A stretch of 45,377 nt of DNA from a virus: the IMG/VR virus record IMGVR_UViG_3300028394_000120, positions 1 through 45,377 of that record. The stretch is one strand, 5' to 3'. The notes beneath the pieces were generated by a model. It was not told the DNA's origin, did not search any database, and saw only the letters and a program-made list of their open reading frames with translations. Made by a program: the position numbers and the translations under genes. Shown here piece by piece: positions 1 to 45,377 of this stretch (position 1 is its first letter; each line of letters begins with the position of its first letter).

Positions 1-803
1 TGATCAGTGCTAGTGGCAACATCACAGGTGGCAACATATTAACCGCTGGTTTGTTATCATTGGGTGGTTCAAGTCAAGCCGCAAGTTACAGCGCAAGTGG
101 CAACATCACAGGTGGTAATGTATTGACAGGTGGCTTAGTATCAGCAACCGGTACTATCACTGGTTCGAGTCATTTGGGCGCTGTGGTATCCGTCACAGCC
201 AATATCACAGGTGGCAACATATTAACCGCTGGTTTGTTATCATTGGGTGGTTCAAGTCAAGCCGCAAGTTACAGCGCAAGTGGCAACATCACAGGTGGCA
301 ACTTGACAGTGTCAACTGGTACAGTTACGGTGGGCAACATTGTGAATGCCAATGGTAATGGTGTGGGTAACATTGGTTCAACCAGTCTTTACTTCAACAC
401 CATATTCGGCAAAGCAACCACAGCACAATACGCTGACTTGGCTGAAGTATATGCTTCCGACGCCGATTATGCTCCAGGTACCGTGCTGGTATTTGGCGGT
501 GCTCAAGAAGTCACAATAAGTACGACAGATTCAAGTCGTCGAGTTGCTGGCGTAGTCAGTACCAACCCTGCTCACTTGATGAACGCAACATTGGAAAGTG
601 AACACAAGGTAGCAGTGGCTCTAACAGGTCGTGTGCCAACTCAAGTTATTGGACCAATTGCCAAAGGCGATATGATGGTATCCGCTGGAGATGGTCGTGC
701 TAGAGCAGAAGCCGAGCCTTTATCAGGCGCAGTAATCGGCAAAGCACTAGAAGATTTTGACGGTGCAGAAGGCACAATAGAAATTGTAGTAGGCAGAATA
801 TAA
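1..803 (+). CDS. Tail fibre protein, C-terminal part (5' end outside window)
   Basis: The reading frame is open to the left edge (codons in phase from base 3), so this is the 3' part of a larger gene. The visible part starts with the Gly/Asn/Thr/Ser-rich repeat seen in the next genes (core like NITGGNLLTGGL). It then changes at about base 385 to a non-repetitive C-terminal domain containing FGKATTAQYADLAE, RVAGVVSTNPAHLMN and a GRVPTQV-KGD-MMVSAG stretch, ending in EIVVGRI. The same C-terminal domain closes the genes ending at 2248 and 9743. The repeats suggest a fibrous shaft; the shared end may be a trimerisation, chaperone or attachment module, which is inference. Fibre identity is likely from composition and neighbours; the exact T4 counterpart cannot be given. 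Confidence 0.8.
   Translation, partial: ISASGNITGGNILTAGLLSLGGSSQAASYSASGNITGGNVLTGGLVSATGTITGSSHLGAVVSVTANITGGNILTAGLLSLGGSSQAASYSASGNITGGNLTVSTGTVTVGNIVNANGNGVGNIGSTSLYFNTIFGKATTAQYADLAEVYASDADYAPGTVLVFGGAQEVTISTTDSSRRVAGVVSTNPAHLMNATLESEHKVAVALTGRVPTQVIGPIAKGDMMVSAGDGRARAEAEPLSGAVIGKALEDFDGAEGTIEIVVGRI
21..302 (+). repeat. Two near-identical ~95-bp direct repeats in the first fibre gene
   Basis: Bases 21-115 and 204-298 are identical over 95 bp (atcacaggtggcaacat onward). The second copy also matches bases 1550-1648 of the next fibre gene exactly for 99 bp. The copies encode the GGSSQAASYSASG block flanked by two NITGGN cores. Identity at the DNA level, including synonymous positions, points to recent duplication or ongoing gene conversion. 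Confidence 0.9.
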
Positions 804-812
804 GGAAATATC

Positions 813-941
813 ATGAGTTTAACTATCGGATCAGGATGGCAAATAGCCGGGGGTTGGGAAATGAGTGCTGTGGTGTATCTCACAACCATCAGTGGATTGT
901 ATCTTACAACCATTGACGGCCAAGAGTTAGTGTTAATTTAA
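813..941 (+). CDS. Small hypothetical virion-associated protein (42 aa)
   Basis: A 42-codon ORF sits between two fibre genes, with a good ribosome site (AAGGAAAT) 5-12 bases before its ATG. The product contains two near-identical blocks, VYLTTISG and LYLTTIDG, so it looks like a tiny beta-hairpin repeat. Its N-terminus is glycine/tryptophan rich (GSGWQIAGGW). It has no signal peptide or membrane segment. Spacing (9 nt after the previous stop, 11 nt before the next ATG) fits a co-transcribed fibre operon. Function is unknown; a small fibre-associated or assembly protein is possible from context only. Confidence 0.6.
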   Translation: MSLTIGSGWQIAGGWEMSAVVYLTTISGLYLTTIDGQELVLI

Positions 942-952
942 GGAAATTTATA

Positions 953-2248
953 ATGGCAACAACAACCATATCAGCATTATCAAACACCAATACTATTGAT
1001 GGGGCTACGGTAGTTCCTGCAGACTATAGTGGTGCAACTTACAAAGTTACAGCAAATACCCTGGGAAGTTTTATAACCAACAACGCCACAACAGTGAGTG
1101 CAACAGGTAATATCACTGGCAATTACTTCATAGGCAACGGATCACAATTAACAGGTGTAGATGCCACTCAAATCATAAACGGAACATCAAACGTCAAAGT
1201 TAACGGTTCTGGCGGCAATATCACACACACAGTGGCTGGCACAGCCAACGTTGGTGTATGGTACGGCACTGGTTTGAGTATCACCGGTGACTTGACTGTG
1301 ACTGGTAATGCTACACTAACTGGTAATATCTTAGGCGATCGTATCCAAAATGGAACCACGCTGATTGATATTCAGTCAGCCAGCGGCAATGCCAACATCA
1401 CAATCGGTGGTACTGCAAACGTGGCTGTGTTTGCTACTACTGGTGCTTTTATCACTGGTGTAACTAGTGTAAGCGGCAACGTCACTGGCGGTAACGTATT
1501 AACTGCTGGCTTGATAAGTGCTACATCAACAATCACATCAGCCGCCAACATCACAGGTGGCAACATATTAACCGCTGGTTTGTTATCATTGGGTGGTTCA
1601 AGTCAAGCCGCAAGTTACAGCGCAAGTGGCAACATCACAGGTGGCAACATCTTGACAGGTGGTCTGATCAGTTCAACTGGTACTGTGACTGGTTCGAGTC
1701 ATTTGGGCGCTGTGGTATCGGTAACTGGTAACATCACAGGTGGCAACTTGACAGTATCAACTGGTACAATCACTGTGGGTAATATAGTCAACGCGAACGG
1801 CAATGGTGTGGGTAACATTGGTTCAACCAGTCTTTACTTCAACACCATATTTGGCAAAGCAACCACAGCACAATACGCTGACTTGGCTGAAAATTACCTG
1901 GGCGATGCTGTTTACACACCCGGAACTGTGTTGGATTTTGATGGTGCGCAAGAAGTAACACTAAGTACACATGATTCTAGCAAGCGGGTTGCAGGCGTAG
2001 TGTCTACTAGCCCTGCTCACTTGATGAACTCCACTCTGAACGGGGCTCACGTGACTGCTGTGGCCCTGGCTGGACGTGTGCCAACTCAGGTGACTGGTAC
2101 TATCGCCAAAGGCGATTTGATGGTATCTGCTGGAAATGGACGTGCGCGAGCCGAAGCCAATCCTGCTGTGGGTACCGTGATTGGTAAAGCATTGGAGAAC
2201 TTTGACGGCGGCGAAGGCACTATCGAAATCGTGATAAGTATGCAATAA
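953..2248 (+). CDS. Repeat-rich tail fibre protein (431 aa)
   Basis: This 431-residue fibre protein has its start supported by AAGGAAATTTATA just upstream. Residues 1-70 form a distinct N-terminal segment that ends in a GNYFIGNGSQLTGV motif, also present in the giant fibre that follows. The middle (about 70-290) is made of Gly/Asn/Thr/Ser repeats with very few charged residues. Residues about 296-431 are the C-terminal domain shared with the genes ending at 803 and 9743 (GKATTAQYADLAE, RVAGVVSTSPAHLMN, GRVPTQVTG). Bases 1550-1648 are identical to bases 204-302 of the preceding gene, showing recent duplication or gene conversion. It is probably a receptor-contacting or whisker fibre; which tail position it occupies cannot be told. 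Confidence 0.8.
   Translation: MATTTISALSNTNTIDGATVVPADYSGATYKVTANTLGSFITNNATTVSATGNITGNYFIGNGSQLTGVDATQIINGTSNVKVNGSGGNITHTVAGTANVGVWYGTGLSITGDLTVTGNATLTGNILGDRIQNGTTLIDIQSASGNANITIGGTANVAVFATTGAFITGVTSVSGNVTGGNVLTAGLISATSTITSAANITGGNILTAGLLSLGGSSQAASYSASGNITGGNILTGGLISSTGTVTGSSHLGAVVSVTGNITGGNLTVSTGTITVGNIVNANGNGVGNIGSTSLYFNTIFGKATTAQYADLAENYLGDAVYTPGTVLDFDGAQEVTLSTHDSSKRVAGVVSTSPAHLMNSTLNGAHVTAVALAGRVPTQVTGTIAKGDLMVSAGNGRARAEANPAVGTVIGKALENFDGGEGTIEIVISMQ
1550..1648 (+). repeat. 99-bp exact repeat shared between fibre genes
   Basis: Identical to bases 204-302 at every position. A second shared block follows further on: bases 361-445 and 1807-1891, encoding the GNIGSTSLYFNTIFGKATTAQYADLAE region, differ by a single C/T change. 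Together these blocks would allow homologous exchange between fibre genes. Confidence 0.9.
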
Positions 2249-2258
2249 AGGATAGAGA

Positions 2259-5200
2259 ATGGCCTTCCCAGTATCGCCGACAAACGGGCAAACTGCTGTT
2301 GTCAACAACATAACGTATCAGTTCTCCAACGTCGGCAACACCTGGACACGCATACTGTCCACAGCCAACGTTATCACGGCCAACACACTGGTATCAAACG
2401 GATACATCAGTGCTGTTGGCAACGTGTCTGGCAACTACATCTTAGGTAACGGTGCGCTATTAACTGGCATCACTACTAACCCTAGTAACATATCCAGCGG
2501 TACCTCTAACGTCACAGTAGTAAGTTCGGGTGGTAACGTCACAGTGGGTGTGGGCGGAACTGGCAACGTGGCAGTATTTGCCACAACAGGTGAATACATC
2601 ACAGGTGTCGTAAGTGCGTCAGGCAATATTACTGGCAATAATTTAAGTGCCACCTCCAACGTTGTTGGCGGTAACTTATTAACAGGTGGTGCAATCAGTG
2701 CTACAGGAACTTTAAGTGTTAGTGGTAATACCACAGTGGCCAATGTCAGCGCCGGAAATGTTTCAGCAGGTAGCCTAAACACCAGTGGATTGATCAGTGC
2801 CACTGCCAACGTAACTGGTGGCAACATCTTGACTGGTGGTGTAATAAGTGCCGCAAGCACAATTACTGGTACAAGTCATTTGGGCGCAGTGGTAAGTGTA
2901 ACAGGTAACATCACTGGTGGCAACTTATTGACAGGTGGATTAAGCATCAGCGGCAACATAATCGGTAACATATTGCCGGCTGCCAACATCACGTATGATC
3001 TGGGTTCAAACACACAACGTTGGCGAGATTTGTGGTTGAGCAACAGCACAATCTATTTGGGTAACAGTACAATTAGTGCCAATGCCACAGCACTTGTGCT
3101 AACCAATCCAGCAGGTGGACAAACAGTATTGACAGGTGCCGGCGGTGCAACTCAGATAACTGCGGCTGTTGTTAGTGCAAGCGGTAACATCACAGGTGGT
3201 AACATCTTAACTGCCGGATTGATAAGTGCCACTGGCAATATCACAGCCGGCAATTTGTCGGGCACAAGCATTGCAGGTACATTGACCACCGCCAGTCAAA
3301 CCAATATCACAAGCGTTGGCACATTAGGTTCACTGGCTGTTACGGCCAACGCCACAGGCGGAAACTTTTTAACAGGCGGATTGATAAGTGCCGCTGGTAA
3401 TATTAGTGGCAATGTGTTCATTGGTAACGGCTCACAACTGACTGGTATCGCCTCAAGTTATGGCAACGCCAATGTTGTGGCCAACTTGGCTGCTTTGGGA
3501 TCTAACCCAGTATCAACCACAGGTAACATAACTGCGGGTAATTTGTTGTTTGGATCAGGTATTACTAGTGGTACAGGCAACATCACTGGTGGTAACTTAC
3601 TCACTAGTGGATTGATCAGTGCCACATCAACCATAACTTCGGCAGCCAATGTCACTGGTGGTAACCTCTTAACGGGTGGATTAATTTCAGCCACCTCAAC
3701 CATAACTTCAGCAGCCAATGTCACTGGTGGTAACATCTTGACTGGTGGCCTGATAAGTGCCGCTGGTAATATTAGTGGCAATGTGTTCATTGGTAATGGC
3801 TCGCAACTGACTGGTATTACTGGAACATATGGCAATGCCAACGTTGTGGCCAACTTGGCTGCCTTGGGATCAAATCCAGTATCAACTACAGGTAACGTGA
3901 CTGCGGGCAATTTGTTTTTTGGGGCAGGTATTACTAGTGGTACAGGCAACATTACTGGTGGTAACTTATTAACAGGCGGCCTGATATCTGCCACTGGTAA
4001 CATCACAGGCGGTAACCTGTCGGGCACAAGCGTCGCAGGTACATTGACCACAGCCAGTCAAACCAATATCACAGGTGTTGGAAATCTCACAACTGGTACT
4101 TGGTCAGCAAACGCAGTTGGACTTGCTTACGGCGGAACAGGAAAAACTTCTGCTCCGGCTGCGATGGCAGCATTAATGGGCTACACTTCGACTGTAACCG
4201 CAGCCGGAACAACTACATTAGATAATACAAGTTCGTATTATCAGCAATTTACTGGAGCAACTACACAAACAGTTGTATTGCCAGTAACGAGTACATTACA
4301 AACAGGTTGGACATTCCATATTGTTAACAACAGCACTGGAAGTGTAACAGTTCAGTCGTCAGGATTAAATGCAGTTATCACAGTGCTTGCAGGTACAACT
4401 GCAATGTGTACCTGTATTGGAACAGCACTGACCACCGCCGCTGATTGGGAGTCTGGTCTCACTGATTTTAGCACAGCGACCGGATCCGGCAGTGTTGTGT
4501 TAAGTGCAAGTCCATCGATCAGTGGAACACTCAGCGTCACGGCTTTATCTGCAAATAGTACCCTTATTGCAACCAGTACCATCAGTTTAGTTGGTACATC
4601 GTCAACAACTACATTACTTGGAACCAATGCAACCACAGGCGCCACAACCATTGGTGGCGCAACACAAACCGGCAATATTTTAATTGGTCAGTCCACTGCC
4701 ACACAAACTCTAAACATTGGCACAGGTGCAACATCCAGTGCCAATACCAAATCAATCAATCTTGCTGCCAACGGTGTTGCCAACTCCACCAGTAACGTGA
4801 CTATTTTTAGTGGGGTGGCAGGCAACAGCACATTGACCATTGGCGCAAACGCTGGTAACACTACAGTGAGTTACACTGGCAATACCATTGTTGCCATTGC
4901 CAACACCAGCGGCTCAGCACTCAGCGTGGCCGGTAACGTAACTGGCGGTAACTTATTAACTGCTGGATTGGTATCAGCAACAGGTAACGTTACAGGTGGT
5001 AATGTATTAACTGCTGGCATAATATCAGCAACAGGTACAGTAACTGGTTCAAGTTTCCTGGGCACAGTAGTAAGTGTTACTGCCAATGTAACTGGTGGTA
5101 ATGTATTGACAGGTGGCCTAGTAAGTGCTACATCAACAATCACAAGTGCCGCCAATGTAACTGGTGGTAATTTATTAACAGGCGGTTTAGTATCAGCAAC

Positions 5201-8200
5201 CGGTACTATCACTGGTTCGAGTCATTTGGGTGCTGTGGTAAGTGTCACAGCCAACGTAACTGGTGGAAATTTATTATCTGCGGCTATTGTATCAGCAACT
5301 GCCAACATCACCGGTGGCAACTTGCTAACCGCTGGATTGATATCGGCAACATCAACAATCACAAGTGCTGCCAATATAACCGGTGGTAATATATTGACTG
5401 CTGGACAAGTTTCGGCAGTGGGTGCGGTCACAGGCGGATCATTGAGTATCGGAACTGGCAACACAGGCGATGCCATTATCTATGGTAATCTGACAGTTTA
5501 CGGCAATACCACAACCATCAATTCAAACACAATTACCACCAATGATCTCAACATCACTGTTGGTAACAATCAAAACACAGGTGCCGCACTGAACAATGCT
5601 GGTCTAGATGTTGGTAACAACAACTTGGCCACCTGGAGATTCAACAACACCACCACAAGTTGGCAAAGTAATATTGCTGTCACACCCGCAGCCAACGCCA
5701 CTTTGGCTTTTGGTGGTCCTAGTAATTACTGGGGCACAGCCTATTTGAATGCCGCACAGATTGCAACCACAGCCAGTGCTGTGGGCAACATCACAGGTGG
5801 TAATTTACTAACTGGTGGATTGATATCAGCCACATCAACTATTACGTCAGCGGCAAATATCACAGGTGGCAATGTATTAACTGCTGGATTAATAAGTGCC
5901 ACAGCCAACGTAACCGGCGGCAATGTATTGACAGGTGGTTTAATAAGTGCTACATCGACTATTACCAGTGGTGCCAACATCATTGGTGGCAATGTCTTAA
6001 CTGGTGGATTAGTCTCAGCAACTGGTACTGTAACTGGTTCAAGTCATTTGGGTGCTGTGGTAAGTGTATCAGCAAATATTACCGGCGGTAACTTACTAAC
6101 TGGTGGCCTAATCTCGGCTGCTGCCAACGTCACAGGTGGTAACTTGTTGACAGGTGGGCTGATATCAGCAACCGGTAACATTTCTGGCAATGTTTTCATT
6201 GGCAATGGTTCACAACTGACTGGGATCGCCTCAAGTTATGGCAATGCCAACGTTGTGGCCAACCTGGCTGCCTTGGGTACAAACCCAGTATCAACCACGG
6301 GTAATATAACTGCGGGTAATTTGTTGTTTGGATCTGGTGTTGCTAGTGGTACAGGCAATATCACTGGGGGCAACTTGCTCACTGGTGGCCTACTCAGTGC
6401 TACATCAACCATTACAAGTGCTGCCAACATAACAGGTGGTAACTTGTTGACAGCTGGATTGATCACCGCAACCGGTAATGTAACCGGTGGAAACTTACTA
6501 ACTGCTGGATTGATTTCGGCAACTGGTGCAATCATTAGTGCAGGCAACATAAGTTTAACTGGCAACATCGTTAACGGGGGCGAGTTGTGGGTCAATACCT
6601 CAGCCAACGGCAACATCAATCTAAATGTGAATGGCACAGGACAAACCAATATACCTACTGGTATTTTGAGCGTTACTGGCAACATACAAGGTGGCAACAT
6701 AAGAACAGCAGGCCTAATATCGGCCACAGGTGCTGTGACCGCATCATCGTTTAGTGGTGCAGGAACTGGATTGACCGGTACTGCTTCATCGTTGACTGTG
6801 GGCAGTGCAACCACTGCTACATCAGCAACCACAGCAGGTACAGTGACCACAGCGGCACAAGGTAATATCACTAGTGTTGGAACTCTGACATCACTGGCAG
6901 TAACTGGTAACATTACAGCAGGTAACTTGACTGGTGCGACTCTAGTTAGTGCCACCAACTTGACTGGCACATTGACCACTGCCGCACAAACTGCTATCAC
7001 TTCAGTTGGTACACTGGGCAGTTTGGCTGTAACAGCCAACGTTTCTGGTGGCAACCTATTAACTGCTGGATTAATATCAGCAACATCAACAATCATAAGT
7101 GCTGCCAACATCACAGGTAGTAATTTATTAACAGGTGGACTGATCAGTGCCGCAGGTACTGTAACTGGCACAAGTCATTTGGGTGCTGTGGTATCAGTCA
7201 CAGCCAACGTAACTGGTGGCAATATCTTAACTGCTGGACTTATAAGTGCAACTGGTAACGTCTCTGGTAACTTCTTTATTGGTAACGGATCACAGTTAAC
7301 TGGTATTGCTACCGGAACTCCTACACAGATAGTCAGTGGTACATCAAACGTCAGCGTTGTGAGTTCAGGTGGCAATGTCTCTGTTGGAGTCGGTGGAACA
7401 AGTAATGTGGCGGTGTTTGCTACAACTGGTGAATATGTAACTGGTATTGTTTCAGCAAGTGGAAACATTATATCGGCAGCCAACATCACAGGTGGTAACT
7501 TGCTGACAGGTGGGCTTGTAAGTGCCACATCAACAATCACAAGTGCTGCCAACATCACAGGTGGCAACTTGCTGACAGGTGGCTTAGTATCAGCAGCCGG
7601 TACTATCACTGGCACAAGTCACCAGGGTGCAGTTGTATCAGTAACAGCCAACATCACAGGTGGTAACTTGCTGACAGGTGGGCTTGTAAGTGCCACAGCC
7701 AACATAACTGGCGGTAACTTGTTATCCGGCGCCATTGTATCAGCGGTGGCTAACATCACAGGTGGTAACATCTTAACTGGAGGATTAATATCAGCCACTT
7801 CAACAATCACAAGTGCTGCCAACGTTACAGGTGGCAACGTACTAACAGGTGGACTTGTTAGTGCCACAGGCAACGTTACAGGTGGAAATATCATTACCAG
7901 CGGGTCGGGTGGTAATATTTCAGGCGCTAACGTAATTTCTGGAACCACACTTAGTGCCACAGGTAACGTTACGGGTGGTAATATCTTGACAGGTGGCCTG
8001 ATCAGTGCCGCTGGTACTATTACTGGCACAAGTCATTTGGGTGCTGTAGTAAGCGTAACTGCTAACGTAACCGGTGGTAACTTGTTGACGGGTGGCCTGA
8101 TATCAGCCACAGGTACTATAACTGGATCATCATTTAGTGGTGCAGGAACTGGATTGACGGGCACTGCCTCATCGTTAACTGTGGGCAGTGCAACCACAGC

Positions 8201-8774
8201 AACAAGCGCAACCACTGCTGGCACAGTGACCACCGCCGCACAACCAAACATCACAAGTGTTGGCACACTGACTTCGGTCACTGTTAGTGGCAATACCACT
8301 GGCGGCAATTTATTAACCGGCGGACTAATATCAGCAACAGGCACAGTAACTGGCACAAGTCATCTGGGTGCTGTGGTATCAGTTACAGCCAACATCACTG
8401 GTGGTAACATTTTAACTGCTGGACAAATTTCAGCAACTGGCAATATTACTGCTAATTATTATGTTGGAAATGGTGCGTTTTTAACCGGACTCAGCGCAGG
8501 TACTGCGGACAGAATTGCAAACGGTTCTACAAATATCACTATTCCGGCTGCTTCGGGCAATATTGCCATGAGCGTGGGCGGGGCATCAAACACTGTGGTT
8601 ATTAATCTGGGCAGTTTGACCATGTATGGGTCATTTGCAGGGCCAAAGACTCTGGAAGCCAACGTAACTGTGGCAAATGCTGTAAATGCACTGCTATTGG
8701 GTCCGGTTACAATTGCAACTGGATACAACATTACAGTGCCCGATGCTTCGACGCTATATGTTTACGCACCATAA
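2259..8774 (+). CDS. Giant repetitive tail fibre protein (2171 aa)
   Basis: This is the largest gene in the window, preceded by AAGGATAGAGA. The N-terminus (about residues 1-35, AFPVSPTNGQTAVVNN) is non-repetitive and may anchor the fibre. Most of the rest is a modular repeat: a 15-residue core like NITGGNLLTGGLISA followed by one of three linkers, a 2-residue (TA/TG) type, an 8-residue (TSTITSAA) type, or an 18-residue type containing SSHLGAVVSVTA. Islands break the pattern: about residues 245-295 (DLGSNTQRWRDLWL), 610-820 (including YGGTGKTS) and 1070-1170 (NLATWRF). The C-terminus lacks the domain shared by its neighbours and ends in PDASTLYVYAP. Lys/Arg/Asp/Glu are nearly absent from the repeats, which fits a long beta-structured trimeric shaft (inference). 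The stop codon overlaps a late-promoter box. Confidence 0.8.
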   Translation: MAFPVSPTNGQTAVVNNITYQFSNVGNTWTRILSTANVITANTLVSNGYISAVGNVSGNYILGNGALLTGITTNPSNISSGTSNVTVVSSGGNVTVGVGGTGNVAVFATTGEYITGVVSASGNITGNNLSATSNVVGGNLLTGGAISATGTLSVSGNTTVANVSAGNVSAGSLNTSGLISATANVTGGNILTGGVISAASTITGTSHLGAVVSVTGNITGGNLLTGGLSISGNIIGNILPAANITYDLGSNTQRWRDLWLSNSTIYLGNSTISANATALVLTNPAGGQTVLTGAGGATQITAAVVSASGNITGGNILTAGLISATGNITAGNLSGTSIAGTLTTASQTNITSVGTLGSLAVTANATGGNFLTGGLISAAGNISGNVFIGNGSQLTGIASSYGNANVVANLAALGSNPVSTTGNITAGNLLFGSGITSGTGNITGGNLLTSGLISATSTITSAANVTGGNLLTGGLISATSTITSAANVTGGNILTGGLISAAGNISGNVFIGNGSQLTGITGTYGNANVVANLAALGSNPVSTTGNVTAGNLFFGAGITSGTGNITGGNLLTGGLISATGNITGGNLSGTSVAGTLTTASQTNITGVGNLTTGTWSANAVGLAYGGTGKTSAPAAMAALMGYTSTVTAAGTTTLDNTSSYYQQFTGATTQTVVLPVTSTLQTGWTFHIVNNSTGSVTVQSSGLNAVITVLAGTTAMCTCIGTALTTAADWESGLTDFSTATGSGSVVLSASPSISGTLSVTALSANSTLIATSTISLVGTSSTTTLLGTNATTGATTIGGATQTGNILIGQSTATQTLNIGTGATSSANTKSINLAANGVANSTSNVTIFSGVAGNSTLTIGANAGNTTVSYTGNTIVAIANTSGSALSVAGNVTGGNLLTAGLVSATGNVTGGNVLTAGIISATGTVTGSSFLGTVVSVTANVTGGNVLTGGLVSATSTITSAANVTGGNLLTGGLVSATGTITGSSHLGAVVSVTANVTGGNLLSAAIVSATANITGGNLLTAGLISATSTITSAANITGGNILTAGQVSAVGAVTGGSLSIGTGNTGDAIIYGNLTVYGNTTTINSNTITTNDLNITVGNNQNTGAALNNAGLDVGNNNLATWRFNNTTTSWQSNIAVTPAANATLAFGGPSNYWGTAYLNAAQIATTASAVGNITGGNLLTGGLISATSTITSAANITGGNVLTAGLISATANVTGGNVLTGGLISATSTITSGANIIGGNVLTGGLVSATGTVTGSSHLGAVVSVSANITGGNLLTGGLISAAANVTGGNLLTGGLISATGNISGNVFIGNGSQLTGIASSYGNANVVANLAALGTNPVSTTGNITAGNLLFGSGVASGTGNITGGNLLTGGLLSATSTITSAANITGGNLLTAGLITATGNVTGGNLLTAGLISATGAIISAGNISLTGNIVNGGELWVNTSANGNINLNVNGTGQTNIPTGILSVTGNIQGGNIRTAGLISATGAVTASSFSGAGTGLTGTASSLTVGSATTATSATTAGTVTTAAQGNITSVGTLTSLAVTGNITAGNLTGATLVSATNLTGTLTTAAQTAITSVGTLGSLAVTANVSGGNLLTAGLISATSTIISAANITGSNLLTGGLISAAGTVTGTSHLGAVVSVTANVTGGNILTAGLISATGNVSGNFFIGNGSQLTGIATGTPTQIVSGTSNVSVVSSGGNVSVGVGGTSNVAVFATTGEYVTGIVSASGNIISAANITGGNLLTGGLVSATSTITSAANITGGNLLTGGLVSAAGTITGTSHQGAVVSVTANITGGNLLTGGLVSATANITGGNLLSGAIVSAVANITGGNILTGGLISATSTITSAANVTGGNVLTGGLVSATGNVTGGNIITSGSGGNISGANVISGTTLSATGNVTGGNILTGGLISAAGTITGTSHLGAVVSVTANVTGGNLLTGGLISATGTITGSSFSGAGTGLTGTASSLTVGSATTATSATTAGTVTTAAQPNITSVGTLTSVTVSGNTTGGNLLTGGLISATGTVTGTSHLGAVVSVTANITGGNILTAGQISATGNITANYYVGNGAFLTGLSAGTADRIANGSTNITIPAASGNIAMSVGGASNTVVINLGSLTMYGSFAGPKTLEANVTVANAVNALLLGPVTIATGYNITVPDASTLYVYAP
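4900..8440 (+). repeat. Degenerate modular coding repeats in the giant fibre gene
   Basis: A core of about 45 bp encoding (N)(I/V)TGG-N-(L/I/V)-LT-(G/A)-GL-(I/V)SA is repeated many times with linkers of about 6, 24 or 54 bp, giving periods near 51, 69 and 99 bp. Similar units occur at 2790-4050. Copies differ mainly at synonymous positions (for example acaggtggtaac against actggtggcaac), so the repeat is conserved as protein more than as DNA. It is not a CRISPR array: it is fully coding and the linkers belong to a few families rather than being unique. Confidence 0.85.
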
Positions 8775-8777
8775 ATA
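8770..8777 (+). promoter_or_regulatory. Late promoter box CATAAATA
   Basis: CATAAATA matches the T4 late promoter core (TATAAATA) at 7 of 8 positions. Its TAA is also the stop codon of the giant fibre gene. It sits 18 nt before the ATG at 8796, leaving room for a short leader with the AAGGA ribosome site. Confidence 0.65.
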
Positions 8778-8795
8778 CAGCAAGGACTAATTAGA

Positions 8796-9743
8796 ATGGC
8801 ATTATCACTAGACGGCACAACAGGAATATCAGCAACAGGTAATATCATATCCAGTGCCGGTATTATCTCCGCTACAGGCAACATCTACGGCGGAAACATC
8901 ATTGGCACGCTGGTTGTTTCTACTGCGACATTCTCAGGCAACGTAACCGGTGGTAACTTGCTCACTGGTGGGTTGATATCAGCAACATCAACCATAACCA
9001 GTGCTGCCAACATAACCGGTGGTAATGTATTGACAGGTGGAGTGATTTCGGCAACAGCCAACGTAACTGGTGGTAATGTGTTGACAGGTGGCTTAGTATC
9101 AGCAACCGGTACTATCACCGGTTCGAGTCATTTGGGTGCAGTTGTATCAGTAACTGCTAACGTAACTGGTGGCAACATCTTGACAGGTGGATTGATTTCT
9201 GCAACTGGCGCAATTACAGGCGCGGCCATCACAGGCTCAAGTTTAACCGTATCAACTGGCAACGTTAGTGCCGGTAATATTGTCAACAACAATGCCAACG
9301 GTGTTGGCAATATCGGTAACTCAACAGTTTATTTTAACACTGTGTTTGGCAAAGCAACCACAGCACAGTACGCTGACTTAGCAGAACTTTATTCAACCGA
9401 CGCTGAATACGCACCAGGCACTGTGTTGATTTTTGGTGGCAAAAATGAAGTTACTATATCAACTACCAATGCTGATCCGCGAGTAGCCGGAGTTGTATCT
9501 ACCAACCCTGCTCACTTGATGAACAGTGTGCTTGAAAGCGAACACAAGGTGGCAGTGGCTCTTCAAGGTCGTGTGCCAACGTCAGTAACAGGTACCATAC
9601 GCAAAGGTGACATGATGGTCACAGCCGGCAATGGATATGCACAAGCCAGTGCCGCACCTGCCATGGGCACAGTGATCGGCAAAGCATTGGAAAACTTTGA
9701 CGGCGTGTCAGGTACAATTGAGATTGTGGTCGGCAGACTATAA
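8796..9743 (+). CDS. Repeat-rich tail fibre protein (315 aa)
   Basis: Fourth member of the fibre array. The ATG at 8796 follows CAAGGACTAATTAGA and lies 19 nt after a CATAAATA late-promoter box. Residues 1-150 carry the shared repeat (NVTGGNVLTGGLVSA type, including one GSSHLGAVVSVTA linker). Residues about 179-315 are the C-terminal domain also found at the ends of the genes closing at 803 and 2248, with FGKATTAQYADLAE, RVAGVVSTNPAHLMN and EIVVGRL. It ends convergently with the Nudix gene, overlapping it by 6 bp. Its own promoter would let it be expressed separately from the giant fibre upstream. Receptor-binding or fibre-tip function is likely but not shown. Confidence 0.8.
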   Translation: MALSLDGTTGISATGNIISSAGIISATGNIYGGNIIGTLVVSTATFSGNVTGGNLLTGGLISATSTITSAANITGGNVLTGGVISATANVTGGNVLTGGLVSATGTITGSSHLGAVVSVTANVTGGNILTGGLISATGAITGAAITGSSLTVSTGNVSAGNIVNNNANGVGNIGNSTVYFNTVFGKATTAQYADLAELYSTDAEYAPGTVLIFGGKNEVTISTTNADPRVAGVVSTNPAHLMNSVLESEHKVAVALQGRVPTSVTGTIRKGDMMVTAGNGYAQASAAPAMGTVIGKALENFDGVSGTIEIVVGRL

Positions 9744-10166
9744 AGTCTGTTCTATCTGCTGAATTTTTTGTTGCACAGCGTCAATATTCATGGTATTCCA
9801 TAACCCAGGATGCATGGGCTTGGGCCAAGTGCCAGCGTCAATCCAGGCATATCCCAAGTGCTCATAGTTGAGTCTAGGCACAAATTCAGTGTCCACAACA
9901 CATATCCAGGTGTGATATTCAAAAGCCAAATCTGCTGATGTAAACTTTTCCAAGGGTATCAATCTCAAGTAAGTGGGAAAGAAACCCAGTTCTTCAATAC
10001 ACTCACGTTCCATCCCACCTAGCAAGGTTTCGCCAGTTTCGATCTTGCCGCCAGGCAGGCCCCAGGCACCCGGATGCTTGACGTCGTTTCTCAAGAGATA
10101 GAGATAGCGTTTGGTGTCCCGACTGCGGAACCACACTCCCACTGCCTTCAAAGCACTAGACTCCAT
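9738..10166 (-). CDS. Nudix hydrolase
   Basis: A 142-residue protein with a complete Nudix box at about residues 40-62: G40-x5-E46-x7-R54-E55-x-x-E58-E59-x-G61-F. This box binds Mg and hydrolyses nucleoside diphosphates linked to another group (dNTP, ADP-ribose, NAD-type or NDP-sugar compounds). The substrate cannot be read from the sequence. The ATG at 10166 is chosen over a longer frame because a strong ribosome site (TTGGAGGCAC) lies directly before it; the extension would run far into gp15. It overlaps the end of gp15 by 19 bp and is probably translated from the same minus-strand message. T4-like phages often carry a Nudix enzyme (T4 nudE), usually with replication genes; here it trails two tail-completion genes. 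Convergent 6-bp overlap with the last fibre gene. Confidence 0.9.
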   Translation of the reverse strand: MESSALKAVGVWFRSRDTKRYLYLLRNDVKHPGAWGLPGGKIETGETLLGGMERECIEELGFFPTYLRLIPLEKFTSADLAFEYHTWICVVDTEFVPRLNYEHLGYAWIDAGTWPKPMHPGLWNTMNIDAVQQKIQQIEQTL

Positions 10167-11554
10167 GTGCCTCCAACATACACACCTTGATAACTCTTGA
10201 CCCATTCGACACCAGTCCATTCGTATTGAACACCTGTGGTAATGTTTGTGACATATTGAACAGTTGCCGCTTGAGCCACACTGTTAAAAACAATTCGCCA
10301 GTAGATACCAGTCCATTCAATCACATCATTGGCACTTGCTACCAACTGTTGTCCCACAGCACCTTGCCATGCTTCTGGAGGATATGTGTTGATTGTTGCG
10401 CCAGTTGCGTCAGTTAACAAATAGCGTTGACCCACAGCCGGTGCAGGCAATCCATAATTGGGACCAGATATTAGTGGATCAATAATGGCAGTGATAGGAT
10501 CCAAGGTGTTTTGTGGTGCTGTGTCTTGATCAATATCATAAATCAACAATCGATCATCGTTGGGATTGATCACAATGGTTCCCACAATTGTAGTACCATC
10601 CTCTTGATCCAGACGTATTTGACTGATACCCGGGCGTAACACACCGTAGGCACTGATCACAGCCGGCCATAACAGGCTACTGCCTGCTACAATTGCTGTG
10701 GGGGTCAAATCATCATTGGCACCATTGGGCACAATAGTACGGCCTTGCAAGCATTGTATTTGATTGCCAATTACCACAGTTTCATAATTCCAAGGAGTGA
10801 CTATGACTCTGGTGCCCAACAACAAGTCATTGTCTGTGACCGCATTGCTTAGATCACCTTGCGCATCATACATGCTCATGATCACACGTTCTACCACGCC
10901 CAGTTTCTTGACCTTGGCCGGTGAACTAATCCATATGGGCAGGCTAAACTTGATAGTGGCCATGTCAATGGGATTTTCAGTACCAATTGGCACAGTTCTT
11001 GACGTCCAGGTCACTGACTCTAGATCAACCACACTCAGGCTAGTCCAGTCAATAAAGTTGTCGGTGCTTTGCACTTCCAGACTGGGATTGAACAAGGTCA
11101 GTATTTGTTCCAACAACTGCATTTTTTGATTGGTATTGCTTGTCCAGATGTCCAGTGTAATTCCTAGTTTATAAGGCACAGGCATCAGTCGCTCTACTGT
11201 GAACGCATTGCCTTGGGTGGTTTCAAATGAGTCAGTTTCGGTATCATAAGCACGTTGGCGAACTTGAATTTTGCTCACATGATACGGCTCTTGCATTCTG
11301 GGACGATCATAATCTAAACTTGATACGTAGAACGTCATCAGCGGTGAGGCTGGCATTGAGTTGCGACTATTCTCCTGGATAATAACTTGAGCATTACGAC
11401 TAGCATCTCCGTAACGAACAGGCACACGTATTAGTGCGGCATTGTTCACGCCATCTGTTTCGTTGCCATATTCAATTTGAAAGTTGCTGACAATTCGTGT
11501 GAACTGCAATAAAAATCTGCGTATTTGCGCATCGTAAAAAAACATTTGACTCAT
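10148..11554 (-). CDS. 15: gp15-like tail sheath stabiliser / tail terminator
   Basis: A 468-residue homologue of T4 gp15 (272 aa), which caps the finished tail and joins it to the neck. The N-terminus (FFYDAQIRRFLLQFTRIVSNFQIEYG) and a following IRVPVRYGD motif match the start of T4 gp15 (FYNSSFRRYATLMGDLFSNIQI, IRVPITY). Later motifs also agree: PYKLGITLDIWTSN followed by QLLEQILTLFNPSL (T4: MIYELSIFTRYEDD, QIVEQILPYFQPHF), then a DLESVTWTSR-like strand. About 200 extra residues at the C-terminus contain two aromatic WTG-x-x-W motifs (WTGIYWRI and WTGVEWVK), absent from T4. The start lies 2 nt after the gp14 stop, so translation is probably coupled. It lies on the minus strand, unlike gp13 and gp18 nearby. 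Confidence 0.85.
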   Translation of the reverse strand: MSQMFFYDAQIRRFLLQFTRIVSNFQIEYGNETDGVNNAALIRVPVRYGDASRNAQVIIQENSRNSMPASPLMTFYVSSLDYDRPRMQEPYHVSKIQVRQRAYDTETDSFETTQGNAFTVERLMPVPYKLGITLDIWTSNTNQKMQLLEQILTLFNPSLEVQSTDNFIDWTSLSVVDLESVTWTSRTVPIGTENPIDMATIKFSLPIWISSPAKVKKLGVVERVIMSMYDAQGDLSNAVTDNDLLLGTRVIVTPWNYETVVIGNQIQCLQGRTIVPNGANDDLTPTAIVAGSSLLWPAVISAYGVLRPGISQIRLDQEDGTTIVGTIVINPNDDRLLIYDIDQDTAPQNTLDPITAIIDPLISGPNYGLPAPAVGQRYLLTDATGATINTYPPEAWQGAVGQQLVASANDVIEWTGIYWRIVFNSVAQAATVQYVTNITTGVQYEWTGVEWVKSYQGVYVGGTWSLVL

Positions 11555-11556
11555 GA

Positions 11557-12915
11557 TTAACTCGATTTCTGGCCCGGTTGTGTATCAGGTGGCGGATTGG
11601 GATCCTGAAAACCTTTCTGGTCTCCATTGTCTGCACGTGGTCTCAGTATCTGGCTGAGACTCTGACGTTGTGGGATATTACCAAGATCTGTTGTGGACGT
11701 AGTGTATGTATTGTTGACAAAGCCCGACCGTAAAGTATCATTGGTAGGCCCGTTGTTGAGATTTGTTCGCACTTTGTCCTCAATTTTGACCCAACGTCGG
11801 CTGTCGTAGCGGAACAGTCGATTGGGAAAGTAATCCACTCGCAAGCAGTAGTCGCCGGCCACAGCACCCAATGGGAATTGTACTCCTGAAGTAACTGGCA
11901 GCCCATTTGGCGGAACCCCATCACCGGACAAGTAGCCCACGGTATAGCCATCGGCCTTTGATGTGACATTCATGCCACCTTGTGTACCATCCACTGTGTC
12001 GCCACTCTGGTTTGTTAGACCAATTGGATTGGCTGGTTGTCCGTTGTCCAGGGTAGGCACAACATACAGCGGTTTGACATCGTAACCACTTAGTGGAACC
12101 TCTACATCTGCCTGTGTGAGTATGGCATCGTTGATTTGATTGTCTTTGGGACGAGTGCTGAACACATCGCTTTGTGTAAGTGGAGTATACAATTGCCAGT
12201 AGTCAGTGTTTGTGATGTCTGTACCAGCAGGTACGTTTTGTCGGGCTTGATAGTACACATCGCCGTAGTTGGTAATCCAGCCAGTGGGATAGAAGTTGCC
12301 GTTGTCCCAGATATTTTCGCTGACCACAGGTTTCTTGAGTATGTCTTTGAACTCTTGATTGTTGGTCATTGGTGTGGCCTTCACACGCCAGGTGTGTGGC
12401 AACCAGGTTTGGCTCATGCCCTCTGTGGCATAGTCAGCATCTTGCACCACATAGTAACGAGGTAATGGCTGGGGAATAGACGGGTTCAATGGATAGTAAT
12501 CTTTTAGATTGGGCACTTCTAGCACGTCACCGTTCATGATTTTACGTCCTAATATGTCAATCATGTCGTTGAAGTGGAATGTGATGAACAACGTATCGTT
12601 GTTCAAGAACAGGCCAAATTGTGTTAGATCAAAGTCAATGTCTTGATGATTGTACACGCCACGCATGCAATACACGTCTGGATCGTAAATTCTGTCACGG
12701 TTTTCTAACAACAGGAGATCTTGGATGTTCAAAGGATCCAAGTTATCATAAGTGGGCTGGGTGGCATCACCGTTGCCCGAAAATGCACTATCTTCGCCTC
12801 CGGTTTGCGGTCCCATGTATCGGTGCAGGAAAATGTCGAGGCCACCTACAGTGTATTGCTCACTTATGATGCGGTCAAGGAATTGATAATCTCGAGTCCG
12901 GTTGGGCCGGTACAT
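11557..12915 (-). CDS. 14: gp14-like neck protein
   Basis: A 452-residue protein assigned to the T4 gp14 neck family (256 aa in T4). It starts with a helix-like NRTRDYQFLDRIISEQYTVGG segment, then MRGVYNHQDIDFDLTQFGLFLNND, and a GDVLEVPNLKDYYPLN segment that parallels GDLIYFPMDNSLFEIN in T4 gp14. Position next to gp15 supports the call. Residues about 197-242 (WITNYGDVYYQARQNVPAGT-DYW) look like a CBM5/12-type carbohydrate-binding insertion. The start is uncertain: the ATG at 12915 has no ribosome site at the usual distance. An AGGAG at 12938-12942 is ideally placed for an in-frame ATT at 12930, which would add five residues (xPRLS). The upstream HNH gene ends 2 nt before the ATG. Confidence 0.75.
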   Translation of the reverse strand: MYRPNRTRDYQFLDRIISEQYTVGGLDIFLHRYMGPQTGGEDSAFSGNGDATQPTYDNLDPLNIQDLLLLENRDRIYDPDVYCMRGVYNHQDIDFDLTQFGLFLNNDTLFITFHFNDMIDILGRKIMNGDVLEVPNLKDYYPLNPSIPQPLPRYYVVQDADYATEGMSQTWLPHTWRVKATPMTNNQEFKDILKKPVVSENIWDNGNFYPTGWITNYGDVYYQARQNVPAGTDITNTDYWQLYTPLTQSDVFSTRPKDNQINDAILTQADVEVPLSGYDVKPLYVVPTLDNGQPANPIGLTNQSGDTVDGTQGGMNVTSKADGYTVGYLSGDGVPPNGLPVTSGVQFPLGAVAGDYCLRVDYFPNRLFRYDSRRWVKIEDKVRTNLNNGPTNDTLRSGFVNNTYTTSTTDLGNIPQRQSLSQILRPRADNGDQKGFQDPNPPPDTQPGQKSS

Positions 12916-12917
12916 GC

Positions 12918-13628
12918 TCAGGCGTGGAATTTTAATTCTCCTAAAATTAATTTACAATTGTCGTTGTGCCAGCGTATTAAATTTGATTGGCCACCTACAA
13001 CTGTCTTACAATGTTGACATTGAAATTTAGGTTTTGGGACTTTAAGTTTTGCAAGAGTTTCTTCTGTGTGTTTCTTTCCAAAAAAGTGATTGCTCTCTCC
13101 AGTTAGTCTTATTCCAAACATGTGATTTTTGTCACCTGTGGTGGCTAATCGTTTCTCACCTTTGCGCGATTTATTGACACTAATCATAGTTTTTCTTCTA
13201 ATTTCTTTGGCATCGATACTTTCATTGTCAGCACGTTTTCTAGCCGCTTGTTTTAATTTTTCTTTCCAAGACTCACTGAACTGCCTATTTTTAAGCATTA
13301 CATTTAATTGAATCTTAAGGTTCTCGTATATTCTTGATGTAATTTGATATCTGGGTTGGCTAGAATTTTTGCTATGCATCATTCGCTTACAAGCATAGGC
13401 CATTTTTTTTTGATTTACTCCGGTAACCATCTTGGTAAGCAACCAATGGCAAACAAAATGCTCACGGGCAGTAAGCCTAACCAGATTGTCTATGCTATTG
13501 TTTCCTCCGAGGCTTTGGGGAACAATATGATGTTTCTCTGTATAAACATCTCGTGGCAAAATTCGAGCCCCTGCTTGCCCGACGAGTTGATTATACCAAC
13601 GTGTATATTTGCTATCATTGAAGATCAT
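12918..13628 (-). CDS. HNH homing endonuclease with NUMOD-like repeats
   Basis: A 236-residue free-standing homing endonuclease. The HNH core is at about residues 30-60 (YTEKHHIVPQSLGGNNSIDNL, with H33/H34 and N48), followed by the AREHFVCHWLLTKM extension typical of phage HNH proteins. A C-terminal DNA-recognition part has NUMOD3-like GDKNHMFG and GESNHFFGKKHTEET motifs and a final CQHCKTVV-RWH-NC zinc-finger-like element. The gene is visibly more AT-rich than gp14 and gp15, a sign of transfer. It lies immediately upstream of gp14 on the same strand, so it may supply or replace gp14 leader sequence. The ATG follows a CATAAATA late box by only 4 nt, so a leaderless late mRNA is predicted. Confidence 0.9.
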   Translation of the reverse strand: MIFNDSKYTRWYNQLVGQAGARILPRDVYTEKHHIVPQSLGGNNSIDNLVRLTAREHFVCHWLLTKMVTGVNQKKMAYACKRMMHSKNSSQPRYQITSRIYENLKIQLNVMLKNRQFSESWKEKLKQAARKRADNESIDAKEIRRKTMISVNKSRKGEKRLATTGDKNHMFGIRLTGESNHFFGKKHTEETLAKLKVPKPKFQCQHCKTVVGGQSNLIRWHNDNCKLILGELKFHA

Positions 13629-13632
13629 GCAG

Positions 13633-13640
13633 TATTTATG
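13633..13640 (-). promoter_or_regulatory. Late promoter box CATAAATA for the HNH-gp14-gp15-Nudix unit
   Basis: On the minus strand the sequence reads CATAAATACTGC-ATG, with the box ending 4 nt before the HNH start. It is the only late-promoter-like sequence seen upstream of the whole minus-strand block 13628-9738. Confidence 0.55.
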
Positions 13641-13645
13641 GGCGG

Positions 13646-13674
13646 TTGACCAATAAATCCCAAAGTGCTATAAT
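13646..13674 (+). promoter_or_regulatory. Sigma70-type early promoter
   Basis: TTGACC (13646-13651), a 17-bp spacer and a perfect TATAAT (13669-13674). Transcription would start near 13681, giving a leader of about 20 nt with the AAGGAG site before the ATG at 13702. This host-type promoter fits early expression. It lies back-to-back with the minus-strand late box at 13633-13640. Confidence 0.8.
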
Positions 13675-13701
13675 TACTGTATTACCACTAAAGGAGCCCT
13701 G

Positions 13702-14829
13702 ATGAAACCCATTAAACTGCTGAACCCCCGTAGTTCTGATACCAATGTCATGGGTGGAGAGCCTCCGTGGAAAACACAACCCACAGAAAATCGCATCAGT
13801 GCCCTGAGCAAAGCATTCAGTTGGTACAACTATTTTTACGGCAAAAAAGATGCTCGTGAAATGATTGTGAACTACTTGGAGTCGCAGGATCGCAAGGCAG
13901 ATGTGCGAGTACTAAAAAGCATTCCAGATTCGGCTATACGCCTAACCACAGGCTGGTTATGTCGCATGAAGATGGTGGGATTAGAGTTAAGCGAAACAGA
14001 ACAGATCAAACTGGACAACTTGCTAAAAGAAATTTTATCCAGCAAACAAACAGTTGAGGCGGATGCTGAGCCAGCCCAAGAAGGACCAGCCCGGCCTAAC
14101 ATACAAGATCGCCTGAGAGAAAAAGTTGGCGAGTGTGCGGCTGAGTTGGATGGCATGTTTGATGAATTCATGATGGCCGGTGCCAAGATGTCAGCAGACT
14201 ACAAGCCTATCATGGTAATCCGTGGTATGAACGTGGCGCCACAAATGACCAGTGAAATCTCCAATCGTTGGAAACGCAAACTGGCAGAGTTTGAAGAGGC
14301 AGTGGCGGGCAAGGATCCATTGCTGGTGGAAGCATACTCGTACCTGACCAAGATTCAATTGCGTAATTGCGTAAAGTTTTGCGAAGCGGTGATCAACGAC
14401 TGCGGTGCTTATGTTCAGATCAAGAAAGTGGAACGCAAGCCACGCAAGGTCCGGACAGTACCCCCAGAGAAACGTGCGGCCAAGTTCAAACACACAGCAG
14501 AGTTTGTGGAACTCAAACTCAAAGGACTGCCAGCCGCAAGTCTAGTGGACAAGGCCGAAGCCTGGTTGTACGATACCAAGAAACGCAAGTTGATTCATGT
14601 GGTAGCAGACAGCCATACACAGGCATTTACCATCAAGAACAACAGCATTATTGGTTACAGTACTGTGGAAACACTGCAAAAAACTGTGCGCAAACCAGCA
14701 GATGTTGTCCGAGCCATACAGGCCGCAGGCAAGCCAGCCTCTAGAAAGATCTACCGGGATCTAACCACTACAGAAACACCCTGGAATGCCCGGGGTACTG
14801 AGAACTTGATCATACTTAAAGCCTGGTAA
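13702..14829 (+). CDS. Conserved phage protein of unknown function (375 aa)
   Basis: I recognise no catalytic motif, and function is unknown; the general look is that of a conserved protein in T4-like aquatic phages. The N-terminal part (about 35-110) is helical with a distinctive SKAFSWYNYFYGKKDAREM and a TTGWLCRMKMVGLEL segment. A Glu/Ala/Pro linker covers about 112-132. The middle is charged and helical (RDRLREKVGECAAELDGMFDEF). The C-terminal third (about 255-375) is basic, contains AWLYDTKKRKLIHVVA, and ends in LIILKAW, and looks like a small beta-rich domain. The start is well supported by AAGGAG 6 nt before the ATG and by a sigma70-type promoter (13646-13674), so it is probably an early gene. 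It is followed by gp13 after a late-promoter box. Confidence 0.75.
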   Translation: MKPIKLLNPRSSDTNVMGGEPPWKTQPTENRISALSKAFSWYNYFYGKKDAREMIVNYLESQDRKADVRVLKSIPDSAIRLTTGWLCRMKMVGLELSETEQIKLDNLLKEILSSKQTVEADAEPAQEGPARPNIQDRLREKVGECAAELDGMFDEFMMAGAKMSADYKPIMVIRGMNVAPQMTSEISNRWKRKLAEFEEAVAGKDPLLVEAYSYLTKIQLRNCVKFCEAVINDCGAYVQIKKVERKPRKVRTVPPEKRAAKFKHTAEFVELKLKGLPAASLVDKAEAWLYDTKKRKLIHVVADSHTQAFTIKNNSIIGYSTVETLQKTVRKPADVVRAIQAAGKPASRKIYRDLTTTETPWNARGTENLIILKAW

Positions 14830-14832
14830 ATA
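14827..14832 (+). promoter_or_regulatory. Late promoter box GGTAAATA for gp13, plus leader hairpin
   Basis: TAAATA overlaps the stop codon of the preceding gene. The 21-nt leader before the gp13 ATG (14854) can fold as GGGGA (14835-14839) with TCCCC (14848-14852), leaving the GGAG ribosome site (14842-14845) in the loop. Confidence 0.5.
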
Positions 14833-14853
14833 AGGGGGAACGGAGTCTCCCCA

Positions 14854-15618
14854 ATGGCTGAACAAAATACCTTACCCGAGTTAAAGCAAAATCTTATTGA
14901 GTATTGCAAATTGACCATGGGTGATCAAATCATTGATCTTGAATTAGACCCTGCACACTACGAAGCGGCATATCAGCGTACTCTAGGCGTTTATCGCCAA
15001 CGTGCTCAAAATGCCTATGAAGAAGCCTACATCTTCATGGAGTTGATTCGAGATCTCAACATTTATACTTTGCCACAGGAAGTGCAAAGTGTACGTCAAA
15101 TTTTTCGCAGAACATTTGGCGACTCAACAGGACCGTTTGCATCAAATTTTGATCCGTTTGCACAGGCAAGTATCAACGTTTACCTTATGAACTTCAACGT
15201 GGCAGGTGGCTTGGCCACATACGACTTCTACTCACAGTATGTTGAACTTGCTGGACGCATGTTTGGTGCATACATGAACTATACCTGGAATCCTGTGACC
15301 AAGAAACTGCAACTGATTCGTGATCCAAAAGGCACTGGCGAAAATGTCCTGCTCTGGGTGTATCAGACCAAACCTGAAATCCAGTTGCTGAGTGACTACC
15401 AAATTCAGCAGTGGATTCGGGATTACATGGTTGGTGCTTGTAAAATGATCATTGGTGAAGCACGTGAAAAGTTCTCGACCATTGCTGGACCACAAGGTGG
15501 CGGGCAACTAAACGGTGCCGCAATGAAGAGCGAAGGGCAAGCCATGATGGATGCCAAAATTGAAGAACTCAAAATGTACGTGGATGCAAGTCAGCCACTT
15601 ACTTGGGTGATTGGTTAA
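14854..15618 (+). CDS. 13: gp13-like neck protein
   Basis: A 254-residue homologue of T4 gp13 (309 aa), a neck protein that forms the head-tail connector together with gp14. Matching features are the N-terminal helical [15 protein letters not shown]-type start with [23 protein letters not shown] (T4: [22 protein letters not shown]). The [11 protein letters not shown] segment is followed by a Tyr/Phe/Met-rich middle ([16 protein letters not shown]), [16 protein letters not shown], a LLWVYQTKP strand, [19 protein letters not shown] (T4: WVKDYATALAKELNGQILA) and a C-terminal PLTWVIG matching PPFGILVG in T4. It is on the plus strand although its partners gp14 and gp15 are on the minus strand. It ends convergently with the GIY-YIG gene, the two stop codons overlapping. 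Confidence 0.9.
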
Positions 15619-16178
15619 TTAAGCAATTTACGGGCCGCATCTCGTGCCCGTTTCTTTGCACTAATAATTGCCTTGGTTTCAGCAGACTGCACTCTACCTT
15701 TTTGACCTTGGCTTATTTTTAGTTTGTGCTCCTCAGTGAACGCTCTACCTTTAAGAGTTTGGCTTCGTTTAAAATTAGATTCAGCAGTTTGCTTCTTTCC
15801 TAAATTAAATGCCCGCAGTTTATTTTTTGACTCTTCGGTCCATACTCGTTCTTGATTAGATTTAATACAAGCCAATTTTCTTTTTTCCGACGGAACAAGA
15901 TTAAACGTGCCGTCTCCGCCGTCGGTTAAATTTCGAAGTATTCCTGTCTCTAAATCTTTGCGACCATACCATCTTATCAATTGTCGCTCAATTGCAAGAG
16001 CACCGATATTGGTAAGATTGGATTCTACTATCACAATTCTATTAGCATCAGTAGGAATTTTGACATTGTGCTGTTTGGCCCAGGCTCTGTATCCTTTGCC
16101 TTTTCCGATATAGTATGGAGTTAGATCTGATTTACGCAGATATGCATAAACGTAATAGTTAGGTGGATAAGTATTCAT
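15615..16178 (-). CDS. GIY-YIG homing endonuclease with NUMOD3 repeats
   Basis: A 187-residue site-specific endonuclease of the GIY-YIG type. The catalytic domain lies at about residues 8-90: [26 protein letters not shown] carries the two GIY/YIG-type strands, with a downstream Arg/Glu region ([11 protein letters not shown]). The C-terminal half has three NUMOD3-like DNA-binding repeats ([44 protein letters not shown]). The gene is AT-rich compared with gp13. A GAGGA ribosome site precedes the ATG. A minus-strand late box (16242-16247) lies 63 nt upstream. Like the HNH gene, it lies on the minus strand beside a neck gene. Confidence 0.9.
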
Positions 16179-16241
16179 GCTGATAGTTCCTCATAAACTG
16201 TTAGAGCCGGTGGATATGTCCAGTATCGCGATTGGCACCTT

Positions 16242-16249
16242 TATTTACC
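16242..16249 (-). promoter_or_regulatory. Late promoter box GGTAAATA for the GIY-YIG gene
   Basis: On the minus strand this reads GGTAAATAAAGG, 63 nt upstream of the GIY-YIG start codon. It is divergent from the sigma70-type promoter at 16257-16285. Confidence 0.45.
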
Positions 16250-16256
16250 ATAACAG

Positions 16257-16285
16257 TTGATATTTTTTAGATGTTAACGTATAAT
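16257..16285 (+). promoter_or_regulatory. Sigma70-type early promoter for the dexA operon
   Basis: TTGATA (16257-16262), a 17-bp spacer and a perfect TATAAT (16280-16285). The predicted start of transcription falls at about 16291-16293, coinciding with the ATG at 16292. The message would therefore be leaderless, or use the ATG at 16304. Confidence 0.8.
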
Positions 16286-16291
16286 GTTAAT

Positions 16292-16816
16292 ATGAGTTCA
16301 CTAATGATCGACATCGAAACCATTGGGGTGGCACCTGCTGCCACCATCTTAACTATAGCCGCCCAATCATTTGATCCCTTGGGTTCTGGGTATTATAAAC
16401 AATATTACTACGCCAGGGTTTCATTAGAAAGTCAAGAAAATCGAACTATCGATGACAGTACTTTAAATTGGTGGGCAACCCAACCTACCCATGCTAGAGA
16501 AGAAGCATTTGCTGAGGATGATCGTGTTCCGTTAGATCAGGCTCTAGATGAGTTAGGCAAACTCATCTGGACTAGTAAATTTTTGTATTGTCAAGGGCCC
16601 ACGTTTGATTGCACGATTCTTGAGCATGCCTACAAGAGTTATGGCAAAGCCCTGCCTTGGAAATACTATATGGTTCGAGATAGCCGCACAGTGTTTAGTC
16701 TGTGGCCTGAACTACCAATCCCTCCCACCAGCCACCATGCCCTAGAAGACTGCCGTAGACAAATAGGCATGTTGCAAGCAACACTTCAACATCTCAAAGT
16801 AACAGAACTCAAATGA
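16292..16816 (+). CDS. dexA: DexA-like 3'-5' exonuclease (DEDDh family)
   Basis: A 174-residue DnaQ-like exonuclease related to T4 DexA (227 aa) and the Rv2179c-like family. Exo I motif is MIDIET (D7, E9). The second region has STLNWWATQP-HAREEAF (T4: STIEWWKNQSPEARK). The exo II region is LYCQGPTFDCTILEHAY (T4: RGMSFDFPILVDLI). YMVRDSRTVFSLW follows, and exo III is HHALEDCRRQIGML with the DEDDh His and last Asp. It degrades DNA from the 3' end; in T4 it helps host DNA breakdown or trimming. An ATG at 16271 is in frame but lies upstream of the -10 box, so 16292 is preferred. It overlaps the next gene by 4 bp (ATGA). Confidence 0.85.
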   Translation: MSSLMIDIETIGVAPAATILTIAAQSFDPLGSGYYKQYYYARVSLESQENRTIDDSTLNWWATQPTHAREEAFAEDDRVPLDQALDELGKLIWTSKFLYCQGPTFDCTILEHAYKSYGKALPWKYYMVRDSRTVFSLWPELPIPPTSHHALEDCRRQIGMLQATLQHLKVTELK

Positions 16817-17475
16817 AAAGCAATTGGGAATACACAAAAAATCAAAGTAAATATCATTTTGATGATACGAGAATCGACAAGCCCGGTGAGTGGTTTCGAA
16901 TACTAGGACGTTACCAAAACACCTGGGCCCAAGAACTTGAGTATATCAAGCGGCACACTCGACCCATGACCTGGCGCAACAGAAAAAGTACCGTGGCAAC
17001 GCCAAGACCCACAAGTCTGAGCCCTCACATAGAACAAGAAGAATATGATATTGTGCAGGGTGGGGGAAACCCTGAAATGGAACTGACAGATGTGTTTGAT
17101 GATTTGGACAGGGTGCCCAATATCAAGCAGTTGTCTGCACAGTTTGCACTAGAGCAAGAAAAAACACGAGTGCATGTACAGCGTACCGGACAGGTGTTTA
17201 ATCAACACATTGACAAGTTGGACATGGTATATCCTGATAGTGATCCTGCTGACATTGTGAAGTTGGTTGTGATGCTGGAAGATTGGCGCCCTGGGCAGTT
17301 TTACATTTATGGAACATGCACATACACACACTGGCAAGCCGGAGATGTGCATTGGTTCGACTGGGCAAACACTCCACATTCAACAGCAAACGCAAGTCAC
17401 TATCCTAGATACAGTGTCAATATCATGGGACTGCGGACAAATAAAACTGATTTAGATATTTTTAAAAAGGATTAA
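16813..17475 (+). CDS. 2OG-Fe(II) oxygenase-like protein (Asp/Asn hydroxylase type)
   Basis: A 220-residue protein with a C-terminal double-stranded beta-helix signature. H132-x-D134 (NQHIDKLD) and H189 (TPHSTAN) would bind iron, and R199-x-S201 (PRYSVNIMG), 10 residues after the distal His, is the usual 2-oxoglutarate salt-bridge motif. VVMLEDWRPGQFYIYG and QAGDVHWFDW fit the strands between them. The N-terminal 100 residues are unlike known domains. Aspartyl/asparaginyl beta-hydroxylase-like enzymes are frequent in aquatic phages; the substrate (protein, nucleotide or DNA base) is unknown. It is translationally coupled to the DexA gene and followed 1 nt later by dNMP kinase, so a role in nucleotide or DNA metabolism is possible (inference). 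Confidence 0.75.
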   Translation: MKSNWEYTKNQSKYHFDDTRIDKPGEWFRILGRYQNTWAQELEYIKRHTRPMTWRNRKSTVATPRPTSLSPHIEQEEYDIVQGGGNPEMELTDVFDDLDRVPNIKQLSAQFALEQEKTRVHVQRTGQVFNQHIDKLDMVYPDSDPADIVKLVVMLEDWRPGQFYIYGTCTYTHWQAGDVHWFDWANTPHSTANASHYPRYSVNIMGLRTNKTDLDIFKKD

Positions 17476-17476
17476 T

Positions 17477-18139
17477 ATGATCATTGGCATCTGCGGATTT
17501 ATAGGGTCGGGCAAAGATACTATTGCTGACTATCTTGTTAATTTACATCATTTTCGTAGGGAATCATTTGCATCAACTCTTAAAGATGCTGTGGCACAGG
17601 TGTTTGGTTGGGACAGAACCATGCTTGAAGGGCGCACAAAACAAGCCCGAGAGTGGCGTGAGCAAGTGGATCCATGGTGGGCCGAACGCTTGCACATGCC
17701 CACTTTAACTCCACGTTGGATCTTGCAATACTGGGGCACAGAAGTGTGCAGAGCCGGATTTCATGACGATATCTGGATTGCCAGTTTAGAAAACAAACTG
17801 CGTCACAGCCAAGATGATGTGGTGATTTCAGACTGCCGTTTTCCCAACGAAATCAAGGCTATCAAAAGTGCAGGTGGCCGGGTTATTAGAGTGACTCGTG
17901 GGCCCGAACCCTCTTGGTATGATGCGGCGGTGAGTGTAAATCGTGGTGCCAACGGCAACTCAACCTGGTCAATTAGTCACAGAAAATTAGAAAAATTTGG
18001 CATCCATGCTAGTGAAACTGCCTGGGTCGGCACGGACTTCGATGTGTTATTAGACAACAACGGCACCCTAGACGATCTCTACCAGCAAGTCAAATCATTG
18101 GTCACAAGTCCGGCTCAAGATCTCCCCGACGCCAAGTAA
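17477..18139 (+). CDS. 1: Deoxynucleoside monophosphate kinase (gp1-like)
   Basis: A 220-residue P-loop kinase. Walker A is GFIGSGKDT (residues 7-15). The SFASTLKDAVAQVFGWDR segment is followed by the lid-like region TKQAREWREQVDPWW. TPRWILQYWGTEVCR and DVVISDCRFPNEIKAI (with the DxRFPNE motif) are the family marks of phage dNMP kinase, represented by T4 gene 1. The enzyme phosphorylates dTMP, dGMP and (in T4) hydroxymethyl-dCMP to diphosphates for DNA synthesis. It is the third gene of the early operon begun at 16257. The 3' end overlaps by 38 bp, convergently, the minus-strand zinc protein gene. Confidence 0.9.
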   Translation: MIIGICGFIGSGKDTIADYLVNLHHFRRESFASTLKDAVAQVFGWDRTMLEGRTKQAREWREQVDPWWAERLHMPTLTPRWILQYWGTEVCRAGFHDDIWIASLENKLRHSQDDVVISDCRFPNEIKAIKSAGGRVIRVTRGPEPSWYDAAVSVNRGANGNSTWSISHRKLEKFGIHASETAWVGTDFDVLLDNNGTLDDLYQQVKSLVTSPAQDLPDAK

Positions 18140-18446
18140 CGTCACTACGCTTGACCTCTACACCGCAGTTCAAACACACAGTTCGTAGATTGCGTTGATT
18201 GCTGTTGTTTAGATCACCGTCCAGGTGAAACACAAACAATTGACTGGAATATCGTGCTTTGAACCCGCATTTGTCACATGCAGGTTTTTTCTTGTAACCA
18301 TCCAATTGCCAACGAGGCACCGGCGCCTTTTGTTTGCGACCTCGACGTTGGCAAGCAGTACACATGGATCTATAGTACACACGGTCATATTTGTGATAGG
18401 CCACTGCACGAGGCAACACCCCACACACTTTACAAAACGGTCTCAT
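18102..18446 (-). CDS. HNH-like zinc-binding endonuclease (114 aa)
   Basis: A small basic protein with three Cys pairs (CKVCG near the start, CTACQRRG, CDKCG) and a final FHLDGDLNN-x4-NLRTVCLNC. The last block reads as an HNH core (H, then N-x-N, then the closing Cys pair), as in recombination-endonuclease-VII-like and free-standing phage HNH nucleases. Nuclease activity is inference. The ATG at 18446 (MRPFCKVCG) is preferred to an upstream TTG (18485) because a CTAAATA late box lies between them, ending 4 nt before the ATG. It is the third mobile-type nuclease in the window and, like the others, on the minus strand. Convergent with dNMP kinase and divergent from gp18. Confidence 0.65.
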   Translation of the reverse strand: MRPFCKVCGVLPRAVAYHKYDRVYYRSMCTACQRRGRKQKAPVPRWQLDGYKKKPACDKCGFKARYSSQLFVFHLDGDLNNSNQRNLRTVCLNCGVEVKRSDVTWRRGDLEPDL

Positions 18447-18450
18447 GGGG

Positions 18451-18457
18451 TATTTAG
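18451..18457 (-). promoter_or_regulatory. Late promoter box CTAAATA, 4 nt from the ATG
   Basis: The minus strand reads GCTAAATACCCC-ATG. No ribosome site fits between the predicted transcription start and the ATG, so a leaderless mRNA is expected. Confidence 0.55.
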
Positions 18458-18508
18458 CACACGAACCTACATGTAGGTTGTTCAAACTGGGTGTTTTTGG
18501 CGTTTGCC

Positions 18509-18516
18509 AATAAATA
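18509..18516 (+). promoter_or_regulatory. Late promoter box AATAAATA for gp18
   Basis: AATAAATA lies 25 nt before the gp18 ATG (18542), leaving a leader with the GAAAAGGAAA ribosome site. It is divergent from the minus-strand box at 18451-18457. Confidence 0.65.
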
Positions 18517-18541
18517 TCTACAACTTGAAAAGGAAACCATT

Positions 18542-21500
18542 ATGGCTTTAACATCACCAGGCGTAGAAGTAACAGTAATTGACGAGAGTCAATACGTACC
18601 CTCAGCCGTTAACACAGTACCCTACTTTGTGGTTGCCACAGCGCAAAACAAAGTATCCAGTGATGGAATCACTGTAGCAGCCGGTACTCTTGCCGCTAAT
18701 GCAAACAAAACATATTTGATCACCAGCCAGCGTGATTTAGCAGCCACCTTTGGTGTGCCATTCTTCTACAACACCACAACTGGTACTCCTATCAACGGAT
18801 ACGAACTCAACGAATACGGCTTGCTGGCCGCTTACTCTGCCTTGGGTGTGACAAACCGCGCTTATATCCAACGTGCTGATGTTGATTTGACAGCACTCAC
18901 AGCCAGTTTGACTCGTCCATTGGGCACCCCGGCCAACGGCACCTACTGGTTGGACACAGGCCTTTCTACTTGGGGCCTGTTTGAATGGAATGCCACCACA
19001 GAAACATTTGACCTACAAACTCCTACCATAATCACAGACACAACAGACACAGTGGGAGGCGACGGGTCAGACCCAATTGCTGATGCCACACCATTGGCAA
19101 CCATTGGCAGTATTGGTGACTATGCTGTGTCGGCAGTAGATGCATATGCTTTTGTTTATTACAAAAAATACGACAACACCTGGAATCAAGTTGGTAGCAA
19201 TGCCTGGAAAACTTCATGGCCCACAGTGGCAGGAACCAATGCAGTTACCACTACCTTGACTGTGGGTGCCAACATGATCATCAACGGCACCACAGTCACA
19301 GTTGGTGCAACCAACACTGTGGCAGGATTTGTTGCGGTTATTAATAGTGCCGCTATCACTGGCGTTACTGCTCGGGCAGTGAGCAATCAATTGTATCTGT
19401 ATGCTACCAGTGCCGCAGGTACAGACGGTTCCACATTGAACAGTGATGGCTTTATTGAAGTTGTGGCCGGCCCTAACTTGGGAACTGCGTTGCTGACTCA
19501 GTTGGGTATTACTGCAAGCCAGTATCCTGCTCCAGAATACTTCCCAGGTTACAGTTATGAACAACCCAAATGGATTTCAGGTGCTACTATTGATCCATTA
19601 AATGCAAGACCCACAGGTTCTGTGTGGCAAAACATGAGTAGTGCCAACAACGGATTGCAGTTGATAGTCAAGCAATACAGTGCCGCCCTTGGAACTTTTA
19701 TCACACAATCTTGCCCTGCCTATACCGGTGATATCACCGCAATTTATTCACTTGATCCCACAGGCGGCGGAAAGAACATTCCAGCAGGCACTACTTATGT
19801 GGCTTGGACTACTTTTGATTGGAGTACCATTATTCCTACCGCGGCATTCACAATTGAAGAACGTTATGCGGCAGGCGCCACAATAATAACTGGCACTACC
19901 GTACCTACAGGAGCGGCATTTACTGTAGGTAATAGTTTTGCTGTCAATGCCACGGTGCCTGGATCAACCACGCTATCTACCGCTACTGCTACCATTGGCG
20001 GAACCGGCACAGTAAGTGATTTCATCACTGCTGTATCGGCTATTGCAAATCCTTATGTTACAGCCAGTGTTAACTCAGCAGGTAACATTGTGTTTACTCA
20101 TTCAGCCGGCGGCACAATATTTTTAAGAAATGTATCCGGTACCCCAGTTACAATTGCTGGTTTTGCAGTAGGCGCTCCTGATCAAGTACAAAACCCAGTA
20201 AGTGGCACAGGACTCAAACTCAGTAACTTTGTTTCAACACCATTGTTTGAATACACAGCCAGTTCTACTGCGCCAGACTCATATCCAGCAGATGGTCGTT
20301 TGTGGTATTACAGTGCAGTTGATGCAGCTGATATCATGATTCAAGATGATGGCGCCTGGCAGGGTTACCAAAACGTTACCAATGATGTTCGTGGTTACGA
20401 TCTAACTGATTGTAATGCTACCGGACCCATCATCAGTGCCACAGCACCTACCACACAAACTGACACATCATTGAGTCCGTTGGTATACGGAGACTTGTGG
20501 ATTGACACATCCGATCTGGAAAACTATCCCAAACTGTATCGTTGGCAAGCAGTCAGCGGTGTTGAACAGTGGGTAGAAATTGACACCACAGATCAAACCA
20601 CACAAAATGGTATCCTGTTTGCAGATGCACGTTGGAGCACAAACGGCACCACAGACCCTTCAGCAGATGCATTGCCAAGCATCGTGAGTTTGTTGACCAG
20701 CGATTATCTAGATCCAGATGCACCTAACCCTGCACTGTATCCACAAGGTACCTTGTTGTTTAACACACGTCGTTCTGGTTATAATGTCAAGACTTGGCAA
20801 CAAGACTACTTTACAACCACAGCCACTGACTATGCAATTGATGCTTATTCAGCAACCACAGCCTATGCTGTGAATGACTTTGTGAGTTACAGCAATGGCA
20901 TCTACGTTTGTGCCGTGGCCACCTCAGCCGGCACAGCACCAAGCAATACTGCATACTGGAATCTGATAGATCTCAGCACATGGCTCACAGCAAGTGGCAA
21001 CAAATCCAATGGCAGCATGTGGTCAGGTCGCTTGGCACAGCGTCAAATTATTGTGGAGGCACTCAAGTCAGGTATTGACACCAGCGTGGCAGCACGTGAA
21101 GAACAGAACCAATACAATATCATTGCCACACCTGCTTATCCAGAGTTGACACCAAACATGATTGCACTCAGCAACGAACGCAACAACACTCTGTTTGTGG
21201 TTGGTGACACACCCATGCGCCTGGGCCCAGATGGCACAAGCCTGGTGGCGTTTGCTACCAACAACAATGGCCTGGGGCAACCCAATGGCGATGGCAACAT
21301 CTTGACCAGCAACTATTGCGGTGTGTTCTACCCCAGTTGTCAGACCACAGATCTTGGCGGAAACACAGTTGTTCAACCACCAAGCCACATGATGGTACGC
21401 ACAATCTTGCGCAGTGATGCCGCAAGTTATCCATGGTTGGCGCCAGCAGGCACACGTCGTGGTGTTGTGGACAATGCCTTGGCAATTGGTTATATTGAAG

Positions 21501-21970
21501 CCACCACAGGTGAGTTTACACAAATTGGCGTGAGTCAATCAGTACGTGACATCCTGTATGAGCGCAATATCAACCCAATCACGTTCATTCCCGGAATTGG
21601 TATCACCAACTTTGGTAACAAGACCACCACTGCCACAACCACAGCACTGGATCGTATCAACGTGGCACGCCTGGTGTGTTTCTTGCGTGGACGCCTGGAA
21701 GAGATTGGTAAACTGTACTTGTTTGAACCCAATGACACAATCACACGCAATCAAATCACCAACAGTGTTAATAGCCTGATGATTGACTTGGTTGCCAAGC
21801 GTGCCTTGTATGACTACCTGGTTGTTTGTGACTTGAGCAATAACACTCCTGCACGTATTGACCGCAATGAATTGTGGGTAGACGTTGCTATTGAGCCAGT
21901 GAAAGCAGTGGAATTCATCTACATTCCCCTGCGTATCAAGAACACTGGGGCAATTGCTGCCGGACAATAA
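18542..21970 (+). CDS. 18: Tail sheath protein gp18 (enlarged, 1142 aa)
   Basis: The contractile sheath subunit. The N-terminus (ALTSPGVEVTVIDESQYVP) and C-terminal third (RRGVVDNALAIGYIE, NINPITFIPGIGITNFG, DRINVARLVCFLRGRLEEIGK, IEPVKAVEFIYIPLRI) are typical of T4-type sheath. T4 gp18 is 659 aa, so about 480 residues are inserted. The insert holds two copies of a beta-rich unit at about 236-326 and 457-543, each with TVG, a V-x-x-F-x-x-x-(I)N/A strand and a conserved VxA near its end, resembling the flagellar hook IN motif. A CBM5/12-like segment lies at about 765-812 (SATTAYAVNDFVSYSNGIYVC-APSNTAYW). The ATG at 18542 has GAAAAGGAAACC upstream and follows a late box; a longer frame starts before that box and is rejected. 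Confidence 0.92.
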   Translation: MALTSPGVEVTVIDESQYVPSAVNTVPYFVVATAQNKVSSDGITVAAGTLAANANKTYLITSQRDLAATFGVPFFYNTTTGTPINGYELNEYGLLAAYSALGVTNRAYIQRADVDLTALTASLTRPLGTPANGTYWLDTGLSTWGLFEWNATTETFDLQTPTIITDTTDTVGGDGSDPIADATPLATIGSIGDYAVSAVDAYAFVYYKKYDNTWNQVGSNAWKTSWPTVAGTNAVTTTLTVGANMIINGTTVTVGATNTVAGFVAVINSAAITGVTARAVSNQLYLYATSAAGTDGSTLNSDGFIEVVAGPNLGTALLTQLGITASQYPAPEYFPGYSYEQPKWISGATIDPLNARPTGSVWQNMSSANNGLQLIVKQYSAALGTFITQSCPAYTGDITAIYSLDPTGGGKNIPAGTTYVAWTTFDWSTIIPTAAFTIEERYAAGATIITGTTVPTGAAFTVGNSFAVNATVPGSTTLSTATATIGGTGTVSDFITAVSAIANPYVTASVNSAGNIVFTHSAGGTIFLRNVSGTPVTIAGFAVGAPDQVQNPVSGTGLKLSNFVSTPLFEYTASSTAPDSYPADGRLWYYSAVDAADIMIQDDGAWQGYQNVTNDVRGYDLTDCNATGPIISATAPTTQTDTSLSPLVYGDLWIDTSDLENYPKLYRWQAVSGVEQWVEIDTTDQTTQNGILFADARWSTNGTTDPSADALPSIVSLLTSDYLDPDAPNPALYPQGTLLFNTRRSGYNVKTWQQDYFTTTATDYAIDAYSATTAYAVNDFVSYSNGIYVCAVATSAGTAPSNTAYWNLIDLSTWLTASGNKSNGSMWSGRLAQRQIIVEALKSGIDTSVAAREEQNQYNIIATPAYPELTPNMIALSNERNNTLFVVGDTPMRLGPDGTSLVAFATNNNGLGQPNGDGNILTSNYCGVFYPSCQTTDLGGNTVVQPPSHMMVRTILRSDAASYPWLAPAGTRRGVVDNALAIGYIEATTGEFTQIGVSQSVRDILYERNINPITFIPGIGITNFGNKTTTATTTALDRINVARLVCFLRGRLEEIGKLYLFEPNDTITRNQITNSVNSLMIDLVAKRALYDYLVVCDLSNNTPARIDRNELWVDVAIEPVKAVEFIYIPLRIKNTGAIAAGQ

Positions 21971-21971
21971 T

Positions 21972-22004
21972 GAAACTGGGGCCTGATTTTTCAGGCCTCG
22001 TTTC
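21972..22004 (+). terminator. Hairpin between gp18 and gp19 (partial terminator or processing site)
   Basis: An outer stem GAAAC/GTTTC and an inner 7-bp stem GGCCTGA/TCAGGCC close a TTTT loop. There is no T-run after the stem, so strict rho-independent termination is doubtful; it may stabilise the 3' end of the sheath mRNA or weaken read-through. A new late box follows at 22008. Confidence 0.5.
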
Positions 22005-22007
22005 AGG

Positions 22008-22013
22008 TAAATA
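22008..22013 (+). promoter_or_regulatory. Late promoter box GGTAAATA for gp19
   Basis: TAAATA lies 19 nt before the gp19 ATG (22033). The leader ATAGGAGATAACAA carries a strong GGAG site. Separate promoters for sheath and tube would allow separate dosage. Confidence 0.6.
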
Positions 22014-22032
22014 AACATATAGGAGATAACAA

Positions 22033-22683
22033 ATGGCAAGCGCATCACTAAACAGAATGACAGTACCGTTAGCAAGCGATCAATCCGCGAGCGCCCAGGG
22101 CCTGTTGATGCCCAAACTCAAATACAGATTTAGAGTATTGTTTCAAAATTTTGGTGTAACTAATAGCACAACAGAAATGACCAAACAAGTTGTCAGCGTG
22201 GCAAGACCCAATCTAACATTTGAAGAAATCGCATTACCAATTTACAACTCAACGCTGAAGTTGGCCGGACGTCATACCTGGGCTGATATCGCATGTTCAG
22301 TACGTGATGATGCATCAGGCAGTGTTATGACACTGGTTGGTGAACAAATGCAGAAACAACTGGACTTCTTGGAACAAGCATCAGCCGCGGCTGGTATTGA
22401 CTACAAGTTTATGACCACAATTCAAATTCTTGATGGTGGCAATGGTGCAGACACACCTACAGTTCTTGAGAACTGGGAACTGTATGGTTGCTACCTGAAG
22501 GGTGCTGACTACGGTGAACTCAACTATGGTACCAACGAAGGTGTCACAATCAATTTGAACATTGCTTATGACAACGCCGCACAGACCAAGACCAGTGTGA
22601 ACGATGGTGGTATTGGTGCTATTGCCACCGGACTTGGACGCACCATCGGTGGTTCAGTAACAGGTGTTGGCCTAGGCGCCTAA
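22033..22683 (+). CDS. 19: Tail tube protein gp19
   Basis: A 216-residue tail tube subunit (T4 gp19 is 163 aa). It forms the inner hollow tube inside the sheath. Family marks are KYRFRVLFQNFG, TKQVVSVARPNLTFEEIALPIYN (the common tube VxxxxxPxxxFxxxxLPxYN pattern), HTWADIACSVRDDASG and the C-terminal ENWELYGCYLKGADYGELNYGT followed by a long beta strand (VTINLNIAYDNA). A Gly-rich tail (about 190-216) is extra compared with T4. The start is supported by AGGAGATAACAA. Position directly after gp18 is the canonical order. Confidence 0.93.
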   Translation: MASASLNRMTVPLASDQSASAQGLLMPKLKYRFRVLFQNFGVTNSTTEMTKQVVSVARPNLTFEEIALPIYNSTLKLAGRHTWADIACSVRDDASGSVMTLVGEQMQKQLDFLEQASAAAGIDYKFMTTIQILDGGNGADTPTVLENWELYGCYLKGADYGELNYGTNEGVTINLNIAYDNAAQTKTSVNDGGIGAIATGLGRTIGGSVTGVGLGA

Positions 22684-22693
22684 GGGCTAGGCA

Positions 22694-23821
22694 ATGCCAA
22701 CATTTGGTCAACAATTCTTTCAAGGATTTACTGAAGTCAATGCCTTGCGTGATTACACTCACGCAAGCAAGGTGTTTACTCCCAACTCATTTGAACTTAA
22801 ACCTCGGTACAAGTTCCTTTTCCACGTTAGTTTTACTCTTAACTTTGCAGGTGTTCCTGGCCTGGCTGCCTATCTTGGAGTGCAAGGCAATTCATCATTG
22901 AGTTATGTGGTAAAGACTGTGGACTTGCCCAAGTTCACAATTGCCAACGAAACTCTCAATCAATACAATCGCAAGCGTGTGGTACAGACCAAGATCAATT
23001 ATGATCCTGTCACTGTGGTATTTCACGATGATGCTGGGGACAATGTGCGCAAGATGTGGTACGCCTACTACAACTACTACTACAAAGATGCCAGCCAAAG
23101 TTACAATGAAGTATTGGAAAATGGCAACAACGGCAGCCTTGGTGAAAGCGCCAATAAAGTCACAGGATTTGGATACAATATTCGTGACATCTATGCCAAC
23201 CAACGTGTGGGCAATGTCAACGACTGGGGCTATATTGGTGAAGCCTACAATGATGGTACATCAGGTCCTTCGGGCAAGGCTCCGTTCTTTCTTGATATTC
23301 AGATCACTGGCATGGATCAACACAAAACAGCAACTTATGTGTTGGTCAATCCACTAATCACCAATTACTCACATGATCAGTACTCCTATGCAGAAGGTGC
23401 TGGCACCATGCAGAACAGCATGACCATTGCTTATGAAACTGTGAAATACTATGCAGGGGCCATTGGCAAAGGTAGGCCAGATCAGAATATCAAAGGCTTT
23501 GCTGATCCCTCTCACTATGATCAAACACTGAGTCCAATCAGTCGTCCGGGCAGTCGTGCCAACTTCATGGGACAAGGTGGCCTGTTGGATGCCGCAGGAG
23601 GTATCATAGAAGACTTACAAAGTGGTGGACCATTGGGCATCATTGGTGCTATACAAAAAGCCGGCACAACCTACAATACGTTTAAAGGTAAAAATCTCAA
23701 GAGTATTGCTGTCAACGAAGCAGTGGCTCTGGGAACAAATGTGGTCAAAGGAGCAGTACCAGCTGCCATGCGACAGATTCCTGGACGAGCCAGTGGTATG
23801 TATTATCCTACTCCAAAGTGA
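22694..23821 (+). CDS. Tail tube-like protein (gp19/gp54-family paralogue)
   Basis: A 375-residue protein starting 10 nt after gp19. The N-terminal 250 residues keep the tube-like pattern: RYKFLFHVSFTL, VVKTVDLPKFTIANETLNQYNRKR, VTVVFHDDAGDNVRKMWYAYYNYYYKD, FFLDIQITGM and YVLVNPLITNYSHDQY, then MQNSMTIAYETVKYYAG. This corresponds to the gp19 fold, which in T4 is also used by baseplate proteins gp48 and gp54 that start the tube. The C-terminal 120 residues are Gly/Ala rich (LLDAAGGIIEDL, GPLGIIGAIQKAG). A tube initiator, cap or second tube protein is likely; the exact T4 counterpart is not certain. Confidence 0.7.
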   Translation: MPTFGQQFFQGFTEVNALRDYTHASKVFTPNSFELKPRYKFLFHVSFTLNFAGVPGLAAYLGVQGNSSLSYVVKTVDLPKFTIANETLNQYNRKRVVQTKINYDPVTVVFHDDAGDNVRKMWYAYYNYYYKDASQSYNEVLENGNNGSLGESANKVTGFGYNIRDIYANQRVGNVNDWGYIGEAYNDGTSGPSGKAPFFLDIQITGMDQHKTATYVLVNPLITNYSHDQYSYAEGAGTMQNSMTIAYETVKYYAGAIGKGRPDQNIKGFADPSHYDQTLSPISRPGSRANFMGQGGLLDAAGGIIEDLQSGGPLGIIGAIQKAGTTYNTFKGKNLKSIAVNEAVALGTNVVKGAVPAAMRQIPGRASGMYYPTPK

Positions 23822-23841
23822 TTTTTAGGTAATTACTAATT

Positions 23842-24204
23842 ATGGCCAGCATTAATTACACCAACTACAACATTGATCAAACAGTACGAGTGTTTGATGC
23901 ATTCTATGACTATGATGTGAACATTCCTGTGGGTGACTATGACATAGTCAACAGTTACTTCAAGAGTGTGATGACCACAAAACAAGCCGCAGATAACTTT
24001 ACTGCCAGTTTATTTAGAGTGGCACAAGACACTAATATTCCTCCATTGACCCTGTTGCAAACATTCCAGGCCAGCGGTGAGCAATTGGATCTCAACATCA
24101 ACATGGCCTACTATCTCAACAGTATCAGAAGCCGTGCTACCTTGTTGGGAGTGGGCATACCAGTAGCACCCAACTACTACGCGGCTAGAAACGTCAGACA
24201 ATAA
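23842..24204 (+). CDS. Conserved small virion-region protein (120 aa)
   Basis: I know the look of this protein from T4-like aquatic phages but not its function. It has an aromatic N-terminus (INYTNYNIDQTVRVFDAFYDYD), a TTKQAADNFTASLFRVAQDT helix, IPPLTLLQTFQAS and a C-terminal NMAYYLNSIRSRATLLGVG followed by PNYYAARNVRQ. It has no signal peptide or metal motif. It lies between tube and head-completion genes, with its stop overlapping the next ATG by one base, so a late structural or assembly role is likely. Confidence 0.7.
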   Translation: MASINYTNYNIDQTVRVFDAFYDYDVNIPVGDYDIVNSYFKSVMTTKQAADNFTASLFRVAQDTNIPPLTLLQTFQASGEQLDLNINMAYYLNSIRSRATLLGVGIPVAPNYYAARNVRQ

Positions 24205-24635
24205 TGGCACACTGGGCACAAGGCACATATACAGTAGTGAACCGTGCCAAGTATGTGGGCAACGGCGAGCCCCGCTACAGATCTGGTTGGGAATTTAGTT
24301 TCATGAAGTTCTGCGACTCAAATGATGCTGTACTACAGTGGGCCAGTGAATCAATTGCTATCCCTTATCGTCATCCCTTGACAGGCAAGATGACACAGTA
24401 TATCCCAGATTTTTTAATAACATATCGCACTAGAGGCAATCAAATGCGAGCCGAATTGATTGAAATCAAACCCAAAAAACAAAGCGTAATTGAGTCAAAA
24501 ATGAGTTCAAAAGAACGTGCTATAGTTGCCATCAACTATGCCAAATGGGACGCGGCGACCAAATGGGCCCGACGCAACGGACTCACATTCAGAGTCATAA
24601 CCGAACAAGACATGTTTCACAACGGTCGAGCGTGA
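24204..24635 (+). CDS. 4: gp4-like head completion nuclease
   Basis: A 143-residue homologue of T4 gp4 (150 aa), which finishes the DNA-filled head before tail joining and has a PD-(D/E)XK-like nuclease fold. Matching segments are the N-terminal basic RAKYVGN, RYRSGWEFSFMKFCDSNDAVLQWASESIAIPY (T4: TYRSNWEKFFFEWLDKNPEIIAWGSETAVIPY), QYIPDFLI, the catalytic-type LIEIKPKKQ (E-x-K) and the C-terminal KWDAATKWARRNGLTFRVITE (T4: KWKAAQSLAEKRGIKFRILTE). The ATG shares one base with the previous stop. It lies just upstream of the small terminase gene. Confidence 0.92.
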   Translation: MAHWAQGTYTVVNRAKYVGNGEPRYRSGWEFSFMKFCDSNDAVLQWASESIAIPYRHPLTGKMTQYIPDFLITYRTRGNQMRAELIEIKPKKQSVIESKMSSKERAIVAINYAKWDAATKWARRNGLTFRVITEQDMFHNGRA

Positions 24636-24639
24636 GCCA

Positions 24640-24646
24640 CTAAATA
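24640..24646 (+). promoter_or_regulatory. Late promoter box CTAAATA, 5 nt from the gp16 ATG
   Basis: The sequence reads CTAAATATTGGC-ATG. The box is intergenic, and no ribosome site can lie in a leader of at most a few bases. Confidence 0.6.
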
Positions 24647-24651
24647 TTGGC

Positions 24652-25158
24652 ATGACTCGTAAACTTGAAGACCTTTTTGATCTCCCACACACCGAGGAAG
24701 AAGTAGACCTTGCTCTGCCCACACTTCCTACCAATAGAGAAACACTACTAGCCCTGGACGAAGCCATTGACAAAGTAGACAATGCTTTGCCTGCTGTGCG
24801 TGGGCTTGAAGCAACAGATACCGAAATGGATGAACTTGCCGGCCTGGCAACAGGCAGTTACAAAGATCTCATGGATCTTGGTTTTCAAGTTGATTCACGC
24901 TTTGCCAGTGAAATCTTTTCAGTAGCATCAAACATGCTGGGTCATGCTATCACAGCCAAGACTGCCAAACTGGACAAGAAACTCAAAATGATTGATCTAC
25001 AGATGAAAAAAATGCGTCTAGATCAACAACAACAAGCCCTGGATGCCAAAGATCCTGAGGGCATGGCCGCCGCACAAACAGCACACGGCGTGGTTCTAAG
25101 CCGCAATGATCTGCTGGAACGTATTATTGGCAAAAGCCAAAACACGCAAAAAGAATAA
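24652..25158 (+). CDS. 16: Small terminase subunit (gp16-like)
   Basis: A 168-residue mostly helical protein. The pattern fits T4 gp16 (164 aa): an acidic N-terminus (DLFDLPHTEEEVDLALP), a first helix pair, then VDSRFASEIFSVASNMLGHAITAKTAKLDKKLKMIDLQMKKMRLDQQQQ (T4: [28 protein letters not shown]), which is the ring-forming coiled coil. The last part (VVLSRNDLLERIIGK) resembles the C-terminus that docks on the large subunit. It recognises concatemer DNA and regulates gp17. A late box ends 5 nt before the ATG with no ribosome site, so a leaderless message is predicted. Confidence 0.85.
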   Translation: MTRKLEDLFDLPHTEEEVDLALPTLPTNRETLLALDEAIDKVDNALPAVRGLEATDTEMDELAGLATGSYKDLMDLGFQVDSRFASEIFSVASNMLGHAITAKTAKLDKKLKMIDLQMKKMRLDQQQQALDAKDPEGMAAAQTAHGVVLSRNDLLERIIGKSQNTQKE

Positions 25159-25161
25159 ATA
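25156..25161 (+). promoter_or_regulatory. Late promoter box AATAAATA
   Basis: TAAATA overlaps the gp16 stop codon. It lies 18 nt before the ATG at 25180; the leader holds an AGGAT ribosome site. Confidence 0.55.
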
Positions 25162-25179
25162 TACAACAGGATACTGAAT

Positions 25180-25785
25180 ATGAAACCATTTGCCAAATAC
25201 CTAGCCGAAAGCGAACGTACATACAACTACCGCATCAAAGTGGTGGGTGATGTGCCCGATGGCTTTTTCAAAGAACTCCGAGATAAATGTGCTCAATTTG
25301 ACATTGTCAATATGTCAAATGCCAAGAGCACACCGGTTCGTCGAGTGATCCCTGATTTTCCAGCGTTTCCCAATCAGCCAATGAAGATTGTGGATGTGGA
25401 ATTCAAGTATCCAGCCATTGAGCCACAAATCAAACAACTGGCACAGATTCTTGGGCTGGATCCCAATCGCATTGTGATGATGTCCACTCCATATGAAGAA
25501 AGTCTCGACATTGAAAGTGAAAAGATTGCAGATCAAAATAAAGATTTGTTAGATTCACCATACCCTGCTCCTGATGCAGAACAACGAGCCTTGAGCAAAG
25601 ACTATGCAACTGGTCCGTACGATCACGAAGTCTTGAAAAATGCATATCGTAGTAATTTTACCGTGGCCGGGGGCAAGACACCTCCTGCCAAAACCACAAA
25701 TGAATTGCCAATGGGTAACAAGAGCCCCATGACCAATATCAAGCGTCAACCCCGCCCAGCCACTGGCGCAAACCCAAGAGGATAA
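25180..25785 (+). CDS. Candidate internal head protein with CTS-like N-terminus (201 aa)
   Basis: Residues 1-10, MKPFAKYLAE, closely resemble the 10-residue capsid-targeting sequence of T4 internal protein III (MKTYQEFIAE). They end in L-x-E, the cleavage pattern of T4 prohead protease gp21. The body (TYNYRIKVVGDVPDGFFKELRDKCAQFD to NRIVMMSTPYEE, about 13-105) looks like one compact alpha/beta domain and is the part I would expect to be conserved. The C-terminal 90 residues are Pro/Asn/Gly rich and probably disordered. The start has an AGGAT site and follows a late box. Packaging into the head and injection with DNA are inferred from the signal; no enzymatic motif is seen. Confidence 0.7.
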   Translation: MKPFAKYLAESERTYNYRIKVVGDVPDGFFKELRDKCAQFDIVNMSNAKSTPVRRVIPDFPAFPNQPMKIVDVEFKYPAIEPQIKQLAQILGLDPNRIVMMSTPYEESLDIESEKIADQNKDLLDSPYPAPDAEQRALSKDYATGPYDHEVLKNAYRSNFTVAGGKTPPAKTTNELPMGNKSPMTNIKRQPRPATGANPRG

Positions 25786-25789
25786 TACA

Positions 25790-28738
25790 ATGACATTTTT
25801 TTACAATCTCAACGACAAACTAAACGCAATTCGCGAGAAGCCAGAAACCACACACGGTCAGTTAAATGAACGTGACATGGGCAAGCACAACAACAAGACC
25901 ACTGGGTTTGATGCCTTGGCAAAAAAAGCCGGCAAAGAATACGGTAGCAAGGCCGCTGGTGAGCGTGTGGCGGGTGCTCAGTTCCAAAAGATGAAAAAAT
26001 CTGGCAAACTAGAAGAAGAAGGCATGAGCCGTGCGGCCAAAGGCTATGAGAAGTATGGCAAAGAAGGCATGCAGGCCCTGGCCAAGGCTGGACGTGAAGG
26101 CAAGGCACTGGATCCAGTTCGTGCCAAGTATGACAAGTATGATAAAGACCAAGTCAATGAACTCAGTACTGACCTATTAAAACGTGCAAGGGACAAGGCA
26201 GGTATGAAATATGCTGATGCTGACGATCGCCGAGATCAAAAAGCATCTGACAAATACAATAGACTAGATGACAAGTTCAATAGTGCCTTGCGTAAAAAAC
26301 AAAAAGACATGGACGAGGGCATGGGTGATGTGGCCAAGCGAGTTGGCAGTGCAGTCAAGAAAGTTGGCGGCGCTGTGATGAACCGCCTGGGCCATGGTGA
26401 CGATCAATCCATGCGCAAAGACTTGCAACGCAAGATGGGCATGCCACAAACTGGCAAGAAGCCACAAGAACTTGATGAACTAAGTTCTGAGTTGCTAAAC
26501 AGAACTAGAAATGCGGCAAACCGACGTAGTGTAAAATTTGATAATGAAGTTGACCGTATAAAAAGTAAATTGGTTAAACAAAGTGATGATCCTGAAATGG
26601 CATTGATTCCTGGGTACAATAAAGCAAGCCAACACTATGCAGATTTATCCAATAAAACCAGTGTCCATAAAGCCAATATGAACGATAAAATGCATGCTCA
26701 AAAGTTAGCATCACAGATGCCAGCAAAAATGAGAAATGCTGCCATGGCTGAAGAAGACGGTGCGCCAATGACACCTAAACAAAAGTCATTTGCTAAACTT
26801 GCACCTCCCAAAGACAAAATTACTTTTGCCGACAAGATTGCCGGCGCCAAGAAAGAAGTTGATGAGATGTTGGGTGACGTGGCTGCTGAAGCCATCAAAA
26901 GCGCACTTAGTCCCAAGCAAAAGAAAATTGACATGAACAAGAACGGCAAACTAGATGCCAACGACTTTGCTATGTTGCGCAAAGGCGGCAACAAGCAAGT
27001 GGCTGACGAAGGCTTTCCGACTGTGGACAGCGCCCGTGATGAAATGCGCAAACGCAAAGTTGGCGATGTCACACACGGTGACAAGCATGACACACAAGAA
27101 GTTCCTGGCGGCCGCAGAGTAACACGCAGAGTTGATCCCAACACAGGTTATTCAGTAGGTGCTGATAGTGATGAGCCAGCCGCAGGTGAAAAGCGCGGAC
27201 GCGGTCGTCCAAAAGGTGCTGACAAAGGCCCTGAGCGTGTGACCAGCAAGGCTACCAAACACAAAGGCGGTCGCAAAACCAACGAAGCCGATCTTGGAAA
27301 CGTCGCTGGTTACTACAAAGAAACTCAGGATGTAAAGAAACTTACAAACTGGTTAGAAAAAAACGCCGGTTTGCCAAGAAATTCTCCACTTTATTTTGAC
27401 GACGTTGACCTTGTATACGGCGACAAAACTATTGTTCCCGGTGCCTTGGTCAATCCCAAATTAACATTCAATGATTTGTTAACTGCTGTTGTGCAAGCCT
27501 TAAAACAAGACATGGCGGAAGGTGATCTTGATATCATAGATCGTGGTGAGTATGATCAAGAAGGCGACATGGCCAAAGACAGTATTAAAACTGTGGTGCG
27601 TCATGCACAAGCCCTGGAAAAGATCCTGGGCGACAATGACAACCTGCCAGAATGGGTACAATCCAAGTTGGCCAAGATCGAAAGCATGATGACTGCTGTG
27701 GACGACTACATGCAGAACCAAGAGGACGACGAAATGGCCATGGGCGAAGAAAAAACTTCTACCCGTGACAACCGTGCTGAACGTGCAGGCCGCAAGGTTG
27801 CCAAAGACATTGAGTATGATGAGAAAAAGAAAGATGGCATTCACGGCAAGAAGCGTGGATCCGAAGATACCAAAGCAGAAAAAGCCGGCAAGAAAGTCAC
27901 CAAAGACATTGAATACGACGAGAAGAAAAAGAAAGTCAAAGAGCAAGGCGGAACTGACACTCCCACAGCATCAAGTGGCTTCGGGTTTGGACAAGGCATT
28001 TATGACTCCATGAATCGTGAACTAGAAAGCATGATCTCTGAAAGCATGAATATCAGCATGAGCATGAACACTGACGCCACAGGCGGCCCAAGTCGGAGCG
28101 TGACTGTGACTGCCACTGATGACGATGCCATGAAACTGGGCGAGTTGTTGAAAAATGCCGGCCTAGGCGGCGATCATGACATGGGCGGCCAAGCACCTGG
28201 CGCCGAAATAGAAGTACACGGTGCAGAAGGCATTGCTGATCAAATACGTCAAGCAGTTGATGATGATCATGGCCACGACGACGAAGTGTGCGATGCATGT
28301 GGTCAAGAAGACTGCGGCTGCGAAACAGTTGACGAAGCCTATGGCGATGACGTTGTAAGCCAAAATTCACCTGATTATCCTACCAACACTGAAACTGCAC
28401 AAGATAGTTTTGAATATTCGGGTGGATTAAACGGTCCTAAATCAACTGGACAAACAACTATTCCTGTGATTGCCAGCCAGGACGAGCGTCAACACACATA
28501 CGAAGATGATCAAGAACTTCATAGAATGATGGAAATGGCCGGTGTCAAGAAAAAAGAAGTTGACGAAGAAAAAACTGAAGAAGGCAACTTGTTTACAAAA
28601 GGCCTTGCAGATAATGACGTCAAAGTTGGAGAAAAAATTCCAGGCACAAATGCTGTCAAGAAAAAAGATATTGACGAAGGCATTCTTGCTTCCACTGCTA
28701 ATCTTTGGAAACAATACAAAGGACAATACGGAGTATAA
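25790..28738 (+). CDS. Large charged candidate internal/scaffold protein (982 aa)
   Basis: A very hydrophilic Lys/Asp/Glu/Gly-rich protein, probably multi-domain with disordered linkers. Visible parts: YEKYGKEGMQALAKAGREGK at about 85-104; twin (V/L)-x-ELS-x-x-LL-x-R-x-R motifs at about 121 and 228; a canonical EF-hand loop D381-x-N-x-N-G-x-L-x-x-N-D392; an AT-hook KRGRGRPKG at 468-476; an LPEWVQSKLAKIESMM helix near 620; a duplicated block AGxKVxKDIEYDEKKK at about 663-682 and 696-715; and a Cys cluster C834-x2-C837-x4-C842-x-C844. Many L/I/V-x-E sites could be cut by a prohead protease. A role in the head interior, as core/scaffold or ejected DNA-binding protein, is inference. The start has GAGGATAATACA upstream. 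Confidence 0.7.
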   Translation: MTFFYNLNDKLNAIREKPETTHGQLNERDMGKHNNKTTGFDALAKKAGKEYGSKAAGERVAGAQFQKMKKSGKLEEEGMSRAAKGYEKYGKEGMQALAKAGREGKALDPVRAKYDKYDKDQVNELSTDLLKRARDKAGMKYADADDRRDQKASDKYNRLDDKFNSALRKKQKDMDEGMGDVAKRVGSAVKKVGGAVMNRLGHGDDQSMRKDLQRKMGMPQTGKKPQELDELSSELLNRTRNAANRRSVKFDNEVDRIKSKLVKQSDDPEMALIPGYNKASQHYADLSNKTSVHKANMNDKMHAQKLASQMPAKMRNAAMAEEDGAPMTPKQKSFAKLAPPKDKITFADKIAGAKKEVDEMLGDVAAEAIKSALSPKQKKIDMNKNGKLDANDFAMLRKGGNKQVADEGFPTVDSARDEMRKRKVGDVTHGDKHDTQEVPGGRRVTRRVDPNTGYSVGADSDEPAAGEKRGRGRPKGADKGPERVTSKATKHKGGRKTNEADLGNVAGYYKETQDVKKLTNWLEKNAGLPRNSPLYFDDVDLVYGDKTIVPGALVNPKLTFNDLLTAVVQALKQDMAEGDLDIIDRGEYDQEGDMAKDSIKTVVRHAQALEKILGDNDNLPEWVQSKLAKIESMMTAVDDYMQNQEDDEMAMGEEKTSTRDNRAERAGRKVAKDIEYDEKKKDGIHGKKRGSEDTKAEKAGKKVTKDIEYDEKKKKVKEQGGTDTPTASSGFGFGQGIYDSMNRELESMISESMNISMSMNTDATGGPSRSVTVTATDDDAMKLGELLKNAGLGGDHDMGGQAPGAEIEVHGAEGIADQIRQAVDDDHGHDDEVCDACGQEDCGCETVDEAYGDDVVSQNSPDYPTNTETAQDSFEYSGGLNGPKSTGQTTIPVIASQDERQHTYEDDQELHRMMEMAGVKKKEVDEEKTEEGNLFTKGLADNDVKVGEKIPGTNAVKKKDIDEGILASTANLWKQYKGQYGV

Positions 28739-28739
28739 T

Positions 28740-28910
28740 ATGACCACACAACCTTTTACCACAGCATTGACAACACCCCCTGTTATCAATCCACATAGTC
28801 CTGCCACTGGCGGTTACAAACAACAACCAGTGTACATTCCCGGTGTGTTGGATCAAACACGCAACTTGTTTCAACCAGTTGTGAGTGAACCACCCAAGGA
28901 CACAAAATAA
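28740..28910 (+). CDS. Small hypothetical protein (56 aa)
   Basis: A 56-codon gene with GGAG 9 nt before its ATG, starting 1 nt after the preceding stop. The product is Pro/Thr-rich and probably extended (TTPPVINPHSP, QQPVYIPGVLDQTRNLFQP). There is no helix-rich, membrane or metal motif. Its stop overlaps the next ATG by one base, so it is part of the same late unit. Function is unknown. Confidence 0.6.
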   Translation: MTTQPFTTALTTPPVINPHSPATGGYKQQPVYIPGVLDQTRNLFQPVVSEPPKDTK

Positions 28911-29239
28911 TGCCTGCTGTTCAAGTTGTCAACGCTGTATCCAACGTGGCTTGGACTACAGACAAGGTAGAAATTGCTACCACGTTGGCCAACGTTACAT
29001 TCCAAGTTAGTTTGACACAAACTCAATACATACAGGCCAATGGTGTGCCGGTGAACACCACCATGCCCACAGGCAACTTGTATGCCAATGCCATTGTGGT
29101 ACCAGGTAATACCGTGCAACAGTACTATATCGGAGCCGGCAACTACCTTAACATTGTTACAGGCAATGCATTCACAGCCACAGCACTAGGTACTGCCACA
29201 TCCGGCACAAGTGGTGTGTACGGCTCAACTTCGAGTTAA
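28910..29239 (+). CDS. Conserved beta-rich virion-region protein (109 aa)
   Basis: A 109-residue protein low in charge and rich in Val/Thr/Asn: VQVVNAVSNVAWTTDKVEIATTLANVTFQV, then VPGNTVQQYYIGAGNYLNIVTG and a Gly/Ser/Thr tail. The pattern suggests a small all-beta fold such as a capsid decoration or fibre-associated protein; this is inference. It is coupled to the 56-aa gene upstream and followed within 2 nt by the first CTS-like gene. Confidence 0.65.
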   Translation: MPAVQVVNAVSNVAWTTDKVEIATTLANVTFQVSLTQTQYIQANGVPVNTTMPTGNLYANAIVVPGNTVQQYYIGAGNYLNIVTGNAFTATALGTATSGTSGVYGSTSS

Positions 29240-29241
29240 TC

Positions 29242-29610
29242 GTGCGAGCACAAGAGTTTGTTACTGAAATGCGTCAGGGAAAATTAAGCACCCGTAATCA
29301 AAGTGCCACGGTGGGCCTTAATTTGTTTAGTGACAGTGAAAAAGCCAACAGTGACTATACTCTCAATCGTGTGATGATGGCCGTGGCCATGGCCGACGGA
29401 TCTAATAAACCAATCAAGATGGATGGCAAGAGTTGGGTAGGAAAAAAACGCACAGCAAGCCCTTATACTGAAGTTGAGCAACGAATGCTCATACAAGCAT
29501 ACAAGGCAGCTGGGGCAGATTATGAAGATCTAAATCACGGCGATTTTGACAGTGAAGAACATCCTGCGGTAAACACCACTAGTCCCATTGAAGCATTTAA
29601 AGGCTACTGA
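29242..29610 (+). CDS. Candidate internal head protein with CTS-like N-terminus (122 aa, GTG start)
   Basis: The GTG start gives MRAQEFVTE, a 9-residue leader like the T4 internal-protein capsid-targeting sequence (MKTYQEFIAE). It ends in a V-x-E variant of the prohead protease site. The rest is a small alpha-helical domain with basic patches (NRVMMAVAMADGSNKPIKMDGKSWVGKKRT, YTEVEQRMLIQAYKAAGADYEDL). The C-terminus PAVNTTSPIEAFKGY is almost the same as that of the next protein although the middles differ. No ribosome site is obvious; translation may be coupled to the gene ending 2 nt upstream. Confidence 0.65.
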   Translation: MRAQEFVTEMRQGKLSTRNQSATVGLNLFSDSEKANSDYTLNRVMMAVAMADGSNKPIKMDGKSWVGKKRTASPYTEVEQRMLIQAYKAAGADYEDLNHGDFDSEEHPAVNTTSPIEAFKGY

Positions 29611-29990
29611 TGAGAGCACGAGAATTTATCACTGAAGAAGCAACATTGCCTCCTGAACTGGCAGATCCCATGAATCATGTGTTTGTGTTACCAGGGGTGC
29701 AGTCCAGTGACCCTTATCAAATATATCGTCTGGGTGTGGCCATGGCTCGAGCCAGAAGTGATGCCGGCACACAAGATCCCATACCCAACATGCCTGCTTG
29801 GTCAGCACAAGCCGCATTTGGCGAAGATGCTGTGATTGCTGGATTCAATGCCTCAGTAGAGCCAGTTATTGATCAAGCATTGAAAATGGCCGGCCTGCCT
29901 GTTAAAAAGGTACAGATAAGTACCCCCAACAGTTTAGAACCAGCCTCGGTCAATCACACCAGCCCAGTAAAACCCTTCAACGGTTACTAA
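29610..29990 (+). CDS. Candidate internal head protein with CTS-like N-terminus (126 aa)
   Basis: MRAREFITE at residues 1-9 matches the T4 capsid-targeting sequence pattern and ends in a perfect I-x-E cleavage site. The middle is a compact helical domain (DPYQIYRLGVAMARARSD, WSAQAAFGEDAVIAGFNAS, VIDQALKMAGLPVKKVQIS). The C-terminus ASVNHTSPVKPFNGY pairs with that of the previous protein. The start codon overlaps the previous stop (TGATG). The two genes look like cargo modules with common ends and unrelated bodies. Confidence 0.65.
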   Translation: MRAREFITEEATLPPELADPMNHVFVLPGVQSSDPYQIYRLGVAMARARSDAGTQDPIPNMPAWSAQAAFGEDAVIAGFNASVEPVIDQALKMAGLPVKKVQISTPNSLEPASVNHTSPVKPFNGY

Positions 29991-29997
29991 CTAAATA
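29991..29997 (+). promoter_or_regulatory. Late promoter box CTAAATA for the nuclease gene
   Basis: CTAAATAG lies directly after the preceding stop and 25 nt before the ATG at 30023. The leader contains an AAAGG ribosome site. Confidence 0.55.
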
Positions 29998-30022
29998 GTA
30001 GCATATTACAAAAGGCTACACA

Positions 30023-30841
30023 ATGAAAAAAATATTAACCGTGGTCTTGCTACTCACAGCAGGACTAGCACAAGCCTGGGATCAACGTGCTCCTAATCCT
30101 GTACAGGCATGTCAAGTACACTCACCTTATGGATTTGCCATAGTCAATCGTCCGGTACAAGCAATTTGCCGTGAAGCGTATCTTGTGGCATATGATGCAC
30201 CTGTTAAGATTCCTGCTTATGTGGCATATACACTACTACCACAAAACGCACTAGGATGCTTTCCGCGCACTAATGCATTTGTAGCAGACCAAAGCCTAGG
30301 TGGCACAGGTGCCAGACCAGATGACTATGCAGGCACAGGCTACGACAAAGGACATGCCGCTCCTGACGGTGACTTGAGTTGGTCAGCACAAGTGGAATAT
30401 GAAAGTTTCTTGATGACCAACATGTATCCGCAACACGGATCATTAAATCGTGGTATTTGGAAACTGTTGGAAACAGCAGTTCGCGGATGGACGGTGCAAC
30501 TAAACCAACCTTTCACAATTTATGTAGGTGCATTGTATGGTGCCGGTGACCCCACAATTGGCAACGGTGTTATTGTACCACATGGCTTCTACAAGATTGT
30601 TATCAACAACACAACCAAGCAGGCCGCAGGTTGGGTATTCCCACATACCAAGCCCTATGTTAACCTGGGCAACGACTTGACTGTGTTCCGCCGGCCCATT
30701 GCAGAAATAGAAAAAGTAGCAGGGGTTGACTATAAGTTTCCCCCAGGTGTTACGGAAGTACAACCTGGCAAAGAATGGCCAGTGGATTTTGGTGCATTGA
30801 CCAATGCCAAACGTGCCCGGTGTGGTCGCAATGCGGAATAA
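30023..30841 (+). CDS. Exported DNA/RNA non-specific endonuclease (NucA/Serratia type)
   Basis: A 272-residue protein with a clear Sec signal peptide (MKK, hydrophobic core, ALAQA-like cleavage end near residue 19). The nuclease motif is YDKGHAAPDGD, with general-base H111; the usual DRGH reads DKGH here. The metal-binding part MTNMYPQHGSLNRGIWKLLE (N133, N142, E150) fits the family very well. Four Cys (in QACQ, AICRE, LGCFPR, RARCGRN) could form disulfides after export. The enzyme cuts DNA and RNA without sequence preference. An exported nuclease among head genes is unusual; possible roles are digestion of DNA in the periplasm or outside the cell, or nucleotide scavenging. It has its own late box and AAAGG site. 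Confidence 0.9.
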   Translation: MKKILTVVLLLTAGLAQAWDQRAPNPVQACQVHSPYGFAIVNRPVQAICREAYLVAYDAPVKIPAYVAYTLLPQNALGCFPRTNAFVADQSLGGTGARPDDYAGTGYDKGHAAPDGDLSWSAQVEYESFLMTNMYPQHGSLNRGIWKLLETAVRGWTVQLNQPFTIYVGALYGAGDPTIGNGVIVPHGFYKIVINNTTKQAAGWVFPHTKPYVNLGNDLTVFRRPIAEIEKVAGVDYKFPPGVTEVQPGKEWPVDFGALTNAKRARCGRNAE

Positions 30842-30908
30842 CGAGTACCCGGTATTACCGCCCGACGATGGATACGATCGACATCGTAATCCCTACAGCC
30901 CGGTGTAA
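30831..30908 (+). CDS. Possible 25-codon peptide gene upstream of the radical SAM pair
   Basis: This short frame starts inside the last codons of the nuclease gene and encodes MRNNEYPVLPPDDGYDRHRN plus PYSPV, a Tyr/Pro/Asp-rich peptide. It fills most of an otherwise unexplained 102-nt gap. Supporting points are its position before two peptide-modifying-type enzymes and the tight overlap normal for this genome. Against it, the ribosome site is weak (GGTGTGG) and an ORF this short can occur by chance. I list it as possible only. Confidence 0.3.
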   Translation: MRNNEYPVLPPDDGYDRHRNPYSPV

Positions 30909-30932
30909 ATGTAGCATCGCAAAATTGGGCAT

Positions 30933-30939
30933 GTAAATA
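30933..30939 (+). promoter_or_regulatory. Late promoter box GTAAATA, 4 nt from the radical SAM ATG
   Basis: The sequence reads TGTAAATACTAC-ATG, leaving no space for a ribosome site. This is the same spacing as at 13633, 18451 and 24640. Confidence 0.55.
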
Positions 30940-30943
30940 CTAC

Positions 30944-32083
30944 ATGAGCAATTTCTACTGTGCGGCACCCTGGCGTGGCCTGCACATCAATCCCCAAGGC
31001 AATGTCAAAACCTGTTGCGCAGGCAATCCCAACATGTTGGGTAACCTCAATGCCAACACCATTGAAGAAATCTTAAACACTGATTTAATGGCAGAAATAC
31101 GTGCCAGCCTAGCACAAGGTCAGCCGCATGAGTATTGCAGTAATTGTGTAAAAGCCGAACGCTTTGGCGCAGACTCGGAACGTGCCTGGCACAACCGTGT
31201 GAATCCCAACTTTGATTATGCCCTAGCAGGTGACCGATATCACTATCCTGTGATATTTGATGTGCGTTGGAACACAACCTGTAACTTGAGTTGTAACTAC
31301 TGTGGGCCCGGTTGTTCTAGTAAATGGGCTAGTATAAAAAACGTGCCATTCCGATCAGGCACAAGACCCTACTATGAACAAGTGTGTGACTTTCTTGAGC
31401 AACATCATGAACACATACACGAAGTGGCCTTGGTCGGAGGCGAACCATTATTATTGCCCGAAAACGAACGCTTGCTAGATGTCATTCCTGAAAGTGCCAT
31501 AGTAACACTGATCACAAATATGAATGTTGATCTGGAAAAAAATAAAATATTTAAAAAACTTACCCAGAGACGTAATGTAGGCTGGTCCATGAGTTTTGAC
31601 AACACGGGTGATAGACTAGAATATGTACGTCACGGTGCTGACTGGAAGTTGTTGCAACACAATATACAAACAGTTAAATATCTCATGAAGAACAATGGCC
31701 ATTGGGGCGGCATACACGCTGTATACAATATTTACAGTGCCACACGACTTTGTGAGTTTAGGCAGTTTGCCCAAGATACTGGCACCACAGTGCTGTGGCA
31801 AAATTTATTCCAACCAGATTATCTTGATCCGTTCCAACATGGACCCGAAGTGGCTGAGTTGGCCAGCCGGGAAATCGATCGATTCTATGAGATGGACATT
31901 GCTACCCCAGCAGAGCGACAGTTCTTTGATCAAGCAAGAGACAAGTACAGTCAATCAGAGCCCAATCCTGAGATACAACAAAACTTTCGTAAACATATTC
32001 ATGACAACGAAACTGTGTTCCATCCAGACAAATCGGGAGATTTTGTACGACTATGGCCAGAATTGGAATTCCTATGCAAATAA
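30944..32083 (+). CDS. Twitch-domain radical SAM protein 1 (379 aa)
   Basis: A radical SAM enzyme with an N-terminal twitch (half-SPASM) cluster domain: C6 in YCAAPWRGLHINPQGNV, C24/C25 and C65-x2-C68 (YCSNC) could bind an auxiliary Fe-S cluster. The radical SAM triad is C113-x3-C117-x2-C120 (CNLSCNYC), followed by the SAM-binding GGEP at about 165-168 and an SFDN segment on a later strand. Such enzymes make a 5'-deoxyadenosyl radical and often modify peptides. The substrate is unknown. No ribosome site is seen; a late box ends 4 nt before the ATG. The next gene is a homologue, so the pair arose by duplication or acts together. Confidence 0.88.
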   Translation: MSNFYCAAPWRGLHINPQGNVKTCCAGNPNMLGNLNANTIEEILNTDLMAEIRASLAQGQPHEYCSNCVKAERFGADSERAWHNRVNPNFDYALAGDRYHYPVIFDVRWNTTCNLSCNYCGPGCSSKWASIKNVPFRSGTRPYYEQVCDFLEQHHEHIHEVALVGGEPLLLPENERLLDVIPESAIVTLITNMNVDLEKNKIFKKLTQRRNVGWSMSFDNTGDRLEYVRHGADWKLLQHNIQTVKYLMKNNGHWGGIHAVYNIYSATRLCEFRQFAQDTGTTVLWQNLFQPDYLDPFQHGPEVAELASREIDRFYEMDIATPAERQFFDQARDKYSQSEPNPEIQQNFRKHIHDNETVFHPDKSGDFVRLWPELEFLCK

Positions 32084-33231
32084 CTGACAGCCCTACATTT
32101 TGCTCAGCGCCTTGGACCAGTTTGAACATTGATCAATCCGGGCATGTTAGTCCTTGTTTCCATTGTGTAGAGATGGTGGGAAACAACAAAAAAGACACAA
32201 TACAAAACATCATTCGAGGCCCTATATTAACAAGCATGAGAGAAACCATGGCTCGTGGTGAATGGCACCCAGGATGCAGTTGGTGCAAAAGTCTTGAAGA
32301 AACAACAGGTTCAAGTGGCAGGACGGTGCGCCATGCTGACCAAAGTACACTAACAGAGATTGACAAAGATTTAGATTTTTTTGAATTACAACATCTTGTG
32401 GTCAACTGGAGTAATTTGTGTAACTTATCTTGTGTGTATTGTAATCCTGAAACCAGCACAGCCTGGCAAAGCGTCAAGAAAATACCTATCAATCATGTTA
32501 AAAATGAGCATGAGGACTTGATTGCACTTGCAAAAACACAAGGCCATAACATACACGGACTCAGTCTAGGTGGCGGAGAACCACTATTGCAAAAAGGCCT
32601 GGCTGATTTTTTAGATCACCTTGATCCCAACAAAGTCAATGTCATGGTCACAACCAATCTCAGTGTGAACATTGTCACAAACCCTATATACCAAAAACTC
32701 AAGACTTGGCCACGTGTGGAGTGGATGGTGAGTTTTGACAATGTTGAGGCTGACAAGTTTGAATATGTTCGCAACGGAGCACAATGGACAACACTAACTG
32801 CCAACCTTGACACTATGAATCAAGATTCACAAACAATCAAAGCACACCCGGCCTACAGCATATACAATGCATTTGATTTGATTTCATATTATGAATTCTG
32901 TACAGCCCGATCTTTAGAAATTTACTGGTGCGAACTCATGCATCCTTATGATCTAGATGCAAGACGACTGCCTGAACAACTGCGATTGCAGGCAATGTCT
33001 CAAATTGATCAAGTGACAGAACGCTGGGGCCACCACATTAATTTAGGAATACACACGCTACAAAACTATCGCAAGCAGTTACAGGATAACACTTATGTCA
33101 AAGATATCAACAAGTATAAACCTGAGGTGTTGAAGTTTCATCAAAAAATAGAAACTGAACTAAACAAAACAACGCATTTTGTTGACCTATGGTCAGAACT
33201 TGCAGAAGGAATCAAACATGGATTCGTTTAA
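32074..33231 (+). CDS. Twitch-domain radical SAM protein 2 (385 aa)
   Basis: Homologue of the preceding gene, overlapping its end by 10 bp. N-terminal twitch Cys residues are C10 (FCSAPWTSLNIDQSGHV), C28-x2-C31 (CFHC) and a later GCSWC. The radical SAM triad is C116-x3-C120-x2-C123 (CNLSCVYC), with GGGEP at about 167-171 and VSFDNVEADKFEYVRNGAQW matching SFDNTGDRLEYVRHGADW of the first copy. Similarity is clear along the whole length but divergent, so the duplication is old. An ATG at 32053 is also in frame; 32074 keeps the twitch Cys at the usual distance from the N-terminus. Confidence 0.87.
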   Translation: MQITDSPTFCSAPWTSLNIDQSGHVSPCFHCVEMVGNNKKDTIQNIIRGPILTSMRETMARGEWHPGCSWCKSLEETTGSSGRTVRHADQSTLTEIDKDLDFFELQHLVVNWSNLCNLSCVYCNPETSTAWQSVKKIPINHVKNEHEDLIALAKTQGHNIHGLSLGGGEPLLQKGLADFLDHLDPNKVNVMVTTNLSVNIVTNPIYQKLKTWPRVEWMVSFDNVEADKFEYVRNGAQWTTLTANLDTMNQDSQTIKAHPAYSIYNAFDLISYYEFCTARSLEIYWCELMHPYDLDARRLPEQLRLQAMSQIDQVTERWGHHINLGIHTLQNYRKQLQDNTYVKDINKYKPEVLKFHQKIETELNKTTHFVDLWSELAEGIKHGFV

Positions 33232-33994
33232 AGATTCACTGCCATTGGCACCACCGTGGCACCCGGGGATATCATGTGCCGGACGAACACTAGATTGGCT
33301 GCCAACAGACACTAAAGAAAGTTACGAGCGCATGATACAAGATCCTGCACACCGTGAATATTTTCAGGCCAAAGGTTGGGACAAGCCCAATGCAATCACA
33401 TACAAGATAAACAAGTATGGATTCAGATGCCAAGAATTTGAGTTTGGAGTCAAGTCGGTGGTTGCACTGGGCTGTAGTTACACAGTGGGCATTGGACTGC
33501 CACTTGACACAATCTGGCCGACCATATTGGGCAATGAACTCAACATGACATCATACAACTTGGCCTGGGGCGGTACCAGCGCAGACACTTGTTTTATGTT
33601 GGCAAAGTTCTGGTTGCCAGTGTTACGCCCGGAGTTGGTTGTCATGGCCGCTCCACCTAAAAACAGATTTGATATTATTAGAGCAACAGGCAAACCTGAA
33701 ATGCATACAATGATGCCCAATACCACTGACGGTGAGTTCGGTGCTGATGTGATTCTCAAGCACTGGATGACAAATGAAGGTAATCAAGACTTAAATAACG
33801 CAAAGAACAAATTGGCAGTTCAGGCTCTTTGTCAAAATTTAGGAATACCCTGTTTGACCTACGACGCACACGATTATTTTGCTCGCAGTCGAGAAGAAGT
33901 AGAGTATGCCAGAGATTACATGCATGCTGGCCCACAAGGACACAAAATGTTTGCAGAAAGAATATTGGATGATTGGCGCAAAAAATACGCTTGA
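33218..33994 (+). CDS. SGNH/GDSL-type hydrolase
   Basis: A 258-residue SGNH-like hydrolase. The nucleophile block is VVALGCSYTVGIGL with S87, the second block is AWGGTSADT, and the catalytic Asp-His block is DYMHAGPQGH (D233, H236). SGNH enzymes remove or transfer acyl groups on sugars, lipids or peptides. The N-terminal 80 residues (PPWHPGISCAGRTLDWLP, YKINKYGFRCQEFEF) form the lead-in common in phage SGNH proteins. The ATG at 33218 has AGAAGGAATCAA upstream and overlaps the radical SAM 2 gene by 14 bp, so the three proteins are coupled. A shared pathway, such as modification of a peptide or a surface glycan, is inference. Confidence 0.8.
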   Translation: MDSFKDSLPLAPPWHPGISCAGRTLDWLPTDTKESYERMIQDPAHREYFQAKGWDKPNAITYKINKYGFRCQEFEFGVKSVVALGCSYTVGIGLPLDTIWPTILGNELNMTSYNLAWGGTSADTCFMLAKFWLPVLRPELVVMAAPPKNRFDIIRATGKPEMHTMMPNTTDGEFGADVILKHWMTNEGNQDLNNAKNKLAVQALCQNLGIPCLTYDAHDYFARSREEVEYARDYMHAGPQGHKMFAERILDDWRKKYA

Positions 33995-35558
33995 TACTGT
34001 ACTGGTCAAAGCACCACATCGTCGAGAAACATTCACTGAATCAGAACTTGAAGACTTTGCTCGGTGCGCAGATCCTGTGACCGGCCCTATGTACTTCATG
34101 GACAACTTTTTTCATATTCAACATCCTGTTCGTGGCAAAATGTTGTATCATGCTTTTGAATATCAACAGAGACTGATTGCAAACTATCACAACAATCGTT
34201 TCTCAATTTCGCTGATGCCTCGACAAACCGGTAAGTCAACGTCAGCCGCAGGTTACCTGTTATGGTATGCTATGTTTATACCTGATGCTACTATTCTTAT
34301 TGCCGCACACAAATATCTGGGCGCACAAGAGATCATGCAACGTATTCGCTATGCCTATGAACTATGCCCTAATCATATTAGAGCAGGTGCCACCAGTTAC
34401 AACAAAGGCTCGTTAGAGTTTGACAACGGATCACGTATTGTAAGTCAAACAACAACTGAAAATACCGGTCGTGGTATGAGTATTACCTTGCTGTATCTAG
34501 ACGAGTTTGCGTTTGTGAGACCCACAATTGCCAAAGAGTTCTGGACATCTATCACACCCACACTGAGCACAGGTGGTAAAGCAATTATCACTAGCACGCC
34601 CAACTCAGACGAAGATCAGTTTGCCTACATCTGGAAGGGTGCCAACAAGACAGAAGATGAGTTTGGCAACCCACGAGCCGATGGCCTGGGCATCAACGGC
34701 TTTCGGGCATTTCGTGCCTTTTGGCGTGAGCACCCAGACCGTGACGATGCCTGGGCCGCAGAACAGCGTAGCCAACTAGGCGACGAACGTTTCCGTCGAG
34801 AGATGGACTGTGACTTTGTTATCAACGACGAAACATTGATCGCTCCTATCAAGTTATTGGAACTGGAAGGTCAAGAACCCACACACAAGACTGGACAAGT
34901 ACGCTGGTATCGCCCCATTGACCAGGACAAGATGTACATTGTGGCACTTGATCCTAGCCTGGGTACAGGTGGCGATCCTTCGGCCATACAAGTATTTGAA
35001 GCAGAAACCACTGAACAAGTGGCCGAATGGCGCCACAACCGAACGGATGTGCCCACACAGATCCGAATCCTAGCAGACATCATCAAAGAAATACACTCAG
35101 TGGTCAAGGATGAAAAGAAAATCTACTACTCAGTGGAAAACAATACCTTGGGTGAAGCAGCCTTGATCTCCATTGCAGAATACGGAGAAGAAAATATCCC
35201 GGGCTATTTCCTCAGCGACAATTCAGTACAAAGTTCAAACGGACGCAGAATCCGCAAGGGATTTACCACTACCAACAAGAGCAAGATTGTGGCCTGCAAC
35301 AAGTTCAAAATTCTAATAGAATCTGGGCGTATGAAGATCTACTCAAAACCCCTGATAACTGAACTAAAAACATTTGTGGCTGCCGGTTCCAGTTACGCGG
35401 CCAAGATCGGAGAAACAGATGATCTTGTGATGGCAGGCCTGCTTGTGACCCGTATGCTGATGTTGTTACAATCTTATCATGCAGACCTTAATTCCTACCT
35501 AAAAGACCACACTGATAACATAATCGAACCTTTTCCCTTCATTGCTTTGATGCGATGA
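33969..35558 (+). CDS. 17: Large terminase subunit gp17
   Basis: The DNA-packaging motor, 529 residues (T4 gp17 is 610). ATPase domain: Walker A MPRQTGKS (residues 83-90), Walker B LLYLDEFAF with D178/E179, and the coupling motif ITSTPN. The nuclease domain has the first catalytic Asp at D328 (ALDPSLGTGGDPSAI), then an acidic YYSVENNTLG and a final GETDDLVMAGLL. Phages of this type package from concatemers by the headful mechanism (family knowledge). An in-frame ATG at 33906 would extend it 21 residues into the SGNH gene; 33969 is preferred but not proven. It overlaps the SGNH gene by 26 bp. Unlike T4, it is separated from gp16 by about 9 kb of accessory genes. Confidence 0.93.
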   Translation: MIGAKNTLDTVLVKAPHRRETFTESELEDFARCADPVTGPMYFMDNFFHIQHPVRGKMLYHAFEYQQRLIANYHNNRFSISLMPRQTGKSTSAAGYLLWYAMFIPDATILIAAHKYLGAQEIMQRIRYAYELCPNHIRAGATSYNKGSLEFDNGSRIVSQTTTENTGRGMSITLLYLDEFAFVRPTIAKEFWTSITPTLSTGGKAIITSTPNSDEDQFAYIWKGANKTEDEFGNPRADGLGINGFRAFRAFWREHPDRDDAWAAEQRSQLGDERFRREMDCDFVINDETLIAPIKLLELEGQEPTHKTGQVRWYRPIDQDKMYIVALDPSLGTGGDPSAIQVFEAETTEQVAEWRHNRTDVPTQIRILADIIKEIHSVVKDEKKIYYSVENNTLGEAALISIAEYGEENIPGYFLSDNSVQSSNGRRIRKGFTTTNKSKIVACNKFKILIESGRMKIYSKPLITELKTFVAAGSSYAAKIGETDDLVMAGLLVTRMLMLLQSYHADLNSYLKDHTDNIIEPFPFIALMR

Positions 35559-35562
35559 TGCG

Positions 35563-35569
35563 CTAAATA
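35563..35569 (+). promoter_or_regulatory. Late promoter box CTAAATA, 7 nt from the ATG
   Basis: The sequence reads GCTAAATATACTACC-ATG, with no purine-rich ribosome site before the ATG at 35577. Confidence 0.55.
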
Positions 35570-35576
35570 TACTACC

Positions 35577-38372
35577 ATGGCAACAACAAACTCTATATCA
35601 CAACAACTGCTGGATTTGCTGGCCACACGCAATTTCCACCCCGAAATGCTGGACCGAATGGGCAAGCCCTCCAACGCAGAAGATGCCAAAACATTTACAT
35701 TTGACTACATTTCCGGCGCAGGCAAGAACTACGGCACCATGGTCATTGTGCTGGACAGCGACAATGAGATGAAGATCATGTACGGGGACAATCTAGGTCG
35801 TACCATGGAAGGTGATGACAAGTCAGAGTTCTTTGACTTCTTACAGCACCTGAATCAAAAGGCCACCAGCAATCGTTGGACACACAGCATAGCGGACATC
35901 AACCAACTCAAGCACACCATGCAAGGCATGGCAGCCATACAAGAGGGCCTGTTTGAAGGCTACTATGGCACTCGCAAAGTCAGTTACGCAGGCGAGCCTA
36001 CTCAAGCCCGATTACAAATTGTACACAGTCAGCCCTTGGGCGAAGGTGATGCACGTTATCGCCACATTGACCGGATGTTTATCGAAACAGCCGAGGGTGA
36101 AAAGTTCAAACTGGGATTTAAAAGTCTAAGTGGTGCCAGAGCCATGTTGGAACATGTGCGCCAAGGTGGCAAGCCCTATGACATTCGCGGCTGTCACATC
36201 TCAGAAACAGTAACCGAAATTGCTGTGTTAAGCCGGTTCAATAGAGCAAGTGCCAATCGTATCTTGGAAGGTGTCACACAAGAACTAGTAACAGAAGCAC
36301 AAGTCTACTATCAAACCTTACGTGAAAATCTCAAGCACATGGCCTCAGGCCGTGGCTACGCAAAGTATTTCGAATCGTGGCATCCAGCCACCATTAACGA
36401 ACAAGAAGGTGTTGTTGACAACATCAAGACCCTGTTCATTGAACAGAGTATAGACAGCCGTATTGAAGCGGCATTACCACTGCTGGCCAAGATTCAGCAA
36501 AGAGGACAAGATATGAAAGAAGCAGATATTTTTGAAAACTGGATTAACAATCTAGCAGAAGGCACATGGACCCTGCCAGAAACTCCTGAGCAATTGGACA
36601 AGTTAAAAACACTCATGACCAAAGAACTCATTGTTGGTCCCGATGCAACCAACGCAACAGAACAACTGTATGACTTGGTGGGTGACGATGAATTGTTTGA
36701 TCGACTGCATGCTCTGGCTGATCAAGATCCGCGAGCCAACTGCTGGAACGATACAGAAGTTATGAACCGCTTGGCCGAACTGGGCGTTGAGTTGCCAGAG
36801 CCTGTCGCTCCGGGCAATCCTGCCGAACCACAAACAGGCGCAACTGCTCCTGTGGCAGCGGCTGTACCACCTAATCCTATGCCACAACAACCTATTGCGG
36901 AAGCAATACCAGGACAAGTGGCGCCAGCGTTAGATGCTCAAATAGATCCACAGGCAACTAACCAGTATGCTCAAAAAATACTCAAATCATTAGATCAATA
37001 TTGTGGTCAGGACAAGTTTGAGCCCAAATACAATGATGATGGTTCAATCACTATCAGCAAACGCAGAGGCCAGCGGTGGGCAGACGATGTGTATCGAGAA
37101 ATGGGCAAGAGTCTCAACGACCCTTATTTACGGCAACCTGGTGCGCTTACAGGGGAAAACATGAACAAAGCAGTTAATCCATACTTTGATATGTTTAGAG
37201 ACCAGCGGTGGTTATTTACCCAACCGGTAATGGGACAGTTCACAATTGGTGTTACAAAAGCGCAACAACCTGCTGTGGCGGCAGAAGGTGACAACCTGGC
37301 CACATTCGAAGACATCAACAGCCTGCGTAACTTGGCCGGATTGCCAGTGGCCGAAAGCCGCTTGATGGACAGTGCAGGCGAAACACTAGAGCACATTCTA
37401 AACCGTTTCAAACACGAAGTCAAAAACTTCGAAGCCAACGGTGACCTTGATGATGACCTGTATCATGCCTTGTATGACTACTACAGTGACAATGGTGAAA
37501 TGCCTTATGGCACAATGAAAGCACGTACTGGCGATCCTTACAACTGGATCAGCGATCGCCTGGCAGATGAATTAGGTGTAAATGAAAACCTTATTGCCCC
37601 AATGGCCATGCCAGTGGCTACAGAAGGTGCCGGATGCAACATGACCATGGAAGGCGAATACTGTCCTGAACACGGTCTGGCCGAATGTGGCGGCATGTAT
37701 GAAACCATGGACGAAGAAGATGACCCTGGAGAAAAATTGGCAGGTGCCGGTGCTGGTGGGTTCGTTGGCAGCATGGGTGGCCTTGCCGCTGGCGGACTTC
37801 CAGGAGCACTTGCTGGAGGAATAGTAGGAGCCACGCTTGGCAATAAAATGGCCACTAATGCCAATGATTCGGGCACTCCTGATGAAACTCCAAAATTTGT
37901 AAGAGAAACAAATCTTCCAATAACCAACACTGCCAAAGATATTGGAGCAACTGCCGCTGACGTAGCAAATGCACCTGCTGATGCAATATACAGTGCCGGT
38001 CAGAATTTGTATCACGGTTCAGATGAGAATCCTGGGCGGGCTCGCGGTGATGAAGACAACGAGATTGTGCGAAATGCACGGAAACTCACTGATGGGTGGA
38101 AAGGTACATTGGCAGGCAGTGCTGCCGGAGGTATCGCAGGTGACATGGCCGGACAAGCAGTAGGCCCAGCGGCTGGCGCGGCCCTAGGTGGAGCCATTGG
38201 TGGACTTCCAGGGGCAATTGCAGGTGGAGCAATGGGTGCTGTAACCGGCGGACCAGTTGGCGGTGTAATCGGAGGCCTAGCAGGCGGCAAGATTGGTGAC
38301 AAACTCGGCGATGGGCTTAAAGAAGGCGATGCTGTGCTGGCAAGAATAAAATCCTTGGCTTTGCTGAAATAA
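35577..38372 (+). CDS. Large head-region protein with two glycine-zipper tracts (931 aa)
   Basis: Function is not established. Residues about 20-115 form one domain (KTFTFDYISGAGKNYGTMVIVLDSDNEMKI). Residues about 125-260 hold YYGTRKVSYAG, RLQIVHSQPLGEGDARYRHIDRMFIETAEGEKFKLGF and ARAMLEHVRQGGKPYD, a segment typical of large virion-associated proteins in aquatic T4-like phages. A helical region follows with a Pro-rich linker at about 400-435. A Cys/His motif EYCPEHGLAEC lies at about 694-704. Glycine zippers lie at about 719-758 and 842-911 (runs of GxxxG such as GGIAGDMAGQAVG), a pattern found in membrane-inserting channels. It may be a head-interior or ejected protein (inference). The late box is 7 nt from the ATG with no ribosome site. 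Confidence 0.7.
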   Translation: MATTNSISQQLLDLLATRNFHPEMLDRMGKPSNAEDAKTFTFDYISGAGKNYGTMVIVLDSDNEMKIMYGDNLGRTMEGDDKSEFFDFLQHLNQKATSNRWTHSIADINQLKHTMQGMAAIQEGLFEGYYGTRKVSYAGEPTQARLQIVHSQPLGEGDARYRHIDRMFIETAEGEKFKLGFKSLSGARAMLEHVRQGGKPYDIRGCHISETVTEIAVLSRFNRASANRILEGVTQELVTEAQVYYQTLRENLKHMASGRGYAKYFESWHPATINEQEGVVDNIKTLFIEQSIDSRIEAALPLLAKIQQRGQDMKEADIFENWINNLAEGTWTLPETPEQLDKLKTLMTKELIVGPDATNATEQLYDLVGDDELFDRLHALADQDPRANCWNDTEVMNRLAELGVELPEPVAPGNPAEPQTGATAPVAAAVPPNPMPQQPIAEAIPGQVAPALDAQIDPQATNQYAQKILKSLDQYCGQDKFEPKYNDDGSITISKRRGQRWADDVYREMGKSLNDPYLRQPGALTGENMNKAVNPYFDMFRDQRWLFTQPVMGQFTIGVTKAQQPAVAAEGDNLATFEDINSLRNLAGLPVAESRLMDSAGETLEHILNRFKHEVKNFEANGDLDDDLYHALYDYYSDNGEMPYGTMKARTGDPYNWISDRLADELGVNENLIAPMAMPVATEGAGCNMTMEGEYCPEHGLAECGGMYETMDEEDDPGEKLAGAGAGGFVGSMGGLAAGGLPGALAGGIVGATLGNKMATNANDSGTPDETPKFVRETNLPITNTAKDIGATAADVANAPADAIYSAGQNLYHGSDENPGRARGDEDNEIVRNARKLTDGWKGTLAGSAAGGIAGDMAGQAVGPAAGAALGGAIGGLPGAIAGGAMGAVTGGPVGGVIGGLAGGKIGDKLGDGLKEGDAVLARIKSLALLK

Positions 38373-38380
38373 CATAAATA
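38373..38380 (+). promoter_or_regulatory. Late promoter box CATAAATA upstream of gp32
   Basis: CATAAATA lies 5 nt before a 14-codon ORF and 176 nt before the gp32 ATG. Confidence 0.5.
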
Positions 38381-38385
38381 AACAC

Positions 38386-38430
38386 ATGAAAGAAGTGTGT
38401 GTAGTAGCGCACACTTCCGTAAACAACTAG
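38386..38430 (+). CDS. Possible 14-codon leader peptide
   Basis: The frame encodes MKEVCVVAHTSVNN and begins 5 nt after a CATAAATA box, the same geometry as the leaderless late genes. A strong hairpin (38392-38417) lies inside it, so ribosome passage would open the stem. It may be a chance ORF in a regulatory leader. Confidence 0.25.
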   Translation: MKEVCVVAHTSVNN

Positions 38431-38519
38431 TTAGGCAAAATTCTCTACCGTACTGGTAGGAAACACAGACAGGCTGTGTTAAAATAACCTTGTAGGCAGC
38501 ATTTAAGCAAGACTTAAAT
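38392..38519 (+). promoter_or_regulatory. 32: Structured gp32 leader with three hairpins
   Basis: The 184-nt gap before gp32 holds three stems: GAAGTGTGTG with CGCACACTTC (38392-38417, 10 bp with one G-U, loop TAGTAG), AACACAG with CTGTGTT (38462-38480), and ATTTAAG with CTTAAAT (38501-38519). An A/T-rich single-stranded stretch (38520-38545) and the AAGG site follow. T4 gp32 represses its own mRNA by binding an A/U-rich leader next to a pseudoknot, so a similar autoregulatory operator is plausible here. Confidence 0.5.
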
Positions 38520-38556
38520 TTTAAAATCATATTAACGCATAGAAAGGCAACACAAT

Positions 38557-39564
38557 ATGGCATCATTAGCAGATATTCGCGCACGTTTACAAGCGGCAGA
38601 ATCAAAACAAGGTGGGCAATCCACCGGTGGGGACAATTCGATTTACCCACATTGGAACATGGAAGAAGGCGCATCTGCCACATTACGCTTCCTACCCGAC
38701 GGTAACACAAAAAACACATTCTTCTGGCAAGAACGAGCAATGATTCGTTTGCCCTTCAACGGCGTCAAAGGAGAGATGGACTCCAAGCAAGTTATGGTAC
38801 AAGTACCTTGCGTGGAAATGTGGAACGAAGCCTGCCCAATCCTGGCAGAAGTTCGTACCTGGTTCAAGGACAAGAGCCTTGAAGACATGGGTCGTAAGTA
38901 CTGGAAGAAACGCAGTTACATTTTCCAAGGCTTTGTGCGTGAGAATCCCTTGAGCGATGACAAGTCACCTGAGAATCCAATTCGCCGATTCATCATTGGT
39001 CCACAAATCTTCACAACCATCAAAGGAGCCTTGATGGATCCTGAACTGGAAGAATTGCCAACAGACTACTTGCGTGGCCTGGACTTCCGTATCAGCAAAG
39101 GTGCCAAGGGCGGCTTCGCTGACTACAATGGGTCAAAGTGGGCTCGTAAAGAGTCGGCCCTGACCGAAGCAGAACAAGCCGCAGTTGATGCACATGGGCT
39201 GTTTGACTTGAGCACATTCTTGCCCAAGAAGCCAACTGATGTTGAGTTGAAGGTGATCAAAGAGATGTTTGAAGCATCAGTTGATGGCCAGCCATACGAC
39301 ACAGAGCGTTGGGGTCAATACTTCCGTCCTGCTGGTGTACAAGCACCTGCCGGTAGTTCAACTCCGGCACCTGCTGTAGCAGTAGATGGACACGGTGATG
39401 TTCATGAAGTGGCAGCAAAGCCAGCACTCAAAGTAGCGGCTCCTGTCAGCGACTTTGATGAAGACGAAGCACCAGCACCAACCGCTCCTGTGGCAAAACC
39501 TGCCGCTAGTGGACAAAAGGCCGAAGACATTTTGGCCATGATCCGCGCTAGACAGCAAAAGTAA
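38557..39564 (+). CDS. 32: Single-stranded DNA-binding protein gp32
   Basis: A 335-residue homologue of T4 gp32 (301 aa). The basic N-terminus (MASLADIRARLQAAESKQ) is the cooperativity domain. The core has YPHWNMEEGASATLRFLPDGN, FFWQERAMIRLPFNGVKG, WFKDKSLEDMGRKYWKKRSYIFQGFV and IRRFIIGPQIFTTIKGAL, the OB-fold DNA-binding strands of the T4 family. The zinc site of T4 is only partly visible (C-x7-C in PCVEMWNEACP). An Ala/Pro-rich linker with a short acidic patch (DFDEDEAP) follows; the very end (ILAMIRARQQK) is basic, unlike the acidic T4 tail that recruits partners. AAGGC lies upstream of the ATG. A clear terminator follows the gene. Confidence 0.93.
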   Translation: MASLADIRARLQAAESKQGGQSTGGDNSIYPHWNMEEGASATLRFLPDGNTKNTFFWQERAMIRLPFNGVKGEMDSKQVMVQVPCVEMWNEACPILAEVRTWFKDKSLEDMGRKYWKKRSYIFQGFVRENPLSDDKSPENPIRRFIIGPQIFTTIKGALMDPELEELPTDYLRGLDFRISKGAKGGFADYNGSKWARKESALTEAEQAAVDAHGLFDLSTFLPKKPTDVELKVIKEMFEASVDGQPYDTERWGQYFRPAGVQAPAGSSTPAPAVAVDGHGDVHEVAAKPALKVAAPVSDFDEDEAPAPTAPVAKPAASGQKAEDILAMIRARQQK

Positions 39565-39569
39565 TTGAA

Positions 39570-39592
39570 CAAGGCCTACGGGCCTTGTTTTT
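39570..39592 (+). terminator. Rho-independent terminator after gp32
   Basis: CAAGGCC (39570-39576), loop TACG, GGCCTTG (39581-39587) and then TTTTTA. A perfect 7-bp GC-rich stem followed by a T-run, six bases after the gp32 stop; it isolates highly expressed gp32 from the downstream recombination genes. Confidence 0.9.
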
Positions 39593-39597
39593 ATTGT

Positions 39598-40374
39598 ATG
39601 CCAAAACTGCGCTGGACTCAAACTCATGATGTTATAGAACTTGCGGTTATCGATCACAGTGTTTACGAATATTTTGTAGAGCAACTTAATTCTCGTGCTC
39701 TAAATCAATACACAGTGTCGGACCTAGGGTATGCTTCTCTGAGTCAAGAATTACAACAACGTTTTGATCGCATACAATCTTTTGTTCACAATCGATTGCA
39801 TTTGACAGATTTTGATATGGAGCTTGACCCAGGCAATCAAGATGATCTCAATCATCTACACAGACTGTGGGTCAAACTTCATCAACGTTTTCCTAATATT
39901 GCTACTGTAGCAGATCATGTGTTGCCGGGAGATCTAGAGGCAATCAATAAATTGATACATGCTATTGAGGAGTCTACTTTGAATTTCAAAGCAGTCACTC
40001 CAGATCCCAATTACACAATGTCCAACCGTTTTGGTACAAGGGCATTGGGATTCGGAGTTTACAATATATCTATTGCCTACAACAATCTTGGTAGATCTAC
40101 TTGGCAAAAATGGCAAAACAACGACTCAATTGTGGATACTGATTTGAATGACTTTTCGGAATTATACACAACATTGCAATTGAATGTAGCACGACCCGAA
40201 ACATGGGCACCGCCAACACAATATCAAACATGGTGTGATCAACATGGTTTGCCCTGTGTGGGTAGCCAAATGCCACTGGCAAACTTTGACAAACTAGATG
40301 AAAATCTGTTACAATACAGGCAATTGTTCTATAAGAATTCACTGATAGAAAATAATTTTATTACATTGGAGTAA
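39598..40374 (+). CDS. Hypothetical protein (258 aa) between gp32 and uvsX
   Basis: I do not recognise this protein. It is helical with aromatic clusters (HSVYEYFVEQLNSRALNQY, LQQRFDRIQSFVHNRLHLTD, DDLNHLHRLWVKLHQRFPNI), then a Asn/Gly/Tyr-rich part (YTMSNRFGTRALGFGVYNISIAY) and a C-terminal helix before the stop. There is no signal peptide or nucleotide-binding motif. The ATG at 39598 is preferred to a TTG at 39565, because the extension would be read through the gp32 terminator hairpin. No promoter was identified directly upstream; it ends 2 nt before uvsX and is likely co-transcribed with it. Confidence 0.7.
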   Translation: MPKLRWTQTHDVIELAVIDHSVYEYFVEQLNSRALNQYTVSDLGYASLSQELQQRFDRIQSFVHNRLHLTDFDMELDPGNQDDLNHLHRLWVKLHQRFPNIATVADHVLPGDLEAINKLIHAIEESTLNFKAVTPDPNYTMSNRFGTRALGFGVYNISIAYNNLGRSTWQKWQNNDSIVDTDLNDFSELYTTLQLNVARPETWAPPTQYQTWCDQHGLPCVGSQMPLANFDKLDENLLQYRQLFYKNSLIENNFITLE

Positions 40375-40376
40375 AC

Positions 40377-41435
40377 ATGGGAAAACCATTTGACGTAAGC
40401 AAGTTCCGCAAGGAAATCACTAAGAGCATTGATGGCCTTAGTATTGGATTTAACGATCCCACAGACTGGATCTCAACAGGCAACTATGCCTTGAACTACC
40501 TGATCAGCGGAGACTTCACTCGCGGCGTACCATTGGGCAAAGTTACTGTGTTTGCTGGCGAATCGGGTGCCGGTAAAAGTTATATTTGTTCTGGGAACAT
40601 TATTAAGAACGCACAGGAGCAAGGCATCTATGTGGTGCTGATTGATAGTGAAAATGCACTAGATGAAAAATGGTTGCATGATCTTGGGGTAGACACTAGC
40701 GACACCAAGTTGTTGAAATTGTCAATGGCCATGATCGATGATGTGGCCAAAACAATCTCCACATTCATGAGCGACTACAAAGCACTACCAGATGGCGAAC
40801 GTCCAAAGGTGTTGTTTGTTATTGACTCATTGGGCATGTTGCTTACCCCTACTGACGTTAACCAGTTCGATGCGGGTGATATGAAAGGTGACATGGGCCG
40901 TAAACCCAAAGCACTTACTGCACTGGTTCGTAACTGTGTAAACATGTTTGGCAGTTACAATGTGGGCTTGGTTTGTACCAATCACACATACGCTAGTCAA
41001 GACATGTTTGATCCTGACGATAAAATCTCGGGTGGTCAAGGGTTTGTTTATGCAAGTTCGATTGTTGTTGCCATGAAAAAACTCAAACTCAAAGAAGATG
41101 AAGACGGTAACAAGATTACCGACGTCATGGGCATTCGTGCCGCATGCAAGGTAATGAAAACTCGCTACGCCAAACCCTTCGAAGGTGTACAAGTTAAAAT
41201 TCCGTACGAAACTGGAATGAGTCCTTATTCGGGACTAACCGACTTGATTGAGAAGAAAGCCATGCTCAAGAAAGAAGGCAATAGTTTGGTGTTTACCACA
41301 AGCGACGGCGAAGTGATCAAGAAGTTTCGTAAGGCATGGGAACGCAATGACGACAATTGTCTCGATACTGTTATGAAAGACTTTGCAAATCAGAGAGCAG
41401 AGGTAAGTACTCCGGAGGAAACAGCAGATGAGTGA
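40377..41435 (+). CDS. uvsX: UvsX RecA-like recombinase
   Basis: A 352-residue strand-exchange recombinase. Walker A is GESGAGKS (residues 61-68), the VVLIDSENALDEKWLHDLGVD segment follows, Walker B-like VLFVIDSLGMLL, then VNQFDAGDMKGDMGRKPKAL and the L2-type loop KISGGQGFVYASSIVVAM, as in T4 UvsX. The C-terminal part (YETGMSPYSGLTDLIEKKAMLKKEGNS) is also family-like. It forms filaments on ssDNA with gp32 displaced by UvsY, for recombination-dependent replication and repair. TTGGAG lies 6 nt before the ATG. It overlaps the next gene by 8 bp. Confidence 0.95.
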   Translation: MGKPFDVSKFRKEITKSIDGLSIGFNDPTDWISTGNYALNYLISGDFTRGVPLGKVTVFAGESGAGKSYICSGNIIKNAQEQGIYVVLIDSENALDEKWLHDLGVDTSDTKLLKLSMAMIDDVAKTISTFMSDYKALPDGERPKVLFVIDSLGMLLTPTDVNQFDAGDMKGDMGRKPKALTALVRNCVNMFGSYNVGLVCTNHTYASQDMFDPDDKISGGQGFVYASSIVVAMKKLKLKEDEDGNKITDVMGIRAACKVMKTRYAKPFEGVQVKIPYETGMSPYSGLTDLIEKKAMLKKEGNSLVFTTSDGEVIKKFRKAWERNDDNCLDTVMKDFANQRAEVSTPEETADE

Positions 41436-41691
41436 AACAATAGCCAGTGAAATTTGGGGAGAACTCAAGCGTTTTGTAAACACAGTAGACCGTGACGAAG
41501 CTGCGGAAACTGTGATACAGATCTTGATGGACAATGATAGTGATGTGGAAGACATTCGTGCGGCCTTCAAAGGTGATTCAGACATCAAACGTGCGCTGAC
41601 TGCATATCTTGACAACGACAAAGACTATGCGGCAGAAGATGAAGAAGATGAGTCAGAAGAAGAGGAAGAAGACGAAGACTGGGAAAACTAA
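41428..41691 (+). CDS. Small protein with highly acidic C-terminus (87 aa)
   Basis: Residues 1-65 form a helical domain (ASEIWGELKRFVNTVDRDEAAETVIQILMDN, then DVEDIRAAFKGDSDIKRALTAYL). The last 20 residues are nearly all Glu/Asp. It is encoded between uvsX and the uvsY-like gene, overlapping uvsX by 8 bp and sharing one base with the next ATG, so all three are coupled. The upstream site CCGGAGGAAAC is good. A regulator or partner of the recombination machinery, perhaps mimicking DNA with its acidic tail, is inference; no homologue is recognised in T4. Confidence 0.7.
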   Translation: MSETIASEIWGELKRFVNTVDRDEAAETVIQILMDNDSDVEDIRAAFKGDSDIKRALTAYLDNDKDYAAEDEEDESEEEEEDEDWEN

Positions 41692-42143
41692 TGTGGTACA
41701 GCCGCGTAGTTGCCAGCCTTGGTGCCATCCCAGACTTCATAAATCACTACGAGCGTGAACTTGAAGATGCCAAAAAGGACTGCAAGATCTACGGCCTAGT
41801 GGAAAAGAATATCACCGCTTTGCCCGGCATCACTGAGTTTAGGTACAATCAACTGCAAGAGATTGAGGCAGTACTAAACTATCTCAATATCCAACTGCGT
41901 AAGATACGTAGAAAACATTTTCAAAAGTATCTTGAAGGGTACGCTCGTGCGCTGACATCAAGAGATGCTGAAAAGTATGTGGACGGCGAAGACGAAGTTA
42001 TTGACTACGAAACCTTGATCAATGAAGTGGCGTACCTGCGTAATCGCTGGTTAGGCATACTCAAGGGGCTGGACACCAAACAGTGGCAAATGGGACATGT
42101 GGTCCGCCTAAGAACTGCAGGCATGGAAGACATCCAGGTGTAA
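41691..42143 (+). CDS. uvsY: UvsY-like recombination mediator
   Basis: A 150-residue helical protein similar in size and layout to T4 UvsY (137 aa). The N-terminal half holds YERELEDAKKDCKIYG and ITEFRYNQLQEIEAVLNYLNIQLRKIRRKHFQKYLEGYARALTSRDAEKY (T4: IEAQKKVALKARLDYYSGRG-FSMDRYEKSEMK). Next comes the YDE-type acidic step, and then LINEVAYLRNRWLGILKGLDTKQWQMGHVVRLRTAGMEDI, matching T4 LQYWGILLDFCSGALDAIKSRGFAIKHIQDMRAFEA. UvsY loads UvsX on gp32-covered ssDNA. Adjacency to uvsX supports the call. Its stop codon is part of a late-promoter box for the next gene. Confidence 0.75.
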   Translation: MWYSRVVASLGAIPDFINHYERELEDAKKDCKIYGLVEKNITALPGITEFRYNQLQEIEAVLNYLNIQLRKIRRKHFQKYLEGYARALTSRDAEKYVDGEDEVIDYETLINEVAYLRNRWLGILKGLDTKQWQMGHVVRLRTAGMEDIQV

Positions 42144-42146
42144 ATA
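42141..42146 (+). promoter_or_regulatory. Late promoter box TGTAAATA, 5 nt from the ATG
   Basis: The sequence reads TGTAAATACCTGC-ATG; its TAA is the uvsY-like stop. No ribosome site is present, so the glycan-gene operon is predicted to begin with a leaderless message. Confidence 0.55.
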
Positions 42147-42151
42147 CCTGC

Positions 42152-42907
42152 ATGAAAATCGTCATAGTAACTGGTGGCTTTGATCCTCTGCATTCCGGGC
42201 ATATCTCTTACCTAAATCATGCTGATCACCTGGGTGATCACGTGGTTGTGGGCCTAAACTCTGATGCGTGGCTCACACGCAAAAAAGGCCGCCCATTCAT
42301 GCCCTGGCGCGAACGCATGATTGTGTTGGACAATCTACACATGGTTGGGGAAGTAATCGAATTCAACGACGATGACGGATCCAGCATTGATGCTATCCGC
42401 AAGGTCAAGGAAAAATATCCCAACGATGAAATTGTGTTTGCCAACGGCGGAGACCGTACATCCAAAAACATTCCAGAACAGGTATTTGATGATGTGGAAT
42501 TTGTGTTTGGGGTCGGAGGGGAAGACAAAGCCAATTCTAGTTCCTGGATATTAGAGGAGTGGAAAACTCCCAAAACATCACGTGCCTGGGGTTACTATCG
42601 TGTGTTACACGAAGTAGGCACACATACCAAACTCAAAGAACTTACTGTGGCACCCAAAACATGTTTGAGTATGCAACGTCACGATCAACGTGCAGAGTTT
42701 TGGTTTGTGGCCCAAGGTGAAGCCGCAGTTTACACACTAGACAGTTCAAGCGATCACGACTTGGTAGGTACATATGGACCGCACGAATATATTTGGATTG
42801 CTAAAAATCAATGGCACATGTTGTGCAACGAAACTGACCAACCACTCAAACTAATTGAAATACAATACGGTGAGAATTGTGTAGAAGAGGATATCGAGCG
42901 CAGATGA
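42152..42907 (+). CDS. Nucleotidyltransferase-cupin fusion (sugar metabolism)
   Basis: A 251-residue two-domain enzyme. Residues 1-130 are a cytidylyltransferase-like domain with GGFDPLHSGHISYL (the HxGH nucleotide-binding motif), VVVGLNSDAWLTRKKGRPFMPWRERM and a FANGGDR motif, as in RfaE/TagD-type enzymes. Residues about 140-245 are a cupin like the C-terminal mannose-6-phosphate isomerase domain: WGYYRVLHE, LSMQRHDQRAEFWFVAQGEAAVY and HEYIWIAKNQWHMLCN. Together they suggest making or processing an activated sugar. The start at 42152 is preferred to an upstream ATG inside uvsY. It overlaps the following glycosyltransferase by 4 bp. Confidence 0.88.
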   Translation: MKIVIVTGGFDPLHSGHISYLNHADHLGDHVVVGLNSDAWLTRKKGRPFMPWRERMIVLDNLHMVGEVIEFNDDDGSSIDAIRKVKEKYPNDEIVFANGGDRTSKNIPEQVFDDVEFVFGVGGEDKANSSSWILEEWKTPKTSRAWGYYRVLHEVGTHTKLKELTVAPKTCLSMQRHDQRAEFWFVAQGEAAVYTLDSSSDHDLVGTYGPHEYIWIAKNQWHMLCNETDQPLKLIEIQYGENCVEEDIERR

Positions 42908-43593
42908 AAGACATTATACCAATCTTTATTGGCTATGATCCGCGTGAGGCCATAGCATATCACACCTGTGTCAACAGCATTATTAGACACGCAAGCAGAC
43001 CTGTGAGTATTGTGCCTGTAGCACTGAATCTGTTCCGGGACTATTCGGAAACACACACTGACGGTAGCAATCACTTTATCTACACAAGATTTTTGGTGCC
43101 GTACTTGATGGGATTTTCGGGTTCGGCTATCTTCATTGACGGTGACATGATTGTGCGTGGTGATGTTGCAGAACTTTGGGCTATGAAAGATGTTACCAAA
43201 GACGTGCAAGTGGTCAAGCATGTCTACAAGACTCGCATGCCTGTGAAATACCTAGGTTCTAAAAATGAAGACTATCCTAGAAAAAATTGGTCTAGTGTTA
43301 TTTTGTGGAATTGTAATAGTTTTCCCAATCGTAAACTTTCTCCTGAGTTTGTGCAACGATCCACAGGTAGTGAACTCCACCGCTTCTCGTGGTTGGATGA
43401 TACTCGCATTGGTGAATTGCCGCCAGAATGGAACTGGTTACCCGATGAATACGGGCCTAATCCCGCGGCCAAGTTGTTGCATTACACCCTGGGCACTCCA
43501 TGCTTTCACGAGTTTGCTGACACTCCCATGGGTAGTGAATGGCACAGAGAACGCATACTAACTGAATATTGCCAGCAAAGGTCAATAGAATGA
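42904..43593 (+). CDS. Glycosyltransferase (GT8-like, DxD)
   Basis: A 229-residue GT-A-type glycosyltransferase. It begins DIIPIFIGYDPREAIAYHTCVNSIIRHA, a start typical of GT8-like enzymes. The metal and nucleotide-sugar binding motif is FIDGDMIVRGDVAELW with D79-G-D81. WSSVILWNCNSF is the acceptor-side motif and LLHYTLGTPCFHE supplies a late His. Sugar donor and acceptor are unknown. ATGA overlap with the gene upstream and one-base-shifted overlap with the gene downstream show an operon. It probably glycosylates DNA, a virion protein or a host surface molecule. Confidence 0.87.
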   Translation: MKDIIPIFIGYDPREAIAYHTCVNSIIRHASRPVSIVPVALNLFRDYSETHTDGSNHFIYTRFLVPYLMGFSGSAIFIDGDMIVRGDVAELWAMKDVTKDVQVVKHVYKTRMPVKYLGSKNEDYPRKNWSSVILWNCNSFPNRKLSPEFVQRSTGSELHRFSWLDDTRIGELPPEWNWLPDEYGPNPAAKLLHYTLGTPCFHEFADTPMGSEWHRERILTEYCQQRSIE

Positions 43594-44591
43594 TCTGGGA
43601 ACAGGAAGACGAATCATCATATATTCCGCCTCCGCCGCCAGAACCTCCTGCTCCGCCCGAACCGCATGTGTTAGATCAAGTGGTTCCTGAGATACGGGAA
43701 ATATTTGATAACATACTAAAGTATCGAGTGGATCCAGCAGGATCCACTTACGGTATCACACTCCAAACGTTGAGTGAACAATTGGCGGCGCTACCGGTCA
43801 ACAACATAGTGAGCACCGACAGCGAATACAGATACGAAAGAAAAGGTCATATGTACGATCCCATACTAAGCAGTTTTGTACAAGGTGCCGGGGGTCAAAT
43901 CAGCACCTGGGCCCGAGAAGAACACACAGAAACTGCTGTGGTGTTGCGTGGCATCACCAAACGCAAACAAATGGATGCCTGCCGCGCCTCAGGAAGAGAT
44001 TTCTACTATATTGACACTGGCTACTTTGGTAACGGTAAAAGAAAACTGTATCACAGAATTACCAAAAATGATGTGCAATGGTTTGGTGATATTGTAGAAC
44101 GTCCCTGGGACAGACTAGAAAAAACCAATGCAAGACCAAAAAAAATGCGCCCGGGCACAAATATTCTTTTGGCACCGCCCAGTCAAAAGTTACTGAACAA
44201 CTACGATATCATACTTGACGATTGGTTGGAGACTGTACAACAAGAAATCAAAAAGTACTCAGACAGACCTGTTGTTGTAAGAACCAAACAGGGTCGTAGT
44301 GCCAGAATTTTTGATGACACAATAGAGATGGCCTTGGATCGTGATGTGCATTGCTTGGTCACATTCTCCAGTATTGCCGCAGGCGAAGCCTTGCTACATG
44401 GTAAACCAGCAATCACACTGGGTCCAAATGCGGCCGGACCGTTGTGTAGTCAAAGTCTTGCTGAAATAGAAAACCCGCGCCGACCCAGCCTAGAGGAAGT
44501 GGAAGCCTGGGCACGACACATGGCATATTGTCAATTTACAGAAGTGGACATGCGTGATGGCACAGCCTGGCGCATATTAAACAATGCTTGA
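43590..44591 (+). CDS. GT-B/capsule-type glycosyltransferase-like protein (333 aa)
   Basis: The N-terminus carries an unusual polyproline stretch (YIPPPPPEPPAPPEP, residues 10-25). The C-terminal half (about 190-310) looks like a GT-B or capsular-polysaccharide-type fold: TNILLAPPSQKL, RPVVVRTKQGR, and HCLVTFSSIAAGEALLHGKPAITLGPNA, the usual nucleotide-sugar binding loop. The middle includes YYIDTGYFGNGKRKLYHRITKN. The reaction is unknown. The start shares ATGA with the upstream stop. The next gene is a relative, so the two may act in sequence. Confidence 0.7.
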   Translation: MIWEQEDESSYIPPPPPEPPAPPEPHVLDQVVPEIREIFDNILKYRVDPAGSTYGITLQTLSEQLAALPVNNIVSTDSEYRYERKGHMYDPILSSFVQGAGGQISTWAREEHTETAVVLRGITKRKQMDACRASGRDFYYIDTGYFGNGKRKLYHRITKNDVQWFGDIVERPWDRLEKTNARPKKMRPGTNILLAPPSQKLLNNYDIILDDWLETVQQEIKKYSDRPVVVRTKQGRSARIFDDTIEMALDRDVHCLVTFSSIAAGEALLHGKPAITLGPNAAGPLCSQSLAEIENPRRPSLEEVEAWARHMAYCQFTEVDMRDGTAWRILNNA

Positions 44592-45377
44592 TTGTGTGGT
44601 TTATGTTTCCAGTGTGGCCAATGTTAAAAAGCACACACGCAAAACTCAATGTCTTGAAAGTTTTGCCACAGGGGTGGCCAGTTCAGGAGGCCTAGTGCGT
44701 GTTGAACGAGATTATGTTTACACACCCAGTCGTCTGGCAGTGATGTTGGGCTGGGCAACCACCAACACCGGTGGACGTAACATAACCTTACGCAAAGAAA
44801 TCATAGCAGAACAACGTAGACGTGGACTCGATACCATGTGTATTGATGCTAGTTGTTGGAAGTATACGGATGACGGCAGTAGGTATCTACGCTACAGTTT
44901 GAATGGACCGTTCTATGATCGTGCTGAATACGCCAATCATAACAGCGACTCAAGTAAGTGGGACGAAATCCGACAAGCATTACATATTGAATTAAAATCT
45001 CCACAATCAAATCTTCAGGGTCATGTTTTGATTTGTATGCAACGTGATGGCGGCTTTAGCATGAAAGCATTGGATCCCATGACATGGCTTAATGGAAAAA
45101 TTAGACAAATTCGACAACATACCCAACGCCAGATCATGATACGTCCTCACCCAGGAGATTATAGATCTGAAGATTTTCACAAGTGGAACAAAAGACAACT
45201 CAATAACGATACCAGCATCATGATAGCGGATCCTGCAATTACGCAGTTGACAGACAATCTAAACGGTGCTCATGCCGCAGTATTCTTCAACAGCAGTGCC
45301 AGTGTAGCGGCTGTGTGTGCTGGCATACCTGTGTTTGCGGATGATTCAAGTTGTGTAGCCTGGGCGGTGGCCAATCA
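44584..45377 (+). CDS. GT-B/capsule-type protein, N-terminal 264 residues (3' end outside window)
   Basis: An open frame runs from ATG 44584 to the window edge without a stop. It overlaps the previous gene by 8 bp. Near the cut end it has RPHPGDYRSEDF (about 188) and HAAVFFNSSASVAAVCAGIPVFADD (about 230-255), the same type of binding loop as the previous protein. The upstream half includes DTMCIDASCWKYTDDGSRYLRYSLNG, comparable to the YYIDTGYF region there. It is therefore a paralogue and probably another glycan enzyme. The true length is unknown. Confidence 0.7.
   Translation, partial: MLDCVVYVSSVANVKKHTRKTQCLESFATGVASSGGLVRVERDYVYTPSRLAVMLGWATTNTGGRNITLRKEIIAEQRRRGLDTMCIDASCWKYTDDGSRYLRYSLNGPFYDRAEYANHNSDSSKWDEIRQALHIELKSPQSNLQGHVLICMQRDGGFSMKALDPMTWLNGKIRQIRQHTQRQIMIRPHPGDYRSEDFHKWNKRQLNNDTSIMIADPAITQLTDNLNGAHAAVFFNSSASVAAVCAGIPVFADDSSCVAWAVAN

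Follow-up and report, generated by a model that had tools for sequence, protein, structure and literature searches.

The window analyzed here, that is, the whole stretch of 45,377 bases from an IMG/VR virus record, comes from a T4-like jumbo phage. It encodes a T4-type sheath, two tube proteins, a gp4-like head-closure protein, and UvsX/UvsY; being a fragment of 45 kb, it contains neither protease nor capsid genes. Many close relatives are present in IMG/VR, with contigs of 320 to 350 kb among them. Table 1 lists the features of the locus that carries the three leader genes. Elsewhere in the window, the sheath ORF (18491-21970) is listed with an upstream GTG start, but relatives begin with MALTSPGVEV, and the internal ATG that opens this sequence is the probable start here too.

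TABLE 1 Features of the leader-gene locus
Feature	Position	Strand	Match or remark
gp4-like head-closure protein	24204..24635	+	phrog_218, E 2.9e-40
Gene directly upstream of leader A	24652..25158	+	phrog_16202; slot of T4-like small terminase (gp16)
201-aa protein: leader, ferredoxin-like domain (ca. residues 13-125), disordered tail	25180..25785	+	
Leader A, MKPFAKYLAE	25180..25209	+	Predicted capsid-targeting propeptide; predicted cut after E10
982-aa low-complexity mosaic protein between leader genes	25790..28738	+	
122-aa protein, 29610 paralogue	29242..29610	+	Conserved C-terminus TSPxxxFKGY
Leader B, MRAQEFVTE (GTG start)	29242..29268	+	Predicted short capsid-targeting propeptide
126-aa protein, 29242 paralogue	29610..29990	+	Mostly helical low-confidence model
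Leader C, MRAREFITE	29610..29636	+	Predicted short capsid-targeting propeptide
Large terminase (gp17-like), locus end	33906..35558	+	phrog_36964, E 7.6e-115

By its position only, we infer that the gene preceding leader A is small terminase (gp16)-like; in cyanophages S-CREM2 and S-SRM01, the terminase small subunit gene occupies the equivalent place. The large terminase has 52% identity to those of Pseudomonas jumbo phages, PA5oct included. The mosaic protein consists of repeated modules with an EF-hand/dockerin-like stretch (LSPKQKKIDMNKNGKLDANDF), and one of its modules (residues 584 to 644) is common to a cyanophage protein beginning MKTFKQLREE. The same module lies within a separate leader-bearing gene in one relative (G003) and in cyanophage S-WAM2. 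Downstream of the leader genes and upstream of the terminase is a gene for a DNA/RNA nonspecific endonuclease (30023-30841; Endonuclease_NS, E 1.8e-38), whose product seems to start with a signal peptide; relative G001 has this gene too. It is followed by two neighboring radical-SAM proteins and an SGNH-hydrolase-like ORF starting at 33179 (30944-33231 in all). This last ORF overlaps the listed terminase start, which suggests that the true start of the terminase is further downstream.

Sequence and conservation of the three leaders

The first-pass annotation had placed N-termini resembling a T4 capsid-targeting sequence at 25180, 29242, and 29610, and all three were found there. Read across the predicted cut (slash), they are MKPFAKYLAE/SERTY, MRAQEFVTE/MRQGK, and MRAREFITE/EATLP, with ATG, GTG, and ATG as the respective start codons; GTG is used by 16 of the 112 orthologues of 29242. 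In the T4 leader, residues 4 and 7 are the main determinants of targeting and residues 8 and 10 those of processing (PMC9026906). Leader A aligned without gaps to the T4 IPIII sequence MKTYQEFIAE and agreed with it at all four mutationally defined positions (F4, Y7, L8, and E10), so that here the proposed resemblance stood in full. For the two MRA leaders (B and C), it stood in part. These are 9-mers (MRA-x-E-F-[VI]-T-E), one residue shorter than the T4 leader and without an aromatic at position 4, but they retain the aromatic, the hydrophobic residue, and the Glu before the cut. Thus, both T4-type aromatics (positions 4 and 7) are present in 25180, and F6 alone represents them in the MRA leaders, while the processing signature ([LI]8 and E10 with a free P2) is found in 25180 and, as I/V/L7 plus E9, in the MRA families. 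The AlphaFold2 model of leader A is helical over residues 4 to 11.

The residues kept within each family delineate the putative cleavage site. Among 101 orthologues of 25180, L8 and E10 were invariant, Y7 was found in 101 and F4 in 96, and residue 9 was free. In the 29242 family (112 orthologues), E5 and E9 were invariant, F6 was found in 100, residue 7 was I, V, or L, and residue 8 was free. The 29610 family (100 orthologues) kept R2, A3, E5, F6, and E9 in all members, with I, L, or V at residue 7 and again a free residue 8. Therefore, the L/I-x-E (or V-x-E) cut pattern that had been read from three single sequences proved to hold across 100 to 112 orthologues per family, with P1 Glu and P3 Leu/Ile/Val without exception, a nearly constant aromatic at P4, and no constraint at P2. 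In the unfiltered list, two more diverged relatives of 25180 had A or D at P1.

Nonsynonymous change in the leaders was suppressed (pN/pS ratio of 0.13 to 0.17), and synonymous codons varied at each leader position, which indicates conservation at the level of the peptide rather than of the DNA. This bears on the possibility that the common start plays no part in targeting and was distributed by recombination between the 5' ends of genes. The tandem arrangement of leader genes, with gaps of 10 bases or less in 101 of 120 cases, would favor such an exchange, but the wide synonymous variation, the low pN/pS ratio, and the coexistence of invariant and free positions make it very unlikely. A count of start-codon coupling among leader genes was dropped because the pattern itself forces ATGA. 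As a separate observation, synonymous differences were far rarer in leader A (25180-25209) than in the body of the gene (pS of 0.24 versus 0.62), hinting at an extra RNA-level constraint at the 25180 start.

The leader system is a variant of the T4 capsid-targeting system; the latter is itself known, and the variant is new. Like the leaders of T4 IPI, IPII, and IPIII (Mullaney and Black; PMC9026906, PMC12373910), leader A has 10 residues, aromatics at 4 and 7, and an [LI]-x-E end. In both cases, the leader is common to nonhomologous proteins, and a gp21-type protease is found in the relatives of the window. Differences are the 9-residue MRA variant with its fixed A3 and E5, the unrelated and nonbasic bodies, the presence of large multidomain enzymes among the carriers in relatives, and the hosts of the system, which are uncultured jumbo phages. 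The ejection-protein propeptides of the giant phages phiKZ and SPN3US (PMC5694885) are also protease-trimmed N-termini that are probably head targeting, but most are longer than 100 residues, while the leaders described here have 9 or 10 and a site at residue 9 or 10. Within the open-licence literature, we found the T4 leader and the long phiKZ-type propeptides but no account of such a leader from jumbo or environmental phages, and an absence of this kind is weak evidence.

Leader-type N-termini and the putative capsid cleavage site in related phages

The first-pass annotation had also proposed a motif search in related genomes. We ran its expression, M[KR]x(1,5)[FY][LIV]xE, on the N-termini of two near-complete relatives (346,856 and 341,990 bp) and obtained 6 matches out of 404 and 5 out of 403, versus an expectation of 0.2 based on shuffled residues or on internal positions. 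As a calibration, a near-identical expression applied to T4 retrieved IPII, IPIII, and gp61.1 only (0.17 expected). On a broader scale, a scan of IMG/VR with the DNA pattern for MRAxEF[LIV]xE gave at least 120 viral stretches, while an order-scrambled control (E and F swapped) was found in 8 stretches of the whole collection, which is about the chance estimate. The motif is short and was picked after the sequence had been read, so a chance likeness of ordinary N-termini had to be considered; the independent genomes, the shuffled null, and the scrambled control refute it, and we give it practically no credence.

Among the matches listed, 330 distinct leader proteins fell into approximately 31 body clusters (single-linkage BLAST leaving out the first nine residues, hence the approximate number). 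Close leaders are also found in cultured T4-like cyanophages, namely, MKSFNQFLSE (DSL-LC02), MKTLKQFLKE (S-SM2), and MQTFSMFFSE (S-CREM2). Those of DSL-LC02 and S-CREM2 are located near the small terminase gene, a placement that mirrors the window. A genome-wide search of cyanophage S-WAM2 found no aromatic leader, yet single cyanophages match well.

The gp23-like major capsid protein of relatives contains the same kind of site, RKYLKE/NASAG, at what we take to be the position of the T4 gp23 cut. One genome encodes a leader protein of 66 residues, MRAQEFIKE/NASVGATSSGSVAT, that copies the capsid junction KYLKE/NASAGSTAAGNIAT and was clearly the best of 404 proteins in this respect; in a second genome, an analogous small protein also ranked first, by a small margin only. 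A prohead protease of the S77 (gp21) type was detected in 9 of 10 long relatives; of 20 records selected by their leaders, 7 contained one. When records of at least 128 kb were considered, 16 of 18 had it, and most of the protease-negative records were short fragments. One long record (L183 in G004; 342,865 bases) has the 29242 family, and neither the gp23-like capsid protein nor the S77 protease was detected in it.

Protein bodies and virion data

Sequence searches with the three proteins against Pfam, PHROGs, and the PDB gave nothing significant, and homologues of 29242 and 29610 were absent from 50,697 phage records. The AlphaFold2 model of 25180 had a pLDDT of ca. 85 over its domain. Foldseek returned weak ferredoxin-like matches only (ribosomal S6 and ACT), too weak for us to accept this resemblance as an indication of function. 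The 29610 model was poor (pLDDT, 69; pTM, 0.40). The 29242 and 29610 families are related to each other (hhalign, 99.1%; E 7e-19) and have invariant C-terminal residues.

Virion data are available through phage PA5oct (GenBank accession number MK797984), where EST35_0202 is a homologue of 25180 (25% identity over 186 residues) annotated as a structural protein on the basis of ESI-MS/MS. This is the sole link to a virion, and it concerns 25180 only. The gene order is that of the window, with the homologue between the head-completion gene and the terminase, and the next gene, EST35_0203, is also tagged as a structural protein by ESI-MS/MS. 25180 is a probable virion protein, syntenic with its PA5oct homologue, and the head-gene locus around it is conserved. 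The N-termini of the homologues in PA5oct (MKSFRDYYDAS) and Phosso (MKNFYEYLSS) keep the aromatics at 4 and 7 but lack the P1 Glu and, in PA5oct, the [LI]-x-E site, so cleavage is not universal; in T4 terms, aromatics without Glu would predict packaging without trimming. Across the PA5oct proteome, the generic pattern M[KR].{3,7}[LIV].E matched 5 of 93 proteins detected by MS and 6 of 199 undetected ones, the latter defined by our own gene calling (P = 0.25, not significant), which indicates that the system cannot be generalized to every relative. The aromatic form of the leader is absent from PA5oct.

The retention of an aromatic helix without Glu in PA5oct and Phosso could also mean that the peptide addresses proteins to the tail, a membrane, or another phage-made compartment, with [LIV]-x-E as part of a binding helix and not a cleavage site. 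Lysozyme-type carriers of the leader could be tail proteins as well. This explanation does not account easily for a free P2 between invariant P3 and P1 residues, for the same site at the cleavage position of the capsid protein together with its copied junction, or for the close match to the T4 sequence, and we consider it improbable.

Taken together, the unrelated carriers, the constancy of the cleavage positions around a variable P2, the capsid site, the S77 protease in relatives, and the PA5oct homologue in virions strongly support, at the sequence level, the earlier prediction that the three proteins would be targeted to the head and trimmed by the prohead protease. We are therefore fairly confident that the three N-termini are T4-type capsid-targeting propeptides acting as a portable address, for docking in the head, trimming, and possibly exit with the DNA. 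By analogy with T4, during head assembly the short N-terminal helix would dock the protein to the prohead core, and the gp21-type S77 protease would cut after the Glu of [LIV]-x-E. The mature protein would then be freed inside the head and may leave with the DNA. Docking to the core, cleavage, packaging of 29242 and 29610, and ejection are steps that we infer; that environmental jumbo phages related to this one have the leader fused to unrelated bodies, by the dozen, is directly apparent in their genomes.

What the three proteins do is a different matter. The first-pass annotation had seen in them candidate host-takeover or anti-defense proteins, hidden among hypothetical genes, and here the data offered no support. 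The omega values (0.105 for 25180, 0.104 for 29242, and ca. 0.1 in all three families) indicate strong purifying selection, which argues against an arms-race role. The trimmed proteins are neutral to acidic (pI of 7.7, 6.1, and 4.9, versus 9.7 for T4 IPIII), that is, none is a small basic protein like T4 IPI to IPIII. This combination fits conserved internal head components, which is what the three look like, better than fast-evolving anti-defense proteins. It is thus possible, with a probability that we put only a little short of even, that the leader targets the proteins and is cleaved but that they then remain part of the particle, with an assembly-core or structural role such as that of T4 gp67 and gp68, and are neither injected nor used against the host. 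The omega values, the synteny and conservation of 25180 as far as PA5oct and Phosso, the structural neighbors in PA5oct, and the paralogous 29242/29610 pair with its invariant C-termini all agree with this. On the other hand, T4 internal proteins with the same type of leader are injected (PMC12373910), and the other carriers are enzymes for which an assembly role is not obvious. IP1 to IP3 of T4, found through the same kind of leader, inhibit type IV restriction enzymes (PMC12373910). By this analogy, injection of the three window proteins is plausible.

Enzymes carrying the leader in relatives

Among the matches listed, the carriers recognized by Pfam domains included an ADP-ribosyltransferase (E 9.5e-13), acetyltransferases of the GNAT type (2.9e-8 and 6.1e-7), a tail-lysozyme/LysM protein (2.1e-13), and a GH19 enzyme (4e-14), with ParB-like and polyvalent-kinase matches near the cutoff. 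T4 Alt, the classic head-packaged and injected enzyme, is an ADP-ribosyltransferase. These other carriers look like host-modifying enzymes, and the host-takeover prediction suits them (ADP-ribosyltransferase, acetyltransferases, kinase-like proteins, and lysozymes) better than it does the three window proteins. In the part of Iyer et al. 2017 considered here (PMC5512222), polyvalent proteins, for which injection has been proposed, typically contain GNAT, ParB-like, kinase, and lysozyme domains, and that part does not mention a T4-type leader. Some carriers in relatives are similar in combining ParB-like, GNAT, kinase-like, ART, or lysozyme domains. The window proteins, unlike the polyvalent proteins as presented there, are small single bodies without a Pfam domain in any of them.

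We lean slightly toward a wider reading, in which M[KR]xxx(x)[FY][LIV]xE would serve T4-like environmental jumbo phages as a general code for loading an arsenal into the head, with unrelated cargo encoded in tandem, packed, trimmed, and injected. If so, the injected effectors of uncultured phages (ADP-ribosyltransferases, acetyltransferases, kinases, peptidases, and lysozymes) could be listed from sequence alone, while the proteins carried into the cell normally become known only when the virions of a cultured phage are analyzed by proteomics. With a leader that is legible in the sequence, the discovery of cargo turns into a search, and the leader already flags enzymes among the hypothetical genes of uncultured jumbo phages. 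The leaders are also candidates for tagging foreign proteins that are to be loaded into large heads.

Two further arrangements were observed in relatives. A second syntenic cluster of leader-type genes adjoins a Dps-like gene (L235 and L236, G001 55341-66122; L255, G003 78184-89164) and contains GNAT/ParB-like proteins, a Cys-rich GFSQKAHC module, and a small NASVGAT protein. In two other cases (L348, 3861-4493, minus strand; L300, 2992, plus strand), the leader is followed directly by a twin-arginine-like signal, resulting in two stacked N-terminal addresses, and in L348, a GH19 chitinase/lysozyme domain lies behind both.
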